Assembly: GCF_949628265.1 (NCBI RefSeq)
Contig: NC_088788.1
Coordinates: 15,624,001 to 15,688,000, forward strand
Origin: Cloeon dipterum
Taxonomy: Eukaryota; Arthropoda; Insecta; Ephemeroptera; Baetidae
DNA length: 64,000 nucleotides
Reading direction: 5' to 3'
In this document: positions 1 to 64,000 of the stretch, one piece after another
How the letters are laid out: the number at the start of each line of letters is the position of its first letter
Numbering within the stretch: the stretch's first letter is position 1
The notes under the pieces: generated by a model
Databases searched by the model: none
The model's input: the letters and a program-made list of their open reading frames with translations, nothing else
What the model was told of the DNA's origin: nothing
Translations under genes and position numbers: made by a program

Positions 1-1350
1 TTAAAGCCATAAATAATTTTTGTTTTATTCTGTGGTATTGGCGTCTGCATAAAAGAGGAATATAACATAAAGTTAATGGTAACACGGGGCTAAAATTTAA
101 AATTAAAAGAAAATCAAAAAACACGAGATGTGTAAGCTAAACTAAGAGGGTTCAAAAAGTTTGGTTTTTCCCATGATAATATTTCACATGGGTGGCTCCA
201 CAAGAGATTTATGGCCTTCGATTTTTAAAATTTTGTACAACCACCATCCGGATTATTGGTGTATGTTGTCAATAGAGTGGTGTCAAAATAAGTTTGTCGG
301 GAAAATTCTTTTGCAAAAAGATGCCCATTTAGGCAGCCAATAACGAGTTAAAACAAGTCATTTAAATTTGAAAAATTTTCGAATTGGGTCTTAATTTTTA
401 AATTGCTATAATATTTTATTTTTCCTAGTTGTGGATAAAATGGTTCTCTCATAGTGTGTAGTATGCCTAGGAAATTTCAAACTGGTGTTTCCCTCTTAGT
501 TTTCGAAATACAGAGGCTTAAAGGTTGAAAAATGTGAAAAACAAATAATTTTGAGTTTAGTTGAAAAGTGAGAAAATCAAAATTACGAAAATTGCATGAG
601 ATTAGTTGATTTTTACTCTAGGAACATGCTGGGGGTTACTCCTGAGGTCTAATAATAAAGACTATCGTCAGAATAGGTGAGAAATCGAACCTTATTGGTT
701 AATTGCCGCGCACTTAAACGACGCCTTTATTATTTGTTCTATCGGTTCTATCTGCAAGTTTAGAACACCGTTGAAACGGCCAAGTTGAGAGCTTTAAGAA
801 TATGTGCAGTTTAGCCCATTGTATGCTATCATTGCACTCAGGAACGAGATTTTGGAATTATTAGAGGGTAATTAAAATATCGAAAATATAATTAAGATAA
901 TTAATACTTTTCGTTTATTTATTTTAATGATAAATAATTATGTACGCAGGGATCAGGCAGGGATCGACACTAACAAAGACCTCTAGAGTTATATAGCAGA
1001 GAACACGGTCAAATATCACATTAGGGAAGATGGTGTGATCCGATGACGACATTCAGAGCCAGACCGTGCCAAAATTCGCGAAAAAAGCCTTGTAACTAAA
1101 CGAGAAAGAAATTCGCGGCCAGCCAAAAGCCAAAGCAAGCGCAAGCACTGCAAGCAGAGCCCCCAGGTTTAGCGCCACTGTCGTAGGCCACTCCTCCTTC
1201 CCCCTACTCCCAGCCTGGATTTCAAGGGCAACGCTTCTATTTTGTTCGGCGGCCAACAACCGCCTGGCTTCTAGTGCCTGCATTCGCACTCCTGCACTAC
1301 TGTTTTTCTTTAGTGAGTGGTTGGTTGGTGAGTGTGCCAGTGTGGCAAAC
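1..1350. other. AT-rich 5' flank, no gene recognised
   Basis: I see no supported coding exon here. The stretch up to about 1050 is AT-rich. From about 1050 to 1350 GC content rises just before the first coding exon of the acyltransferase gene, so the 5' UTR and promoter probably lie there. The open frames in this stretch are short and match nothing I recognise. Confidence 0.4.
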
Positions 1351-4300
1351 ATGGCGCTGTTCGGGACGCTGCTTTCCATCTCAGGCTCGCTGCTCCTGAC
1401 GCCTTTGCTGCTGATCGTTTTGGTGATTCTCTTCCTGGCCTCGATCGGCAAGTCAGTCGGCGTGCGCAGGCTGTACGTCAAGACCCTGCTGGCCCTGTTC
1501 GAGGTGAGAAGTGTGTTTTTCGGCTGCCAAACGGGCGCTCCCTCGCGGACCTGCCCCACTGTGCCAGCCGTGCCTCCCTGCGCCGCTGGCTGTCCGGTCG
1601 CCGAGACACGGACACTACTCGCACAAAGCACAAATGACTCTGCACAATGTCCTTTTTTGTGGTTCGACGCAAGCCACCGCATCGATTGCGTTCCAGCTTC
1701 TCGACCTTTCCAGTGGCCCACATCCGTGTTGATACGTGGACAATAATTTTTCCTGTCCCGGGGGGTTGGAGAAATGTTTTTATTTTTCTACGACCGCATG
1801 TACGACGAAATTTCATTATCTATTCTATTAACATCGCACGAAAACAATGCTGCAATTAACTAACAAAACCTGTTTTGTTAAGTGGGCATTATATTGTGTC
1901 AGTGGATGAGCAGGAATTTCACTTTTGTCCAGGAAGACGGCTGCATTCCTTAGTTGAACTAAACCGCAGCGTTTCCCTTTTCTCTATTAAATCGATACTG
2001 CTATCAAATTAAATGCTGAAAATATTTACGCAGCAATTAGGTAATTGCGAGTGACGAGTGACACAATTATTGTTTATCATTTAAAATCTAAATCCGAAAA
2101 TCAATGATAACATTTTAACAGCTGATTACCGTTGGATTTCGCTTGAAAGGTGCGTCGCAAAATCCACGTGATTTTCCGTTCACGGACAAGGTTAAAATTT
2201 GCATTTTGTTTGCTGGCGAATGAATGAATAATTCATGATTTACTTTACTCCAAATTGTTTCAAGTGCGACGCAGAAAAAAAAACCGAAAAGCCCGAATTG
2301 TGCAACTGAGTTTTGATCCATGACCCCTACGATTTTAATAGAATTAAGCCGACAAAACTGCACAGCAGGCGTCTGCTCTCTGACTCGTGAGTCAATTATG
2401 TAACGATCAGGCATCTCAAGTGTGCGAATTGTGATTAGATGGGTCGTACGAGGACTGAAAAGCCTGAGCACGTGATTAATGATTAATTTAATACTCTTTT
2501 TACATTATTAGTTTCAATGTAATCTTTATTATGGTTCTGCAGGGCTATTTATTCCCGGGAGTAGCTAATATTTAATTGGAATTAGTGAGAAGAGACTCTA
2601 ATTATAGCATTAATGTTGTGCATATTAAGAAGTAATTAACGGCAGACGAGCGGTAACGTCAGGCTTCAGGCTTCCTTCCGCCTCCTGCACTCCATGACTC
2701 ACCCGACTCAATCACTCTCTATCCGGCTTTGAAGCCTCTCCAATTGTTTTTGTTATGTTTTTGTCACCGTATGTTTCCATTCATTTCAAATCTGAAATTT
2801 CACTTTTCCTTCCTAATAGCCAGCTTGAATGTGAGCAACAAGTAAAACAGAAATATGGACAAATAATTATTTGGAATTTATTGCTGGATTTTAAAAATCA
2901 TTTTTATTTTTGCTAATTTTTAATGCAATAAATATGTTAAAAAAAAATACCAAAACCATCAGCAAAAATTTATATACAGAGTCAGCAAAACACTGCTAAA
3001 ACGATTAGTCTCTCGCCACACAGTTGCAATTAATTACCTATTAGAAGGGAAGAGCAGTGAAACGTATTTTACAGTTATAATAAATTTATTTAACTATTTG
3101 ACAGAAATTAACTAACGTCATGCTAATAAATTTAAGATGTAAAATTCCAAGGTAAGGGTAATATAGCTTGGTTCAAGGTTCAACAAATCAAAGTAATAGT
3201 AGCGCTTATGTAACCTGTTGCACGCACACGTTTTAGAGTTTCATTACAAGCAACTCCCTGAAAAGGTTAAATCATCTCCATTTAAAAATAGGTGTAATAT
3301 CACGCTTCCGTCTCAAAGCCAAAAAATTAATTCTCTATGTGGATAAATCCCTTCATATTTCAAGTTTAAACTATCTGATGAAAAAAATGTTTCGCACCAT
3401 CGATAATTCGAATTTAAATATTTTTCGGGTGATTCTAAAAATTTTTAACATTTTCCCTGTCAATGTCAATACAAATTTTTTATTTAATTTCATTGCTGAT
3501 TTTTTACGGTCATTAAGGAATTGTTGGAATTTCTAACGGTCGTCGAAAAAAGATCAGCAGCTGCCGTCATGCTGCCTCCCCCACGAAAAAATCTCGTTCC
3601 TCCCCCTGTGCACCCGAGTCTAGATTGCGGAAAGCGAAATCTTTCGCTCTTAGGAAAAGGGAACTGAGTGCAGCGCACCAGCTCAACCGGCCAAACTGGA
3701 TTATTCGCAATCGGAGAGAGCACTCGAGCGTGCCTGCCAGCGCTGCGATGCATTGAGAATAATGAAATTTGCGCTCGCTGCCAGTCCGTAGACCTGGTGC
3801 AAGTTTATTATTTTTCTTTTATTGTCGCTCCGGAAGGCTGGGAAGGCACAGGTGTTTTATCACGGAGTTTCGTCTAGCTTCTCTCAAGCAAAACGGTATT
3901 GCTAATCATTCACCGCACATTCCACGCAGAGTAAGCGTGATTCGGAATCGAGTTTACAAAAAATCATTTCCTATTTGTTTGATTTTTCTTAAAATAGACA
4001 TTATAGAAACACAAGCTGGTAATTTATGAAATTTAAAAATAAAGAATTGCTAATATCTGCGATAACTGCGTGGAAACTAATTATTATCTATTAGTGAAAA
4101 AAATTAAATAAAATGCGCTTGCCATTTTGGCCCCTAAAAACTCATTTATCAGCATTACTTCGCCTCCTTTCTTTTGTCTAGTCGTAGTTCAATTTACTTT
4201 AGAATAACTTCAAGATTCAATTTAGCATCATCTGATCTTTCCCCGTGCTCTAGATATTTTCAATCTATCAAACAACTAGGCGCATCAATGTTAGGCTGTT

Positions 4301-7300
4301 AGTAATCGAGTATGAAAATATTGCGATACATAAATATTTAACGGTTTAATTTTATTTTATTTTCTAATTTATGCAATGAATAACAAATCGTGTTGCAACG
4401 TGATTAGTTTTAGCGAATCTGTTTCATTCATGAACAAACTCATTGAACCGAATTGCTCGCTCCACTTTGAAATGTCAAACGCCAGCCGCACCCGTCCTGT
4501 GTTTGAATTGAACGCACGCCAGGACTTTGGCCTCTAGGAATTCAGACGCGAGAGCACCTCGTAATCATTGGAGAGATAATTTCCAGCCTTCGTTATCGAT
4601 ATTCTTACAAAGTTAAAGCTCATCACAGTCACTCAACACCATTATGGGCATTGTCTCTTATTTTTTCTCGTTCATCCACCATTAGGAAACATGACGAGTG
4701 TTGTGAAATGTCTCTGGATGGAATTGCATACAGCACATCATGCCGTTGCGATATCTTATTGTTTATTTGTGTGAACTGAAGGAAATGCGTAGGAAACAAT
4801 AAAAAATAGCAATATGCATTCTGGACACGCATAGCTTATTTCAAATTTTTTAAATGTTCGTCAGAATTTAATAAAAAGCAGCTCCTCGGTGTGTAGTGAG
4901 CTGTTAATTTATCTGTTTTTCTACAGAGCTGCCCTGCTCTGCTAGTTTCGGCTTCTACTTGCAGCTCTAATTCATAAGCTAGAATGGAAACATGAGTTTC
5001 TTTAAGAGTTCATCACAAATTTCCTTCATCAAACTAGCAGATCAGTAAATTTCTGTAGAAATACAAAGCTTGCTACACACCGAGATAGCTGCATTTTTTT
5101 AATTCCTCTGACAAATATTATGGAATCCTCGCATGTTCTGCCTTCATTGGCATCTATCAAAAAATTTGAAATATGTTGAGAAATGATTGCGATCTAAATA
5201 AATCAAAAATTAATCTCGAATTAGAGGTCTTAGCCAGCAACGCCAGACGGCTAATTTTGGGTCACGTGGTCAGCTGCCGTACATTTAAGAAAACTGTGCC
5301 GCCGCGTAAAATTGTAAAACCTCTATTTGGAATAAAAGAATATAATTTTCCTTTTCCAGTATGGGCGACAACATATCGAGATCGCAAACAAGCAGAAGCG
5401 ACTTTCTGACGACTCAGGGTTTAATTCAGAAGATGAGGGAGACAACAAGAGGATCCGATCAACCTCCGAGACCTCGGAGGAAAGCCAGCAGAGAGGCAGG
5501 CCTAAGGGACACCACCGGAATGGGTCTATTAAGGTGAAATAAGACGAATTAATAAACTGGTAAATTACAACCTTTCGGTGGAATAGAATGGCGTCAGTCT
5601 GATTCAACGAGAGGACCTGATTCTGGCGCCAGACCCGTGCCATAACAAAAGCGACCACAATCATCGAGACTCGAGCGCGCCAAGGACTTCCAACATCCGC
5701 AGCCACTCTGTGGGGGCGCCCACCAGGAATGCTGCCAACAGCGCCAAGGGAGCCTCGGAAAAGGGGGATAACAGCGAGCAGGAAGATGAGATAGACAGCC
5801 TCGCTCTGGTAAATTTTCTTCTATGTTTTAATTTTATGAAGCTGAATGTGTTTTAACAAACAATCCTTTAAACGAGTCAGGATTTTTGAGGGAATGAAAT
5901 GTAGACGTTTCCTCCTTCAAAAATATACGTCTCGTTGAGAATTAAAAAAAAACGCTGGCCTAATTTCCTGGAAATAAATACACGTAAATGTTTTGCGAGT
6001 TTTCACCAAATAAACCTTCTTGGAAAACTATTTTATCTCTATGCAAGATATTTTGAAAAATTTATAATTTTTGGCTAACAAAAATATTTTTTTACAGGAC
6101 AAGGACCACAGAAAGTTGTCTTTTGAAACTCTGAAGCAAGAGTTTGAATTGTCCGACTGTCTGACGTACATCAAAGCTGGGGTGGAGGCCATCATTGAGG
6201 ATGAGGTCACCCAGTGCTTTGAGGCAGAGGAACTTCGGGTTAGATTCCTGAGATTTATTGAATAATTATTTGTGCTAACAAATTTTTCCTCCCTTGGCAG
6301 TCGTGGAATTTGCTAACCAGAACAAACAGGCACTACGAATTCATCAGCTGGAGATTGACAGTGATCTGGATGCTGGGCTTCATAGTGCGATATTTATTTT
6401 TGCTGCCGCTACGGGTTACAATCTGCTTTGTCGGGGTGAGTTGTTTGTTTCTTATTTACCACCCTCGCAGCCACGATACTAACCAAGGAGTGCGTGAAAA
6501 CGCAGTTTTTATGGATGGCCATTTCGACGAGTCTGATCAGTCTAGTGCCGAGTCGGCGGGTGCGACGCGTGCTTAACCAGCATGCCATGCTGATCACCTT
6601 CCGGCTGTACGCGCGCTCTTTCTCTGCAGTCATCGACGTTCACAATCCGCAGTTCATGCCCAGGTCGAATGGCATTTGCGTGGCCAACCACACAACGCCG
6701 GTCGACATTGTCATGCTGGCCACCAACTCGTGTTTTTCATTGGTATTTCAGCGCCGCGATATTTTTTTAATTATTTTTGTTTGATGTTTTTTTATCTGTC
6801 TGTGGGGCGTGTCCGTCTATCACTATTTTCAGGTCCAAACTCCTGTGAACTTATTCATACATAATTATTAATGTGGTTACGGTGCATTTCCTGAGAAGGA
6901 AAATTTTTAAAGGAGAAACCTGGCTTTCTGGCTTCATAAAAAACGAATGCCGTAATTTCCTCACCAGAATATTGTTTTTTCTGTGCATGACCCTTAAATT
7001 TAAAATGTATGTAACATAAATCAAAATTTTCTGGATCAATTTACCACACTTAATTTCCATTTGAGGTCAATTCCAACCTTCAGAATCTGACCCTGACGTG
7101 ATCCAGAGGATCAAATCACGATATAATATAACTAACCGAGTTTGGTTACATTTCATGGGGTAGCGACCCTGTCCAGTTCATATTTGAAATCTTGAAGGTA
7201 TGAAAAGGGTAAAAATTAAGAATTTATCTTAACAGAACAATAAAACTAATTTTTTCCAAAACAATAAAAGACAATATTTTCTGTTGGTAAAAGTCCAGAA

Positions 7301-9289
7301 GCAGAAAAAGCTGAAAATTTCAGGAAAAACACCATACACTCCAGTGCGATTACAAACGAAACGATTTTCTCTGCGAGCAATTGTGCCAAATGAAAAATGT
7401 CACGTTGCCTTGTTCTCTGCCCCGAAGGTGTGCTGGCTGACGTTCTGCACAGCGGTGGTAGGCATCGTGCCGGCGGGCCGATTCAAGCGGTGGCTCAATG
7501 CCAAAGTGTGCATCATGTGCTTTTCGTTCTTGTCGTCCTCCATTTCCGCTGTCATCACCTACCACAACCCCGAGAACAAGCCAAAGGGAGGCATTTGCGT
7601 GGCCAATCACACCTCGCCCATCGACGTGCTCGTCCTAGCTTGTGACAGTTGTTACGCTTTGGTATGTTGTGCCGTCCCCTTCTCGATGTCTCTTGTCTCT
7701 ACCTCCTTGTCGTGTTGCATGCGTCTCCTTGACCCATAAATGCCCTCCTTCAAATCACGTGTTTGTGTATTAGATCGGACAGCGGCACAACGGATTCCTC
7801 GGCTTGCTCCAGCGCGCCCTTGCCAGGGCTTCCTCGCACATTTGGTTTGAGAGGTCCGAGGTCAAGGACAGGGAGGTCGTCACTAAGAGGTGAGTTACAA
7901 AATAGGTTTTAATGACAGCGGTTTGACAGATTAGAGGAAAATTGACTAAAATAATACAGACCATTGTTTATGATTTGAATATATCGTCTTTTACTACATT
8001 TGTTATTCTAGATTTAAAATTCGGAAACCTAAACTTTTTCTATTTGTAAAAATTTCCAAAATATTTACCTTATTTCCAATTCAAATTTAGCGTCGTGTGT
8101 AATACATGGAAGATCCAAATTTTGTATGGCATGTGTACGGTATGAAACAAACAAGAATTTCAATTTTTTCGTTTCTGCCGAAATTACTTAAATTGATTTT
8201 GGTGACTGGCATTTCAAATTAACTCATTACATTTAAACTAAGTAAAAGTGCAAAAATCTTGACAGTTTAGATGGCTTTTAAATTGAAAAATATATTTTTT
8301 GCGGATCAACAGGGTACCTTAACCCCATACATCCAACATCCCCAAATCCAATAAGAAACAACGAAATAAAAATTGTCATTTTTGGAAACGGGAAAATCAG
8401 TTTGTCAAGCAAATATTCTGCGATTAAATTTGGCTAACTCTTTGTGTGAATGCACCAGAGTTCTCGTTGATAAACATTTAACTCTCGAAATGTGCACTAA
8501 TAGCTTCAAATTGAAATATACCGCAAAACGCCCCTTAAAATGTGTATAATTGCTGTTATTAGGCTCCAACAACACGTGAGCGACCCAGAAAACCCACCTA
8601 TTCTGATTTTCCCCGAAGGCACCTGCATCAACAACACGTCCGTGATGCAGTTCAAGAAGGGCAGCTTTGAGGTCGGCAGCGTCATCTACCCCGTAGCAAT
8701 CAAGGTACCGCAGTCCAAATAAATCCAAATCAAATTGTAACGAAATTCCTGCAGTACGACCCTAAATTCGGCGACGCCTTCTGGAACAGCAGCAAGTACT
8801 CGATGATGCAGTACTTGTACATGATGATGACGTCCTGGGCAATCGTGTGCGACGTCTGGTACCTTCCGCCGATGACCCAGGAGCCGGACGAGAACGCCGT
8901 CGATTTTGCCAGTAGGGTTAAAAGCGTCATCGCTACTCAGGGAGGACTGGTCGACCTCATGTGGTCAGTGCAACCTTTTTTCCGTCGTTTTATGCGCATA
9001 ATTTGACAACTTGGATTTTCGCACAACTTACTTTTTTATTTTATAAGCATTTTTTGCATCATGTGTGTTTGGTAAAGGAGGTTAACTTACCTGCTATCGA
9101 AAATGTTTTCCAGCATTGGTTAAGACAAATTGTTATTTTTGTTTTGCATACCATAAGTCATGCATTAAAACAAAATTTAAGGCAAAAATAAAATGTTTCA
9201 GGGATGGGCAGCTGAAGCGGATGCAGGCAAAGAAGGAGTGGAAGGAGAGGCAGCAGGAAGAGTTCAGCAAACGGCTCAAAGTGGAATAA
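1351..9289 (+). CDS. Gpat4: Glycerol-3-phosphate acyltransferase 3/4, 10-exon model with alternative exon 6
   Basis: ER-membrane enzyme that acylates glycerol-3-phosphate to lysophosphatidate at the start of glycerolipid synthesis. Coding exons: 1351-1503, 5360-5533, 5614-5808, 6098-6238, 6301-6435, then 6506-6742 or 7428-7661, then 7774-7889, 8563-8704, 8755-8963, 9202-9289. The model closes in frame at 528 aa (later exon 6) or 529 aa (earlier one). The protein follows human GPAT4 closely from exon 4 onward: SWNLLTRTN, a hydrophobic segment in exon 5, the catalytic NHT[ST]P[IV]D box (about residues 326-332), WFERSEVKDR, the FPEGTCINNTSVM box in exon 8, and KYDPKFGDAFWNSSKY with VKSVIATQGGLVDLMWDG near the end. 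Exons 2 and 3 encode a hydrophilic Ser/Glu/Lys-rich linker that makes the protein longer than the 456-aa human enzyme; the exon 3 acceptor (after 5613) is weak, so that exon is the least certain. ATG 1351 begins a hydrophobic helix as in the human protein. A poly(A) signal AATAAA lies at 9579-9584. Confidence 0.93.
4860..5112. mobile_element. Foldback/MITE-like element in Gpat4 intron 1
   Basis: The two ends are long inverted repeats of roughly 90 nt. Reading inward, both begin GTCAGA, then an A/T run, then GCAGCT, CTCGGTGTGTAG, AGCT, TTTCTACAGA and CTGCTAGTTT, with small mismatches and indels. There is no internal coding capacity. I could not define a target-site duplication. It is most simply a non-autonomous DNA transposon relic. 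Confidence 0.7.
6506..6742 (+). other. Gpat4: Alternative exon 6a of Gpat4 (catalytic block I, diverged copy)
   Basis: Encodes 79 aa with an intact HX4D acyltransferase motif (NHTTPVD). By eye about 33 of 78 residues match the second copy at 7428-7661. It starts and ends in phase 0, so it is interchangeable with that copy. The acceptor after 6505 lacks a nearby pyrimidine tract and the upstream intron is only 70 nt, so this exon may be weakly or conditionally used. Confidence 0.75.
7428..7661 (+). other. Gpat4: Alternative exon 6b of Gpat4 (catalytic block I, canonical copy)
   Basis: Encodes 78 aa with GGICVANHTSPIDV, which is closer to vertebrate GPAT4 than exon 6a is. Phase 0 on both sides. 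A GTATGT donor follows. This is probably the ancestral exon of the pair; 685 nt of intron separates the two. Confidence 0.85.
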
Positions 9290-11191
9290 AAGTCTATGGA
9301 AGAGATTAGGCAGTTGTTGTAAATTTAGCAAATTTAAGCTGCGACTGTGATCATAGAGCTTGTTGAATCCGATACATGTACCACTCCTCAATCACCAACT
9401 GCTGGACCAAAGAAGCGAAAACCGCAATACCATGTCTTCATCTCGGTGTTCGAATCCTCTTGTGCCAACCAATTTCCGCTCTCGATGGCTGCATTTAGCG
9501 AATTGCACCGCCAGCCGAGCACTGCCCATCATTCCGCAAATCTAAAACCCTTTTACCCTCGGTTCTGGTTTTGTTTTTAATAAAAGTAAACTCTTTCTTG
9601 GTAGACTGAATTTTTCAACGATAACTAATCTTGTTTTAATAAATCCGCATCACCATTTCAGTCAAAGATTTTCTGATGCGAGTCTACTTTTTGAAATTGT
9701 TCATCAACACGACATATCGGTGAGAAAATTCCCTTAAGACCTCTGGAAATTTGTAAAAATGTTTGCTTTCGGAGTGGCTGTGTTTTGTGCTAGGTCGCTC
9801 TTGTGTGTTTAATTTGCCAAGCAAGGAGAGGGTGCATTGAAAATGCCTCGTGTCTAGTCCTAGGATTGGCCCTTAAACCATGTTTCTGGTGGAGGTGGAT
9901 AAAAAAGAATATATCGCATAAATGTCGAGTGAGCGGCCCGTGAGAGCTGGACTCTTGCGCAGGCCGTTAATGTAATTACGTTTGCGAATCGATCGGGCTG
10001 CTAACTAAGTTTGAGAATGCGTAATTTTGTTACTAGTTGGACTGGAGCAATGTTAACTTATATAATAAGCTGAGATTTAAATGTGTGATGAAAGAATATT
10101 TAGTGTGTGAAATGTCTCATCTTGTCTCGTCTCTCAGTGTTTCACTGCACAATATCGAACAGTGAGAATGATTTGTGTTATTTATCCATCGATTAAACTG
10201 TATTTTAAATCTAAGCAAAAATAATTTTATTTCTTTAAAGAAATTCCTGAAGAAAAAAAGATGACGGTTCTGGTCAGCATATTTGCTGGAAATTTTGTAG
10301 GTACAACTTGGTCTTAATTACCCAGCAAGTCCAATGAAAACCATATAATTAGCCATTTTAGCAGTTTTCGAGCCCAAAAATCAAACCAGGAAATTTTGAG
10401 TAATCCCCCGTTCAGAATGATCGTAGATCATACAATTTGAATTCGTCGAACTAAATCGTTTCGTAAACTGGAACAACCTTTCTAGGTGGCTGAAAAAGTT
10501 TTAGGGCGCCAACCCCCTTGAACGAACCCCATCAAAAGTGCAAAATGCATTTTTCGCAGGTTGCGCAGGAATAAAAATTTAATGGTTTTATTTAATAAAA
10601 ATTATCAGTGCCAGTAAGATACAAATCCAATATACCAATTTGTCCAAAGCATTGCCAGACCATATTTTCTTTATCAGTTATCAAGGAAGAAATAAAATTT
10701 CAGGTAAAATAATACCACCGTTTTTTTTTTGAACAACCATGTTGGGCACTTGTCATCTTTAAATTCAAATTAATCCACGATGCAAAATAAATTATCTAAA
10801 TTTATCCAGCTACTTCATTATTATATTAAAAAGCGTGGGTATAATTAATCGAGCAAAACTACTAATCTACCTTAATTTATGTAGGTTAGACACAAGAAAT
10901 TGCCATCCGCGCATTACTAAAATAATCTAGTAAGGAAACTCTTAAACCCAGCCATTCGACGCAATCTCGTCGCATGCGATTGTCTAATTAAACGTGAGAG
11001 TAGTCATAGCAACAATTAAGCAAACACGATTTTAGCGTCAATCAAGCGGACAGTGTGACCAGTTGCACGCGTGACCAGCCGCGGAGCAGACGCATATTCG
11101 TTCATTTCGATCCGCGAAAGATGATCCGAACAGGTGCGTGCGGCTCGTGTCATTTTAAGTTTAATGTGATTGAAAATTGCGGCCCCAGGAG
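9290..11191. other. Gpat4 3' UTR and spacer to the next gene
   Basis: The 3' UTR runs to about 9600 (AATAAA at 9579-9584). From there to about 11090 I see no supported exon, only AT-rich spacer. The segment 11090-11133 ends in a plausible donor (CAG|GTGCGT) and could be a 5' non-coding exon of the receptor-like gene, with a 55-nt intron before 11189. Confidence 0.4.
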
Positions 11192-14100
11192 ATGAGCAGC
11201 AGTGGTCAGGGAGGCGGTGAAGGGACCTTAGCTCCGGTAGCTGTGTCCAGAACCTACGTCGTCGACCCGCTGGTGCAGAACGTGGCCGTGCTCGCCGTCC
11301 TCGGGGTCGCAGGCACGCTGTTCAATGTGGCCCTGCTCGCCGGGTCCCTCACCAGGCCCAGAGTCCCGGGCAGCCTGGGGTGCACCCCGCCGCTCGCATC
11401 GGCCCTCTCCAACCTGGCCTTCGGTGGACTCGTCGAGGTGAGCAAATTTCATTATTTTTAAACAGGATTTTTGTTTTAATTATTATCAGAAAGATATAAA
11501 AACAAAGAGTTTTAAAAAAATAATGTTTATTAAATTATGAATTTATCCCTTCCTGTCGTATCTTTTCAAAGAAATGGAAATAATGTCCTAAAATGTACAT
11601 GAAAATACCTTTGTTCCTATTCAAAATTGATAAATTTTAATTCTTCAATTATTATTATATAATTTTGTTAATTGCCAAACTAGAGAAAATATTTAAATAA
11701 TTTCTACAACAAACCTCTACTTTCTCTAGTTTCCCAGGGTCATGTAACCAACTGGTGCACGCGCAGTATAATGAAAAAATCTGACGTTTCAATTGCGTGC
11801 GAGTAATAAAAAGAGCACGTCAAAACTGTCCAATCGATAGACATGTCACGCCAACAACAACACATTAAACTTACACATTTGTCTAGCTCATTTTAATGCT
11901 AAAAAAGTCAGTATTTTTGTGAGTAGAGAGCAGGGACCTTCGTTTCCTCGATCATTTTCAAAAATTGTGCCAAGGGAATCTATGCTTAAAAGAGATCAAT
12001 GAAAATATTATTTGACACAATTTTTCAGGGTTATGTTTTCTGTGTTCTTTTGAAACTCGAGGTAGTACATCCCCACCTATTAGAAATATACTTTATAAAA
12101 AAACTCTTGTTAGTATGTTCGGTATAAAAGAAAAATCTGGATTTTGAATTCTAGAGTTCTCTGAGCATATTCCTGGCGGCAGCGTACAATGGTGGCGGCC
12201 TGACCAGCACGTCGACGGCACCAAACGACTTTTCACTGCCTGGCAAGGCGGCTCTGCTGGCTGTGCTGTTCCTAGTGTCGGCGTGGTTCTCCTGGTCCAT
12301 GGCCTGCATCATGTCCGCCGCTGTCCCGGGCGCCTCACTTGGCCTCGTGCGGCTGCTAAACTTGCTGGGCGGCGCCGTCAGCATCGGCCTCGGAGCAGCC
12401 ACTGGATACGTTAGTGGCGCCGACAGATCCAACATTAGCTCGTAAAAGATTAATTATTTGTGACGTACATATTAAATAAGGACAAGGAGATCAAAAAATA
12501 TTATTTTTTAATTGATGCATGAAATTCTGAAAATCAAAGCACCGTTGGAATTTTTGGGATCAACCTCCGCGTTAGCCATCAAGCGCTGTACAAAGAGCTG
12601 TCACAAGGCGGCTGATGTTCCTGCCTTTTCCACCCTGAGAGCAGTCACAATATAGCCGCTCTCTTTTTCCAGCGCTTGAAGGAAAACGTGGAGGCCAATT
12701 AGCAAAAATCCAATGCCACTAAAATTGTAGCTTTTGCATACATGTTATAAAAATGTTTTCAGCATATAATAAAATAGTCCTTGAAACTGGTATTCTGTTA
12801 AGGACGGTTATGGTGCCCCGGCTAAAGCTGCTGGCCATCCCTGCGGGCCTCAGGTGGTCCATCGTGGTCCTCGGGTTCGCCCTTCCGTGGGCTGTGTGGC
12901 TGATCTTCGTCGTCGTCGCAACGTTCAGGTCTATGGGGCCGAAAGGCGCTCAGGAAAATGTCTTCCAGTTCTCGTCGGACACGCCACCATCGACAGGAGC
13001 CATCGTTTCGACTCTGGTCATCTTGTACCTGGGACTTAGGGTCCCTTACGAAATAGTAAGTTTTAGTTAAGGGTAAGTTTTTCCGAAGCGTTCTATTAAA
13101 AAAAACCAAGGCCTGTTTTTTAGACGATTTTTTCCACGTTTACAACTTAAAATGTTTTCTTCTTTCATTTGCAACACGAAAATAATGCAAAATTCTCAGA
13201 TGATGATATTTTTGTGTTGTGGCGTGATGCTCCACAGCAAATTGTCGGTTCTGAATTTTCAAATAAATTATTACATTTTAAGTTTTAACATATTTACCAA
13301 TTTTCTCTAAAATAATACGGTTTTCCCTGCTAAATATTTTCGTAGGTTGAGGCATCACCTGACGATACTTAAAAAACAATTTTTCCCTTATATTGCAGAG
13401 TTCCCTGATGCAAGGTCCGCGACCCCCTACCTTGCACTCGGCCCTGGCGTGGTCGCGCTTCGCATTTGCGGTCCTGGCGCCGATCCTGGTGTTAGGCAGC
13501 GCTCGCAGGTTCAAAGCGGCCTTAGTGGCCGCCTTTATGTGCTGCTCGCGTCGGCGGAGCAGCGTCGCGCCTCCGGAGGAGCCGCCCAGCCAAGGGGTAA
13601 GGCCAGAGCTTGAGGACTTTTCCGATACGGAGCGGTAGAAGGTCAGTGTCGCAAAAAGTCAAATGCACCTTTGGCTTGCCTACTATTCAGCTTCACTAAT
13701 TAATAAATTACTTTCCGAAAAAAAACTCGAAAGCATGACAAAGGTGCACTTGCCTGCGACAGTGGAAAGGAAATTCCGGAATTTATTAATTTTTAGTTGC
13801 AATGTTTGCACTGGTGGGGTGGAAGGGGGGGGCGAAGCATGGATATTGTTACATGAAAAACCAGTAAATTCATTGAATTGATAGATTTTCATGCATGCCT
13901 AAATTCAGATCTTACAAGGATAATTTAAGGATTTTAATATTTAGTTTGTGGTGAATTTATTGAATTTGAGCCCTAATTAAGAAAAATCTCTAAGGAAAAA
14001 CAAGGAATAAAATCCTTTATGTTGTATTAATCTTTGGAAATTCTTTAAATCAAATTTTGCTTGGACCATTTTTTGTTGGATCCAGACGAGACAGTGCCAT

Positions 14101-14697
14101 TTTCTACTTTCAGCAGGGAAAATTTCCCTATTTTTTGGCAGATAAATCACCAAAATAGCTTGTCAAATTGCTTAAAATACGCGCTCACAATTTAGGAAAC
14201 TTAACAGAAAATTTAGCTTTTAAAATTTTCTCAAAATCTTAAAAATTAACCATCAGATGGATTTGTATTATTAAATATTGTCAGTAATCCAAAATGCAAT
14301 AAAATGGTGAACAAAAACTCTAGTTTCAAATCAAATTAACAGTTTGTTGATCATTTTTTAAACTTACGAGAAGTGCTAAAATTGTAAAATCTAAAACTTT
14401 AGACGACTTCTACACGAGCAAAATAAATTCAACACAAACTAAATCGAATAGTTCAAAGTATGAGTTTTTTCAAGGAAATATTTTCCCAATTTTCAGGCCA
14501 GCAAGGTTCCTGCTTCAGTCCCAGTCCTCTTCCAGACCCCCGGAGGTCTGTACCTTAGGAGAGTGCGGTACAATCACCACCCAACGGCGCCAGGGTTCAC
14601 CTACACCCTGTGCGATTTGGATCCGCAAGGGACGCAAAAGGCCAGCACCATTGAGAAAATGGACATGTTCATGCGGAGCAGTGCATTCTTGAATTGA
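11192..14697 (+). CDS. Seven-helix, GPCR-like orphan membrane protein
   Basis: I do not recognise a named family. Coding exons 11192-11437, 12155-12441, 12803-13055, 13399-13596 and 14497-14697 join in frame to 394 aa. Seven hydrophobic segments are visible near residues 30-52, 73-95, 113-137, 149-168, 195-218, 242-262 and 275-294. The layout suggests a diverged rhodopsin-like receptor: segment 6 ends in RVPYEI, resembling the CWxPY position, and segment 7 has APILV where NPxxY is expected, followed by a basic amphipathic SARRFKAAL and CC, like helix 8 with palmitoylation cysteines. There is no DRY after segment 3 (the sequence there is MSAAVPG). A possible N-glycosylation site NIS lies at 175-177. 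Reading through the donor at 13597 would give a shorter tail ending at 13638, so two C-termini are possible. ATG 11192 is chosen because the upstream ATG at 11121 goes out of frame when spliced. AATAAA lies at 14724-14729. Confidence 0.7.
12543..12715. mobile_element. Foldback/MITE-like element in intron 2 of the seven-helix gene
   Basis: The two ends are inverted repeats of about 52 nt. Both arms read inward roughly as TTGGA, TTTTT, CCTCC, CGTT, then the shared TCAAGCGCTG, then AAAGAG. No coding capacity. The element fills about half of the 361-nt intron. Confidence 0.65.
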
Positions 14698-14729
14698 AAT
14701 GAAAATCGCAAAGAATTGCGTTCAATAAA

Positions 14730-15480
14730 TAAGCCTGTCTTGTTTATTGCAGAACTTGGGTATATACATTGTAAATATGCGTCAACACAACGGTGGTAAT
14801 GAACGAAGTAAATGAAATAAAAATAGTTTAAAGGAAGTTCAATCATTTTCTATCACAACTAATCGTGTTTTCCAACTCTCGACAACGGACTTACAACAAC
14901 GTTAACTGTGTGCTGATAGAACAACTCGCTCGCTACCCTGTATCACAATATCGGAACTAAACTACTGAAAAATGGTATCTTAAAACGCGGTTATTTGGCC
15001 TGAACCAGCAGACAACTCAAGTAAAGACTAATCTAAAAGGTGGGTTCCTGATCAATACGAAACCCTCTTGGCATGGGTCTTTAGGCCTTGATGAAATTTT
15101 GTGAAGGTGCTGCCCGAACAATGCTGAACCCTAAAATATTAAATCAAAATTCCAAGAGTTGCACATGTATCGAAGACTAAAATTTAGCGATTTTCAAGGA
15201 TTGAAATAATTTCTGACGGTTGATATTTCGTTTCTGATTTATGCAATTTGAGCAAAAATTTTAGAGATCACCATTGGTCCACTAGGGCAGCTCGTGAAAG
15301 AAATTTATCAAGATCTGAAGACCCACACCAAGAGGGGTTCGCCTTAATATAGAACCAACCAAAACGAAAAAGTAAATGACCCGCGAGAAGCACCTGTTAG
15401 ACATGGTAAACATGGTGCGAATGTCGTCCTTTGATTGCGGAAACAAACACGAGGTAGTGCCACAGTCCAACTGATAAGTC
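14730..15480. other. Spacer and SLC25A44 3' UTR
   Basis: Convergent spacer between the seven-helix gene (+) and the mitochondrial carrier (-). Part of it must be the carrier's 3' UTR. I see no additional coding exon. Confidence 0.4.
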
Positions 15481-18400
15481 TCACCAGCGCACCAGTTCTC
15501 TGTACTCTTCGTTGATGCTGAGTCTCTTGATGCTCTCGTAGCTGAGGATGATGGCAAATGAGTAAACGGCTGACTGCACGAGCCGCGCGCTCAGCCCCTT
15601 GCTGAAGATGCGCAGCCGCTCCTCGGCCCAGAGGTCGCGGAAGGTGCGCGACATGGAGCCGATACGCTGCACCTGCAGCCGCGCCCGCACGATGTCCAGC
15701 GGGTTCGTCAGCAGGGTTGTCGTGAAACCGCCCATTGTGCCTGACACGCACTGGATCATCAGGTGCGAGCTCCCAGTTGGAAGCAGTTTGTACAGCTCGT
15801 CTAGAAATCACAACAGACAAACTTTATTAGATCAAACAAATCTTGAAAGAGGTGGATTTATAGTTGGTGGACCTATTTACAAAGAGTGCATTTCTTGAAC
15901 AGTAAATTTCCATACTTTTTTTCCTGATTTTTCTGACAAGAACAGTTTCAAAAACTCGTAACTAAATATTGTTTTTTCGTTTCCTAGAAATATTTATATT
16001 CATACATTTTTTAACTTTGCGTATTTTCCCTAACAATTTTTTTTCTTAGGAATTTTCGAAAAGTTTAAAATTAATATAGCGGAAAGAAAATTGTTCCCAA
16101 ATTAATGCTCAGTGAGTACAGTGTTGATGGAGTAATTTTAATTCTTTTTATGGTTGTAATTAATTTAATCATAGAATTTCTAATATTCAAGCTGTTAACT
16201 CGAGTTATTGTGAATATTATTTAGTATCTGATACCTGTAACTGAAATCGTTCGAAAAGTCGAGGAAAGTCGTCTAGCTTTCTTAAAATAGCAGTAGACAT
16301 GTTCTAAATCTGTCTGCTGATGCAGGGAACACGGTTGTCATTTTATTTATGAAAAACTTATTTACAGTTTAAAATTTACTGCTGAACCAACGATTAAGAG
16401 ATGGCTGATTTTGATTGCTTGAAAGTGACTTTAAATACTGAAATGATAAAAATCGATCTATAAAAGCAGAAAAAAATTAATCAGTTAAGATACTCAATGT
16501 AGCCTTGAAATAAAAAATGAGGGCTATGAATTCATCCAGCAATGAAAAAAGCCAATTTTACAGAAAATGTAACCTAACAATTTTCTTCTCTCACCTTGGT
16601 AGAAGTGGTAGAGGAGCCACCACATGGCAGAGTTGGGCACATAGGTGCAGAGCGAGGCGGTGTATCCTCTGTAGTATCCTCTCAGCCCGTCGCGCCGGTA
16701 GATCTCAGCAGTGACAAAGGCCGCGATCTGGAACCTGCTGCGTCCCTCGACGACCACGCCGAGCGGATTGGTGGCCGCCTGACTGGCACCCTTCGTCTGT
16801 CCAAGGATCATGATGTGCTGAGAAATGACGTCGAACGGCACCACAATGCTCTGGCCGACAAGCGACGCTGCCGCACCGCCAACCATGCCGCGGATGCGCG
16901 AGTCGCTGACCAACTCTCGCTCCTTCAGAAGGTGCCGCACTCCTTCGTACGTCGAAATGTAGAACACACCAGAAATCAGTTGAGCGGCGCTCACCTGAAA
17001 GCAAATTTGCTAATTTTAAGTGAAAATGATGGGAAAAATGAAAATAATATTGCCAGTGTATTTTTAATGAAAATTCCACATTCTTTTAACAAAAACTAAC
17101 AGGGAAACTCATGGTCTTAAACGTTTCAGTTTTTAATTAAATTATTGAATTCATGTTGTTGCTTATGAGTTAAGATATATCTCCAGGGGAATATTTTTTA
17201 TTCGATGGAGTTTGCAAGTTACAAGCTCCAAAGATTAAAAGATTGGATTTAACATGGAAATCTTTCAAAATCAAATTGTTAACCCAGTTTTCACTCAATT
17301 GAGATATTTAATTGGCAGACTCTGCTTGACAAGACGAATCTATCAGTGGATCATTTCTTATATTTCGGAAAAGGGCCTGATTTTAAACTGTTCATTGGCA
17401 GCATGGGAAAACGTTTTCAAACTTTTTGAGCTGCCTACCAGGTCTCTACTCTGCGCGGGAAATTAATTCAGTATAGTTAGTAAATTAATAGTGAAAATTA
17501 TAACAGGAAAAATTAAATTATACATTCTTGCACTGTATTGATCAGCAGTAATTTAACACCAAAACAAAGTTCATTAACGCAGTAATAGCTACAGAGTTCT
17601 GAATCAGCGCTTTACTCATTTCTAAGCAAAATCGAAAAAAGTGGCAAATCTTGTCAACCCCGCCACTCGCCCTCCCTGTGGTTTAACCTTTTCTCACAAA
17701 AACTTACAACCTCAAAAATACCATCATCAGTAATGAAGAGCTAATTTTAAAGAGAATTTTCTCCCCTATTCGATTTTACTCAGTAATGAGTTCAGCTGGA
17801 CGTAAATGATGAACACTGGTTCAGTATTCTCTACAGCTCAAACTGTGTTTTTGAATTTTGTTTTGGAAGTAAATGACTGCTGATGAGAACGTGTTATTTG
17901 ATTTTTCCACATAGAATTTCACTATTAGCTAATCATTGATCATCCGTAACTAATTTTCCGCGCACAGTACAGCCACTCAGCCTTATAAATTTGTTTAATG
18001 CAGGAGTAAGCACTGCAACTTGATTTTTTTTCTGTGAGGCAGCTTCTTTTTTAGATGGAAATGGGGTCATATTTCACTCAGTTACCTAATTCTTTTTGAA
18101 AGTGTCACTACGTGTTGTCTGACAATTAAAAAAATTGTATTATTCACTTCAAATGGATATTTTTCCTCGATCAGCTGGGGAGAATAATATTTTCGTTTCA
18201 GCGCTATGATTCATAGAAGGAGGATCGACTGACCCAGAAGCCCTTGTAAAGCCCCCTGAAGCCCTCAGTCCTCCTGATCTGGACGCAGGCGTCCATCATT
18301 CCCTTGTAGGCCTCGTTGTGTCGCTGAATCTGCAGTCGAGTCTTGACCACGGTCAGGGGGTACAGGGCGCAGCGAACACTGAACGAGCTGAGCATGCTGA

Positions 18401-18494
18401 GGGGGAAGAACTTGCGTTTGTCCATCATCTCCCACTCGATGGTGCGCAGGAAGGGCACCCCGAGGGCCGGACTGGCCGGGTCTAGGCTGTTCAT
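15481..18494 (-). CDS. Slc25a44: Mitochondrial carrier, SLC25A44 family
   Basis: Inner-membrane carrier of the SLC25 family; the human orthologue has been linked to mitochondrial branched-chain amino-acid uptake. Three coding exons on the minus strand: 18494-18234, 16994-16595 and 15800-15481, joining in frame to 326 aa (human 314). The N-terminal TIEWEMMDKRKFF matches the family start. The three carrier repeats carry YPLTVVKTRLQ, VPFDVISQHIM and NPLDIVRARLQ; the first repeat has Thr in place of the usual Asp, as in human SLC25A44. Other diagnostic stretches are GGAAASLVGQSIVVPFDV and YRGYTASLCTYVPNSAMWW. The start at 18494 is preceded five bases upstream by a good acceptor (TTTTCAG), so a non-coding 5' exon probably lies upstream; an in-frame ATG at 18545 is less likely. 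Confidence 0.93.
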
Positions 18495-19611
18495 CTCGCC
18501 TGAAAACGACCTGACGCTTGAGTAGTGCATTGAATGACAATTCAAGGGTGTGATGCAATTTCATAACACACCGAGCTGTTCTGTTGTTTACCGATTCGAA
18601 AAGCTAGCGCCCGTCTACAGAGTTCTGCCGCCTCCGAAAGGGGGCCCCGTCCAGTTTGCTTCGGCGTCTGAACGCAGATCGTCGCCCTCGGCGGCCCATC
18701 TTTGTCCTCTTACGCAATTAAAACCACTTTTTCAGACTTTGACCCATTTCTTGTCTCCATCCTTGTCGTTCAGCTGATTTTCTGGTGGCGGTTAACTGTG
18801 TTGATTATAGGGGTATTACCGGTATCATCGACAGCTTAAAATGTCGGATATTTGGGTATTAACAGCTAATAAAATTTTAAAAAATTCTGAATTTATGGCC
18901 AAATTTATAAAAATTAAATTTAAAATTTCATCAATGAAATAATATCTCTGATTAAAAATCAAAAGTGGTTGAGCATAAATAAGTAACCGGTTATCTCTCA
19001 CATTTGTATAATAATACTGTTCCGCTATTGGATCGTTACTAACATGGCATTATTTTGTAATCCACAACGAGGAAAGCAAAATTAATAACATTAATAATAA
19101 TGATTGTATTGTATAAAGTTTGAAACGTATCAAAATCAGGGAACCCTTCAGAAAGATGTTTTAATTATATTAATATTTAATCATAAATCAAATTAATGTT
19201 GCATAGATCAGTGTAGAATTGCAACGAGAGCGATACACTGACGTTGTGTTGTACTTTGCTATTCTAAAAAATACGTGTTAAAAAAATATGTTCAAAATTG
19301 CGGAGCAATCGAAAAATACGGTTTTATGTGTTGTTGTGAGTTCATTGAAAAAGTGGGCTTTCGCGAACTATGCTCTTTAGCAGAGCAAGATTACGAAATG
19401 TTCTTTAAAAAAGTCGCAACGGCCAACCGCTATGCGATAGTCATGAAGACAGGAATCAGGAATCCGATTTCAGGGTATTTTGGTGTTAAACCATTGACTA
19501 AATTAATTTAAAAGCAAGCTGTCAAACAAATTTAAAATTAAATAAATTAAAAATATATCAGAAAAAACTGAATAAAAAATTAAAGAGGTAGAGGGTAAAG
19601 CAAATAACCAA
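18495..19611. other. Upstream region of Slc25a44 and AT-rich spacer
   Basis: A GC-richer stretch at about 18590-18715 could hold the non-coding first exon or promoter of the carrier gene. From 18800 to 19600 the DNA is AT-rich. An open frame at 19275-19511 has no recognisable motif. Confidence 0.35.
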
Positions 19612-19869
19612 CTAATTCACGTGTCCGAATGAGTATAATTTGGGCAAGTTCCTCCATAACATAGTCCTGGTCCACGGCATCCATACCTGAACAGATCCGC
19701 GGCATGTACAACTCGCGCACACCGTGCTGCCGCGTGTAACGTAACGGGCCAGTCCAAGTCCAGCGAGCATGAGGTTTACGCCGCGGATGTGTCCATCTGG
19801 ATCGTGGTGGAGCTTTGGCGTCAAACGCGGCTCGAACACGCAGAGCAGCATCTTACTGCCGTCGGGCAT
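19612..19869 (-). pseudogene. Frameshifted macro-domain (OARD1-like) fragment
   Basis: Read on the minus strand, one frame gives GHIRGVNLMLAGLGLARYV. A shift near 19740 to another frame continues HGVRELYMPRICSGMDAVDQ and then EELAQIILI. The second part resembles the C-terminal part of OARD1-type ADP-ribose hydrolases (a GVxxLxMPRIGCGLD-like stretch). The required frameshift, the short length and the absence of supporting exons make a decayed or retroposed fragment most likely. A sequencing error or a missed intron cannot be excluded. Confidence 0.4.
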
Positions 19870-20443
19870 TTTCTTGTTTTCTCTTATTTTAAGTAAAATT
19901 ATAATATTTGAAATCTAAAATAGTCCTGGTATAGCGGTAAAATTGCGCATCGCTCAACAAAAACCCAAATTTTATTTTCGAATTAATAGTTTCCCTTTTC
20001 TTGCAACAAGAAAATTCACGATTGCGGTTTTTAAGAAATGAGAAATTTTTCCGCTACCAAAACGGAATGTAAATATGTTTTATGGCATTTATGCAAAAAT
20101 ATTTAATAGCACCATGGAAAAGCTTCAATATTTGAAGTAGATTAGTATGAAACACACATAACAAAGTGACATTTGGAAAAAAAACCGATCTATTTAGATT
20201 GAACAAATATTTACTAAAAGCAAACATAATATATTTAACACCTTTGTCGTTCCATTTCACAACTCACATTAAAGCGAACGATCAGGAGAGGACTATTGCT
20301 TTTAGCTCTCAGTGTACAAGAAAGCAGAAGATACTCAAATCCAGAGCGATCAAGAGATTGAGAAAGGAAAAATAAATCTTGGTGAGCAAACCTTTTAAAA
20401 CTTAGAGCACAAAATTTATTGATTTTTAAAGAAGACGAGAGCC
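19870..20443. other. AT-rich 5' flank of the orphan array
   Basis: No supported exon. The 5' UTR of the first array gene should lie just before 20444. I see no convincing TATA box. Confidence 0.35.
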
Positions 20444-22079
20444 ATGGATTTCCGACTACTGTTTGATGATTACTCCAGAGAAATTTACAACCTGACGATA
20501 GAGCAGCAGAGAAGGGCGAGTTTGGAATCACTTTACCTAAACTCGATCGTGGAAGGATTCAGGCCGTCTAGCGGGAATCGAACCATTGATCTGACGCCGT
20601 TGAGAAGACTGTCTTGGATTTCCATTCGGGAGGCTTTATTGAGAAAGCTTGCGTTTGCCAACACTTACGAGCCTATCGAACGGCAGATCCCGACACCGTG
20701 GCTCTTTGAGATCCTCTTGGACCTCCTGGACGAACCGATCCTCAATCTCGACTTTAGCTGTGTAGGAGCCACCAATGTTGTGTTGAGCGTCTGCTTTGAG
20801 GATATGTTTAACGAAGCCATCGATAAACTTGTGAGAAGCAGCACAGGCTGCATCAAAACGCTTAAGATCAACGCCATCCAAAGAGGAGTCCTTTTTTCTC
20901 CCGAGACGGGCAACCTACGCAAAATCATCGGACTAAAAAACCTGCAAGAACTGCGCTTGCCAAGCTACATTTTTCAAGCTCGAGAATTTGAAGACGTGGC
21001 CAACAATTTGTTTAACTTGAGCCTCCTGGAATGCAACCTTCACATCTCCATCCAACCCGAAGGTATGATAGAAAGTCTCCAGCGGTTGGAAAGACTCGAA
21101 AGTTTCACATTCGACGTTTTATGGGGAGAAGAATTCATTGAAGAGCCACCATATTTACAAAGTAGAACAACGCATGGACTATGTTTACCATACAGCCGTC
21201 TCCTGGTCAAAAAGCTCCCTTTATTGCATGTAGCTGGATGTGAACCAACACTAACGCCCCAGCCCGAGAGAGTGAACTGTCACCGACACGAAACCCGAAT
21301 TTGCCACGTTTTGGACGAGGAGGACACATTTTCGCTGACTGGCGCGAGTAAACTAAAACATTTGATCGTTCAGCGCCACATGCAACCGCAACAGGTCCAA
21401 TGGCACTCCAAGCACGCTCGTTCCCTTTGCGTCGTAAATTTGAAAAGGGACGCCGATTGGGAACCTCTTTTGCAATTGGCGAGAATCGAGAGTCTATTTA
21501 TGTTTGGCTGCACTCCTTCCAGAATGATGATGGTTAGGATGCTTGAGAGGTTCGGCCTGTCCCTGAATCTCTTCTCGTGCGACTCACAAGAAACACCTCC
21601 AGTTCACGATATTCTCGTTTTGTGTCCTAGACTCACAAGCCTCAAGACCATGAGTTGTCTTCCTATAATCCTGGAGCGACTTAGAGAGTTGCACTTTCTC
21701 GATACAATTGAGAACCGCGATAGAATTATAGACGTGCTGACCGCGCCTAACCTGGAGAGGTTAGAAATATCGTTCGAAAATCTGCATGAGAGGAGCCTGG
21801 CGGGCGCTACTATAGCGCTGAGGTGCAGAGGAGATGTCGCTCCCAAACTAAAGACGCTCAGAAGTAAGTAGTATTCAAATAATTGAGTTTTTTCAAGATA
21901 TTTTATTTTTTAATGCAGTCCGATCAAGACTTACAACCGTTACGCTGAAAGAATTGATGGTCAATTTCGTCAGAGTCATTTGCACAAAGGCGCCATACCT
22001 GATGGAAGTTAGAATGCCACTTCCTGAACTGGAGCAAATATTTAACTTCATCAATGCTAGAATTTACTTCAATTCTTAG
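20444..22079 (+). CDS. Orphan leucine-rich array protein, copy A
   Basis: I do not recognise this family. Two exons, 20444-21863 and 21919-22079, join in phase 1 to 526 aa. The protein is soluble in appearance: no signal peptide and no membrane segment. It is built of short irregular leucine-rich units (for example LKNLQELRLPSYIF and LQRLERLESFTF), suggesting a solenoid fold, but the units do not follow a strict LRR consensus. The most conserved block among the three copies starts near residue 287: CHVLDEEDTFSLTG, then HLIVQRHMQPQQVQWHS, then DWEPLLQL. The short last exon ends with VICTKAPYLMEV, also conserved. No F-box was found at the N-terminus, although such solenoids often accompany one. 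AATAAA lies at 22393-22398. Confidence 0.8.
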
Positions 22080-22828
22080 GTTAATGCTGTTCACTCTAAA
22101 TATTAATAAGGGAAGAATGTTGTGAATTAAAAAGTTTAGTATATGGGACATGAGATTAAATATTATTGATGGTTTTACGTCAGACAACTGTGTATCATTA
22201 TTGAACTAAACCTTTTCTTGTGGACTTCAGAATGCGAGGCACTTAATTCAATCTCAAAATAATGAAAGAATTAGCACCGTGAGAAATTTAAAGTTAGGAT
22301 TACAAAACGCCTGTAACTTCAAGGCTATGCAACCTGCACGACAGTGGTGTCCTACGTGTTGCACACACACGATATCTGATTTTTCTTTCTTCAATAAAAT
22401 TTTTTGATAAATTAATAAAAAGCTAGTACAGGCCTAATTAATTTGATGCTACAGTAAATTTAGCAACCTGCAAGATGGGGATGCTTAGCTACTTGTCTAC
22501 AACTTCTTTTTTTCGCCAAATAAGAGAATTAATTGTTATTTTTTTAAGAATAATACGTCAAGCATAGCAAAAATTAAATATTTATCTAAATAAATCTGAT
22601 GCTGGAATTCACATAAAAACAGACCGCTGGAAATAAGTAGTTTTAAAAATGAACTCTGGAATTTGAACTTTGAATGATCCTTGTTTGGCCTTTTTGTTTG
22701 TTTCTCCCGACAAGAAGCTAACAAGAATATGATGCCTTGAAAACCCGTAGAATTTTAAGAGTGTTAGTCTTTCAAAGCAACGACAACAATATCATTTCCT
22801 CTTTGAGTCTCTCTGTGTCAGACAAACA
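22080..22828. other. Spacer between array copies A and B
   Basis: AT-rich. It contains the copy A poly(A) signal and a segment around 22327-22390 beginning GCAACCTGCAC that is echoed downstream of copy B near 24525, indicating that flanking DNA was duplicated with the gene. Confidence 0.5.
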
Positions 22829-24406
22829 ATGGATTTGAATCTTACTGAAAAAGAGAGGGCGGATGTGGAAGCTATAACGTCGCATCAGATATCCAGGGCA
22901 AGTTTACGAACAATCGCATTGAACTTAATCTTGGACCACTTGAGAAGCCCGAAACATTTTGATCTGAAGCTTTTGGCCAAGAATTCAATGACGAATCGTG
23001 AAGATCTGTTGCAAAAAATCTCGTCTGCATTTGTCTTTGACCATCCTGAAAAATCGATCCCGATTCATCGACGTTTGCCGACTATTTTGAATTTAATGGG
23101 TGGACCATTGCGATACATTGACCTTGAGAGTTGCACTGCATGGATCACCTCCACTGAGCTGAGTGAAATGTGCTTTGACTGCTTCCTCACGGAAGCCCTT
23201 GAGCTACTTAAGAGGAACAGCCTAAGTTCCTTGAGTTCGCTTACAATAGATGTCACGAACGCCAAAAGGTTTTTTCTTCATACAGTTTTGGAACTGGCCA
23301 ATTTGCAAGAACTCCACTTGAAAGGCTTCATCTTTGAGAGTCGCGAATTTCAGCAAATGTCTTCAATTTTGCTGACATTAGAAATTCTCGAGTGCAGCTT
23401 AAGTCAAAGTATCCAACAAGAGGACTTAAGAGAGGGACTTCAGCGATTGAATAATCTCAGGATATTCTTGTTTGACATGAAATTGAGATCTGTATGGATT
23501 CGAGCGTCAGATTTCGCCGCATTAATCGATGCACGTGCGAGTAACACCCAATTCTTCGTGAAAGAGTTCCCCAGGTTGAACGTGGTTGGCACATACCCGT
23601 CTCTCTCCTTTTGGCAATTATTTAGTCACTGCCACGTTTTGAGAGATGAGCACGCCGAAAGTTTGACTGGGGTCAGTAGACTTCAGCACCTGATCGTCAC
23701 TAAACGCATGCATCCGAGACAGGTTGAGTGGCACTCCGAGCACGCCCTTTCGCTCAGTGTCATTTATATGAATAACGACGACGACTGGGAATCTCTTCTT
23801 GGACTGAAGAGCTTGCAGGCTCTTTACCTTATCAGTAGCAACCCCTCTGAAATCATGATAGCAAGGGTGCTGGCTAAGTTCGGCCCCACACTAAGGTTGT
23901 ACTCCTGCAGCATCAGACAAGGTTACTGCGTTCAGAATGTGCTTGACTTGTGTCCAAGACTAACAACACTCAGGACCATGAACTCGCTTCCCGAACGGCT
24001 TGAGAGGCTCAAGAAATTGCACATGAATATCTCCGAGACGGACAGAAATTACGTAAGGTTGATAAATGTGCTGAGCGCTCCGAATTTGGAAAAGCTCGTC
24101 ATCCGCGTCCATTTTATACATACGTCCAGCCTGGTGACAGTTATTGAGGAAATTAGAGCCAAAGATTTCGTTGTGCCAAAATTAAAAGAGCTCAAAAGTA
24201 GGTTTTTTTAAGTTTATTTTAATTTAGTGAATTTATATTTTTTTGCAGTAATACCAATATATGGATGCATCCCGACACGGCAACATATAATTAATTTAAT
24301 TGGAGTAATTTGTACTAAAGCGCCCCTTCTGATGGTGATCAAAAGTTCAGATCCAGAGATTCAAGCTATGTTTTCCTTTGTTAATAGAAGAGTTCATTTT
24401 GAATAA
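22829..24406 (+). CDS. Orphan leucine-rich array protein, copy B
   Basis: Paralog of the neighbouring copies A and C. Exons 22829-24197 and 24249-24406 join in phase 1 to 508 aa, with the intron at the same place as in copy A. Conserved landmarks: LTEKERADVEAI near the N-terminus, LANLQELHLKGFIFESREF mid-protein, CHVLRDEHAESLTG and RMHPRQVEWHSEHALSL from about residue 268, DDDWESLLGL, and VICTKAPLLMV in the last exon. No signal peptide, membrane span or catalytic motif is evident. ATG 22829 is the first in-frame start and lines up with copy A's N-terminus. AATAAA lies at 24471-24476. Function unknown. Confidence 0.8.
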
Positions 24407-25020
24407 TTTGTGCGTATGTCTGTGTTCGTAGTTCAAGAGTGAGCTTAAATTATTTGTTAACCGCTTGTTGAATAAATATTTATTATTTAAAGCTGAATTA
24501 GGAGAAATAATAATTTGTACGTATGCAACCTGCACGTCAGTGTTGCTTAACGTTTTGCATAATCACATCAGAGGCAATAGTGGTTGATTTTCCCGATTTT
24601 CCTACTTTAATGTCGTGATCGACGGTCTATAGTTTATTTATTTATCAATCAATTCAAATTGTGAATAAATATGGCGTGAAACTTCCAGTTCACTTAGGTC
24701 GTCGTAAATTAAAAACCTTTAAAATAAACAGAAACCAATATAAAACTTTCATAATCTCAAACTATGAATAGTATAGTTTATACAGAATGATTAATTTATT
24801 TGAGTTATGCTATCGCGTGTGTATTTATTTTGAGCAATCACGGCACAACATTAGCTTGGAGTTTGAAACACAACAAATAATATTTAATCAGTTGTTTTAT
24901 TCCAAATAATGTTTCTTCTCAGAGTATCACCCAGAGGGAGAATATCTCAGTTAAGATTTTCCCGATTGTCTGTTGGGAGAGTATAAAATAATATATTTGT
25001 CAGAGTGATAATTTGTGATC

Positions 25021-25071
<51 letters not shown>

Positions 25072-25081
25072 CTCCATAAAT
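24407..25081. other. Spacer and promoter region of array copy C
   Basis: AT-rich. It holds the copy B poly(A) signal and a possible TATA box TATAAAA at 24982-24988. An (AT)n tract lies at 25024-25069, just ahead of the copy C start codon. Confidence 0.45.
25024..25069. repeat. (AT)23 dinucleotide microsatellite
   Basis: An uninterrupted run of AT units ending 12 nt before the start codon of array copy C. If transcription starts near the upstream TATA box, the repeat is part of the 5' UTR. Confidence 0.95.
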
Positions 25082-26743
25082 ATGCGTATCCAACCCGGTA
25101 AGATAGACGACGAATCCACGCGTCTAAATGTTCTACTGACTCCTGAGGACATGGCGCTAGTGAGAAATCTGACAGCCCAGCAGGAAAAAAGGACCCATTC
25201 TGAAATTCTCATCCTCAACAACATCGTGGACAGTCTGCGGCTAAACTCACTGTCAGCGCCTTTGACCAACTCTGAATCCCTCTCCCTAGCAAGGCAACAT
25301 CACTTAATTTTCTTTGAAAAACTCGCGTCAGCCAATCGCTTCGACAGGCATAAAAACAGGATTCCGTATTTCCGTCAGCTTGTGTTAATTTTGGCATTGC
25401 TGGAGGACCCAATTGAAAAGCTCAATTTGAAAAGCACGGGGTCAAACGCCAATCAAAAATCAATCTTCCTCAGGTCAGCACTGCAGAAACTCGCGAAAAA
25501 CAGTTCCTGGAGCATGAAATCCTTATCGATAGACATAAAAAACTCGGGACAATGGTTTACCGGTCAACAAATCATGCATAACGTCTTGAAATTAAAATAC
25601 CTAACCGAGCTCTGTTTGCCCAGCTACATCTTTAAAAAGGAAGATTTCGAAGATGTGTGTAAGAATTTGAGCTTCCTATTAAGTCTCAACTGCAACATAG
25701 ATGCCTACATGACATGTGCAAGTCTGTTTGAGGGGCTGCACCGACTGACCAACCTGCGAAAGTTCATCTTCACCATCCTGGAATGCCAACTGGACAATAG
25801 TCACAGCATCATCAGAGACGTTTGCGAATACACCAGCCGTCTGTGCGTGATAGAGTTTCCTTTGATGAACTTCATTGGACGCAGCCTGTCCGATAGTTTT
25901 AGCCATCAAGAAGAACAAATCACAGCATGCCACGTTTTGAGTGACGAGGACGCCGGAACTTTGTCCGGGACGAGCAGTCTGCAGCACCTGGTCGTTAAGA
26001 AACGTATGCACCCGAAACAAGTGAAATGGCACTCAAAGTGCGCCGATTCCCTCCACGTCTTGTACTTGGACACAGAGGCTGACTGGGAGCCACTCCTGCA
26101 GCTGAAAAACGTCCAATCTCTTTACATAACAAAATGCAAATTTTCCCCCACAATGCTGACGAGATTGCTCAAGACTTTCGGCTCGAGGCTCAAATTGTTT
26201 TCCTGCTGCACCAGAGAGGATTACGCACTAGACGACGTGTTTAAATGCTGCCCCCAACTCGAAACTCTTGACACCAACACCATGCATCCCCTTCCTAGAG
26301 TGCCCGAGAGACTGATCAAATTGCACTGGACCTTTTTGAATCGTGAGCACGACTACAACGCTCTGGTCCAAGTGCTTACTGCACCGCATCTGGAGAACTT
26401 AACAATTAAATTAATAGATATGGATTGGCGTAGAATGACCAATATCACAAATACTCTGAGGGCGAGGGTCGATGTTGCTCCCAAGCTGAAGTCTCTTTCA
26501 AGTAAGCTGTCTTTGTTTTAATTGTGAATTTTATTTTAATCTATGATATATTTTTGTTTATGAATTTCAGTTAGGTCAAGCGCTACATTTGTTTTGCATA
26601 TCGATAAAAGCAAGCAGGTTTTGTTCAATTTTGTCGCTGCAATTTGCACGAAGGCACCCCATTTAAATAACATCGAAATGCCGACTGATGATCTTGAGAG
26701 GGCTTTCTACTTTATTAACGAGAGAAGAGTTCTATTCAACTGA
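25082..26743 (+). CDS. Orphan leucine-rich array protein, copy C
   Basis: Third paralog. Exons 25082-26501 and 26571-26743 join in phase 1 to 530 aa. The N-terminus (LTPEDMALVRNLTAQQEKR) aligns with copies A and B. The core block starts near residue 283: CHVLSDEDAGTLSG, then HLVVKKRMHPKQVKWHSK, then EADWEPLLQLKNVQSLY. The last exon carries AAICTKAPHLNNIEM. The three copies differ widely over most of their length but keep these blocks, which suggests old duplications with the solenoid surface diverging. No known domain is recognisable to me. AATAAA lies at 26871-26876. Confidence 0.8.
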
Positions 26744-28405
26744 TGTCACCATTTCACATTATTAACCTCCTTCTCTGATCGCAAAATTTTTAATGTACTC
26801 AAGGTTGGTTTATACTTCTTATTTGTATTTCCCCACTGCTGTGTCTGACTAGGCGATTTAATGAAGTATTAATAAACAACCATAAAATTAGATTCTCATT
26901 TATCTAAAAGTTTATTTTACCTTATAAGAGTGACAATAAATTTTTTAATAGATGTTTTGCTCATAATTCCACTCATTTTATACACGAAGTTTATGAAATA
27001 GAGGTCCAAGCTCTGAATGTATCGTCAGAAAAATGTCTAATAATGAATGGCACATACCAATCACATGGTTTCAGACTTTCCAGGCGCATCATCTCAATAA
27101 CGAGTCGCTTTCTTGCATTGTCGTACAATCGTCTCAATTACACTACCATGGATAATCCTGGTCCGCATTTCCTCCCTGGCTCCCTGTCTATGTGTCGATA
27201 AGCTGCATGGTACTCTGGAATTTAATTTTTTTTATTTATGAGAAATACATGAAATAAATCAATGTGAAAACATAACACATAATATATTTGAAATTTATTT
27301 TTTACACACATACATATAAGAGCAGAAAATTATATATGTATGTTTATTAATATGTATGGCATAAAATATGAACTCTTTTGTATCAGAATCCCCTGCTCTC
27401 TCTTTCTTTGTAACAGCTTAGTATTATAAAAAATAAAGGTACTTGCACTATAATTTTTTACAAAGCAATAATAATATAGCCTGAAATTATATAAAACTTT
27501 GATGTGTTCCGTCAATTTTATAATATTTATGCATACAAATGATTATTACATAATGTATATATATGCCTATACATATTTTTTATTACATTATGTATAAATG
27601 TACTGTAAATCTTAAAACATTGATGCAGAAACACAAAATACATTATTTATTTAAAAATGGCTAATAACAGAAAGATGAGAGAAAACACCTGCGTTTCGTG
27701 TTCGCCTGCCTGATGCCTGATTCGTTCGATATAGAGAAGAGCTCCAATTCGTTGGTCCTTTTTACCCTTTTTCCTGTACCACATTCGGCACACACCACCA
27801 AAGGCACACACATGACATAGTCATACTGCATTGGCGCATTGGCCGGCGCGTTGGCATTGGTGTACACACATGCCGGTAAAAAAAGGGGCGTAACCGTTCC
27901 GCCCCCTTATACGATTCAGCTGTCCTTGTGACCAATTTAATTTAATTCGATTCATGTGTTGATCACTACTATTTAGCAACATTCGGCCAATTTACAGGTT
28001 AAATTTAGAATTCATCGATTAAATCACAAGCTCGGCTAAAGAGAGCTAAAGACTGCATCGAACAATCCAAACGACTGAAAAATTTTCATGATCGAAAACA
28101 GAAGAGAAGAGGAGAGCAATTAAAAGAGGTGTGTATGATATATATATCAATACGACTTCAGTAATTGACATTAGCATAGTAACTGCCCAGATTTGAAGGA
28201 CTTATTGATACTGACACTTTCCATTAATTTATGTCATTAAAATTTTTCTATGTCCTACGTAGAACGTTGATTGTTGTATTGTTTTCGATCTTTTAAAACG
28301 CAGTATCAAAGCTGCTGGCTTCAATTTAATTGATTGGTCAACGTTATATAATTCATAGTAAAATTTTTTAATATTTTGCAGGACATTTTTTCATAAGAAA
28401 TAAAG
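26744..28405. other. AT-rich spacer
   Basis: No supported exon. Contains several simple AT-rich stretches (around 27230-27640). The 5' UTR of the dehydrogenase gene must lie just before 28406. Confidence 0.4.
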
Positions 28406-31400
28406 ATGTTGAGGCTGCTTTCGAAACCGGTCTTCCGCCACGGCGCTCGATTCATGTCCACCAGCGGCAGCAACATTATCCCTGTCGCAGAAGTGACCAG
28501 ATTTACGGTGGACTGCCTGAGGGCGGCCAAAGTCTCTCCCAGCCACGCACAAATGTTGGCCGACGTCCTCGTTGCTGCTGACTACCGAGGACACTACAGC
28601 CACGGAATGAACAGACTTGGTATAGTAGTGCTTTTCTATTTTGTATGCCTTCGATTAATTGTTGTTGTAATTGTTATTTTAATTGACTTGTTTTTAAAAA
28701 CGTAAGTTTTTGTTTGGAAGTAATGCAGCAACCACCTTTTCCCTGTAGTTTGAGAGTTTGAGGATACCGCCTTTTGACCATGAGATCGAACAAGGCGAGT
28801 GACCGGCTCTGGGTGCCGCAGACCGGCCGAAGGAGTTCGGATTCAGTTTAGTAGTTTTTAATCACTGTGAAATTTGATTGAATTTCTAACAAGATCACAC
28901 ATAAGAAATCATTTTTTAAGCTTTTAATAAAATGTGATACCTTTTTTTTAGAAATGTACGTGAATGACGTGAAAACAGGCATCTGTGATGGCAGTGCGGT
29001 GCCAATTATTGTGAAAAGCACTTCAGCAACAGCGCTAGTCGACGGCAAGAACGCCATCGGGCCCGTCGTCGGCAACTTCTGCATGCAGCTGGCGATTAAG
29101 AAGGCCAAAGAGACCGGAGTCGGCTGGGTGGCCTCCAAAGGTGAGGGTTTTTTTATTATTTGCATCAGATGACAAAAATTATAATATAATTATCAGGGTC
29201 CAACCATTACGGCATCGCTTCTTGGTACAGTTTGCAGGCTGTGGAACAAGGAATGATTGTAATGCATTTTTTGGATTTGTTTTTGATAAGACTTCTTAAT
29301 TTATCTATATTACAGGGTCTGTCCTTCACAAACACTTCCCCGCTGATGAGTCCAACCAGAGCGAAAGTGGTATGAGCTTTTTCAAATTTCAAAAATAATT
29401 TTTATTCAGAACAAATTAAACTATTATTGAATGACCAACAATGAAAGTCTGAAAAGATTCAACGTTTTATTTGTTTGCAAAATCATTGAATTTGTAGATA
29501 GTCCAATGAGTAAAAGAAATATCACCAGGTGTCTACAAAGGTTAATAGTCCTCTTGGAATTAAATTTATAGTGCGAAATGCTTCAAAAGTTACACATGAA
29601 GCCAAAATTCAGTCAATTTGGGAATAAATTTGTAAGTTAGCTAGACAAGACTATTTTATCGATGGGTAGTTTTTGACTCTCTGGATTAGTCCCTAAATTT
29701 TTTCCTCCATTTTCGCCTGTGTGTTTGCGCTTGCGATCAGAAGGGAGGAAAGATGCGCTAGTGGACGAGGCAGCAGGATTGCCTGAGGAAGAAGTTTTGC
29801 AATCATTCCTCCAGTAAATTACGGAAATGATAATAATCCACTCTCTTTTTGTTCATGTAACTTAATTTAATCTGACCTATGTAATGTACATGAATAAAGA
29901 AACAGATATGTATCTTTTTATCATACACAGCCGGCGTTGGGTACAAACCCTCTGACCCTGGCCGCACCTGGCAAAGACGGCGACTCTTTTGTGCTGGACA
30001 TGGCCACTACAGCCGTCGCCCTGGGAAAAGTAACCTTTTTGCCTTATTTTTTTTTTTAATTAAAATTTTCATCTCATTAGCTTGAGGTACAGAGGCGCAA
30101 GAACGAGCCTTTGCCGAGTGGCTGGGCGCAGGACGAGACGGGCGCAGAAACGACCAATGCGGCCAGGGCAGTCACCAGGGGCACCCTGCTGCCCCTTGGT
30201 GGCACTGAGATTTCTTCAGGGTACAAGGGCTTTGGCCTCTCCTTCCTTGTTGAGCTGCTCTGCGGTGTCCTATCTGGTAATTAATTTGTTACTTGTGAAT
30301 TCTAATTGATACTTTGGGGCCAATGCAAGGTTTATGAGTTTTTTTACTATTTTTCTGTTTTTAGCTAAATGGAATTTTCTCCTATTTTTCAATAAATTTT
30401 ACGTTTAGTAGTTGGGTGTATTTTTTCATGTTAATACTTTGGATTTTTTGGTGACAGGTGCCACTTACGGTCCTCACATCAGGCGTTGGATGACAACTGA
30501 CAGGTCCGCTGACCTCGGCCAGTGCTACATCGCTGTCAACCCTGAAGCGTTCGGGCCAGGCTTCCCTGACAGATTGCAAGACTTGATGGATTGCATCAGG
30601 AACTTGGAGCCGGTGAGTCATGACTTTTAAAGCCTTGTTAATTTAAGTGTTTCATTCCTCCAAGAGCTCCAAAATTTATTAGTTTAAAATTATTAAAAAT
30701 GGTAAATTTTTTTAAATCAAGGTTGCAAAAATAGTACGTTTATTGGTCAATTTAAATCAAGCTTATGTACAAGAACTGCCAGAAATACTGTTTGTGATTG
30801 TTTTATTGTTAAAAAGAAAAAGGGACATTAAGTCATTATTAAATTTGATATTGTTTTATTTTTATAATTTAAAGTTTTTATCTCACAGCACATCCTTTAA
30901 TTTCAAATTTGCTCAATTGTCTCTCCTCATGCTAGCCTATGTGACTTTCGGAAAAAAATAACTGATGAATCAGTCAATCAATATTCCAAAAATGGTTTTG
31001 CATTTAAATTGGTAATATAATTCAATTTTTAATAGATTGCCTAATCTGACCTTTTTCTTTTCATCTTAAGGTGACTGCAGAAGCACCTTTTTATTAATGC
31101 AAATTTACTTGCACAAATAAACAAAAATGCGTGTCAATTTTAATCGGAATGCAGAGAATTTTTAAAATTATTTTATTGATAAAATTTTAATTTATTACTA
31201 AGTTGTAATGAGTTAGTTGCGAGCTTGCGTGTGCGAGGGAATGACATAATTATTTTGCACAACGCAGGCAGACAAATTATCGTTCCCACGCTGCTAACTC
31301 TGTTCTCACAGACTCTTTCAGAATGGCACGCTGATTTTTGCTCTATATTTCATTCATTTGCGTCAGTCCTGACGTGAAAACAAAGGAGTTTTGAAAGTGA

Positions 31401-32275
31401 GATGCGTGAACCAATTTCGCACACAGTCTGGATGATAATAAAAGAATCGGGGCATGGCTTTTGGAGATACAAATCATTTGAAATGAGTTGTTTTCTTTCT
31501 GAAGTTTGCGATTAGTGAAGCTCTTTGAAGAATTGATCTAAAAATATTTACTGAGCTATTTTTTATATAAATGGTGATATTGTCACTTTAATTATGTGCA
31601 ATTATCAAATTAAGACTGAGTAGTAGTTAAATTACAGACTTGGCCAAACATAAAAATTCGATGATTTTTTCGCTTGATTATAATTCCTCTAGTTGCGATC
31701 TATCCAACGGTGAGTGATATGAGTTTCCCTCCTGATGAAATAACTCATGATTTCAAATAAGGAGACAGTGCTTGATTAGCGTACAACATTTGCAACCAGT
31801 TATTTATTTTTTAAAATTTAAACGGCATCCTGGGAAAATTGTAACCCCTTCCAAATTTTCAGCGAATATTTTATGCTAAGGTAAACAATCCTTTTTAAAA
31901 TGTAATAATTAAAGAAATCCACTCCTTTCCCCTTATTTTCGCAAGAAACAATTTTATTTGACTTTTCAATATTGAATTGAAGCCCTGCTGGTTAAGAAAT
32001 TATCAAATTGTTAGCAAATAATCAAAGCTGATTGGCTTTAATTGTGTAGAGTGACCCGAGCCTGCCGGTGCTGGTGGCCGGAGATCCGGAGAGGATGTGC
32101 ATGGCACTGAATGACAAGCAGGGCGGCATCAAATACCACGACAGCCAACTCATCGCCTGCGTAAGGCCCAAGTCTTAAACGGCCGTCGTCCCTTTTCTAA
32201 CTGCTTCTTTTCCTGTTATTATTGCAGAAGGCGTTGGCCAACACGTTGAACGTCATTCCACTTCGACCCCTGTGA
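28406..32275 (+). CDS. Ldh2/malate dehydrogenase family NAD(P) oxidoreductase, probably mitochondrial
   Basis: Member of the Ldh2/Mdh (YlmD/YiaK/YjmC) oxidoreductase family, which reduces or oxidises 2-keto/2-hydroxy acids and is unrelated to classical LDH and MDH. Nine coding exons: 28406-28619, 28952-29140, 29197-29258, 29316-29369, 29931-30029, 30081-30276, 30458-30612, 32050-32160 and 32228-32275, giving 375 aa, normal for the family. Residues 1-20 (MLRLLSKPVFRHGARFMSTS) look like a cleavable mitochondrial leader. Family landmarks: HYSHGMNRL with the likely catalytic His, TALVDGKNAIGPVVG, GSNHYGIASWY, ALGTNPLTLAAPG, FVLDMATTAVALGK, SGYKGFGLSFLVELLCGVLSG, and a C-terminal VLVAGDPE. The many introns show it is an animal gene rather than bacterial contamination. 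The exact substrate cannot be read from sequence. Confidence 0.92.
31735..31885 (+). repeat. Dispersed repeat, copy 1 (dehydrogenase intron 7)
   Basis: About 150 nt homologous to 39705-39856 in the same orientation. Shared blocks include TGAAATAA, CATGATTT, AATAAGGAGACAGTG, CTTGATTAGC and later ATATTTTATG. No coding potential. Probably a transposon-derived fragment. Confidence 0.65.
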
Positions 32276-33854
32276 TTGAGACTGACTTTGCTTCCGCTCA
32301 AATATTTCATAGAGTGAGACACAATCAAGTCGAGTTTCCACGTATTTATTAAGCTTTACAAATCTTTTTACTCTTATTTACTTTGACACATGTTGAATTT
32401 GTGTGTAAGTCGCTCGATATCACAATTATTATCATATATATCGTATAAATTTATATACCAACTTAAGTTAAGGTTCGTGGTTATGGCAATAACTTTCAAC
32501 ATAAATAATTCCTTAAATGTACAATTCCGAAGGTTTGTTTTTGAGACGTTTATATTTTGCTGGCGGCGCGCTCGACGGGTCCTCTTTTATATCACGATAT
32601 TTTTTTAATTTTTAGAATTGTGGAAAATAGTCACATTAATCGAACAATTTTTCACATTCCTTTCAGGACTGTTTGAAGCAATATAATATATTTAGGACTT
32701 TTTGAGGCGAGAAACCCCGAGTCGCCGATCCGCCCAGATCATTGTTACAGTTGAAATCGCGGGTACATTAAAATTAGATTGACTACCTCACACTGTGGCT
32801 CTTCTTTTCACCAGCCCACAAGTAGACATGGGTAAAACACACAATTATCTTCTACTCGGTCATCTGCTCTGCGTCTGCACGGCCCGTCGCCCTCGGGACA
32901 GTTCCACAGTCCCGAAATTCAGAACATGGACAAATATTTTACACCGAACTTTTTATGTTCTCTGAAGAAGGCCAAAAAATTGGTCCTTTTTTGCACAAGG
33001 CCTGTTAATGATAAAAAAGCTAAATATTTTTTCAAAATTCCTTCTTGGGAGCGTACCGTTTGACCAGCGATGGCCCGACACACGTTGAAATTGGTTCCCG
33101 TCAGTGAGACCCAAGATGGCTTCGAATAGTGGAAAACTTGGAGCTCTCTTTTGCTTTCTGTACGAGTTCACGAGTATGTTTTTCCGATCCGATTGACCTT
33201 ATTAATTCATGGGATGCAAATTATATCACATTATTGTTGAGAACTTGCTTCTTTACTATATTTTCACTAGCCCGTTTCAAAGCGCCCACCCGACTCTATT
33301 CCTGTACGTCGCGCGAATCTAGCCCCAGATGAATTTAACTAAAAGAAAAATCGTGTTTAGTTGACACCAGAAGACAGTTGAAAAAACAAGTTTCCTTTAC
33401 TTGAAGGCGATATCCCCGTTGTTAGTGGTGGTCGAAATAGCGATCTATTTATCCGCGGACATTCTGATTGTCCAACAATGACGCATACCGCCGCCGGCCA
33501 ATCAGAACGTCCGCAAACCTGCGCCGCGCTAAAATAGATCGCTTTTCAACACCACATATAACTCGCTGACCACTCACGGAGAATTCGCTTTAGAGGTTGG
33601 GAAATATTTGTTTTTAACTTTCATCCCGTTGAAAGTTAACATATTTTTTGGGTCAAAAGGTGCGTTCCCCTTGTAAATTTAGTTACAAAAAAAAATCCTC
33701 CACATTTTTGTGCCGAGCGATTGTGCCATTTCTGTAGACACCTCCAAGTAGAATGAAATCAGTTTTATCAAAATTGTTTAGCCTTGTGCAATTATCACAC
33801 ACATTCGTCCTTCTGAAATTCGGGACTCTGCACTTCCCGTTGTGCTTATCCAGA
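32276..33854. other. Convergent spacer, 3' UTRs and a foldback element
   Basis: Lies between the dehydrogenase (+) and the CABIT gene (-). It must include both 3' UTRs. No coding exon seen; the foldback element is listed separately. Confidence 0.4.
33425..33555. mobile_element. Foldback element with paired CCAAT boxes
   Basis: The two ends are inverted repeats. Both arms read inward GTGGTG, GAAA, AGCGATCTATTT, then CGCGGAC or GCGGAC, then TTCTGATTG. One arm has a roughly 14-nt GC-rich insertion. The inner ends place an inverted and a direct CCAATCAG-like box on either side of a GC-rich loop. It may be a MITE or a relic of a bidirectional promoter. Confidence 0.65.
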
Positions 33855-36800
33855 TCACAAGTACATAATGCCAAGTTTGGACGGCTTGCCCTTGGCGTGG
33901 TGGTGCTTTTGGTTGCGGCTGAGGTGCAGGTGCAGCTCAACCGGCTTGTGCTCGATGACGGGCGTGTGCGGCGCCGCCTCGGCCAGCAGACTGGACAACG
34001 AGCGCTGCTTGCTAATGTGCGGTCGCCGCCTGCCGCTGCTGCCACCTGTCGACGGCGGCGTCAGTCGCAAATTGCTCAGCGAGTTGTACAGCGGCTGCTG
34101 CTCGGGCGCCGACGACGGACTCTCCGGCTGACTTTGGCATTTCTTCGCGGCCAGGTCCTCGTGCGACTTAGACGCCCCCCTCTCACCCCCGCTGCCCCCC
34201 GCCCGCCGCTGCTTGTTCCTAATTATTAAATTCTTTGAGCTGTCGTTATGGCTGTTCCGCTTGTACGCCGAACCCATCTCGCTGGTCGCCTTCTGCCGCG
34301 CGTACTTGCGGCCGCCGCTCCCACTCTCCAGGTACACTTGCGTCGTGTTCTCGTAGGTCGGGTCGTCCTCATCCGTATCCTCGCCTGCAACATGACACAT
34401 TTCTGTTCTTTAACCAAATTCTCATGAAAAAAAAATAATGCAAGGGCAGAAAATTTACTAAAAGTGTATTTTTCCCCTCAAAAAATCGGCCATTGATTCA
34501 TTTTTCCTCTCAAAATTTAACCTAGAGCCACCCGTCCATCAGTGTATAATTTCTTAATATTTTTGCGTTAATCTGCACTACCGGACTTATTATTAGCAAA
34601 TGACATAAGAACCCTTGATAATTAGACGAAAAAGAACAATGGATTGACAATTTGGTTTGAGACTATTTCCCTGCCAGTCAATGAAGGTGCTAAACATCGC
34701 GACTCCACTAACGGAGGGGGGACTGGGTGCATAAATGCCACGCACCTGAATCATCCTGCTTGTCAAAATCAGCCTGCGTGAGCAGATGAGTGGAGCTGAG
34801 GTCGATGGACGACTTCTCACAGGGCTCGGGGGACGCGATCAGGTGATGGTCGGCGATGGACGAGGTCGTCTTGGACTTGAACAAGCGTTTGGACTTGAGC
34901 GACTCCTGCGCCAGGTTCTGCGCGTGCATCTCCATCTTGAGGGCCGTCTTGGAAGCCGGCTTGTGCTGCTCCTTGGCCGCTTGTTGCTGTTGCTGCTGTT
35001 TGGCTTTGGCCGCGGCGTTCAGCTTGTTTGTCGGAATGGTCTCGATGGGCGGCGGCTTTGGCTTCTGCTCTGTCGGCGTCGTCGGTGGCGGCTGCTGGTG
35101 CTGCTGCGGTTGCTTTTGCTGCTGCTGGTGCTGCTTGTTGTTGCTGTTGTTGCGCAGGCTTTTGGGCAGCGGTGCAAAGCCGCGTACGTAGTCGTAGATC
35201 TGGTCGATCTCGAGGAAGTCCTGCGTGGGCGCATCCGACGGCACCTCGCTGATCACAGGCGTGCTCAGCATGTGGCTTTCGTGCGACACGCTGCGACGCA
35301 GAAAAATGTTCTTCGCCGATGCCTGCAATAATAAAAGTCACATTTTTTAGAGAATGCGAATATCTTTTAGAATTCTACGAGAAACCATTTTTGTTTTGTT
35401 GGAAATTTTACGAATTGATAGTACTATAGCAATTGATGGGAAAATGACCAAATATTGACAACTGATTTTGAAAATATAGTTTATTTGGTATTTTTAGATG
35501 AAATTTTGTTTTTAAACTGTACGAAGATATTTGATGAGGCACGTCAACCATTGGTTCATTTTTAAAATTCTGGAAAAAACTTAAATTTTCTTATTTTAAG
35601 TGTTTTGTCTTGGGCTTTGTACGTTTTTAATGGTGATCGTAGAACACACTTATTCTTAAAGTTAGGGAAATTTCCAATTTTTTCACATCAATTTAAATTT
35701 TCTTGTACTATTTCCAAAAAAGTAATAAGTGAGTATAAAACTTTTATTTTTCCAAAATGACTAAAATGGGACTAGTTGACCTGGTAGTTAGCTCAGAAAG
35801 TTTGAAAATTTATCTAAAATCATCAACGAGAACTATTTGCAACTTTCTCAGACAATTTAAAAAATTCAGTAACTATTCCATCAAAATAAATTTAAAAAAT
35901 CACAAATTATTTCCCCAAAAACTAAAGCGTGCAATCAAAAATAAATTAATATTTTATTCAATGAGGGAAATGCCACGGAAAAATTGTATGTAATATTCGT
36001 TTTAAAGCTCAACTATAACTGGACGAGAAAAGTTGCTCTTGAATTGCCATGAACCTGACTTTCAATTAGGTAGAGATGAGTGTGTGTTAGTGCTAAACGC
36101 CTTTTACGAAAGGTGGGCTAACGACCGCTATTAAATGTCCTCTCTTAACTTTTCATTGCTCGCGCCACATTCGAGGTCGCCGGATTTGGACGTTTATATT
36201 CGTAATAAACACTCGTTTATTCGTTTGCAGATGTTTTCATCCGGTTTTTCGCGTAAGGAGTCGAAAAATTGTGCCAAATTACGCAAGGAGAATGAATCAG
36301 CTGCGCTTCAAATAAGGAGTTGTTATTATATCAGCGTCTTTTGGGTTGCTTTCATCCAAAAGATAACCTGGTTATGAAACTAAACCTGTTTATCACTAAA
36401 TTAACGAAGGCTTTTTAGTTTCGAAACTAGGCCAAGCTATAAATCTATTAAAAAATCACCTTTGCTCCGGCGAACTTGCTGTGTCCTGGCGATAAGTTCC
36501 AGAAGGAGATGCTATCCTTGAAGGTCTCAAGAACTGTCATACGGCTGTGGATCTCCCTGGCGGCGCGTGCGGCGGCCGCCGACAGCCGCTGAAAGTGCTC
36601 GAGGCGCGCCAGGTCGGCCTGGTTCCTCGCTCGCACCAGCTTCAGGTTGCAGCCGAGTGGCAGCGGCACCAGCTGACCGGCGTTGTGGCCCAGCGGCAGG
36701 GCGAACACCGAGTCCTCCTCGAAGGTGCTAAACAGACGCAGCTCAGACGGCTGAGCCACGCCCGAAGTGCCCTTGAACGGCGGCGGACCCCACACCAGTC

Positions 36801-38578
36801 GCACCATCAGGGGCAACCTGGATTCACACAAGATTTTTTTATTGTTATTTAGTTTTAACAAATTATTTACGGAGATTTTAATCAGCCGAATGAATTAATG
36901 CAACGGGAAAAAGAAAATCTACATTCTGTACCAAGTCTTTTCAGTATAATTCTTAAATATCAAAAACAAAATTGGTCACTGGTAAAAAGTATAAAACAAA
37001 ATTAAATTGTCTCATCAAATATTGTCTACGGACCAAATTGAGCAGAAATTGAATTTTTAAATCGATTTTGACCTTTGTGGTTTTTCTTCATTAAGTTCTA
37101 GAAATTGTTGAAATCATCAAATTAAAAATCCTTTGCATTTTTTAAAATAAAAAACTTCATCCTCAAATTCGAATTATGAAACAATCAAATAACCTTTTGT
37201 TGGTGATGAGTTGGCGGAGAGAGTGGACGCCGCTGATGTTGTCGTTGCGCGCAATGGGGCTGAACCTGCCGCGCTGCTCAAGGTTCAGGTAGACGAAGTC
37301 ACCTTTGGAGTCTAGGCACTGCAGGAAACGGTTGCAACGCGTCCTGGCCGCCATCGAGACCTCCTTCTTCAGGGTGAGCACCTCGCCGGCACAGACAATG
37401 CGCGACTTGTCGGCGCTCAGCTCCGTCAGCGGCGCTGGCGTCACGAGAGCACGCAGGTTCTCGCGCACCAACACGCTTTCCGGCAGCTTCTTGGCCAACT
37501 CAAGCACGCTATCGATGCAACGCACCGCCTTGCCCTCTTCGCTCAGGATCTCGAAGAAGCCAGGGTACGACTCGGGGATCGAGAAACGCAGACCTGACGC
37601 TACTGCGCTCTGTCGCTTGCCGTCCTGTCAATTAGATACAAAATTTCTGGCTCAGGAAAATTTTCCACGAAACTAGATTTCTGAATTTGTCGAACTTAAT
37701 GAGTCCTGATCAGACTTTTAATACAAATTCACGTCTGTTTTACCCGCACATTAAAAATGTAGGAAGGTTTATCGAACCTGCTTACCTCATTATTTTACCC
37801 AAAAAATACTGAGCCTAGTCTCTCGTAAAAAAAGGTCTTAAGGTGTTAAAAATAGGAAACTATCTCTGAAATGGGAAAAATTTTCAAGGTCAAGAGAGTA
37901 ATATAAACCAGTGTGGTGCAAAGTTTTTTTAATTGTTTTAAATCATAATATAATCAAAGGGAGTGAGCTGCGATTAAATTAAGTCCAGGAATTGAGTTTT
38001 TCTAAGCGAAAAACATATTGAAAAGACACACCAAGAAAGCTCATTGTCAATTCTGACCAAATTAATTTAACTAAAAATTCCGCCCCGGGGGCAGGGGGTA
38101 GGTTCAAGCCCAAATATGAGAGCCCATGCCATGTTGTCGACAAATTTTATTTCAAATCCTTAAATAGTGTGCAATATACTTGAAAAAATACCTTTTCCTA
38201 TCTAGGTATTTATTTACCCCTTCTTTTAATAATTTAAATATTTATAAGTATTCTTACAGGGTTTGTTTATGATGAAGGGTGAAATTAAAATTAGTGAAAA
38301 TTTTCGTCCTCGCCTACCTTAAACTTGACGCTCTGGGCAGCGACCTTGACCGTCTTGCCAAAGCTGGTGAGGACAGCGTTCGCGTGCAGACTCGGGTTAG
38401 GTAGGTTCGGCACGCCCACCGACGCGTACTGTCCACGAACGAACTTGACCACCTCGGTGCGCTGCTGCTGCGGCTTGTTGCCCTCGACCGCCGAAGACAC
38501 GTAGTCGCGCAGACTGAGCACCTCCTCGGTGCTCCACCGCGCCGCCGCAACCACGATCTGCCCGTCTGTGGCTGCCAT
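33855..38578 (-). CDS. CABIT-domain adaptor protein (Themis/GAREM family)
   Basis: Likely cytoplasmic signalling adaptor. Minus-strand exons 38578-38318, 37624-37194, 36817-36460, 35322-34746 and 34384-33855 join in frame to 718 aa. The CABIT core pattern (hydrophobic-X-C, a spacer, then hydrophobic-X-L-P-hydrophobic-X3-G-X-F) is met at LQC (Cys190) and VYLNLEQRGRF (198-208), with Asn replacing Pro. IPESYPGFFEIL and RLPLMVRLVWGPPPF flank it. The C-terminal half is low complexity: Q/P-rich tracts, then a Ser/Arg/Gly-rich tail. It contains tyrosine motifs (DQIYDYV and DPTYENT) that could be phosphorylated, as in GAREM and Themis. Drosophila serrano may be the orthologue, but I cannot verify that. 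The ATG at 38578 lies just inside an exon with acceptor GTGCAG, so non-coding 5' exons probably lie further upstream. Confidence 0.82.
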
Positions 38579-41500
38579 CGCATCTGCACATACAAAATCA
38601 GGAAATTTAATTTGTAATTTACGTGTCAAAATTATTCTTATAAATAAATCATATTGCTGTACGTTGGAATATATTGCAACAATGAATTCTAAAATAAATT
38701 GGTAAACCCCGTAAAATGGCAAATAATGTGGAGTTTAATTTTTTTGTAAACCTCTGGATTAAATTAAGTTGATGATTAATTTTCGCAAACCAAAACTATT
38801 AGCAACCAATGAAGATTCGCAATTATCAGCTCAGCAATTTTAAATTGCTGGTATGTTCTGTCTGATTACATATAAATCCTTGAAAAATTTATTAACTTTT
38901 TCTTCAGCAAGCAGGTAATTATATGCGACACTCGTTTTCACCTGTATACCTTTTTCTTTCCTTATTGAAGATTTGATTTCTTTTAAATCTGGTGCCAAAA
39001 AACTTTTCAAAAGCAAGTTGGCTTGCGTCCCTTTTTGCTTTCTCATTTGGTTTCTCGGCTCCGCTTTTCACTCTCAAGTGCATAGAAAAAATAAATTAAG
39101 CGGAAGTGCAATAACACCGACTTGAATCTCGTTAACGTTAATTGTTTCGGCAATTACATTGTTGCGATCTCCCGCGTGCGGGCCTTTTCTTAATTATGCG
39201 CTGCTATATGTGTGAATCGTTTCAACATGGCAGAGACGCCAGAGCAGAAGAATAAAAGCAGGCCATCGACAAAGAAAATAGAAACTCGCTTTTGGCACCG
39301 AATGGAAAAAGCAGCTCGCTTGTGTGTGTTTATTATTGATCGAAAAGCGCTTTGTCACACACATGCATAGAGAGCAGCCGAGAAAAAGGTTTTGAAAACG
39401 AGTTCACTAAACCACAGCCCACGCACCGATTAGAATATGTACGTCTAAGAGGATTCGGTCGCATGAGCGCGACGCCTTTAAAACCGACCTAACAGCTTTA
39501 CAGGATCGCCACGTCGTGTCCGGAAATATCGAACCGACAAAATTGACAACGGTTTTCTTTATTTGGCTCAAAAGCACTAACACTGCGTGGAATAAATAAT
39601 CAATCCAATTTGAATAATATAAAAGCAGAAGCAATTAACGGACTCATCTTTGTCCAAATCTAACGAATCGTCAACACGATATTATCCAGTTTCTCACAAG
39701 TTGGTGAAATAAAACATGATTTTCAATAAGGAGACAGTGTTCACCGCTTGATTAGCATGCAAACTATTCAGCCGTTTTTCTCAGAAAATTAAATGGCAAC
39801 CTGAGAAAATCTTAGCACTTTCCCAATATTCAGAGCATATTTTATGTCAAGTTAAAAATTACGTTTCAGACTCTTACACTACTTCAAAATCGTACAATGG
39901 TATAGTTTACCAAAAATTTCAATATTAATTAAATTAAATGATAGAATTCCATTTCATTTTTCGATTTTGACTTTGAACGCAGTGCTGGAGCCCCGGCGTG
40001 AATGCAGAGTGCGTCATATTCGAGAAACTCGTTGAATTGCCGCTGCCGCCGTCGCTCTGTCCATAAGCTACACGAGATAAATTTGCTGCAAGGGAGTTCC
40101 GCTTGAATCGCTCCCGCTGCTGAAAAGCGAGACACACACAGGAAAGAAAACGAGCCGACAGCCGACGACGACTCAAGCTGCCGTCCGAGAAACCCTTCAA
40201 AAAGGTTCCAAACTCCAGCTGTTTCAACGCAATTTTTCGGCCTTGAAGCCTGCTTTTCCGTTTGACGCCCGAACGCATGAAATTATGGAAATTGCTGATG
40301 AAAAAGACAAAAAAGGCAATTCCTTTGTCTCGACGGACAGTTAAATTATTTCCCCAATCGATTTGTCCTTTCTCGCACGGTAATAAGCATCTAATTATAC
40401 GGCGCAGTAAACGCGCGGCTTTGTTGTTTGTGCGCTATCCTCTCCCCGTAATTCATAAAACGCGCTTTACATAAACACAATGGGTCCGAATTCATAGCTA
40501 CGCAAGGCACACACACATCATTTTATCTCCGAGAGGAAAACCGCGTAAAATTTATTATTACCAAGAAGCGTTGGCTGGCGAGACGAACGCTAGGCTCACA
40601 AGGGGAGTGCGAAAGAAAATATCAAGCCCATTAGAACTGAATTGAAAAATGTTTTAAAGTTAAGGGAACCCTGAGCTAGATAACCGAGAATGTGCAATTA
40701 CAGAATTTTAGTCAGGATCTAAATTTAGAAAATAAATTAGACAAGATTTTTCTATTTCGAGGAAAAGGGAAACCCATGTGCAGATGTCTTATTTTGTGTT
40801 AGCCTTATTTGTCCGCTTGTGGGAGCAGCCAATTCTAAACTAATTTAAAGTATTTTTTTATGTTATAAACGTAAGGGATTTTCCATTTCAATAGCCAGGT
40901 TGCTGACGAGGCTTGGGATTAGCCGAAATATCTATATAGACAAACCAAAACCAGTGCTCCAAATGATCATATTATGATTGTTCTCCTGAAACAAATTTTT
41001 TAATTTTTCCCCCTGACGGTACATATAAATAAGAAATTTCAACTTCCATCTTGGGAATTTATCCAATTTAAAAAATGCAAACAAATCATGTGAATTTCAG
41101 CGAAATCTAAGCAGAGAGGTCCGATTTTTCGCTCTCATATGGTTTTTTTACTATTACTATTACTTATTTTTACAATGTTAAGATTTCACGACTTGCAATG
41201 GTCCCAAGCTAAATTTTGGGGGCGAGGAGGTTGGATCTAGGCTTCTGGAGTAAAACTGACAATTTTTGGCCTTTCACTGCCTCCAAAATTTTAACAGCTT
41301 GATTTTCAATCAACAGGCCAATTCCATTCTACTCTCAGGGCTAATTTTTTGCGTGATTCACTGCATCTTATTTCTTTAATTTGCACGAACGCACGAACCA
41401 ATTTTAAGAAAATAGCTTCGTTCGCTCACATCCCTGCTACAAGTGGGCTCCAGAAGTCTGATTGCCGCGCGCGGCGTTTCCAGGAAGGGGCCATAAATAA

Positions 41501-44500
41501 AGAGCCGCCCGCCGAGGGGAACAAAGGGTTTATTGCTCTCTCCGTCTCCGAAAAGCTCTCTTCTTTCGCCACCGACTCCTTCGATCTGCGTTTCTCGTTT
41601 TGAATAATATATTATCACGCGCGGAGATGAGGTCATTCGCGAGGCGATTAAATTTAATTGACTCGGCTGGACATTAACAGAGAGCGAGAGCCGCCGCCGC
41701 CGCGCGCGTTTTTTTTCTATCTCTTGCCCCGACGACGGACGATCGAGTTGCATTTCCAGTTTTTCGGCTCATCTTCTCATTATTACAGCAGCTAATAGTG
41801 AAAAATGTACACAACACGCTAACTTTCAAACTCGTTTCGAGCCGTGCGTGCAGCTTGGGCGCGGTGCCTTGTAATTGGCTCGAAACGGTTAACTTGAGAG
41901 ACGCTTTTTGGTTCACACGGGGCGAAAAAGGCGGAAATAGACCGTTTCCAGCACACGAACGAGTCAATCAATCCGAAATGGCAAAATTAATTGGAACTCT
42001 CGGGAACAAAAATATTAAATAATAGCAGTGATAATAAAAATCACTTTTGCAAGAGTTGAAGTTTCTGAGTGAGTATAACAACAGCCCTGAAAACAGACGG
42101 TGAACCTGATATTTACGAAATCCCTCTGTATTTTTATTTTTATTTGAAATTTTTTGTGTGTGTGTTTTGGTAATGACTTCGTTCGAGATAAGGAAAGAAG
42201 TTGAGTAAATATGTTTTTCCAATGATCAGAGAGCTCTAAAACTTTACCAGGCAATAAAAACACAGAATTATGAAACGGTTTATCAATAATAAATATTTCT
42301 AAAACAATCAATTAAGTGATAAAAGCTTTCAGAATAAAGACATAAAAATAATTTAAACGTATATATTACAAAAGCCAAAAATGTAATTTTTTGTTATATT
42401 GAAGCTAAAAGTCCAATTTTTACAAATTTATTGAATAATTAAAGAATAAAAATCTATTATTTAATTTTAAAATGTAAAATGACTTTATAAATTAAATGGG
42501 ACATTTTTCTCAGATTGTGTGGCTAGTATTGAAATCATTTTCTCAATTCCGATTTAGATATTTATTTTCCTATTTAAAAACATTAAAATCTGCATATTAA
42601 TTTAATGATAATTTCTGATTTTATAATTGTAGCTAAAATTATAATTTTACACTCAAAGAAAATTGTATAATTCCATTATGTATTTGGTTTTTTTACTGAA
42701 CATCGTACAAAATAATTTTTAATTAAAAAAAAAATTGAAATAAAAGATAATCTTATATTCAAACCTTGGGCTAATGTTTAATTTCGGTTAAAAATTAAAT
42801 TCCTAATACATGGCATGAAAAGAAATATTTTTGTTGAAACCTTGTTTTCTGTAAATATACTGCAATTTTAAATTTAATAATAGGCAAAATTATCGTACGC
42901 TTGCATGTGTGAAACAAAATTGATTTCGAATCAGGGTTTTGCACGTTCAAGGGGTTCGTTCACCTCTTCATGGGCCTCTATATCTGAAGCATCGAGAATG
43001 TTTTGGCGGAAAGAAATAATTAACTACAATTAGAAACAAGATCACGTTCAACTGCTTGTCGTCGAGCAGCAGAAAAAGTGAGAAAATCGCGATCAATCAG
43101 TTAGCTAGCGCACAGAGGACTCATTTGAATAATTTCTTAGCTAACACCGTTCGGCGGCGGCTATGGTGGAATTGGCAATGGCGCGCGGTGCGGTGCGAAT
43201 TAGCAATAAATCGCGTCTCACGGAAAAGCGAGTTTATTGCCGAGAGTTCAGTCGTCGCGTCAGGGACACGAGTGGCACGGCAAAAAGGGTCGCGATCGGC
43301 CGCCGGCCGGGAGTCGCAGGAAGACACGTAATCGCGCAGACTTATTTGGTAGGCGCAGTCATTATGATTTGCATCAAAATTTGACACAACATCAGGGAAG
43401 TGATCAGGCGAAACCTTGGCGGAATAAATAAAGTGACGTAACGCTCGCTGTGCACCGCGACGCCAACGGGAAAATCAATTTCGTCACGGCTTATTTTGGA
43501 ATTGTGCACCAAGAGGCTGCTTTTCGTCTCTTCTGCGTCCGAGGTAGCTCGGGAATTCCGTCCAATCTCAATTCGGAGTCGTATACAGTGTATTAGAAAA
43601 TGATAACTTTTCAGTAAAAATGATTAAACTATATGCAGCTAGAAAATTATGAAAAAAAATAATATAAAGAACCAGAAAAGCGCAGAAGTTTGTTGATGAT
43701 TGAAAAATAAAATTGCATTTAGTGTCTAAGTACTATTTTAATAGGAAAATAAATTATCTAGAGGGAGTATTTAAATTATAAATCTCAAAATTTTTTACTT
43801 AAACCGGTCCTAGTGTTTACTTAATACATATTATTTATTTACCTTTATGGGAAAATTGGAATTTTAATACCATTTTAACTGTCTTAATATTGAGTCACAA
43901 AAAACAGACGAGTTCTTATATACTTTCCATCCTGGAAATTATTTTTTTGTAAATATGTATTTGTATTTTAAATAATTAGCACAAAAGCTAAATCAAATCA
44001 AAATTCGTCTAATTAAAGTTGCAAAATGTTAAAGACTTGCAAAAAATATAAAGCCCTGATTTTTAGAGAAGAAAGACCCGTCAGAAGGATTTTATTCTGT
44101 GCTTGATTCTTGCATCAATTTTTTCAACGCCAAAATCTCAGTTTTTCTCGTCGTAGAACCGGCAGTGCTAGATTTTTCTTCTACTTCATTACGTCATGCT
44201 CCCAAGTCCCAAGCAACAATTGCGATTTTTAGTGTTCTTAATATAGTTGATTTTATGATTTTAAGAAGAAGTTTTAGACACTGAACCCAACTAATTATTA
44301 ATCATTATTTTATAATTTCAAAACGTTTTATGGATTATGATGTAATTTCCAGAAAAGTCCCGGCTCTAAAATTATGTTTCATTCTCTCGTGAAACCAGTT
44401 TGCAGGTATCAAAGAAAGTTTCGTGACTCATCCCTTAGTCACTTGGAAAAAAATTTCCTCTCTCTCAGGGACAAAGAGCCTGTCTGGGGTCTGGGGGCTG

Positions 44501-45510
44501 GCGAGAGTCTCTCGCTTTGCCCATGGTGCGCGCAGCCGCTGTCGGCTTTTCAATCGCGCAGTGTGCTCTTTTTCTCTTCTCGATCCGCAGCCAGGCAGGT
44601 ACGCGTCGGAATAACGTGTCACGCTGCACATTATATGGACGACACACACCGAGCAGCGCGCAGGCCGTGTGTACCGTTAGCAGAATTCACATACACAGCA
44701 GCAGCAGCCGCCTTCAGCCAACTGCGGATATCTTTCGATTTCCAGTCCGGATGCGACTCATTTCCAATTTTCTGCCGGCCATTTCCAGAGGCGAATCGGA
44801 TCAAAAATTAGGCAGCACCGAAAAACCCGAAATTTATAATGAAAAAAAAATAATAACACGAGGAAACGAAGCAGAAAATCAGAGATTGCTCTGCTGGACC
44901 CTGACGAAGGGGAGCGGATTCAGGGTGGGCGCCCTGAGTGACGCGTCCCTGTCCGCCAGACATTGAACTTGGGCAGGTCGGGTTTTGCGGTCTAAACTCA
45001 CTTTTCCTCTCCATGCGGCAGCAAAGTGCGCTCGGTGTAGTCTCTCCAAGGGCCAAAGGGCCTCACATATCTCCTCTCAGCGCACACTTGGTGTCAGGGG
45101 GCTCAGGGCACTCGTGCGTTCGGTCGCAGCCCTGCCGTCGCAGGCACAATCGCGCAGCAGACTGAAAAAATTGTTTTGGAGTTCTTGACCTCTCATTGCG
45201 AGCGTCGTCAGCGCCATCTCAGGGCGCTCCGGTCTCCGAAGGTGCCTGCCCTTCCTCCCCTCCCGCTGCAATGGCGATTCTGGTGCTCCAGCCGGCGCGT
45301 CAGGCACCGCCATCTCCCTTCTGCTCTTTAAAGTTTCAGTTAATATATTGACGAGTCATGTGAACAAAAATGTGAGATAGATTTTGTGCTTCGTAATTTC
45401 AAAATTCGGGAATATTTCAAATTAATATACAGTCGCACTTAATACGAAAGTTAAAATTAAAATGGTGCTCTCGACCAACTCAATTCTTCGAAAAAGATTT
45501 ATGCAACCCG
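38579..45510. other. Long non-coding region with GC-rich islands
   Basis: Probably upstream introns and promoter of the CABIT gene. AT-rich background (notably 42.0-43.0 kb and 43.6-44.3 kb) is interrupted by GC-richer, CpG-containing islands at about 41.43-41.75, 43.05-43.55 and 44.45-45.32 kb that are candidate transcription start regions. I could not support a coding exon on either strand. A dispersed repeat lies at 39705-39856. Confidence 0.45.
39705..39856 (+). repeat. Dispersed repeat, copy 2
   Basis: Homologous to 31735-31885. It carries a six-nucleotide insertion after the shared GGAGACAGTG. Same orientation, about 8 kb from copy 1. Confidence 0.65.
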
Positions 45511-45518
45511 TATATAAA
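45511..45518 (+). promoter_or_regulatory. Candidate TATA box of the BACK-domain gene
   Basis: TATATAAA lies 193-200 nt before the ATG at 45711, which would give a 5' UTR of about 170 nt without requiring an intron. It is the clearest TATA match in the region. Confidence 0.5.
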
Positions 45519-45710
45519 GACCACTTGGCGGCACAGCATCCCACTGCTTGCAAGGTGCAAGGCGACAAGAAGAGAAAGAATTTGTAGAAAAAATTTGACT
45601 AATTGCTTGAATAGCTCGCATGCTTGGTTTCTATCTTGCAGCGACAATTTCTAGCCAATTCCAAACGTGAAGTGCTTCAATAGAGTTGTTCAGTTAAAAA
45701 CCATTGCGAG

Positions 45711-48700
45711 ATGACGTTCGAAGAGAATGAGATGACTATTCAGCTTTTGGACCCTGCTGACGATGGCACAATCTTGAAGGTACCCGATTTTGCATTTTAC
45801 TGGTTTTATTAAACAATTCTTAAATTCTAAGGAACGGAAAGTGAAAAAAGAGAAACTGCCGAAGGGAAAACGCGAGTATAGCGAGACTCATCTGCTAAGA
45901 GAATGTCCAAAGAAGCCGATTAAAGTCAAGAACGTGAGCCCTTGCATTTTCGACGTCATTTTTGAGTGAGTAATATTGCGTTCTGTGGGAAAATTTTGCT
46001 TCCTTCCTAGGCAGATTCCTCCTCCCGAAAAATTTCTCGGGGGTTCTTGGTAGAGCGAGTTTTACGACAGGAAAAGGAAAAAGGAATTCCTGCTTTTCCC
46101 TTGAATTCCCGCAGGACAAGAAAATATTTTTCAGGAACAGGACAAGAAAGAAATTTTGTTGCAAAGCAATTACAATCTTGGTCTCTATACTGACCTCATT
46201 AATATCAGAAAAACATTTTTGAAGACAGATAAAATTGCTTTTTAAATTAATACTGTTTTACGACTTTTTTGTCTTTAATGGGCCTCAAATGTTTAGCCTA
46301 AAGTGTTCACGTCCAAAATTTTCATCAATAGTTTTATTATTTTAAAATCATAACATCATAGCCCTAGAAGCAGTTACTATTGTTAAATTGCTAAGACCAT
46401 TTTGTAAGATGTATAGAAATTAAAAAAAAATTGAAATAAAATCAGGAAAAAGACAGGAATATTGTTGACGGAACAGGACAAGAAAATTAAATTATTTTCA
46501 AACAGAAACAGGCCAGGACAGGAACAGAAAATCCTTTCTTGAATACGCTCAAGTTCTTGGTGCATATACATTATTGATTACGAGCTCTGAAATGATTAAG
46601 CCATTTTTTCCAACACGAGATCCTGAATGTTGACTTTATTTTGAGAAACACCCGTCACTATTAGCGATAGCCCCTGTGTGTTAAAAGCCGCCAAAATGCA
46701 GATACCACGAATGTGTGAGCATGATTTCCAGGCCCTTCCACTGCGATTGCAGATTAAATCCTGCCTTTGCATGATTTATCTTTAATTTATGTATACTCAC
46801 ATTGTTAAGGCATTCTCAGGAGTGTCAAAAGCAGTGGGAGATTTTTGAGCAGTTCGGGCAGAGATGGCAAAAGGTGGTTAGCTGAGTTTACTCGAATTGC
46901 TCAAATAGCTAAACAGGCTGCGAGACTCCAATTATGCTGGTTTTCACACCTTTCCTAAATAAGGCTTTAGGGACAAATGTCTGGCGTGCCAATAAAAGAC
47001 CTCGTTGCATGCGGGGAGGAGAAAAGATGGCCACACATTGGGCCCAAGCTCTTCTGCGTCCACCTTTCCATGTTATCCGGTCGTAGGTATTATTGCTGGG
47101 ACCTGTGGGACCCGGTAAGCTCATACCGAGAAGTGCTCAGCAGACGTTAAAAAATTGATCGAGACCACCGCCATTGAAACGCATTTTTTAAATAAAATCC
47201 TATTTTGACGTTTCAACATAAATTAAATGGCTGGAATATTTTTGGTTCAGCGGATATCAAATGAAATTAAAAATCTAATCAAGCAAGAAAATAATATTCA
47301 GAGAGAATCTTTCCTTCACATTGTCTTTTTTCCACCAGTTATTTAGAAACGGACTCCATCACCAACCAGGAGATTGAGCAAGTGGCGAAGTGGATTTACC
47401 TGGCCGTCGAGTCCGACAAGAACAAGAGGGACAGCATGTCCAGGCTGAAAGCGGCAAGCGCTGATTTGCTCTCATCGAGCCATTTGATCAACAAGGGCAA
47501 CGTCTGGAAAATCATCAGCGAAAACATCAATGTCGAAGCCATCGCCTCCGCGTGCAAAAAGGTTCGCTTTGTTAACTGTAAACTCGCATGTGTTTATACA
47601 GCTTTTTGATAAATTTTTGTTTTAGACGCTGTGCACGAATGCAGAAGAATTGCTGAAAAGTCCAGAATTCTTGCAACTCGAGCCAAATGTCATCTCCCAC
47701 TTCCTGAAGCTGGAGGGCTTGAGAGTCGATTCGGAGATGCTGCTGGTCCGAGCTTGCCTTGCCTATAATCGCCAGTTGAAACGCGAAGTTGATAAGTAAG
47801 GAAATTTTAAATTTATTTTCGTTTTTTGCTATTAATCTCTAATGTTAAATATGTGCAGGTAGTCTCAGCAATATTTTAAATGAAACTGTCTATATTTTTA
47901 CCGTCATATCACCACCACTTGTTTTTTAGACACACGCAGCTTAATTTACGAACAACAAATATAGAGCACACATTCCCGGATTTTATGATTTTTTGAAAAT
48001 CACTTTATTTGTTTTTGAAAAAAAAAATGGAATAAACGCCATAGGAAAAATTTTATGCCGAACAATTTTTGTGGAGAAAATATTTTATAAGGAAACCAAT
48101 TTTCAATTTCGAGTTTGAACATCAAATTTCCATAAAAAGGCATTTTTATCATATAATAATTTTAAAATCAATAATCCATCCTGAAATTTTGCGATGCGGT
48201 GATATACGTTTTTTTAGATATTCCAGGTCAAAGTTCAAAAGCCAGATTCTGGTCGAAAATCGATATATCAAGTTAACGCGAGATCTCGGCTTCTGCTCCG
48301 GTCAGAAATACAAAATCTGTAAACTGATTGACTCGATCGTCTTGATGCCCCATCTGACGATTAATATAGGTTTTAAGGGGGGTAACCCACACACCATTTT
48401 ACCAACTCGACTTAAAGAAATGCTTTTGCACCATAGCTTGCTTGCCTTGAATGTTTGAAATAACCTTAGAAAACGGTTTAAAACACCTTCCCTACCAACC
48501 CCTAACTCATACCTATTCAAAATTTACCATAAAATCCTATTTAATTTATAATGTCGTGGCGGGTATTTATGGATTTTATTTAATGTGCTTTCAGCGTTAC
48601 ATTCCGTAAATACTTCCTTCCTCACCTCCGCCTGCTGACCCTAACGGTAGCCGAGCTGGGCGAGATTGAACATTTGCTGACCCTCGATGAAAAGCTTATT

Positions 48701-50190
48701 CTGGTTCACCTCATACTCGAAAAAGAGTATTTCTTGAATATCGAAGATCTGGTGAATGCAGGTAGCATCGAACCGAACCAACTGTGCTCGGAAAGGCAGG
48801 TGCGCTACCGTGGAGATTTCCAGACCATGGAAATCGTGCCTGACGAGGAGATACTCGATCTGACTGGCGTCTTCCGCAACGGCTTATTCTCCACGATCAA
48901 ACATTCAACGTCCGAGTTCGAGCTTTCGTTTGTGGCGCTCAGGAACATCCGAATCAGGCGCATCGTCATGTTCACTCCAGTGCACTTGCTCCCCGACGAC
49001 TTTTTCTGCCCCGACGTTGTCAAAAGGTATTAAAAAGGCTGGTTTACAGGGTATAATTGTATCAAAAAAATATGATTTTATGTTTATGTGAAACATGTAA
49101 CGTCTTAAGTATTAACTACTCGGTCAGGTAAGGGGAATAATAGTAGGAGATACGACGACCACCCTCTCGAAGACACTCAGAAGTGACATTGGATTGAAAG
49201 AGATTTTTTGATTGCTGCGCGCTTTAACTTCTCCGCTCTCGAGGTCTCTTTAACAGGTCGTCACATCTCTTACCTTTACTCAGGGTGTCGATTTTTTAAG
49301 TGATCGATTGTTTGGTTTTCTTTTCTTGCCCATCCTTGTTTGAACCAAACATTCGACAAAGGAACAAAAATCGGGTGTGTCCTGAGTTCTTTACATCAGC
49401 GGTCATGACACCGACAACGTCACAATATTGCCGATCTCTCTGTCTAGCTCTTAAGGGCTAAACGTGGCGGCCAATTCCAAAAATTCAACGGCAATGATTT
49501 TTATTATAATTTTTAGTTGATGATGAACAATGTATTTTTGACACCCAATTGTCCTTTAAGTTTGGCGTCCGCTAACACCTGGTGTTTTCAGCTTAGAAAT
49601 CAGGCAGAAAGAGAGGATTCTGATCATGTCTGGGAATTTCACGTTGACGTACAAGGTCTGGGAAGGTGAGAAACTCCTAGCTACCAATGAATATAAGTCG
49701 GACGAAAAGTTTGAGTAAGTTTCTGATTATTTTTTGTTTCATAAAATAACATAATATTAGGTTGTTTTTAAGAGGGAAAGAGCGACTTGAGATACGTTTG
49801 GACGTTAATTCAAATTTAATTTTCGGTTTAACAATACATATTTAACATGTAGGAATTATAATCAACCAAAAAAGATTACACGAAACTCAATAATTATGCT
49901 AAGATATGAAATCATATTCCATTCAAAGAGAAATTTTAATATTGTGTTATTTTTCCAGATTCAACCGGTTGGGTGTGTTCCCCACGGACATTCCGGTGTC
50001 CAAGTCGGCCAAATTGACTTTGAAGGTGACCAGCCGCGCCGATTGGAAGATGCGCCACATCGAAATCCAGAAAGTCAATGATTTCCTGAATAAAGAGGCA
50101 ATCGGCAAAGAGATCGTCAGCGGCCTCACTGTGTCCTCTAAAAGTGAGAAGTACACTGTCTTCAAGAGCATCCAATACACTAGCGACTAG
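45711..50190 (+). CDS. Divergent BACK-domain protein lacking an intact BTB
   Basis: Seven exons, 45711-45779, 45832-45965, 47339-47561, 47626-47795, 48595-49026, 49592-49714 and 49959-50190, join in frame to 460 aa. Residues about 65-200 resemble the end of a BTB fold followed by a BACK domain: IFDYLETDSITNQEIEQVAK, then CKKTLCTNAEELLKSPEFL and VDSEMLLVRACLAYNRQLK. The N-terminal half of a BTB domain is absent; in its place is a short basic stretch. The C-terminal half (VFRNGLFSTIKHSTSEFEL through the end) has strand-rich character and could be a diverged PHR-like module as in BTBD1/2/3/6, but I cannot confirm that. BTB-BACK proteins usually serve as cullin-3 adaptors; without BTB this one would not be expected to bind Cul3 in the normal way. 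Weak poly(A) signal ATTAAA at 50259-50264. Confidence 0.72.
46010..46590. repeat. Degenerate repeat with recurring AGGACAAGAAA motif
   Basis: Within intron 2 of the BACK-domain gene. The motif AACAGGACAAGAAA occurs near 46136 and near 46472, and shorter CAGGACAAGAAAAT, CAGGAAAAAG and CAGGACAGGAACAG variants are interspersed. It looks like a decayed repeat; I cannot assign a class. Confidence 0.4.
49127..49274. repeat. Possible degenerate inverted repeat in BACK-gene intron 5
   Basis: Arms begin GGTAAG, continue GAGAT and share GACGACC, then lose alignment before AAGT. Similarity is patchy, so this could be an old foldback element or chance. Confidence 0.3.
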
Positions 50191-50317
50191 ATTGTTGTGC
50201 TGATGTTATGGTCATTGCTAGGTGCTGCATTGACCCTCGATATTTTTTTGTATTGATCATTAAAAATGCTTGATCAGTTAGAAAAATGCTTACTTTAATA
50301 GTTTTAATTACAAATAT

Positions 50318-53300
50318 TTAGACTCGCTGCGGAGTGCTGGCCATGGGCTGCAGATTCATTTTCGCCGCCTCTTGCCTAATCACGGCGATCAGTTCCTGGT
50401 TCACCAGAAACGTGAACCTCAGGGTAGAAATCTGCATATTTTAAAGTGTAAATTCTTTATTTAAATCTGAATTCTTTTCAAGAAACTTTAGCTGAAATTT
50501 GATATTTAATTGACATTTTTGTTACGGAGGCATCGATCTAGCAACCCTAAATAATCGGGAACTATTCCTTTCGCGTATTGGCATCTTTTATTAGCTAAAA
50601 TTTATTACTAACGAATGGTAGCAAAAAGACACAGCAAATTTTCGATCAAAAGGTGCGCTATCCTTGTAAATCAACCGTGAAACCTTCAAAACCAAATATT
50701 TTGCCTTAGAAAGTACTTAAAAAAAAACTGAGACTTACCTCAATAACTGAGTTGTTGTTGAGGCGCGTCTTTTTGGCGGTGAGCAGCGGCTTGCCGTCGA
50801 CCATGATGGCGCGTTTTCCCTCGCACACAAGGAAGAAGTCACCATTGTTCCTGAGCCTGATGGTGCCCTGACGGCGCGAAACCTTGTAGGCGGGGCCCTC
50901 AAGGGCCAGGTCGACGTCAACGCTCAGGTCCTTGGACATGCGGCCCAGTGTGATCTCGCGGCTGCGCATAAGGTAGCGCACAAAGCGGCCGCGCAGCACT
51001 GCTAGCGTCTGGTTGTCGAACTCGACCGGGCCGATGCCCGTCACGTGCTCCACAGCCACTGACCACTGCTTCGTTTCTGCCTCCAGCCGGTTCACCTGCC
51101 GCTGCAGCGCCCTGGAAATTCACAATTTAGAGTTTAAACGTTCAAATTGTAAGTGAAACTGTGACGGGAAATTATGTATGTGTCGAAAGAACACAGTTTT
51201 CAGAATTTCCTGAAAACTCGATCTCCTGAAAAAGACATATTCCGTTATGGTTCTCAAAATGAGCTAACAATAAATGAAAAGCAAATTTGGTCTGAATAAT
51301 AAGAGAATGGGCCATATTTTCAAGGAAATAGCTGTCCATCCTCTGCTGTCAGTATTTATTTCTTTTTTCGGTTGATAAAAAATAAATAATTTGGAATTCC
51401 AGAATTTTTTTTAGAGTTCTTATTTTTACCTGTCTGCTAGGCTCATTTCGTGGCAGAGCGCCTCATCTTTGGGGTCAGTGAGGTCGTTGTCACGCATTAG
51501 CTCTTCTGTCTCAGAGAGACTGTAAGTTTGGTCTGGCCGCTGCGAACCTTGGTCTGAAAACGTCGGAAATTTATATTAAAAATAAACTAAGAAATATACA
51601 CCCTACTTGTTTGATCAGGTAGAAGGTGGTACTGGCGCATCAGCAGCCAATGGTTGTATAGCTTCTTGGCGGTGCGACTCTCGTAAAAGACGCTCGCGTT
51701 CTCATCCAGCAGCTTCTGGAACACCTCCTGGGTTGGCTGAGAATTCTGCTGTAAGTAATGATTTGCTTATAAAATAAAAAGCCTGATTGGCTGGTTCTCT
51801 TAAAACCAGAGGGGATTTCCAATTTTAAAGAAGGGAATTTAAAAAAATAAGATTGAATGTTAAACATTTTTAAATAATAAATTTAAGATCTACAGTCATG
51901 ATAATGTGACTAAACCATCCCAAAATTTCATCTATTAAAACTACAAAAGGGTATTAAAAAAGCACTATTTTTCTCACCGCGGGAATGCGTGCGAGCAGGA
52001 TCTCTTCCGCCGAGCTGAAAAGAGCCTTGTATTTGACAGCAGCAATCATCTCTGGGTGCAAATTCCTCATGGCCGCCATTGCCACCCTGTTGACCGCTGG
52101 GTCGTACATCAGGGCCCAGAAGCGGCCCTGCACTTCGGCGAAGGTGAAGCGACAGCTGAACTTGACACCAGTGTGCACCACCTTCAAGTCACTTGTCTGC
52201 GATAAAATTATTAAATTAATTGTGATTGGAAATGAGGCTGTGAAATGTAGGTAGTTGACTATTTTTTCGCAATTTTTTGTACGTATATTTTAGAGAATTT
52301 AATGCCATTTAAACCATTTTGCGCTGCTGAAACCAGCTAAAGTCTGTTGTCTGTTAATTAAATAATTTCTGCTTCTTTTACCGTCTTAGAATTGAAAATA
52401 CACCGTTTTATATAAAAGAATAAACAAAAAATCAAAAAGATTCAAACAATATCTGATACGAAAGGAAAATTGCGTCGCTGTAAGTTATTTGAAAAATAGG
52501 CGACCACTTGAGGTCTTTGGAGCTAGCCTCAACTGCCTCATGAATAGGACGTACTGATTGACGTCGAAACAATAGTCGAGGATTAAAACGACGAATTGGA
52601 ATAGAACAACAAGGATGAAGTCTGTTTTCATTTATTCGATTTATTCCCAATTATGTATTTGAAAAAATTTGAGGTTTTGTTCAAATAATAATTAGCTTCT
52701 AAAATGTAAAAATGGTGTGTCCTTACATGCCATCCTGTAAATAAAAATGAAAGGGTCCAGATACCTGCATGACTCCAATGATGAGGGCCAAGTCGTCTGA
52801 TGGCTTCCAGCGGCCAAGGTCCTTGTTAGCCGACTGTTTTAATTTGGCCCGCTTCTTGTGGCTGCCGCCCTTGGAAGGCCTCTTCCGTTCGGACCCTCCA
52901 ACAAGGGCCGGCGTATGCGGTAAAATCGGCGTCACCGGTGAGCTGACAGAGCTGCCGAGAGCACTCGCGGGCACCTGCGTTGCTGTCGGAGAACCTGAAA
53001 TGGGCACTTGTTTGAGTTTGGACGTGGTTGTGGACAATGCGAGCCTTACTGGAGGAGACATTCGCGGGCGTCGTCGAGTGGGGACTGCTGAAGGGCGTCT
53101 TGGACCCTGCTTTGGCCGCCAGGGGGGTCGTAAAGGAGCTGCGGCCCAAACTTGACTCGACTATTTCGTCGTCAAAGCGTCTTCTTCGTATCGAGCGTGA
53201 GCTATCGGTGCAAAAAATACAAAATCAATATTATGATGGGGACATTTTTTTTTTTTATTTTCTAATTTACCTCCTTCTTTGATTGGAATCCGCACTTTTG

Positions 53301-53470
53301 GCGGCTAAAGGCGTGACTGCTGCTGGCGTTCTGGCTTTGGTCGGCGGCGGCCGGACAGTTTGCGGACTTTGCGGTGAGGCGACCAAACCTGCCGGAATGC
53401 TCGCCTCCGTTTCCATCAGCACATTTTGTTCTTCGACCTTAGCGGCACTCGCCTCAGCCTCCTTGTCCAT
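50318..53470 (-). CDS. Mcrs1: Microspherule protein 1 (MCRS1)
   Basis: Nuclear protein known from INO80/NSL chromatin complexes, also linked to spindle microtubule minus ends in animals. Eight coding exons on the minus strand: 53470-53271, 53201-53050, 52994-52765, 52196-51978, 51748-51607, 51553-51430, 51111-50739 and 50431-50318, giving about 517 aa (human 462). Landmarks: RRRRFDDEIVESSL, KDLGRWKPSDDLALI, VHTGVKFSCRFTFAEVQGRF, ALFSSAEEILLARIP, a coiled-coil stretch, then a C-terminal FHA domain running from FDNQTLAVLRGRFVRYLMRS through NNGDFFLVCEGKR to LRFTFLVNQELIAVIRQEAA. The start ATG (53470) is one base inside an exon with acceptor CTGCAG, so at least one non-coding exon (around 53536-53600) precedes it. 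It converges with the BACK-domain gene, leaving only 127 nt between stop codons. Confidence 0.95.
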
Positions 53471-53839
53471 GCTGCAGAAAGAGGTGCGAAAAGTTACATT
53501 ATGTACTCCGTCTCGTAAGTGAAAAACTATGTTTACCTCTTGCCGAGCACGTCTGCCGATTGCTGTCGAGAAATCTCGTAGGTTTAACGTTAACAACTGT
53601 GTGTACTTCTTAAAAAAAAATTAAAGTTGATGCGTCGAAGGTCGAGGCTAGTAGCAGCCAAAATCAGAGATTATTGTGAGTCGTCGGCCGTCTCGGCCAG
53701 GAGGCGACCTTAACTTGAAAACAAACAAAACCTCTTGTTTCTTGTATGTCCCACAGAGGGCATACATAGCATGAATCAGTTTGTCAGAAGGCAAAGTCTG
53801 AGTATAACTAACGTTAGCTCACGTAATATTTAGCATCAT
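53471..53839. other. MCRS1 5' region
   Basis: Contains a probable non-coding first exon of MCRS1 on the minus strand ending in a donor near 53536 (AAGAG|GTAAAC). Beyond this, no exon seen. Confidence 0.4.
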
Positions 53840-53912
53840 GTTTCCGTGGTGTAGTGGTTATCACATCCGCCTAACACGCGGAAGGTCCCCGGTTCGATCC
53901 CGGGCGGAAACA
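53840..53912 (+). tRNA. tRNA-Val (AAC)
   Basis: A 73-nt sequence folds as a complete cloverleaf: acceptor stem GTTTCCG/CGGAAAC, D-arm with box A (TGGTGTAGTGG), anticodon stem TCCGC/GCGGA with loop CTAACAC giving anticodon AAC, and T-arm with box B (GGTTCGATCC). Discriminator base A. No intron. A run of five T follows directly and serves as the Pol III terminator. Confidence 0.97.
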
Positions 53913-53917
53913 TTTTT
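53913..53917 (+). terminator. Pol III terminator of tRNA-Val
   Basis: TTTTT immediately after the discriminator base. Confidence 0.85.
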
Positions 53918-54117
53918 GCTCCTATTGTTCTTTTTTAATTTAAAGCTATTAGAATAATTTAAAATTTTATATTCAATTAAAATAGGACATAGACCACTTT
54001 AATTTGAACACATTTAAAAAACGGGTTAATTTGTTTGCAATGTGTTAAAATAAAACCCTCAAATAACTAACAGCCACAGATTTATTGAGCAGCAAATGTA
54101 TATTAGGAATCACATTT

Positions 54118-56965
54118 TTATGAGTCAAGTTGAAGGTCGAGTGCCACTTGTCTAGCAGTAAGGTACATGTACTCGTGTCGGTGCTTCTTGAACGCCTCCA
54201 CAGCCCTGTCCCTGGCGGCCGGCCACGCGTACATGGACCTGAACACACAAAATCAGCACACCACGATAAATAAGAACTATTCATTATATATTTTACCTGA
54301 AGAGGGGTCTGACGAATTTCATCCTGCCCTGGATGGTGGCGAAGTCGATGACCTCGCCGATCTTGTCTTCCCACTTGGCCCTGATGCAAAGTCGCAGCCA
54401 GCGGTACTTGGACTCGGTGTTACGCATACTCTTCATGTTGTACCACTCGTCCATCTTTCGCAGCTTCGTCACCGAAATTATCTGATGCTCGCTGAGTTCT
54501 AGTTGGTCAAGAAACTCCCTTTGCTGAAGTGGTGACAGGTCCTTGAAGCTTGGGCCAGAGGACAATGAATCCACCTCCTTTTCAGGGCATTTTAGCCACC
54601 TATCTGCCAGCTTAGTGCACTCCTCCGATAAGGTCATGTCATACCTGAAAATCCAAGAGGTCGTCTATACTTTTAGCAGTGTGCTATCATAGGAAAAAAA
54701 ACGGAAAGTATGCTAATTGTAAAAGATAGGATGCCATAATATTAATGCTACTGTCAGTTTATTATAAAAAGGTTGAGTCTTACTGAGGGATGACTGGTGG
54801 CATTCCAGTTCCGTAGAACCATGTTTGCCAATCAACAGAGTCCAAGACAGCCTTTTTGCTGGCAAAGAACTTGTACAAGAAGGATTTGAACATATCAGTG
54901 TCGATCGGATGGCCCTTGAAGTGTTGACAGTAAGCCTTGATGAATGGGCCGAACACGTCTTCAAGTTGAAAATATATAAATCTTTGTAAATTTTGATAAA
55001 GTAAAATTTACCGTTTCCTCCTAAAAGGGTTTCCAAATAGAAAAGAAGAGTGTGGCCCTTCTCATAAGGCACGTTATTGTAAATGTCCTCAAAGTCAATT
55101 CCCGTCAGGTTTTTCACCAGGGTCGTCTCGATTTCTGGATATTTGCTGTCTTTCACCTTTGATCCCGGGAACACATTCGATTTATTATTTAATATCATTT
55201 AAAAATCAGCCAAAATCGTCAGCATACCGTGTTCCTCAATTCGTTGAGTCCCAAAATAGCAGAGAAGTGTCTGTGCTTCTCGCCGAAAAGCTTGGCCTCA
55301 ATCTTCCTCTGCACAAACATAGTCCAGCCTTCGTTGAGCCAGAAGTGCTCGAACGTTTTGATTCCTACGGAATTTCCGGTCCAGGAGTGCGAGATCTCAT
55401 GCGCAATGACATCAGCTTGCGAGCGGTCGCCTACGACACAGGTCGGCGTGACAAAGGTGATGCAAGGGTGCTCCATTCCTCCATAGCCAAAGCTTGGGGG
55501 TAAAATCAGCAGGTCGTAGCGGCCCCACTCGTACTCGCCGCAGAATTCTTCTGCCAGCTTGAGCTGCTCCTCAGCCTACATAAAAAAAAATTAATATTTT
55601 TCTTAATTAATTTAAACATTTTCTTCCAAACTTTTGGATAGAGCCCAATTAAGAAACATTGGTAAAACGATTTATAAATTTTGGATTTGTTAATATAATT
55701 TAGATTTTCATCAATAATTTTCTGCAAATTTTATTTTCTTAAAAATAATTATAAAGGAAAGTTTTTAACCTGATTAAATTCCCAGGTGGCGGCATCGACG
55801 TTCTCCTCTTCGCACCAGACGTTAACTCTCGGGCTGATGGTCCTGTGCGCCAGTTTGGCAACTACAATTGCAAGCAAGTACGATGGAATGGTCACTTTTT
55901 GCTGGTACCTGTGCCGCTTCTGCAAAAATTTTATTTTAATTTCTCCAATAATTGAAACAGGATATTTAGTTTATTGAACTCACCAGGGAAGTACCGGGTA
56001 AGACCTGAGGAGTACCGCTGCTGATCGCACTTAGCAGGACGGTCATGTCAGCGTCTGCATCCACCTCAGCGGAATACGTGAATTTGACGAATGGTGTGTC
56101 CTGACAGGGCAAAATTGTCCTGCAGTGGATTGACTGCAAAGGGAAAAGAGTAATATAATATGAGACACACAAAACATTTAAAATTAAAATTAGCACTGCA
56201 GGGTTTCAGTTTTGCTGCGGACAAAATATAATTTGAGTATTTTGTGTATTTTGTCTTTTAAAGATCATACCGAGCACTGACTAAACAAGTAGGGGTGCGT
56301 TTTGCCGGCGGTCTGCTCAGGCCTGAGCCACTGCAAAGCGCTCGCGTTGGAAGAAGTCTCATAATCAATGACCAAATCAAATATCCTGAAATGAATAGTA
56401 AACTTTTTAAACACGAATGAAATGTAAATCGGTTTATATATACTACTCTGCAAAATTTATTTTTAAATTTCACTTCTATATAAGATTTTGTGTAAGTGAT
56501 GCTTTACTTTGGAGTGTTAGGAGGGAGTTTGATCGTCAAGTTTTCACCAAATGTGGCAACCGAGGGTCCTTTGAAGAAGTCCACGCGGTTCCCGTTCAGA
56601 GAAGCCTTTTTTACATTAAGATCCTTTGTGTCGAGCACCTGTGTATTAAATTTTTATCAGTCATGTTTAAACATTGATAAGGCGACGAGATTCACTGCAT
56701 GCGATTGCGTGAGAAAACCCACATGAACTGACCACTTTGTCTGCGAGCTCGTTGACCTTCTCCAGGGTCAGGGTGACCGAGCCAGCGAGGGTCTGCTTCT
56801 TGAAGTCGACCAGCCAGGCAATATGAGCATGTCGGACAACTACATCCTCTGTCAGAAGCGAAGATATTAAAAATTTTAGACTTTAATCGAGAAATAATTT
56901 TTTTGCGACTGACCAGTATTGGCAAAAGATGAAGGATCGTTTTTGCTGAGCGCGTCGATGCCCAT
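54118..56965 (-). CDS. Leukotriene A4 hydrolase-like M1 aminopeptidase, copy 1
   Basis: Zinc aminopeptidase of the LTA4H/aminopeptidase B branch of M1. Eleven exons on the minus strand: 56965-56914, 56848-56733, 56638-56508, 56385-56271, 56133-55984, 55919-55770, 55575-55228, 55156-55012, 54958-54784, 54644-54297 and 54238-54118, giving 616 aa (human LTA4H 611). Zinc site HEISH (His297, Glu298, His301) with Glu320 in FWLNEGW; Tyr380 and Tyr385 sit where human LTA4H has Tyr378 and Tyr383; GRMKF near the end keeps the carboxylate-binding Arg/Lys. The exopeptidase signature reads GGMEH (270-274) instead of GGMEN, an unusual change. Family stretches include [20 protein letters not shown] and [13 protein letters not shown]. 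Only vertebrate enzymes are well known to make leukotriene B4, so peptidase activity is the safer inference. Minus-strand AATAAA at 54086-54081. Confidence 0.93.
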
Positions 56966-57606
56966 TTTGCAGGTTTGGAATACGTATTCCTTCTAACTCG
57001 TCGACTTGAATGGTGAAAAGCAAAGAGGGCGAGGTACTTTTATATGTGTTGATGCAGCAGTTATCAACATCGATATAATCAACACTGCTCCAAATTTGCA
57101 GTTTTCGCTATCAAAAATCACACATGCCTTGCATTGGAAAAATAAATATTTTCATTCCCCAGCATGGAAATTAGGTCAAATTAAAAATTGTGATTAATTT
57201 GGGAAATTCACGAGCGCACTATTAATGAAATAACACTATGTCGATTTCTGCATTTTCTCCTTAAAAGTGGCTCTACGTCGTCAAATCCCTTTATTTTATA
57301 GATAGCGTTTATTAATAAATTTCATAATATATGTCAATCAGAAGAAAAAAATTTCACCCCTTTTGTGGAGTTTTATAGCTGTGTAATAAAAAACTGCAAA
57401 TATTAACCATCCAAATGGACTACTGACATAATGTCGCAATGCCACAAACACCTTGATAGTGTTTTTAAAAACAGCACTGAGGTGAAATAACTTATTTCCG
57501 GTTTATACTGGGTGCAAAATACTTTTACTCAATTAAAAAACCTATGATTAAATTGAATCCAATCATCCGCATTTATTAAGTAGAAAACGTAGAAATCACT
57601 TATTTT
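56966..57606. other. Spacer between the two LTA4H-like genes
   Basis: AT-rich spacer holding the promoter of copy 1 and the 3' UTR of copy 2. Minus-strand poly(A) signal of copy 2 at 57577-57572. No other feature seen. Confidence 0.45.
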
Positions 57607-60600
57607 TTACGGGTCTAGATGAAGGTCAAGTGCCACCTGTCTCGCAGTGATGTACATGTATTCATCTCGGTGCTTCTTGAACGCCTCCACAGCCCTGTCC
57701 CTGGCGGCTGGCCACGCGTACATGGACCTGAACACACAAAATCAGAACACCACAATAAATAAGAACTATTAATATTTTACCTGTAGAGGGGTCTGACAAA
57801 TTTCATCCTGCCCTGGATGGTGGCGAAGTCGATGGCCTCGCCAATCTTGTCTTCCCACTTGGCCCTGATGCAAAGTCGCAGCCAGCGGAACTTGACCTCG
57901 GTGTTGCGCACGCTTTTCAGGTTGTACCACTCGTCCAGCTTGCGCAGCTTGTTTACTGAAATCACCTGCTCGCGGAGGCCCAGCTGGTCAAGGAACTCCC
58001 TTTGCTGAAGTGGTGACAGGTCTTTGAAGCTTGGGCCAGAGGACAGCGAATCCACCTCCTCTTCAGGACAGTTTAGCCACCTGTCTGCCAGCTTGGTGCA
58101 CTCCTCCGATAAGGTCGTGTCATACCTATTAAGCCAAAATTGGTCTGTGTAGCAAAAACGGGTTGACTTTCATGACATTAAAAGAAAATTCAATTCAATT
58201 CAAATTATTCAAATTGAATTGAATTGAATCCAAATTCGCCTTTCTAGTTGCATTGTTATATTTATACAAAAGGGTTAATTTGTATTCATTTGTGATGAAA
58301 TTTGCTATGCGGACTCTCCTTGTGGAGATGAATAGATTGCTACGTAATACTTTATCCACGTTTGGAATAGTGTTCAAAGTAAAATAAATCGGATTGGTTT
58401 GTTGATTGGAGAGAGTTGAAACTTTAAGAAAACAGTGATGAAAAGAGGAAAAATTAAATCAGAACAAATATTAATGAAGAAATCTTACTCAGGGATCACT
58501 GGCGGCATTCCGATACCGAAAAACCACGCTTGCCAGTCAACAGAGTCCAAGACAGCCTTCTTGCTCGCGAAGAACTCATACAGGAAGGATTTGAACATAT
58601 CAGTGTCGATCGGTTGGCCCTTGAAGTGTTGGCAATAAGCCTTGACAAATGGGTCGAACGCGTCTACAATTAAATACAATAACTTCACAGATTGTAAGAA
58701 AGAATTAAAATCTACCGTTTCCTCCAAGAAGAGTTTCCAAGTAGAAGAGGAGAGTGTGGCCCTTTTCGTAAGGCACAGTGTTGAAAACGTCCTCAGGGTC
58801 GATGCCGATCAAGTCTTTCACCAAGGTAGTCTCGATTTCTGGGTGTTTGCTGTCTTTCACCTTTTGAACACATTCTATATCATTTAAAAATCTGAAAAAA
58901 TCCTCAGCTTACCGTGTTTCTCAATTCGTTGAGTCCCAAAATAGCAGATAAGTGTCTGTGCTTCTCGCCGAAGAGCTTAGCCTCTATCTTTCTTTGCACA
59001 AACATAGTCCAGCCCTCGTTGAGCCAGAAGTGCTCGAACGTTTTGATTCCAACTGAATTTCCTGTCCAGGAGTGAGAGATCTCATGCGCAATGACGTCGG
59101 CCTGCGTGCGGTCTCCCACGACGCAAGTTGGCGTTACGAAGGTGACGCACGGATTTTCCATTCCTCCATAGCCAAAGCTTGGGGGTAGAATGAGCAGGTC
59201 ATAGCGACCCCATTCATACGTGCCGCAAATTTCCTCAGCAAAACTCAACTGCTCCTCAGCCTTAACGAACACACGCGAGTTTAGTGTCCAATATTAACGT
59301 TTGATTAATAATTAGTTTTCTAGAACAAGTGATTGTGATTTAAATTGGCTGAATTGTGCAACAATTTAATTATTTGTATTTATTACTAACTGCTTTTTAA
59401 ATTTTCCTTAATTCTTTTAAAGAAAGGATTGAGACCTGACTAAATTCCCAGGTGGCGGCATCAACATTCTCCTCTTCGCACCAAACGTTGATTCTCGGGC
59501 TGATGGTCCTGTGCGCGAGTTTGGCCACCACAATTGCAAGAAGGTACGATGGAATGGTCACTTTTTGCTCGTATTTGTGCCTTCTCTGAAAATATTAATT
59601 TCTTGTTTACCTACGAGACATTTTTAATTATTTGACTAACCAGGGAGGTCCCAGGAATAACCTGAGGATCACCACTGCTAACTGCACTCAACAGGACAGT
59701 CATGTCAGCGTCCGCATCCACTTCTGCCGTGTAGGTGAATTTGACAAAAGGCGTATCTTGGCACGGCAAAATCGTTCTGCAGTGGATCGACTAAAATATA
59801 CTGCGTTAACTTATTTTTTTTTCGCTTGAAAATATTTTGAGTCACTTATAGGACCAAAGCACCGCAAAATAGTTCCATACCTGACACTGGCTGAACATGT
59901 AGGGGTGCGTTTTTCCTGAGGTTTGCTCAGGGCTGAGCCACTGCAGGGCGTACGCTTTTGAAGAAGTCTCATACTCAATAACTAAATCAAATTTCCTGGA
60001 AATACACAAAATTTTCAAGCTCCAGAATATCAGGAATCTCAAATATATTATATTATAAAAATAGTGCTTTTAAAATATTAATTTAAAATATGCTATATGC
60101 CTACTCGTTGAAAGATTTTTTTTCAAATTCTGGTCATAATTAAGCATACAAATCTCACTTTGCTGTACTTGCAGGAAGTTTGACAGTCAAACTTTCGCCA
60201 AATGTAGCAACTGTGGGTCCTTTAACAAAGTCCAAGGGGTTCCCACTCAGGTAGACCTTTTTGATAGTAAGATCCTTCGTGTCAAGAACCTATTTAATCA
60301 GAAGAGGAATCCAATTATAATGGTTATTATCAATCTCAAGTGTTTGCCTAATGATAACGCAGCACAAGTCATGTGTAAAAATAGTAAAAAACCCTTACCA
60401 CTTTGTCAGCAAGGTCATTGACCTTCTCTAGGGTCAGGGTGACCGAACCTGCCAGGGTCTGCTTTTTGAAGTCAACCAGCCAGGATACATGGGCGTGCCG
60501 GACAACCACATCCTCTGTCAAAACAAAATTAAAAATATTTTAATGTTGACTCTTCCAATTTTCATGCAAGTCGTATTAATGACTTTTTTAAGCAACTAAC

Positions 60601-60652
60601 CGGTATTGGCGAAGGAAGAAGGGTCATTTTTACTCAGGGCATCGATTCCCAT
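57607..60652 (-). CDS. Leukotriene A4 hydrolase-like M1 aminopeptidase, copy 2
   Basis: Tandem paralog of the gene just downstream. Eleven exons with the same phases as copy 1, and the same sizes except exon 10: 60652-60601, 60514-60399, 60289-60159, 59995-59881, 59790-59641, 59585-59436, 59260-58913, 58860-58716, 58663-58489, 58125-57781 (one codon shorter) and 57727-57607, giving 615 aa. The peptide-binding signature is the canonical GGMEN. HEISH and the downstream zinc Glu are intact. Position 380 is Phe in DVFNTVPYEKG, while the catalytic Tyr385 is kept. In human LTA4H the equivalent Tyr378 is the residue attacked in suicide inactivation. Both copies start [17 protein letters not shown] and stay closely similar throughout, pointing to duplication within this lineage. 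Confidence 0.93.
58189..58229. repeat. Short AT-rich near-perfect palindrome
   Basis: Arms of about 19 nt built from ATTCAATTCAATTC and its complement around a short AT loop, within intron 9 of LTA4H-like copy 2. Could form a hairpin; probably a simple-repeat product. Confidence 0.7.
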
Positions 60653-61263
60653 GTTGCAGGTGTCAAATGTATTCTGCCTGACAGAAACACAGGTCGTCGA
60701 CTCGCGCGGTGAAATATAAGAGAGAATAAGAAGGAATAATATCATGTATTAAATGGTGAGCCGGCAAAAAGGCTAACCCCTCCCTCTTTTTCCCCGTATA
60801 ATTTAGATGTTAGTTCTCGAAATGCAGCGCCACAAAAAACGCGCGAAGAATATTCGGGAATGTGGGGAAATTTGGAAATTTTTAAGCAATATCAACTAAC
60901 TTTGTTTTTTTAAATTTGATCATAATTTGATTTTAAAATTATAAGTTTGAAGTGACACTAGTGACACTTTTAATTACGCAAATTACGCCCAAAATATTTT
61001 AAATGCCTGTGGTGTATACAACGCCTGCTGAGCGCAAAGTATGCAATCCGTTCAGCACAAGCGACATGCCGATTGCATAAGTCGGCACGTCAAGGATTGC
61101 GCGCATGCGCTGCTACTGCACTGCGGGCGTTTTCTGAACCAAGGGAAGGGAAGCAAGTAGTGAGGACCAAACGCGAGAAAACAAACACGAGAACGGGGAA
61201 ACAGCATAACTCTTGTTGCCGTGCGCATTCTCCCCATAAATTAACAAACCAAAAAATCGAGGC
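60653..61263. other. Bidirectional promoter region of LTA4H-like copy 2 and KDM1A
   Basis: Divergent spacer of about 600 nt between the two start codons. It is GC-richer at 61020-61210. No TATA box that I can support. Confidence 0.5.
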
Positions 61264-64000
61264 ATGAGCCGCAGAAAGAAGATCAGGGTAAGGACCGAGT
61301 CGCTTCTAAAAACAAGTATGTAGTCTTAGAGCCACGAATTTGTTGTAATAACAGTTGGAGACTGACAACGCCGGCGAGGACGAGGACGGCGATTCTCCCA
61401 CGATCGTGATGGAGAAGACGCGGAGCGATCGGAAGCCAACCCTTCTGCCGACAGGCATCGGCAGCAGGTACCAGCAAGGTGAAAAGAATGCAGCTGAGCG
61501 CCGTAATGAGCGATATTGCAGCGACAAGGGCGGTAATAAGGAGAGCAATTCGGCTGACGGCCCCAACTCGAGCGGGTCTTCGGTTAGGGTGCAGGAGCAA
61601 GCTAAGCTGGAGGTAAAGGACGAGCAGCAGCCCAAGGAGGAACAGCAGCAGACCGATCAGCCGGAGAACGAGCTGGACGACCTCAAGGGCCTCGACGGCG
61701 CCGCCTTTCAGAGCCGCTTGCCCTTTGACAAGCTTACGTCCACCGAGGCCACCAGCTTCCCGGACATTTCACAGGGTCCGCCGCAGACGCTCAAGACCTT
61801 CCTCCACATCCGCAACAGACTTGTTAGTATAGTTTGTTTTCTTGGGTTTCTTTTTCTTACGCTTGTTTTGTATTTAAATTCTGACTAATCAGACTATGGC
61901 GTGGTGGCTAATTTGAGACGTAGCAGTGCTGTGAAATTTGGACGGTTGAATTTTTTTAGCTAAATCGTTTCGGGACCATCAAATGAAATTGAATCATGCA
62001 ATTTCAAGCCATTTGAGATTTAAACCAAACTCAAACCGTTTAGAACTGTTTTAAACTACCAAAAACGCGTAAATTCTAAAGGTCTCATCCACGTATTATT
62101 AGGCAACAACTGGCTTATCCGGTTGCAGCTGAATTTTGAGCCAGTATATGAGCATTTTTGCCGGCGGCTGGTGTGGCTGGCAAATTTTTAAAAGTGATAT
62201 TTTAGGTTTGATAACGCTGAACGGACGGGAGGTCTATAGAGGCCAATTTTTAATCCGTCACTTTTCTTTATTTTTGGCCGGCAACTGGCACAGCTTGGCC
62301 ACAGCCACTGCAGCTTGCAACTGACCAATTCGTCGTAATAACGTTTAAATCGGTCAAATATTTGGTTCCATTGCTGAAATCAGGTCTATATACTTAAACA
62401 TTTAATATGTTGATGCATCAACACAGCAATGACAATGTCACAACATTGAGTGCTAACCAACATAATATTATTTAAAATGTTGACGCTCGAGGTTGTTTGT
62501 TTTATGATAGAAACGGACTTCATTCTCGTTGCTCTAAACTTATTTATTTCTCTGACGATATTCAGCGTCATAGTAGTGCCCTATTTCATGATAAAATAAT
62601 AATACAAAAAAAGCAACCTAATAATATCATTCTAATTTTAAATTGAAAATTGAGTTAATGGCTCTACTCAAATCAACTAATAAAAACATTATTCTGAAAA
62701 AGTTAGACCGTTCATAAGAAAGACGAAAATTTCAGTTTTCTGGAAAAATGTGAAAGGTCAAAATACTTGCAAATTGTGTCAAAAATGACTACCTAAAATA
62801 AAATTGGAATCCGTCTTAAGCTGATTATTAAATTTAAAACATTTCTTATAGTGAGCAAATAAGCTTAGAAAAAATAATTCGTAAGTTGATACCAGTTTCA
62901 GAAGTGCAACACTTAAGATATTATTTTGATTTTTTACACAATACTTGAGAATTTATGTTTATTCATTTTTTTATTGGGGATGATATTTGAACAACGATTT
63001 TTTGCTGCAGTTGCAATTGTGGCTGCAGAATCCGAAGCAGCAGCTGGTGGCTGACTCGTCAGTGGGGCAAATCGAAAGTCCTTACAACACGGACCCTGCG
63101 TTCGTCCTCAGAATTCACTCTTTCCTTGAAAGACATGGTTTCATCAACTTCGGCATTTTCAAACGCATAAAGGTAAGTACCTGAACATTATTCAGCCCAA
63201 TTAGACAATTCAGTTCTGCTCGCAGCCTTTGCCAACGAAGAAGTATGGCAAAGCCATTGTGATCGGCGCAGGCATTGCAGGATTGGCTGCTGCACAGCAG
63301 ATGCAGCAGTTTGGAATGGAGGTCATTGTCCTTGAAGCAAGAGTAAGTTTAATGACTTATTTTTGTAAATTTTTAATTTATTATATTGATTAGCGTCTAG
63401 ATCAAAATTGTCTACACAAACAATACTGTTGCTAAACAATAATGCAAATAATATTTGCATGATTTTAATTTATTTACAATTTTCTACCAATTTTTAATAT
63501 CATTGGGAAAAAACTACTTTTTTTAATCAATGCATGACAAAAGAAATTTAACCATCTCCCCATTTTTCGTGATTTTATAGGATCGTGTTGGCGGCCGCAT
63601 TGCCACCTTCCGCAAGGGCAACTACATCGCTGACCTGGGTGCCATGGTGGTCACCGGCCTAGGTGGCAACCCGGTCACCGTGCTTTCTAAGCAGATTTCC
63701 ATGGAGCTGCACAAGATAAGGCAGAAATGCCCGCTATACGAATCCAACGGCAACACGGTGAGAACAAAGTTTATTTCAAACAGAACGAAATATCACTATT
63801 TGGCGAAAACACGAGTAGGTTTTCATGGAGTATTTAGTGGTAATATTTCTTGACTTATTTTATGAGCCACGAATTATTTTGGCGTCAACACGTTACTTGT
63901 ACAGAAACGAAAACAGAAAAATTACACGCCGCTTTCGTTGTGCTTTCTGAAGCAGCAGCCACTTTCTTCTATCTCTAAATTGGTTGGCAACTCTTGCAGC
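61264..64000 (+). CDS. Kdm1a: Lysine-specific histone demethylase 1A, 5' part (runs off the window)
   Basis: FAD-dependent H3K4me1/2 demethylase of CoREST-type complexes (Drosophila Su(var)3-3). Exons seen: 61264-61287, 61355-61822, 63011-63172, 63226-63342 and 63581-63757, all phase 0; a further acceptor (CTCTTGCAG) ends at 63999, so the next exon begins at the last base. The N-terminal tail is acidic and Q/E-rich. The SWIRM domain starts with [17 protein letters not shown] and runs through [22 protein letters not shown]. The amine oxidase domain begins with [18 protein letters not shown] (FAD-binding Rossmann GxGxxG), followed by [20 protein letters not shown] and [13 protein letters not shown]. 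The catalytic Lys and the tower domain lie outside the window. The very short first coding exon (MSRRKKIR) has a good GTAAGG donor. Confidence 0.93.
62092..62343. mobile_element. Possible diverged foldback element in Kdm1a intron 2
   Basis: Ends share, in inverted orientation, TATTA, GTTGCA-GCTG, GCCA and TTGCCGGC over about 75 nt with many mismatches. Weaker than the elements at 4860 and 12543. Confidence 0.35.

Follow-up and report, generated by a model that had tools for sequence, protein, structure and literature searches.

Putative leucine-rich repeat recognition proteins of possible Elongin-BC/CUL2 receptor origin in the genome of Cloeon dipterum

Leucine-rich repeats (LRRs) are contained in ZYG11 and ZER1, which also have a C-terminal armadillo-type domain, and a large family of putative ubiquitin-ligase receptors is formed by the F-box genes of nematodes. 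According to excerpts of PMC4878042, ZYG11 and ZER1 are VHL-box proteins and bind both Elongin C and CUL2; the BC box has the consensus (S,T,P)LXXX(C,S,A)XXX-hydrophobic, and that of the CUL2 box is hydrophobic-P-XX-hydrophobic-XXX-hydrophobic. In mammals, the members of the fast-evolving PRAME multigene family are intracellular LRR proteins whose N-terminal VHL-box binds Elongin C and CUL2 (excerpts of PMC3584020, PMC4878042, and PMC3037382), and plant FBX genes have likewise expanded into large families of putative ubiquitin-ligase receptors (excerpt of PMC3030570). Here, we compare with these systems three related leucine-rich genes (g1, g2, and g3) from a window of 64,000 nucleotides (C3:15624001-15688000), together with their relatives in the searched genome (190 Mb, ten contigs). 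The comparison with PRAME is one of architecture: the proteins are similar in length, but Pfam and PDB scans gave no PRAME-related match, and the BC box is missing in two of the three window genes. Unlike ZYG11 and ZER1, the window family is without the C-terminal armadillo-type domain, although some distant relatives have weak LRR_Zer-1 similarity, under cut-off. F-box/LRR receptors (FBXL, TIR1/COI1, and plant FBD-LRR proteins) provide the closest solved folds to the g3 model, and g3 scores just above the LRR_At5g56370 cut-off, whereas no F-box was detected in the window family; from the nematode F-box and plant FBX expansions it differs in both N-terminal module and LRR family.

The original prediction, made from the DNA alone, was of three paralogs of 526, 508, and 530 aa that share one intron position and phase. 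Gene models and alignments confirm three related leucine-rich genes, and the lengths (g1, g2, and g3, respectively) and coordinates agree with the gene models (Table 1). All three have two exons and intact frames and share a single phase-1 GT..AG intron near the C-terminus, and the exon 1 products of g2 and g3 each align with that of g1 at 39% identity. The open frames of these genes (482, 486, and 500 aa), homologous to 19 other frames in the genome, are not due to chance. AATAAA occurs 314, 65, and 128 bases downstream of the stops of g1, g2, and g3. By eye, no signal peptide or membrane span was seen in the window proteins, and an Rfam scan of the window at the gathering score returned no match.

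Table 1. Positions of exons, introns, and conserved blocks of the three genes within the window
Feature	Position	Strand	Basis
g1 exon 1 (N-terminal helical domain + LRR domain)	20444..21863	+	gene model, alignments
g1 conserved block (CHVL..DWEPLL), DNA repeat D1 copy	21302..21499	+	repeat + identity profile
g1 intron, phase-1, GTAAGT..CAG	21864..21918	+	gene model
g1 exon 2 including stop	21919..22079	+	gene model
g2 exon 1, contains SLRTIALNLI (residues 25-34)	22829..24197	+	gene model, motif scan
g2 conserved block, DNA repeat D1 copy	23630..23827	+	repeat + identity profile
g2 intron, phase-1, GTAGGT..CAG	24198..24248	+	gene model
g2 exon 2 including stop (stop codon end = 24406)	24249..24406	+	gene model
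g3 exon 1, Pfam LRR_At5g56370 match	25082..26501	+	gene model, Pfam
g3 conserved block, DNA repeat D1 copy	25928..26125	+	repeat + identity profile
g3 intron, phase-1, GTAAGC..CAG	26502..26570	+	gene model
g3 exon 2 including stop	26571..26743	+	gene model

Genome searches run with single-protein queries brought up further copies, namely, 19 frames of the window type as well as distant relatives. With g1 to g3 included, loci of the window type number 22 and lie on C1, C3, C4, and C5; they are the 21 places that recurred in two genome searches plus L059 (C3:30642689). A GT donor stands one base past the homologous residue in 21 of the 21 loci examined (L059 not among them), with exon ends picked by a residue motif chosen after the frames had been read. 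In 11 of the 21, a scripted search completed the gene at this donor with an acceptor in phase 1 and an exon 2; g3 has no acceptor by the script's pattern, yet its gene model has one, and the remaining nine loci have either no scripted model or, for L017, L026, and L028, a model elsewhere.

In a midpoint-rooted tree of 21 rows, for which the program warns of long branches, L027, L028, L029, and L059 are set apart from the other 17 with support of 99/99. Because the tree is without an outside root, the state of these four divergent members may be ancestral or derived. The g1 gene clusters with nine genes from other chromosomes (96/96) and not with g2 or g3, while branching among g2, g3, L012, and L014-L017 is without resolution. 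Pairwise comparison of g1, g2, and g3 gives dN of 0.60-0.65 and a saturated dS of 1.8-2.45, so the window array is old and not made of recent tandem copies. Recent local duplication, as the term tandem array might imply, is thus rejected on the saturated dS and on the grouping of g1 with genes from other chromosomes.

Purifying selection is seen over whole exons in recent pairs, with dN/dS of 0.11-0.48 in the 12 pairs among 20 rows that have dS <0.3, and positive selection was not found over whole exons of pairs. In region-wise tests of seven pairs, constraint is strongest in the core for two and not for the other five; core dN and dS are 0.012 and 0.181 in L006/L007 and 0.006 and 0.136 in L004/L005. 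For L014/L017 and L015/L017, dN is above dS at the N-terminal stretch (0.052 versus 0.009) and, by a small margin, at the first LRR stretch (0.025 versus 0.019), with very few changes involved. The variable surface that the original prediction attached to the conserved core is not demonstrated by these values; its uncharacterized family, leucine-rich fold, and conserved block are supported, as are further copies elsewhere. The same dN/dS range, the intact frames of g1, g2, and g3, and the homologous splice donors also argue against the view that these are non-functional or nearly neutral copies from a pseudogene expansion. We regard that view as very improbable; on its side are the stops inside some distant matched stretches, which may be intron edges or pseudogenes, and L026, whose open frame is without an N-terminus.

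A conserved core within a faster-diverging protein is found as predicted. Among nine representatives of the window clade, residues 286-345 have a mean pairwise identity of 0.547, against 0.262, 0.320, 0.267, and 0.336 in four other regions and 0.318 in the median 60-residue stretch, with the N-terminal region the least conserved of the five (0.262). The core holds the block first described as CHVLxDExxxxLTG, HLIV, MxPxQVxWHS, and DWExLL. The alignment upholds it in the form CHVL..E....L(T/S)G, HL(I/V)V, M.P.QV.WHS, and DWE.LL, present in g1, g2, and g3; neither the D of "DE" nor the T of "LTG" is shared by all of them. This block may serve as the shared working surface of the window clade.

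Searches against known families returned marginal LRR matches only. In Pfam at E<=5, g3 matches LRR_At5g56370 at 27.9 bits against a cut-off of 27, g2 matches the same family at 19.1 bits, under that cut-off, and g1 matches only a different LRR family (E 2.1); for the FBD-associated F-box LRR (PF24758) gathering score, the values are 27.9 against 27 for g3, 19.1 for g2, and none for g1. Across the 20 members of our family alignment (A1), two LRR families have hits at E<=1 in five members each, DUF4238 in two, and seven more families in one member each. KH_DEAH11 matched one of the 20 members at 2.6e-5. The exon products of distant relatives match LRR families under cut-off, including LRR_Zer-1 in 3 of 10 (E 0.016-0.38), a family that none of the 20 A1 members matches at E<=1. 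Pfam VHL, F-box, and ZYG11 have no match in the family members or N-termini scanned, nor is there a TIR or NACHT domain in g1 to g3 at E<=5. Searched against PDB sequences, the 20-row profile gave one match, to a bacterial secreted protein, that is not significant (E 0.057), and a profile of the four divergent N-termini gave nothing at E<=10. In these searches, the family thus matches no known one, as had been stated at the outset, and the profile searches of Pfam and PDB gave no strong match to a characterized family.

AlphaFold models of g1 and g3, built from the three window sequences alone, are of low confidence (mean pLDDT of 56.4 and 60.1). Both have helices to about residue 100 and then strands and helices in alternation; over the first 100 residues, ten-residue pLDDT means are 45-81 in g1 and 33-52 in g3, with most of this part of the g3 model at pLDDT <50. 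Foldseek returned 32 rows at E<=0.001 for g1, mostly NLRP, NLRC4, NOD2, CARMIL, RanGAP, or oocyte-complex chains, with E3 receptors only at ranks 17 (FBXL17) and 31 (D3). For g3, ranks 1 to 6 are COI1-ASK1, ASK1-D3, SKP1-FBXL17, D3, TIR1, and a DQC ligase, followed by COI1 again at rank 11 and Rad7-Elc1 at rank 12, such rows making up 8 of the 25 at E<=0.001; lower rows include NLRC4, CARMIL, TLR8, and SKP2, among others, and six rows are oocyte complexes with the chain unnamed in the description. The named neighbors of both models are LRR proteins. With TM-scores of at most 0.52 in the rows shown, these results support a fold class and no particular family. Thus, the window proteins likely belong to the alpha/beta LRR solenoid class of the RI/FBXL type with a helical N-terminus, in agreement, at the low confidence of the models, with the leucine-rich solenoid originally proposed.

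The neighbors of g3 (COI1, D3, TIR1, FBXL17, and, lower, SKP2) and the best Pfam LRR match, which comes from a plant F-box protein family, are also what would be expected if these were F-box-type LRR proteins, that is, SKP1-CUL1 receptors whose F-box has diverged past Pfam recognition. We consider this improbable, because Pfam finds no F-box in the 20 members (E<=1) or in eight N-terminal fragments (E<=10). The N-terminal motifs bear on it from both sides: an F-box could begin with a sequence of the form LPxx(hydrophobic)xxxL, but F-boxes are not known to be preceded by a BC-box helix. Since the start of an F-box also satisfies the CUL2-box pattern, that pattern alone is not discriminating.

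All four divergent members carry a strict BC box (S/T-L-xxx-C-xxx-hydrophobic) that begins with S or T and keeps its L and C throughout; identity to L027 is 31-35%. In three of the four, a CUL2-box pattern follows: TLQCLCMDTI and then LPVSVRTDL in L027, SLQSMCVATA and then MPHDMRQDL in L028, and SLKVQCVKAI and then LPKLLRIEV in L059. The fourth, L029, has SLQTRCLNAI and a second motif with T in place of P. When the N-termini of these four are shuffled, the strict pair appears in 0.1-0.3% and the strict BC box alone in 1-4%. Among the 17 compared rows of the window clade, the strict pair is found in none. At the homologous place, SLRTIALNLI of g2 fits the relaxed BC-box consensus in the excerpted text of PMC4878042, while Y in g1 and I in g3 do not, and g1, g2, and g3 all lack a CUL2 box there. 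Of the other clade rows, L002, L003, and L014-L017 have the CUL2 pattern but no BC box, and relaxed BC matches occur at other places in g1, L004, L005, and L012, including a relaxed pair at residues 52 and 82 of g1. We take these off-place relaxed matches as chance, since the relaxed BC pattern alone is met in 11-31% of shuffles and the g1 pair in 2% of g1 shuffles. Judged by eye and unscored, N-terminal exons of the distant relatives L030 (two), L037, and L061 fit the relaxed BC box, and those of L031-L033, L035, L038, and L062 do not.

Our preferred reading, held tentatively, is that the window genes encode LRR proteins that act in recognition inside the cell and descend from substrate receptors of the Elongin-BC/CUL2 ligase, with the window copies partly or wholly uncoupled from it. 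The data directly show the gene models, the family, the fold class (at low confidence), the motif in the sister members, and purifying selection; we infer the ligase link, the uncoupling, the cytosolic location, the role of the block, and the binding partners, and in the same way the "adaptor" of the original prediction is sharpened to an Elongin-BC/CUL2-type origin. Points in favor are the helix/strand models, the E3-type Foldseek ranks of g3, the strict BC boxes, the relaxed box of g2, the LRR_Zer-1 similarity, and dN/dS; points against are the 0/17 for the strict pair, the Y of g1 and I of g3, the lack of a Pfam ligase domain, the NLR-type neighbors of g1, and low pLDDT. Several of the latter are equally at home with LRR recognition or scaffold proteins that never had a ligase history, in which the helices would cap the solenoid and the BC match in four sister genes would be coincidence. 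That account is quite possible, if doubtful: the strict pair is kept in no clade row, Pfam finds no ligase domain, the N-terminal region is the least conserved, and the folds nearest to g1 are mainly NLR-type, but the invariant L and C in all four divergent members and the rarity of the strict pair in shuffles stand against it.

Under an origin from Elongin-BC/CUL2 receptors, an N-terminal helical domain would precede an alpha/beta leucine-rich solenoid whose role is to bind another protein. In the ancestor, an N-terminal VHL-box (BC box and then CUL2 box) would have recruited Elongin BC and CUL2 while the solenoid selected the target for ubiquitylation, and this VHL-box may still be recognizable in the divergent members. 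In the window clade, the putative Elongin-C contact residue is replaced and the contact would have eroded, so these copies are probably uncoupled or weakly coupled receptors that act by binding, scaffolding, or competing. The g2 protein is predicted to be the likeliest of the three to retain ligase binding. An analogous loss is reported in excerpts of PMC4878042, with a VHL-box in only two of the three human ZYG11 family members.

The distant genome matches are exons of multi-exon genes. Frames from all 12 distant loci read (24 frames) reach the HMMER inclusion threshold against the A1 profile, the best at 2.7e-16 in a small search set. In nine distant loci, as read from frames and not from splice models, the last exon runs unbroken across the site of the intron of the 22-member type, and the other exons are separate frames within the region that is a single exon in the window genes. 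A founder copy that arose by retroposition and acquired its one intron afterwards would account for this pattern.

As a genome query, the L033 exon gave at least 150 matches (all of the 150 candidates scored, with 332 seen) and the L062 exon at least 128. Merged within 1.5 kb, the L033-query places and the 24 L062-query places judged new amount to about 172 distant loci among the matches listed, or approximately 194 with the 22 of the window type; these search counts are lower bounds, yet exons more than 1.5 kb apart in one gene are counted twice. Of the 194 listed loci, 166 lie within the outer 20% at either chromosome end, a zone that makes up 40% of the length, and for 144 another locus lies within 50 kb. 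Because clusters are non-independent, both counts are given without a probability. Viral and prokaryote collections yielded 18 and 11 pattern matches, respectively; none of them could be confirmed to be related, and these collections thus lend no support to an origin from viruses or bacteria.

A broader proposal, which we rate as unlikely in its full extent, is that this genome holds some 190 or more undescribed LRR intracellular recognition proteins, concentrated toward chromosome ends and built on the Elongin-BC/CUL2 plan, from which the window clade shed the ligase contact to become free-standing receptors or decoys. Such a repertoire would have evolved independently of the F-box repertoires of nematodes and the F-box/NLR repertoires of plants, with which it could be compared. 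In the open-access literature searched, titles and the openings of abstracts revealed no report of a family of this kind. With about 190 listed loci in an animal genome of 190 Mb and no Pfam family of its own, the family is of a size to be relevant to annotation and to the animal's biology. Should the ligase origin be true, a CUL2-type case would join the known F-box and BTB receptor expansions, and the eroded motif yields a testable prediction of which copies still recruit the ligase. Separate candidate ZER1-like (C3:16184505) and ZYG11-like (C5:11596900) genes are also present in this genome, the names being our interpretation.

Four near-identical members of the family (dS, 0.007-0.06), belonging to the same 22-locus type as the three two-exon leucine-rich genes of the window (g1, g2, and g3), are found at 29.70-29.80 Mb of contig C5 of the Cloeon dipterum genome. 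Because these loci, L014-L017, have diverged so little in sequence, they suggest that copies of the family are still arising. Among the distant relatives, 82 of approximately 172 loci are carried by a single chromosome-sized contig, C2. Three of these distant multi-exon loci, L037, L038, and L062, contain alike open frames between the gene's own frames and on the same strand as the gene, with RMRKSWLDLTKK present in both L038 and L062 and related stretches in L037. This recurrence of inter-exon open frames looks like a transposable element common to the three loci.

In the 20-row alignment of members of the g1-g3 type, one member matched the Pfam family KH_DEAH11 (E, 2.6e-5). Two other genes of the genome were given tentative names from Pfam matches and translations; some 0.5 Mb separates the ZER1-like one from the window. 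The tRNA-Val call in the window received no support from Rfam at the gathering score.

Genes outside the window and tRNA call within it
Feature	Location	Strand	Basis
ZER1-like gene	C3:16184505-16184869		Name read from Pfam match and translation
ZYG11-like gene	C5:11596900-11597190		Name read from Pfam match and translation
tRNA-Val (aac)	window 53839-53913	+	ARAGORN

The noncoding spacers 3' of g1 and g2 carry a short repeat (GCAACCTGCA...) at window positions 22326-22370, 22463-22487, and 24522-24566, which could be either a 3' element that the two genes share or what is left of a duplication. Upstream of g3, an AT-dinucleotide run (about 25025-25070) stops within a few bases of its start codon.
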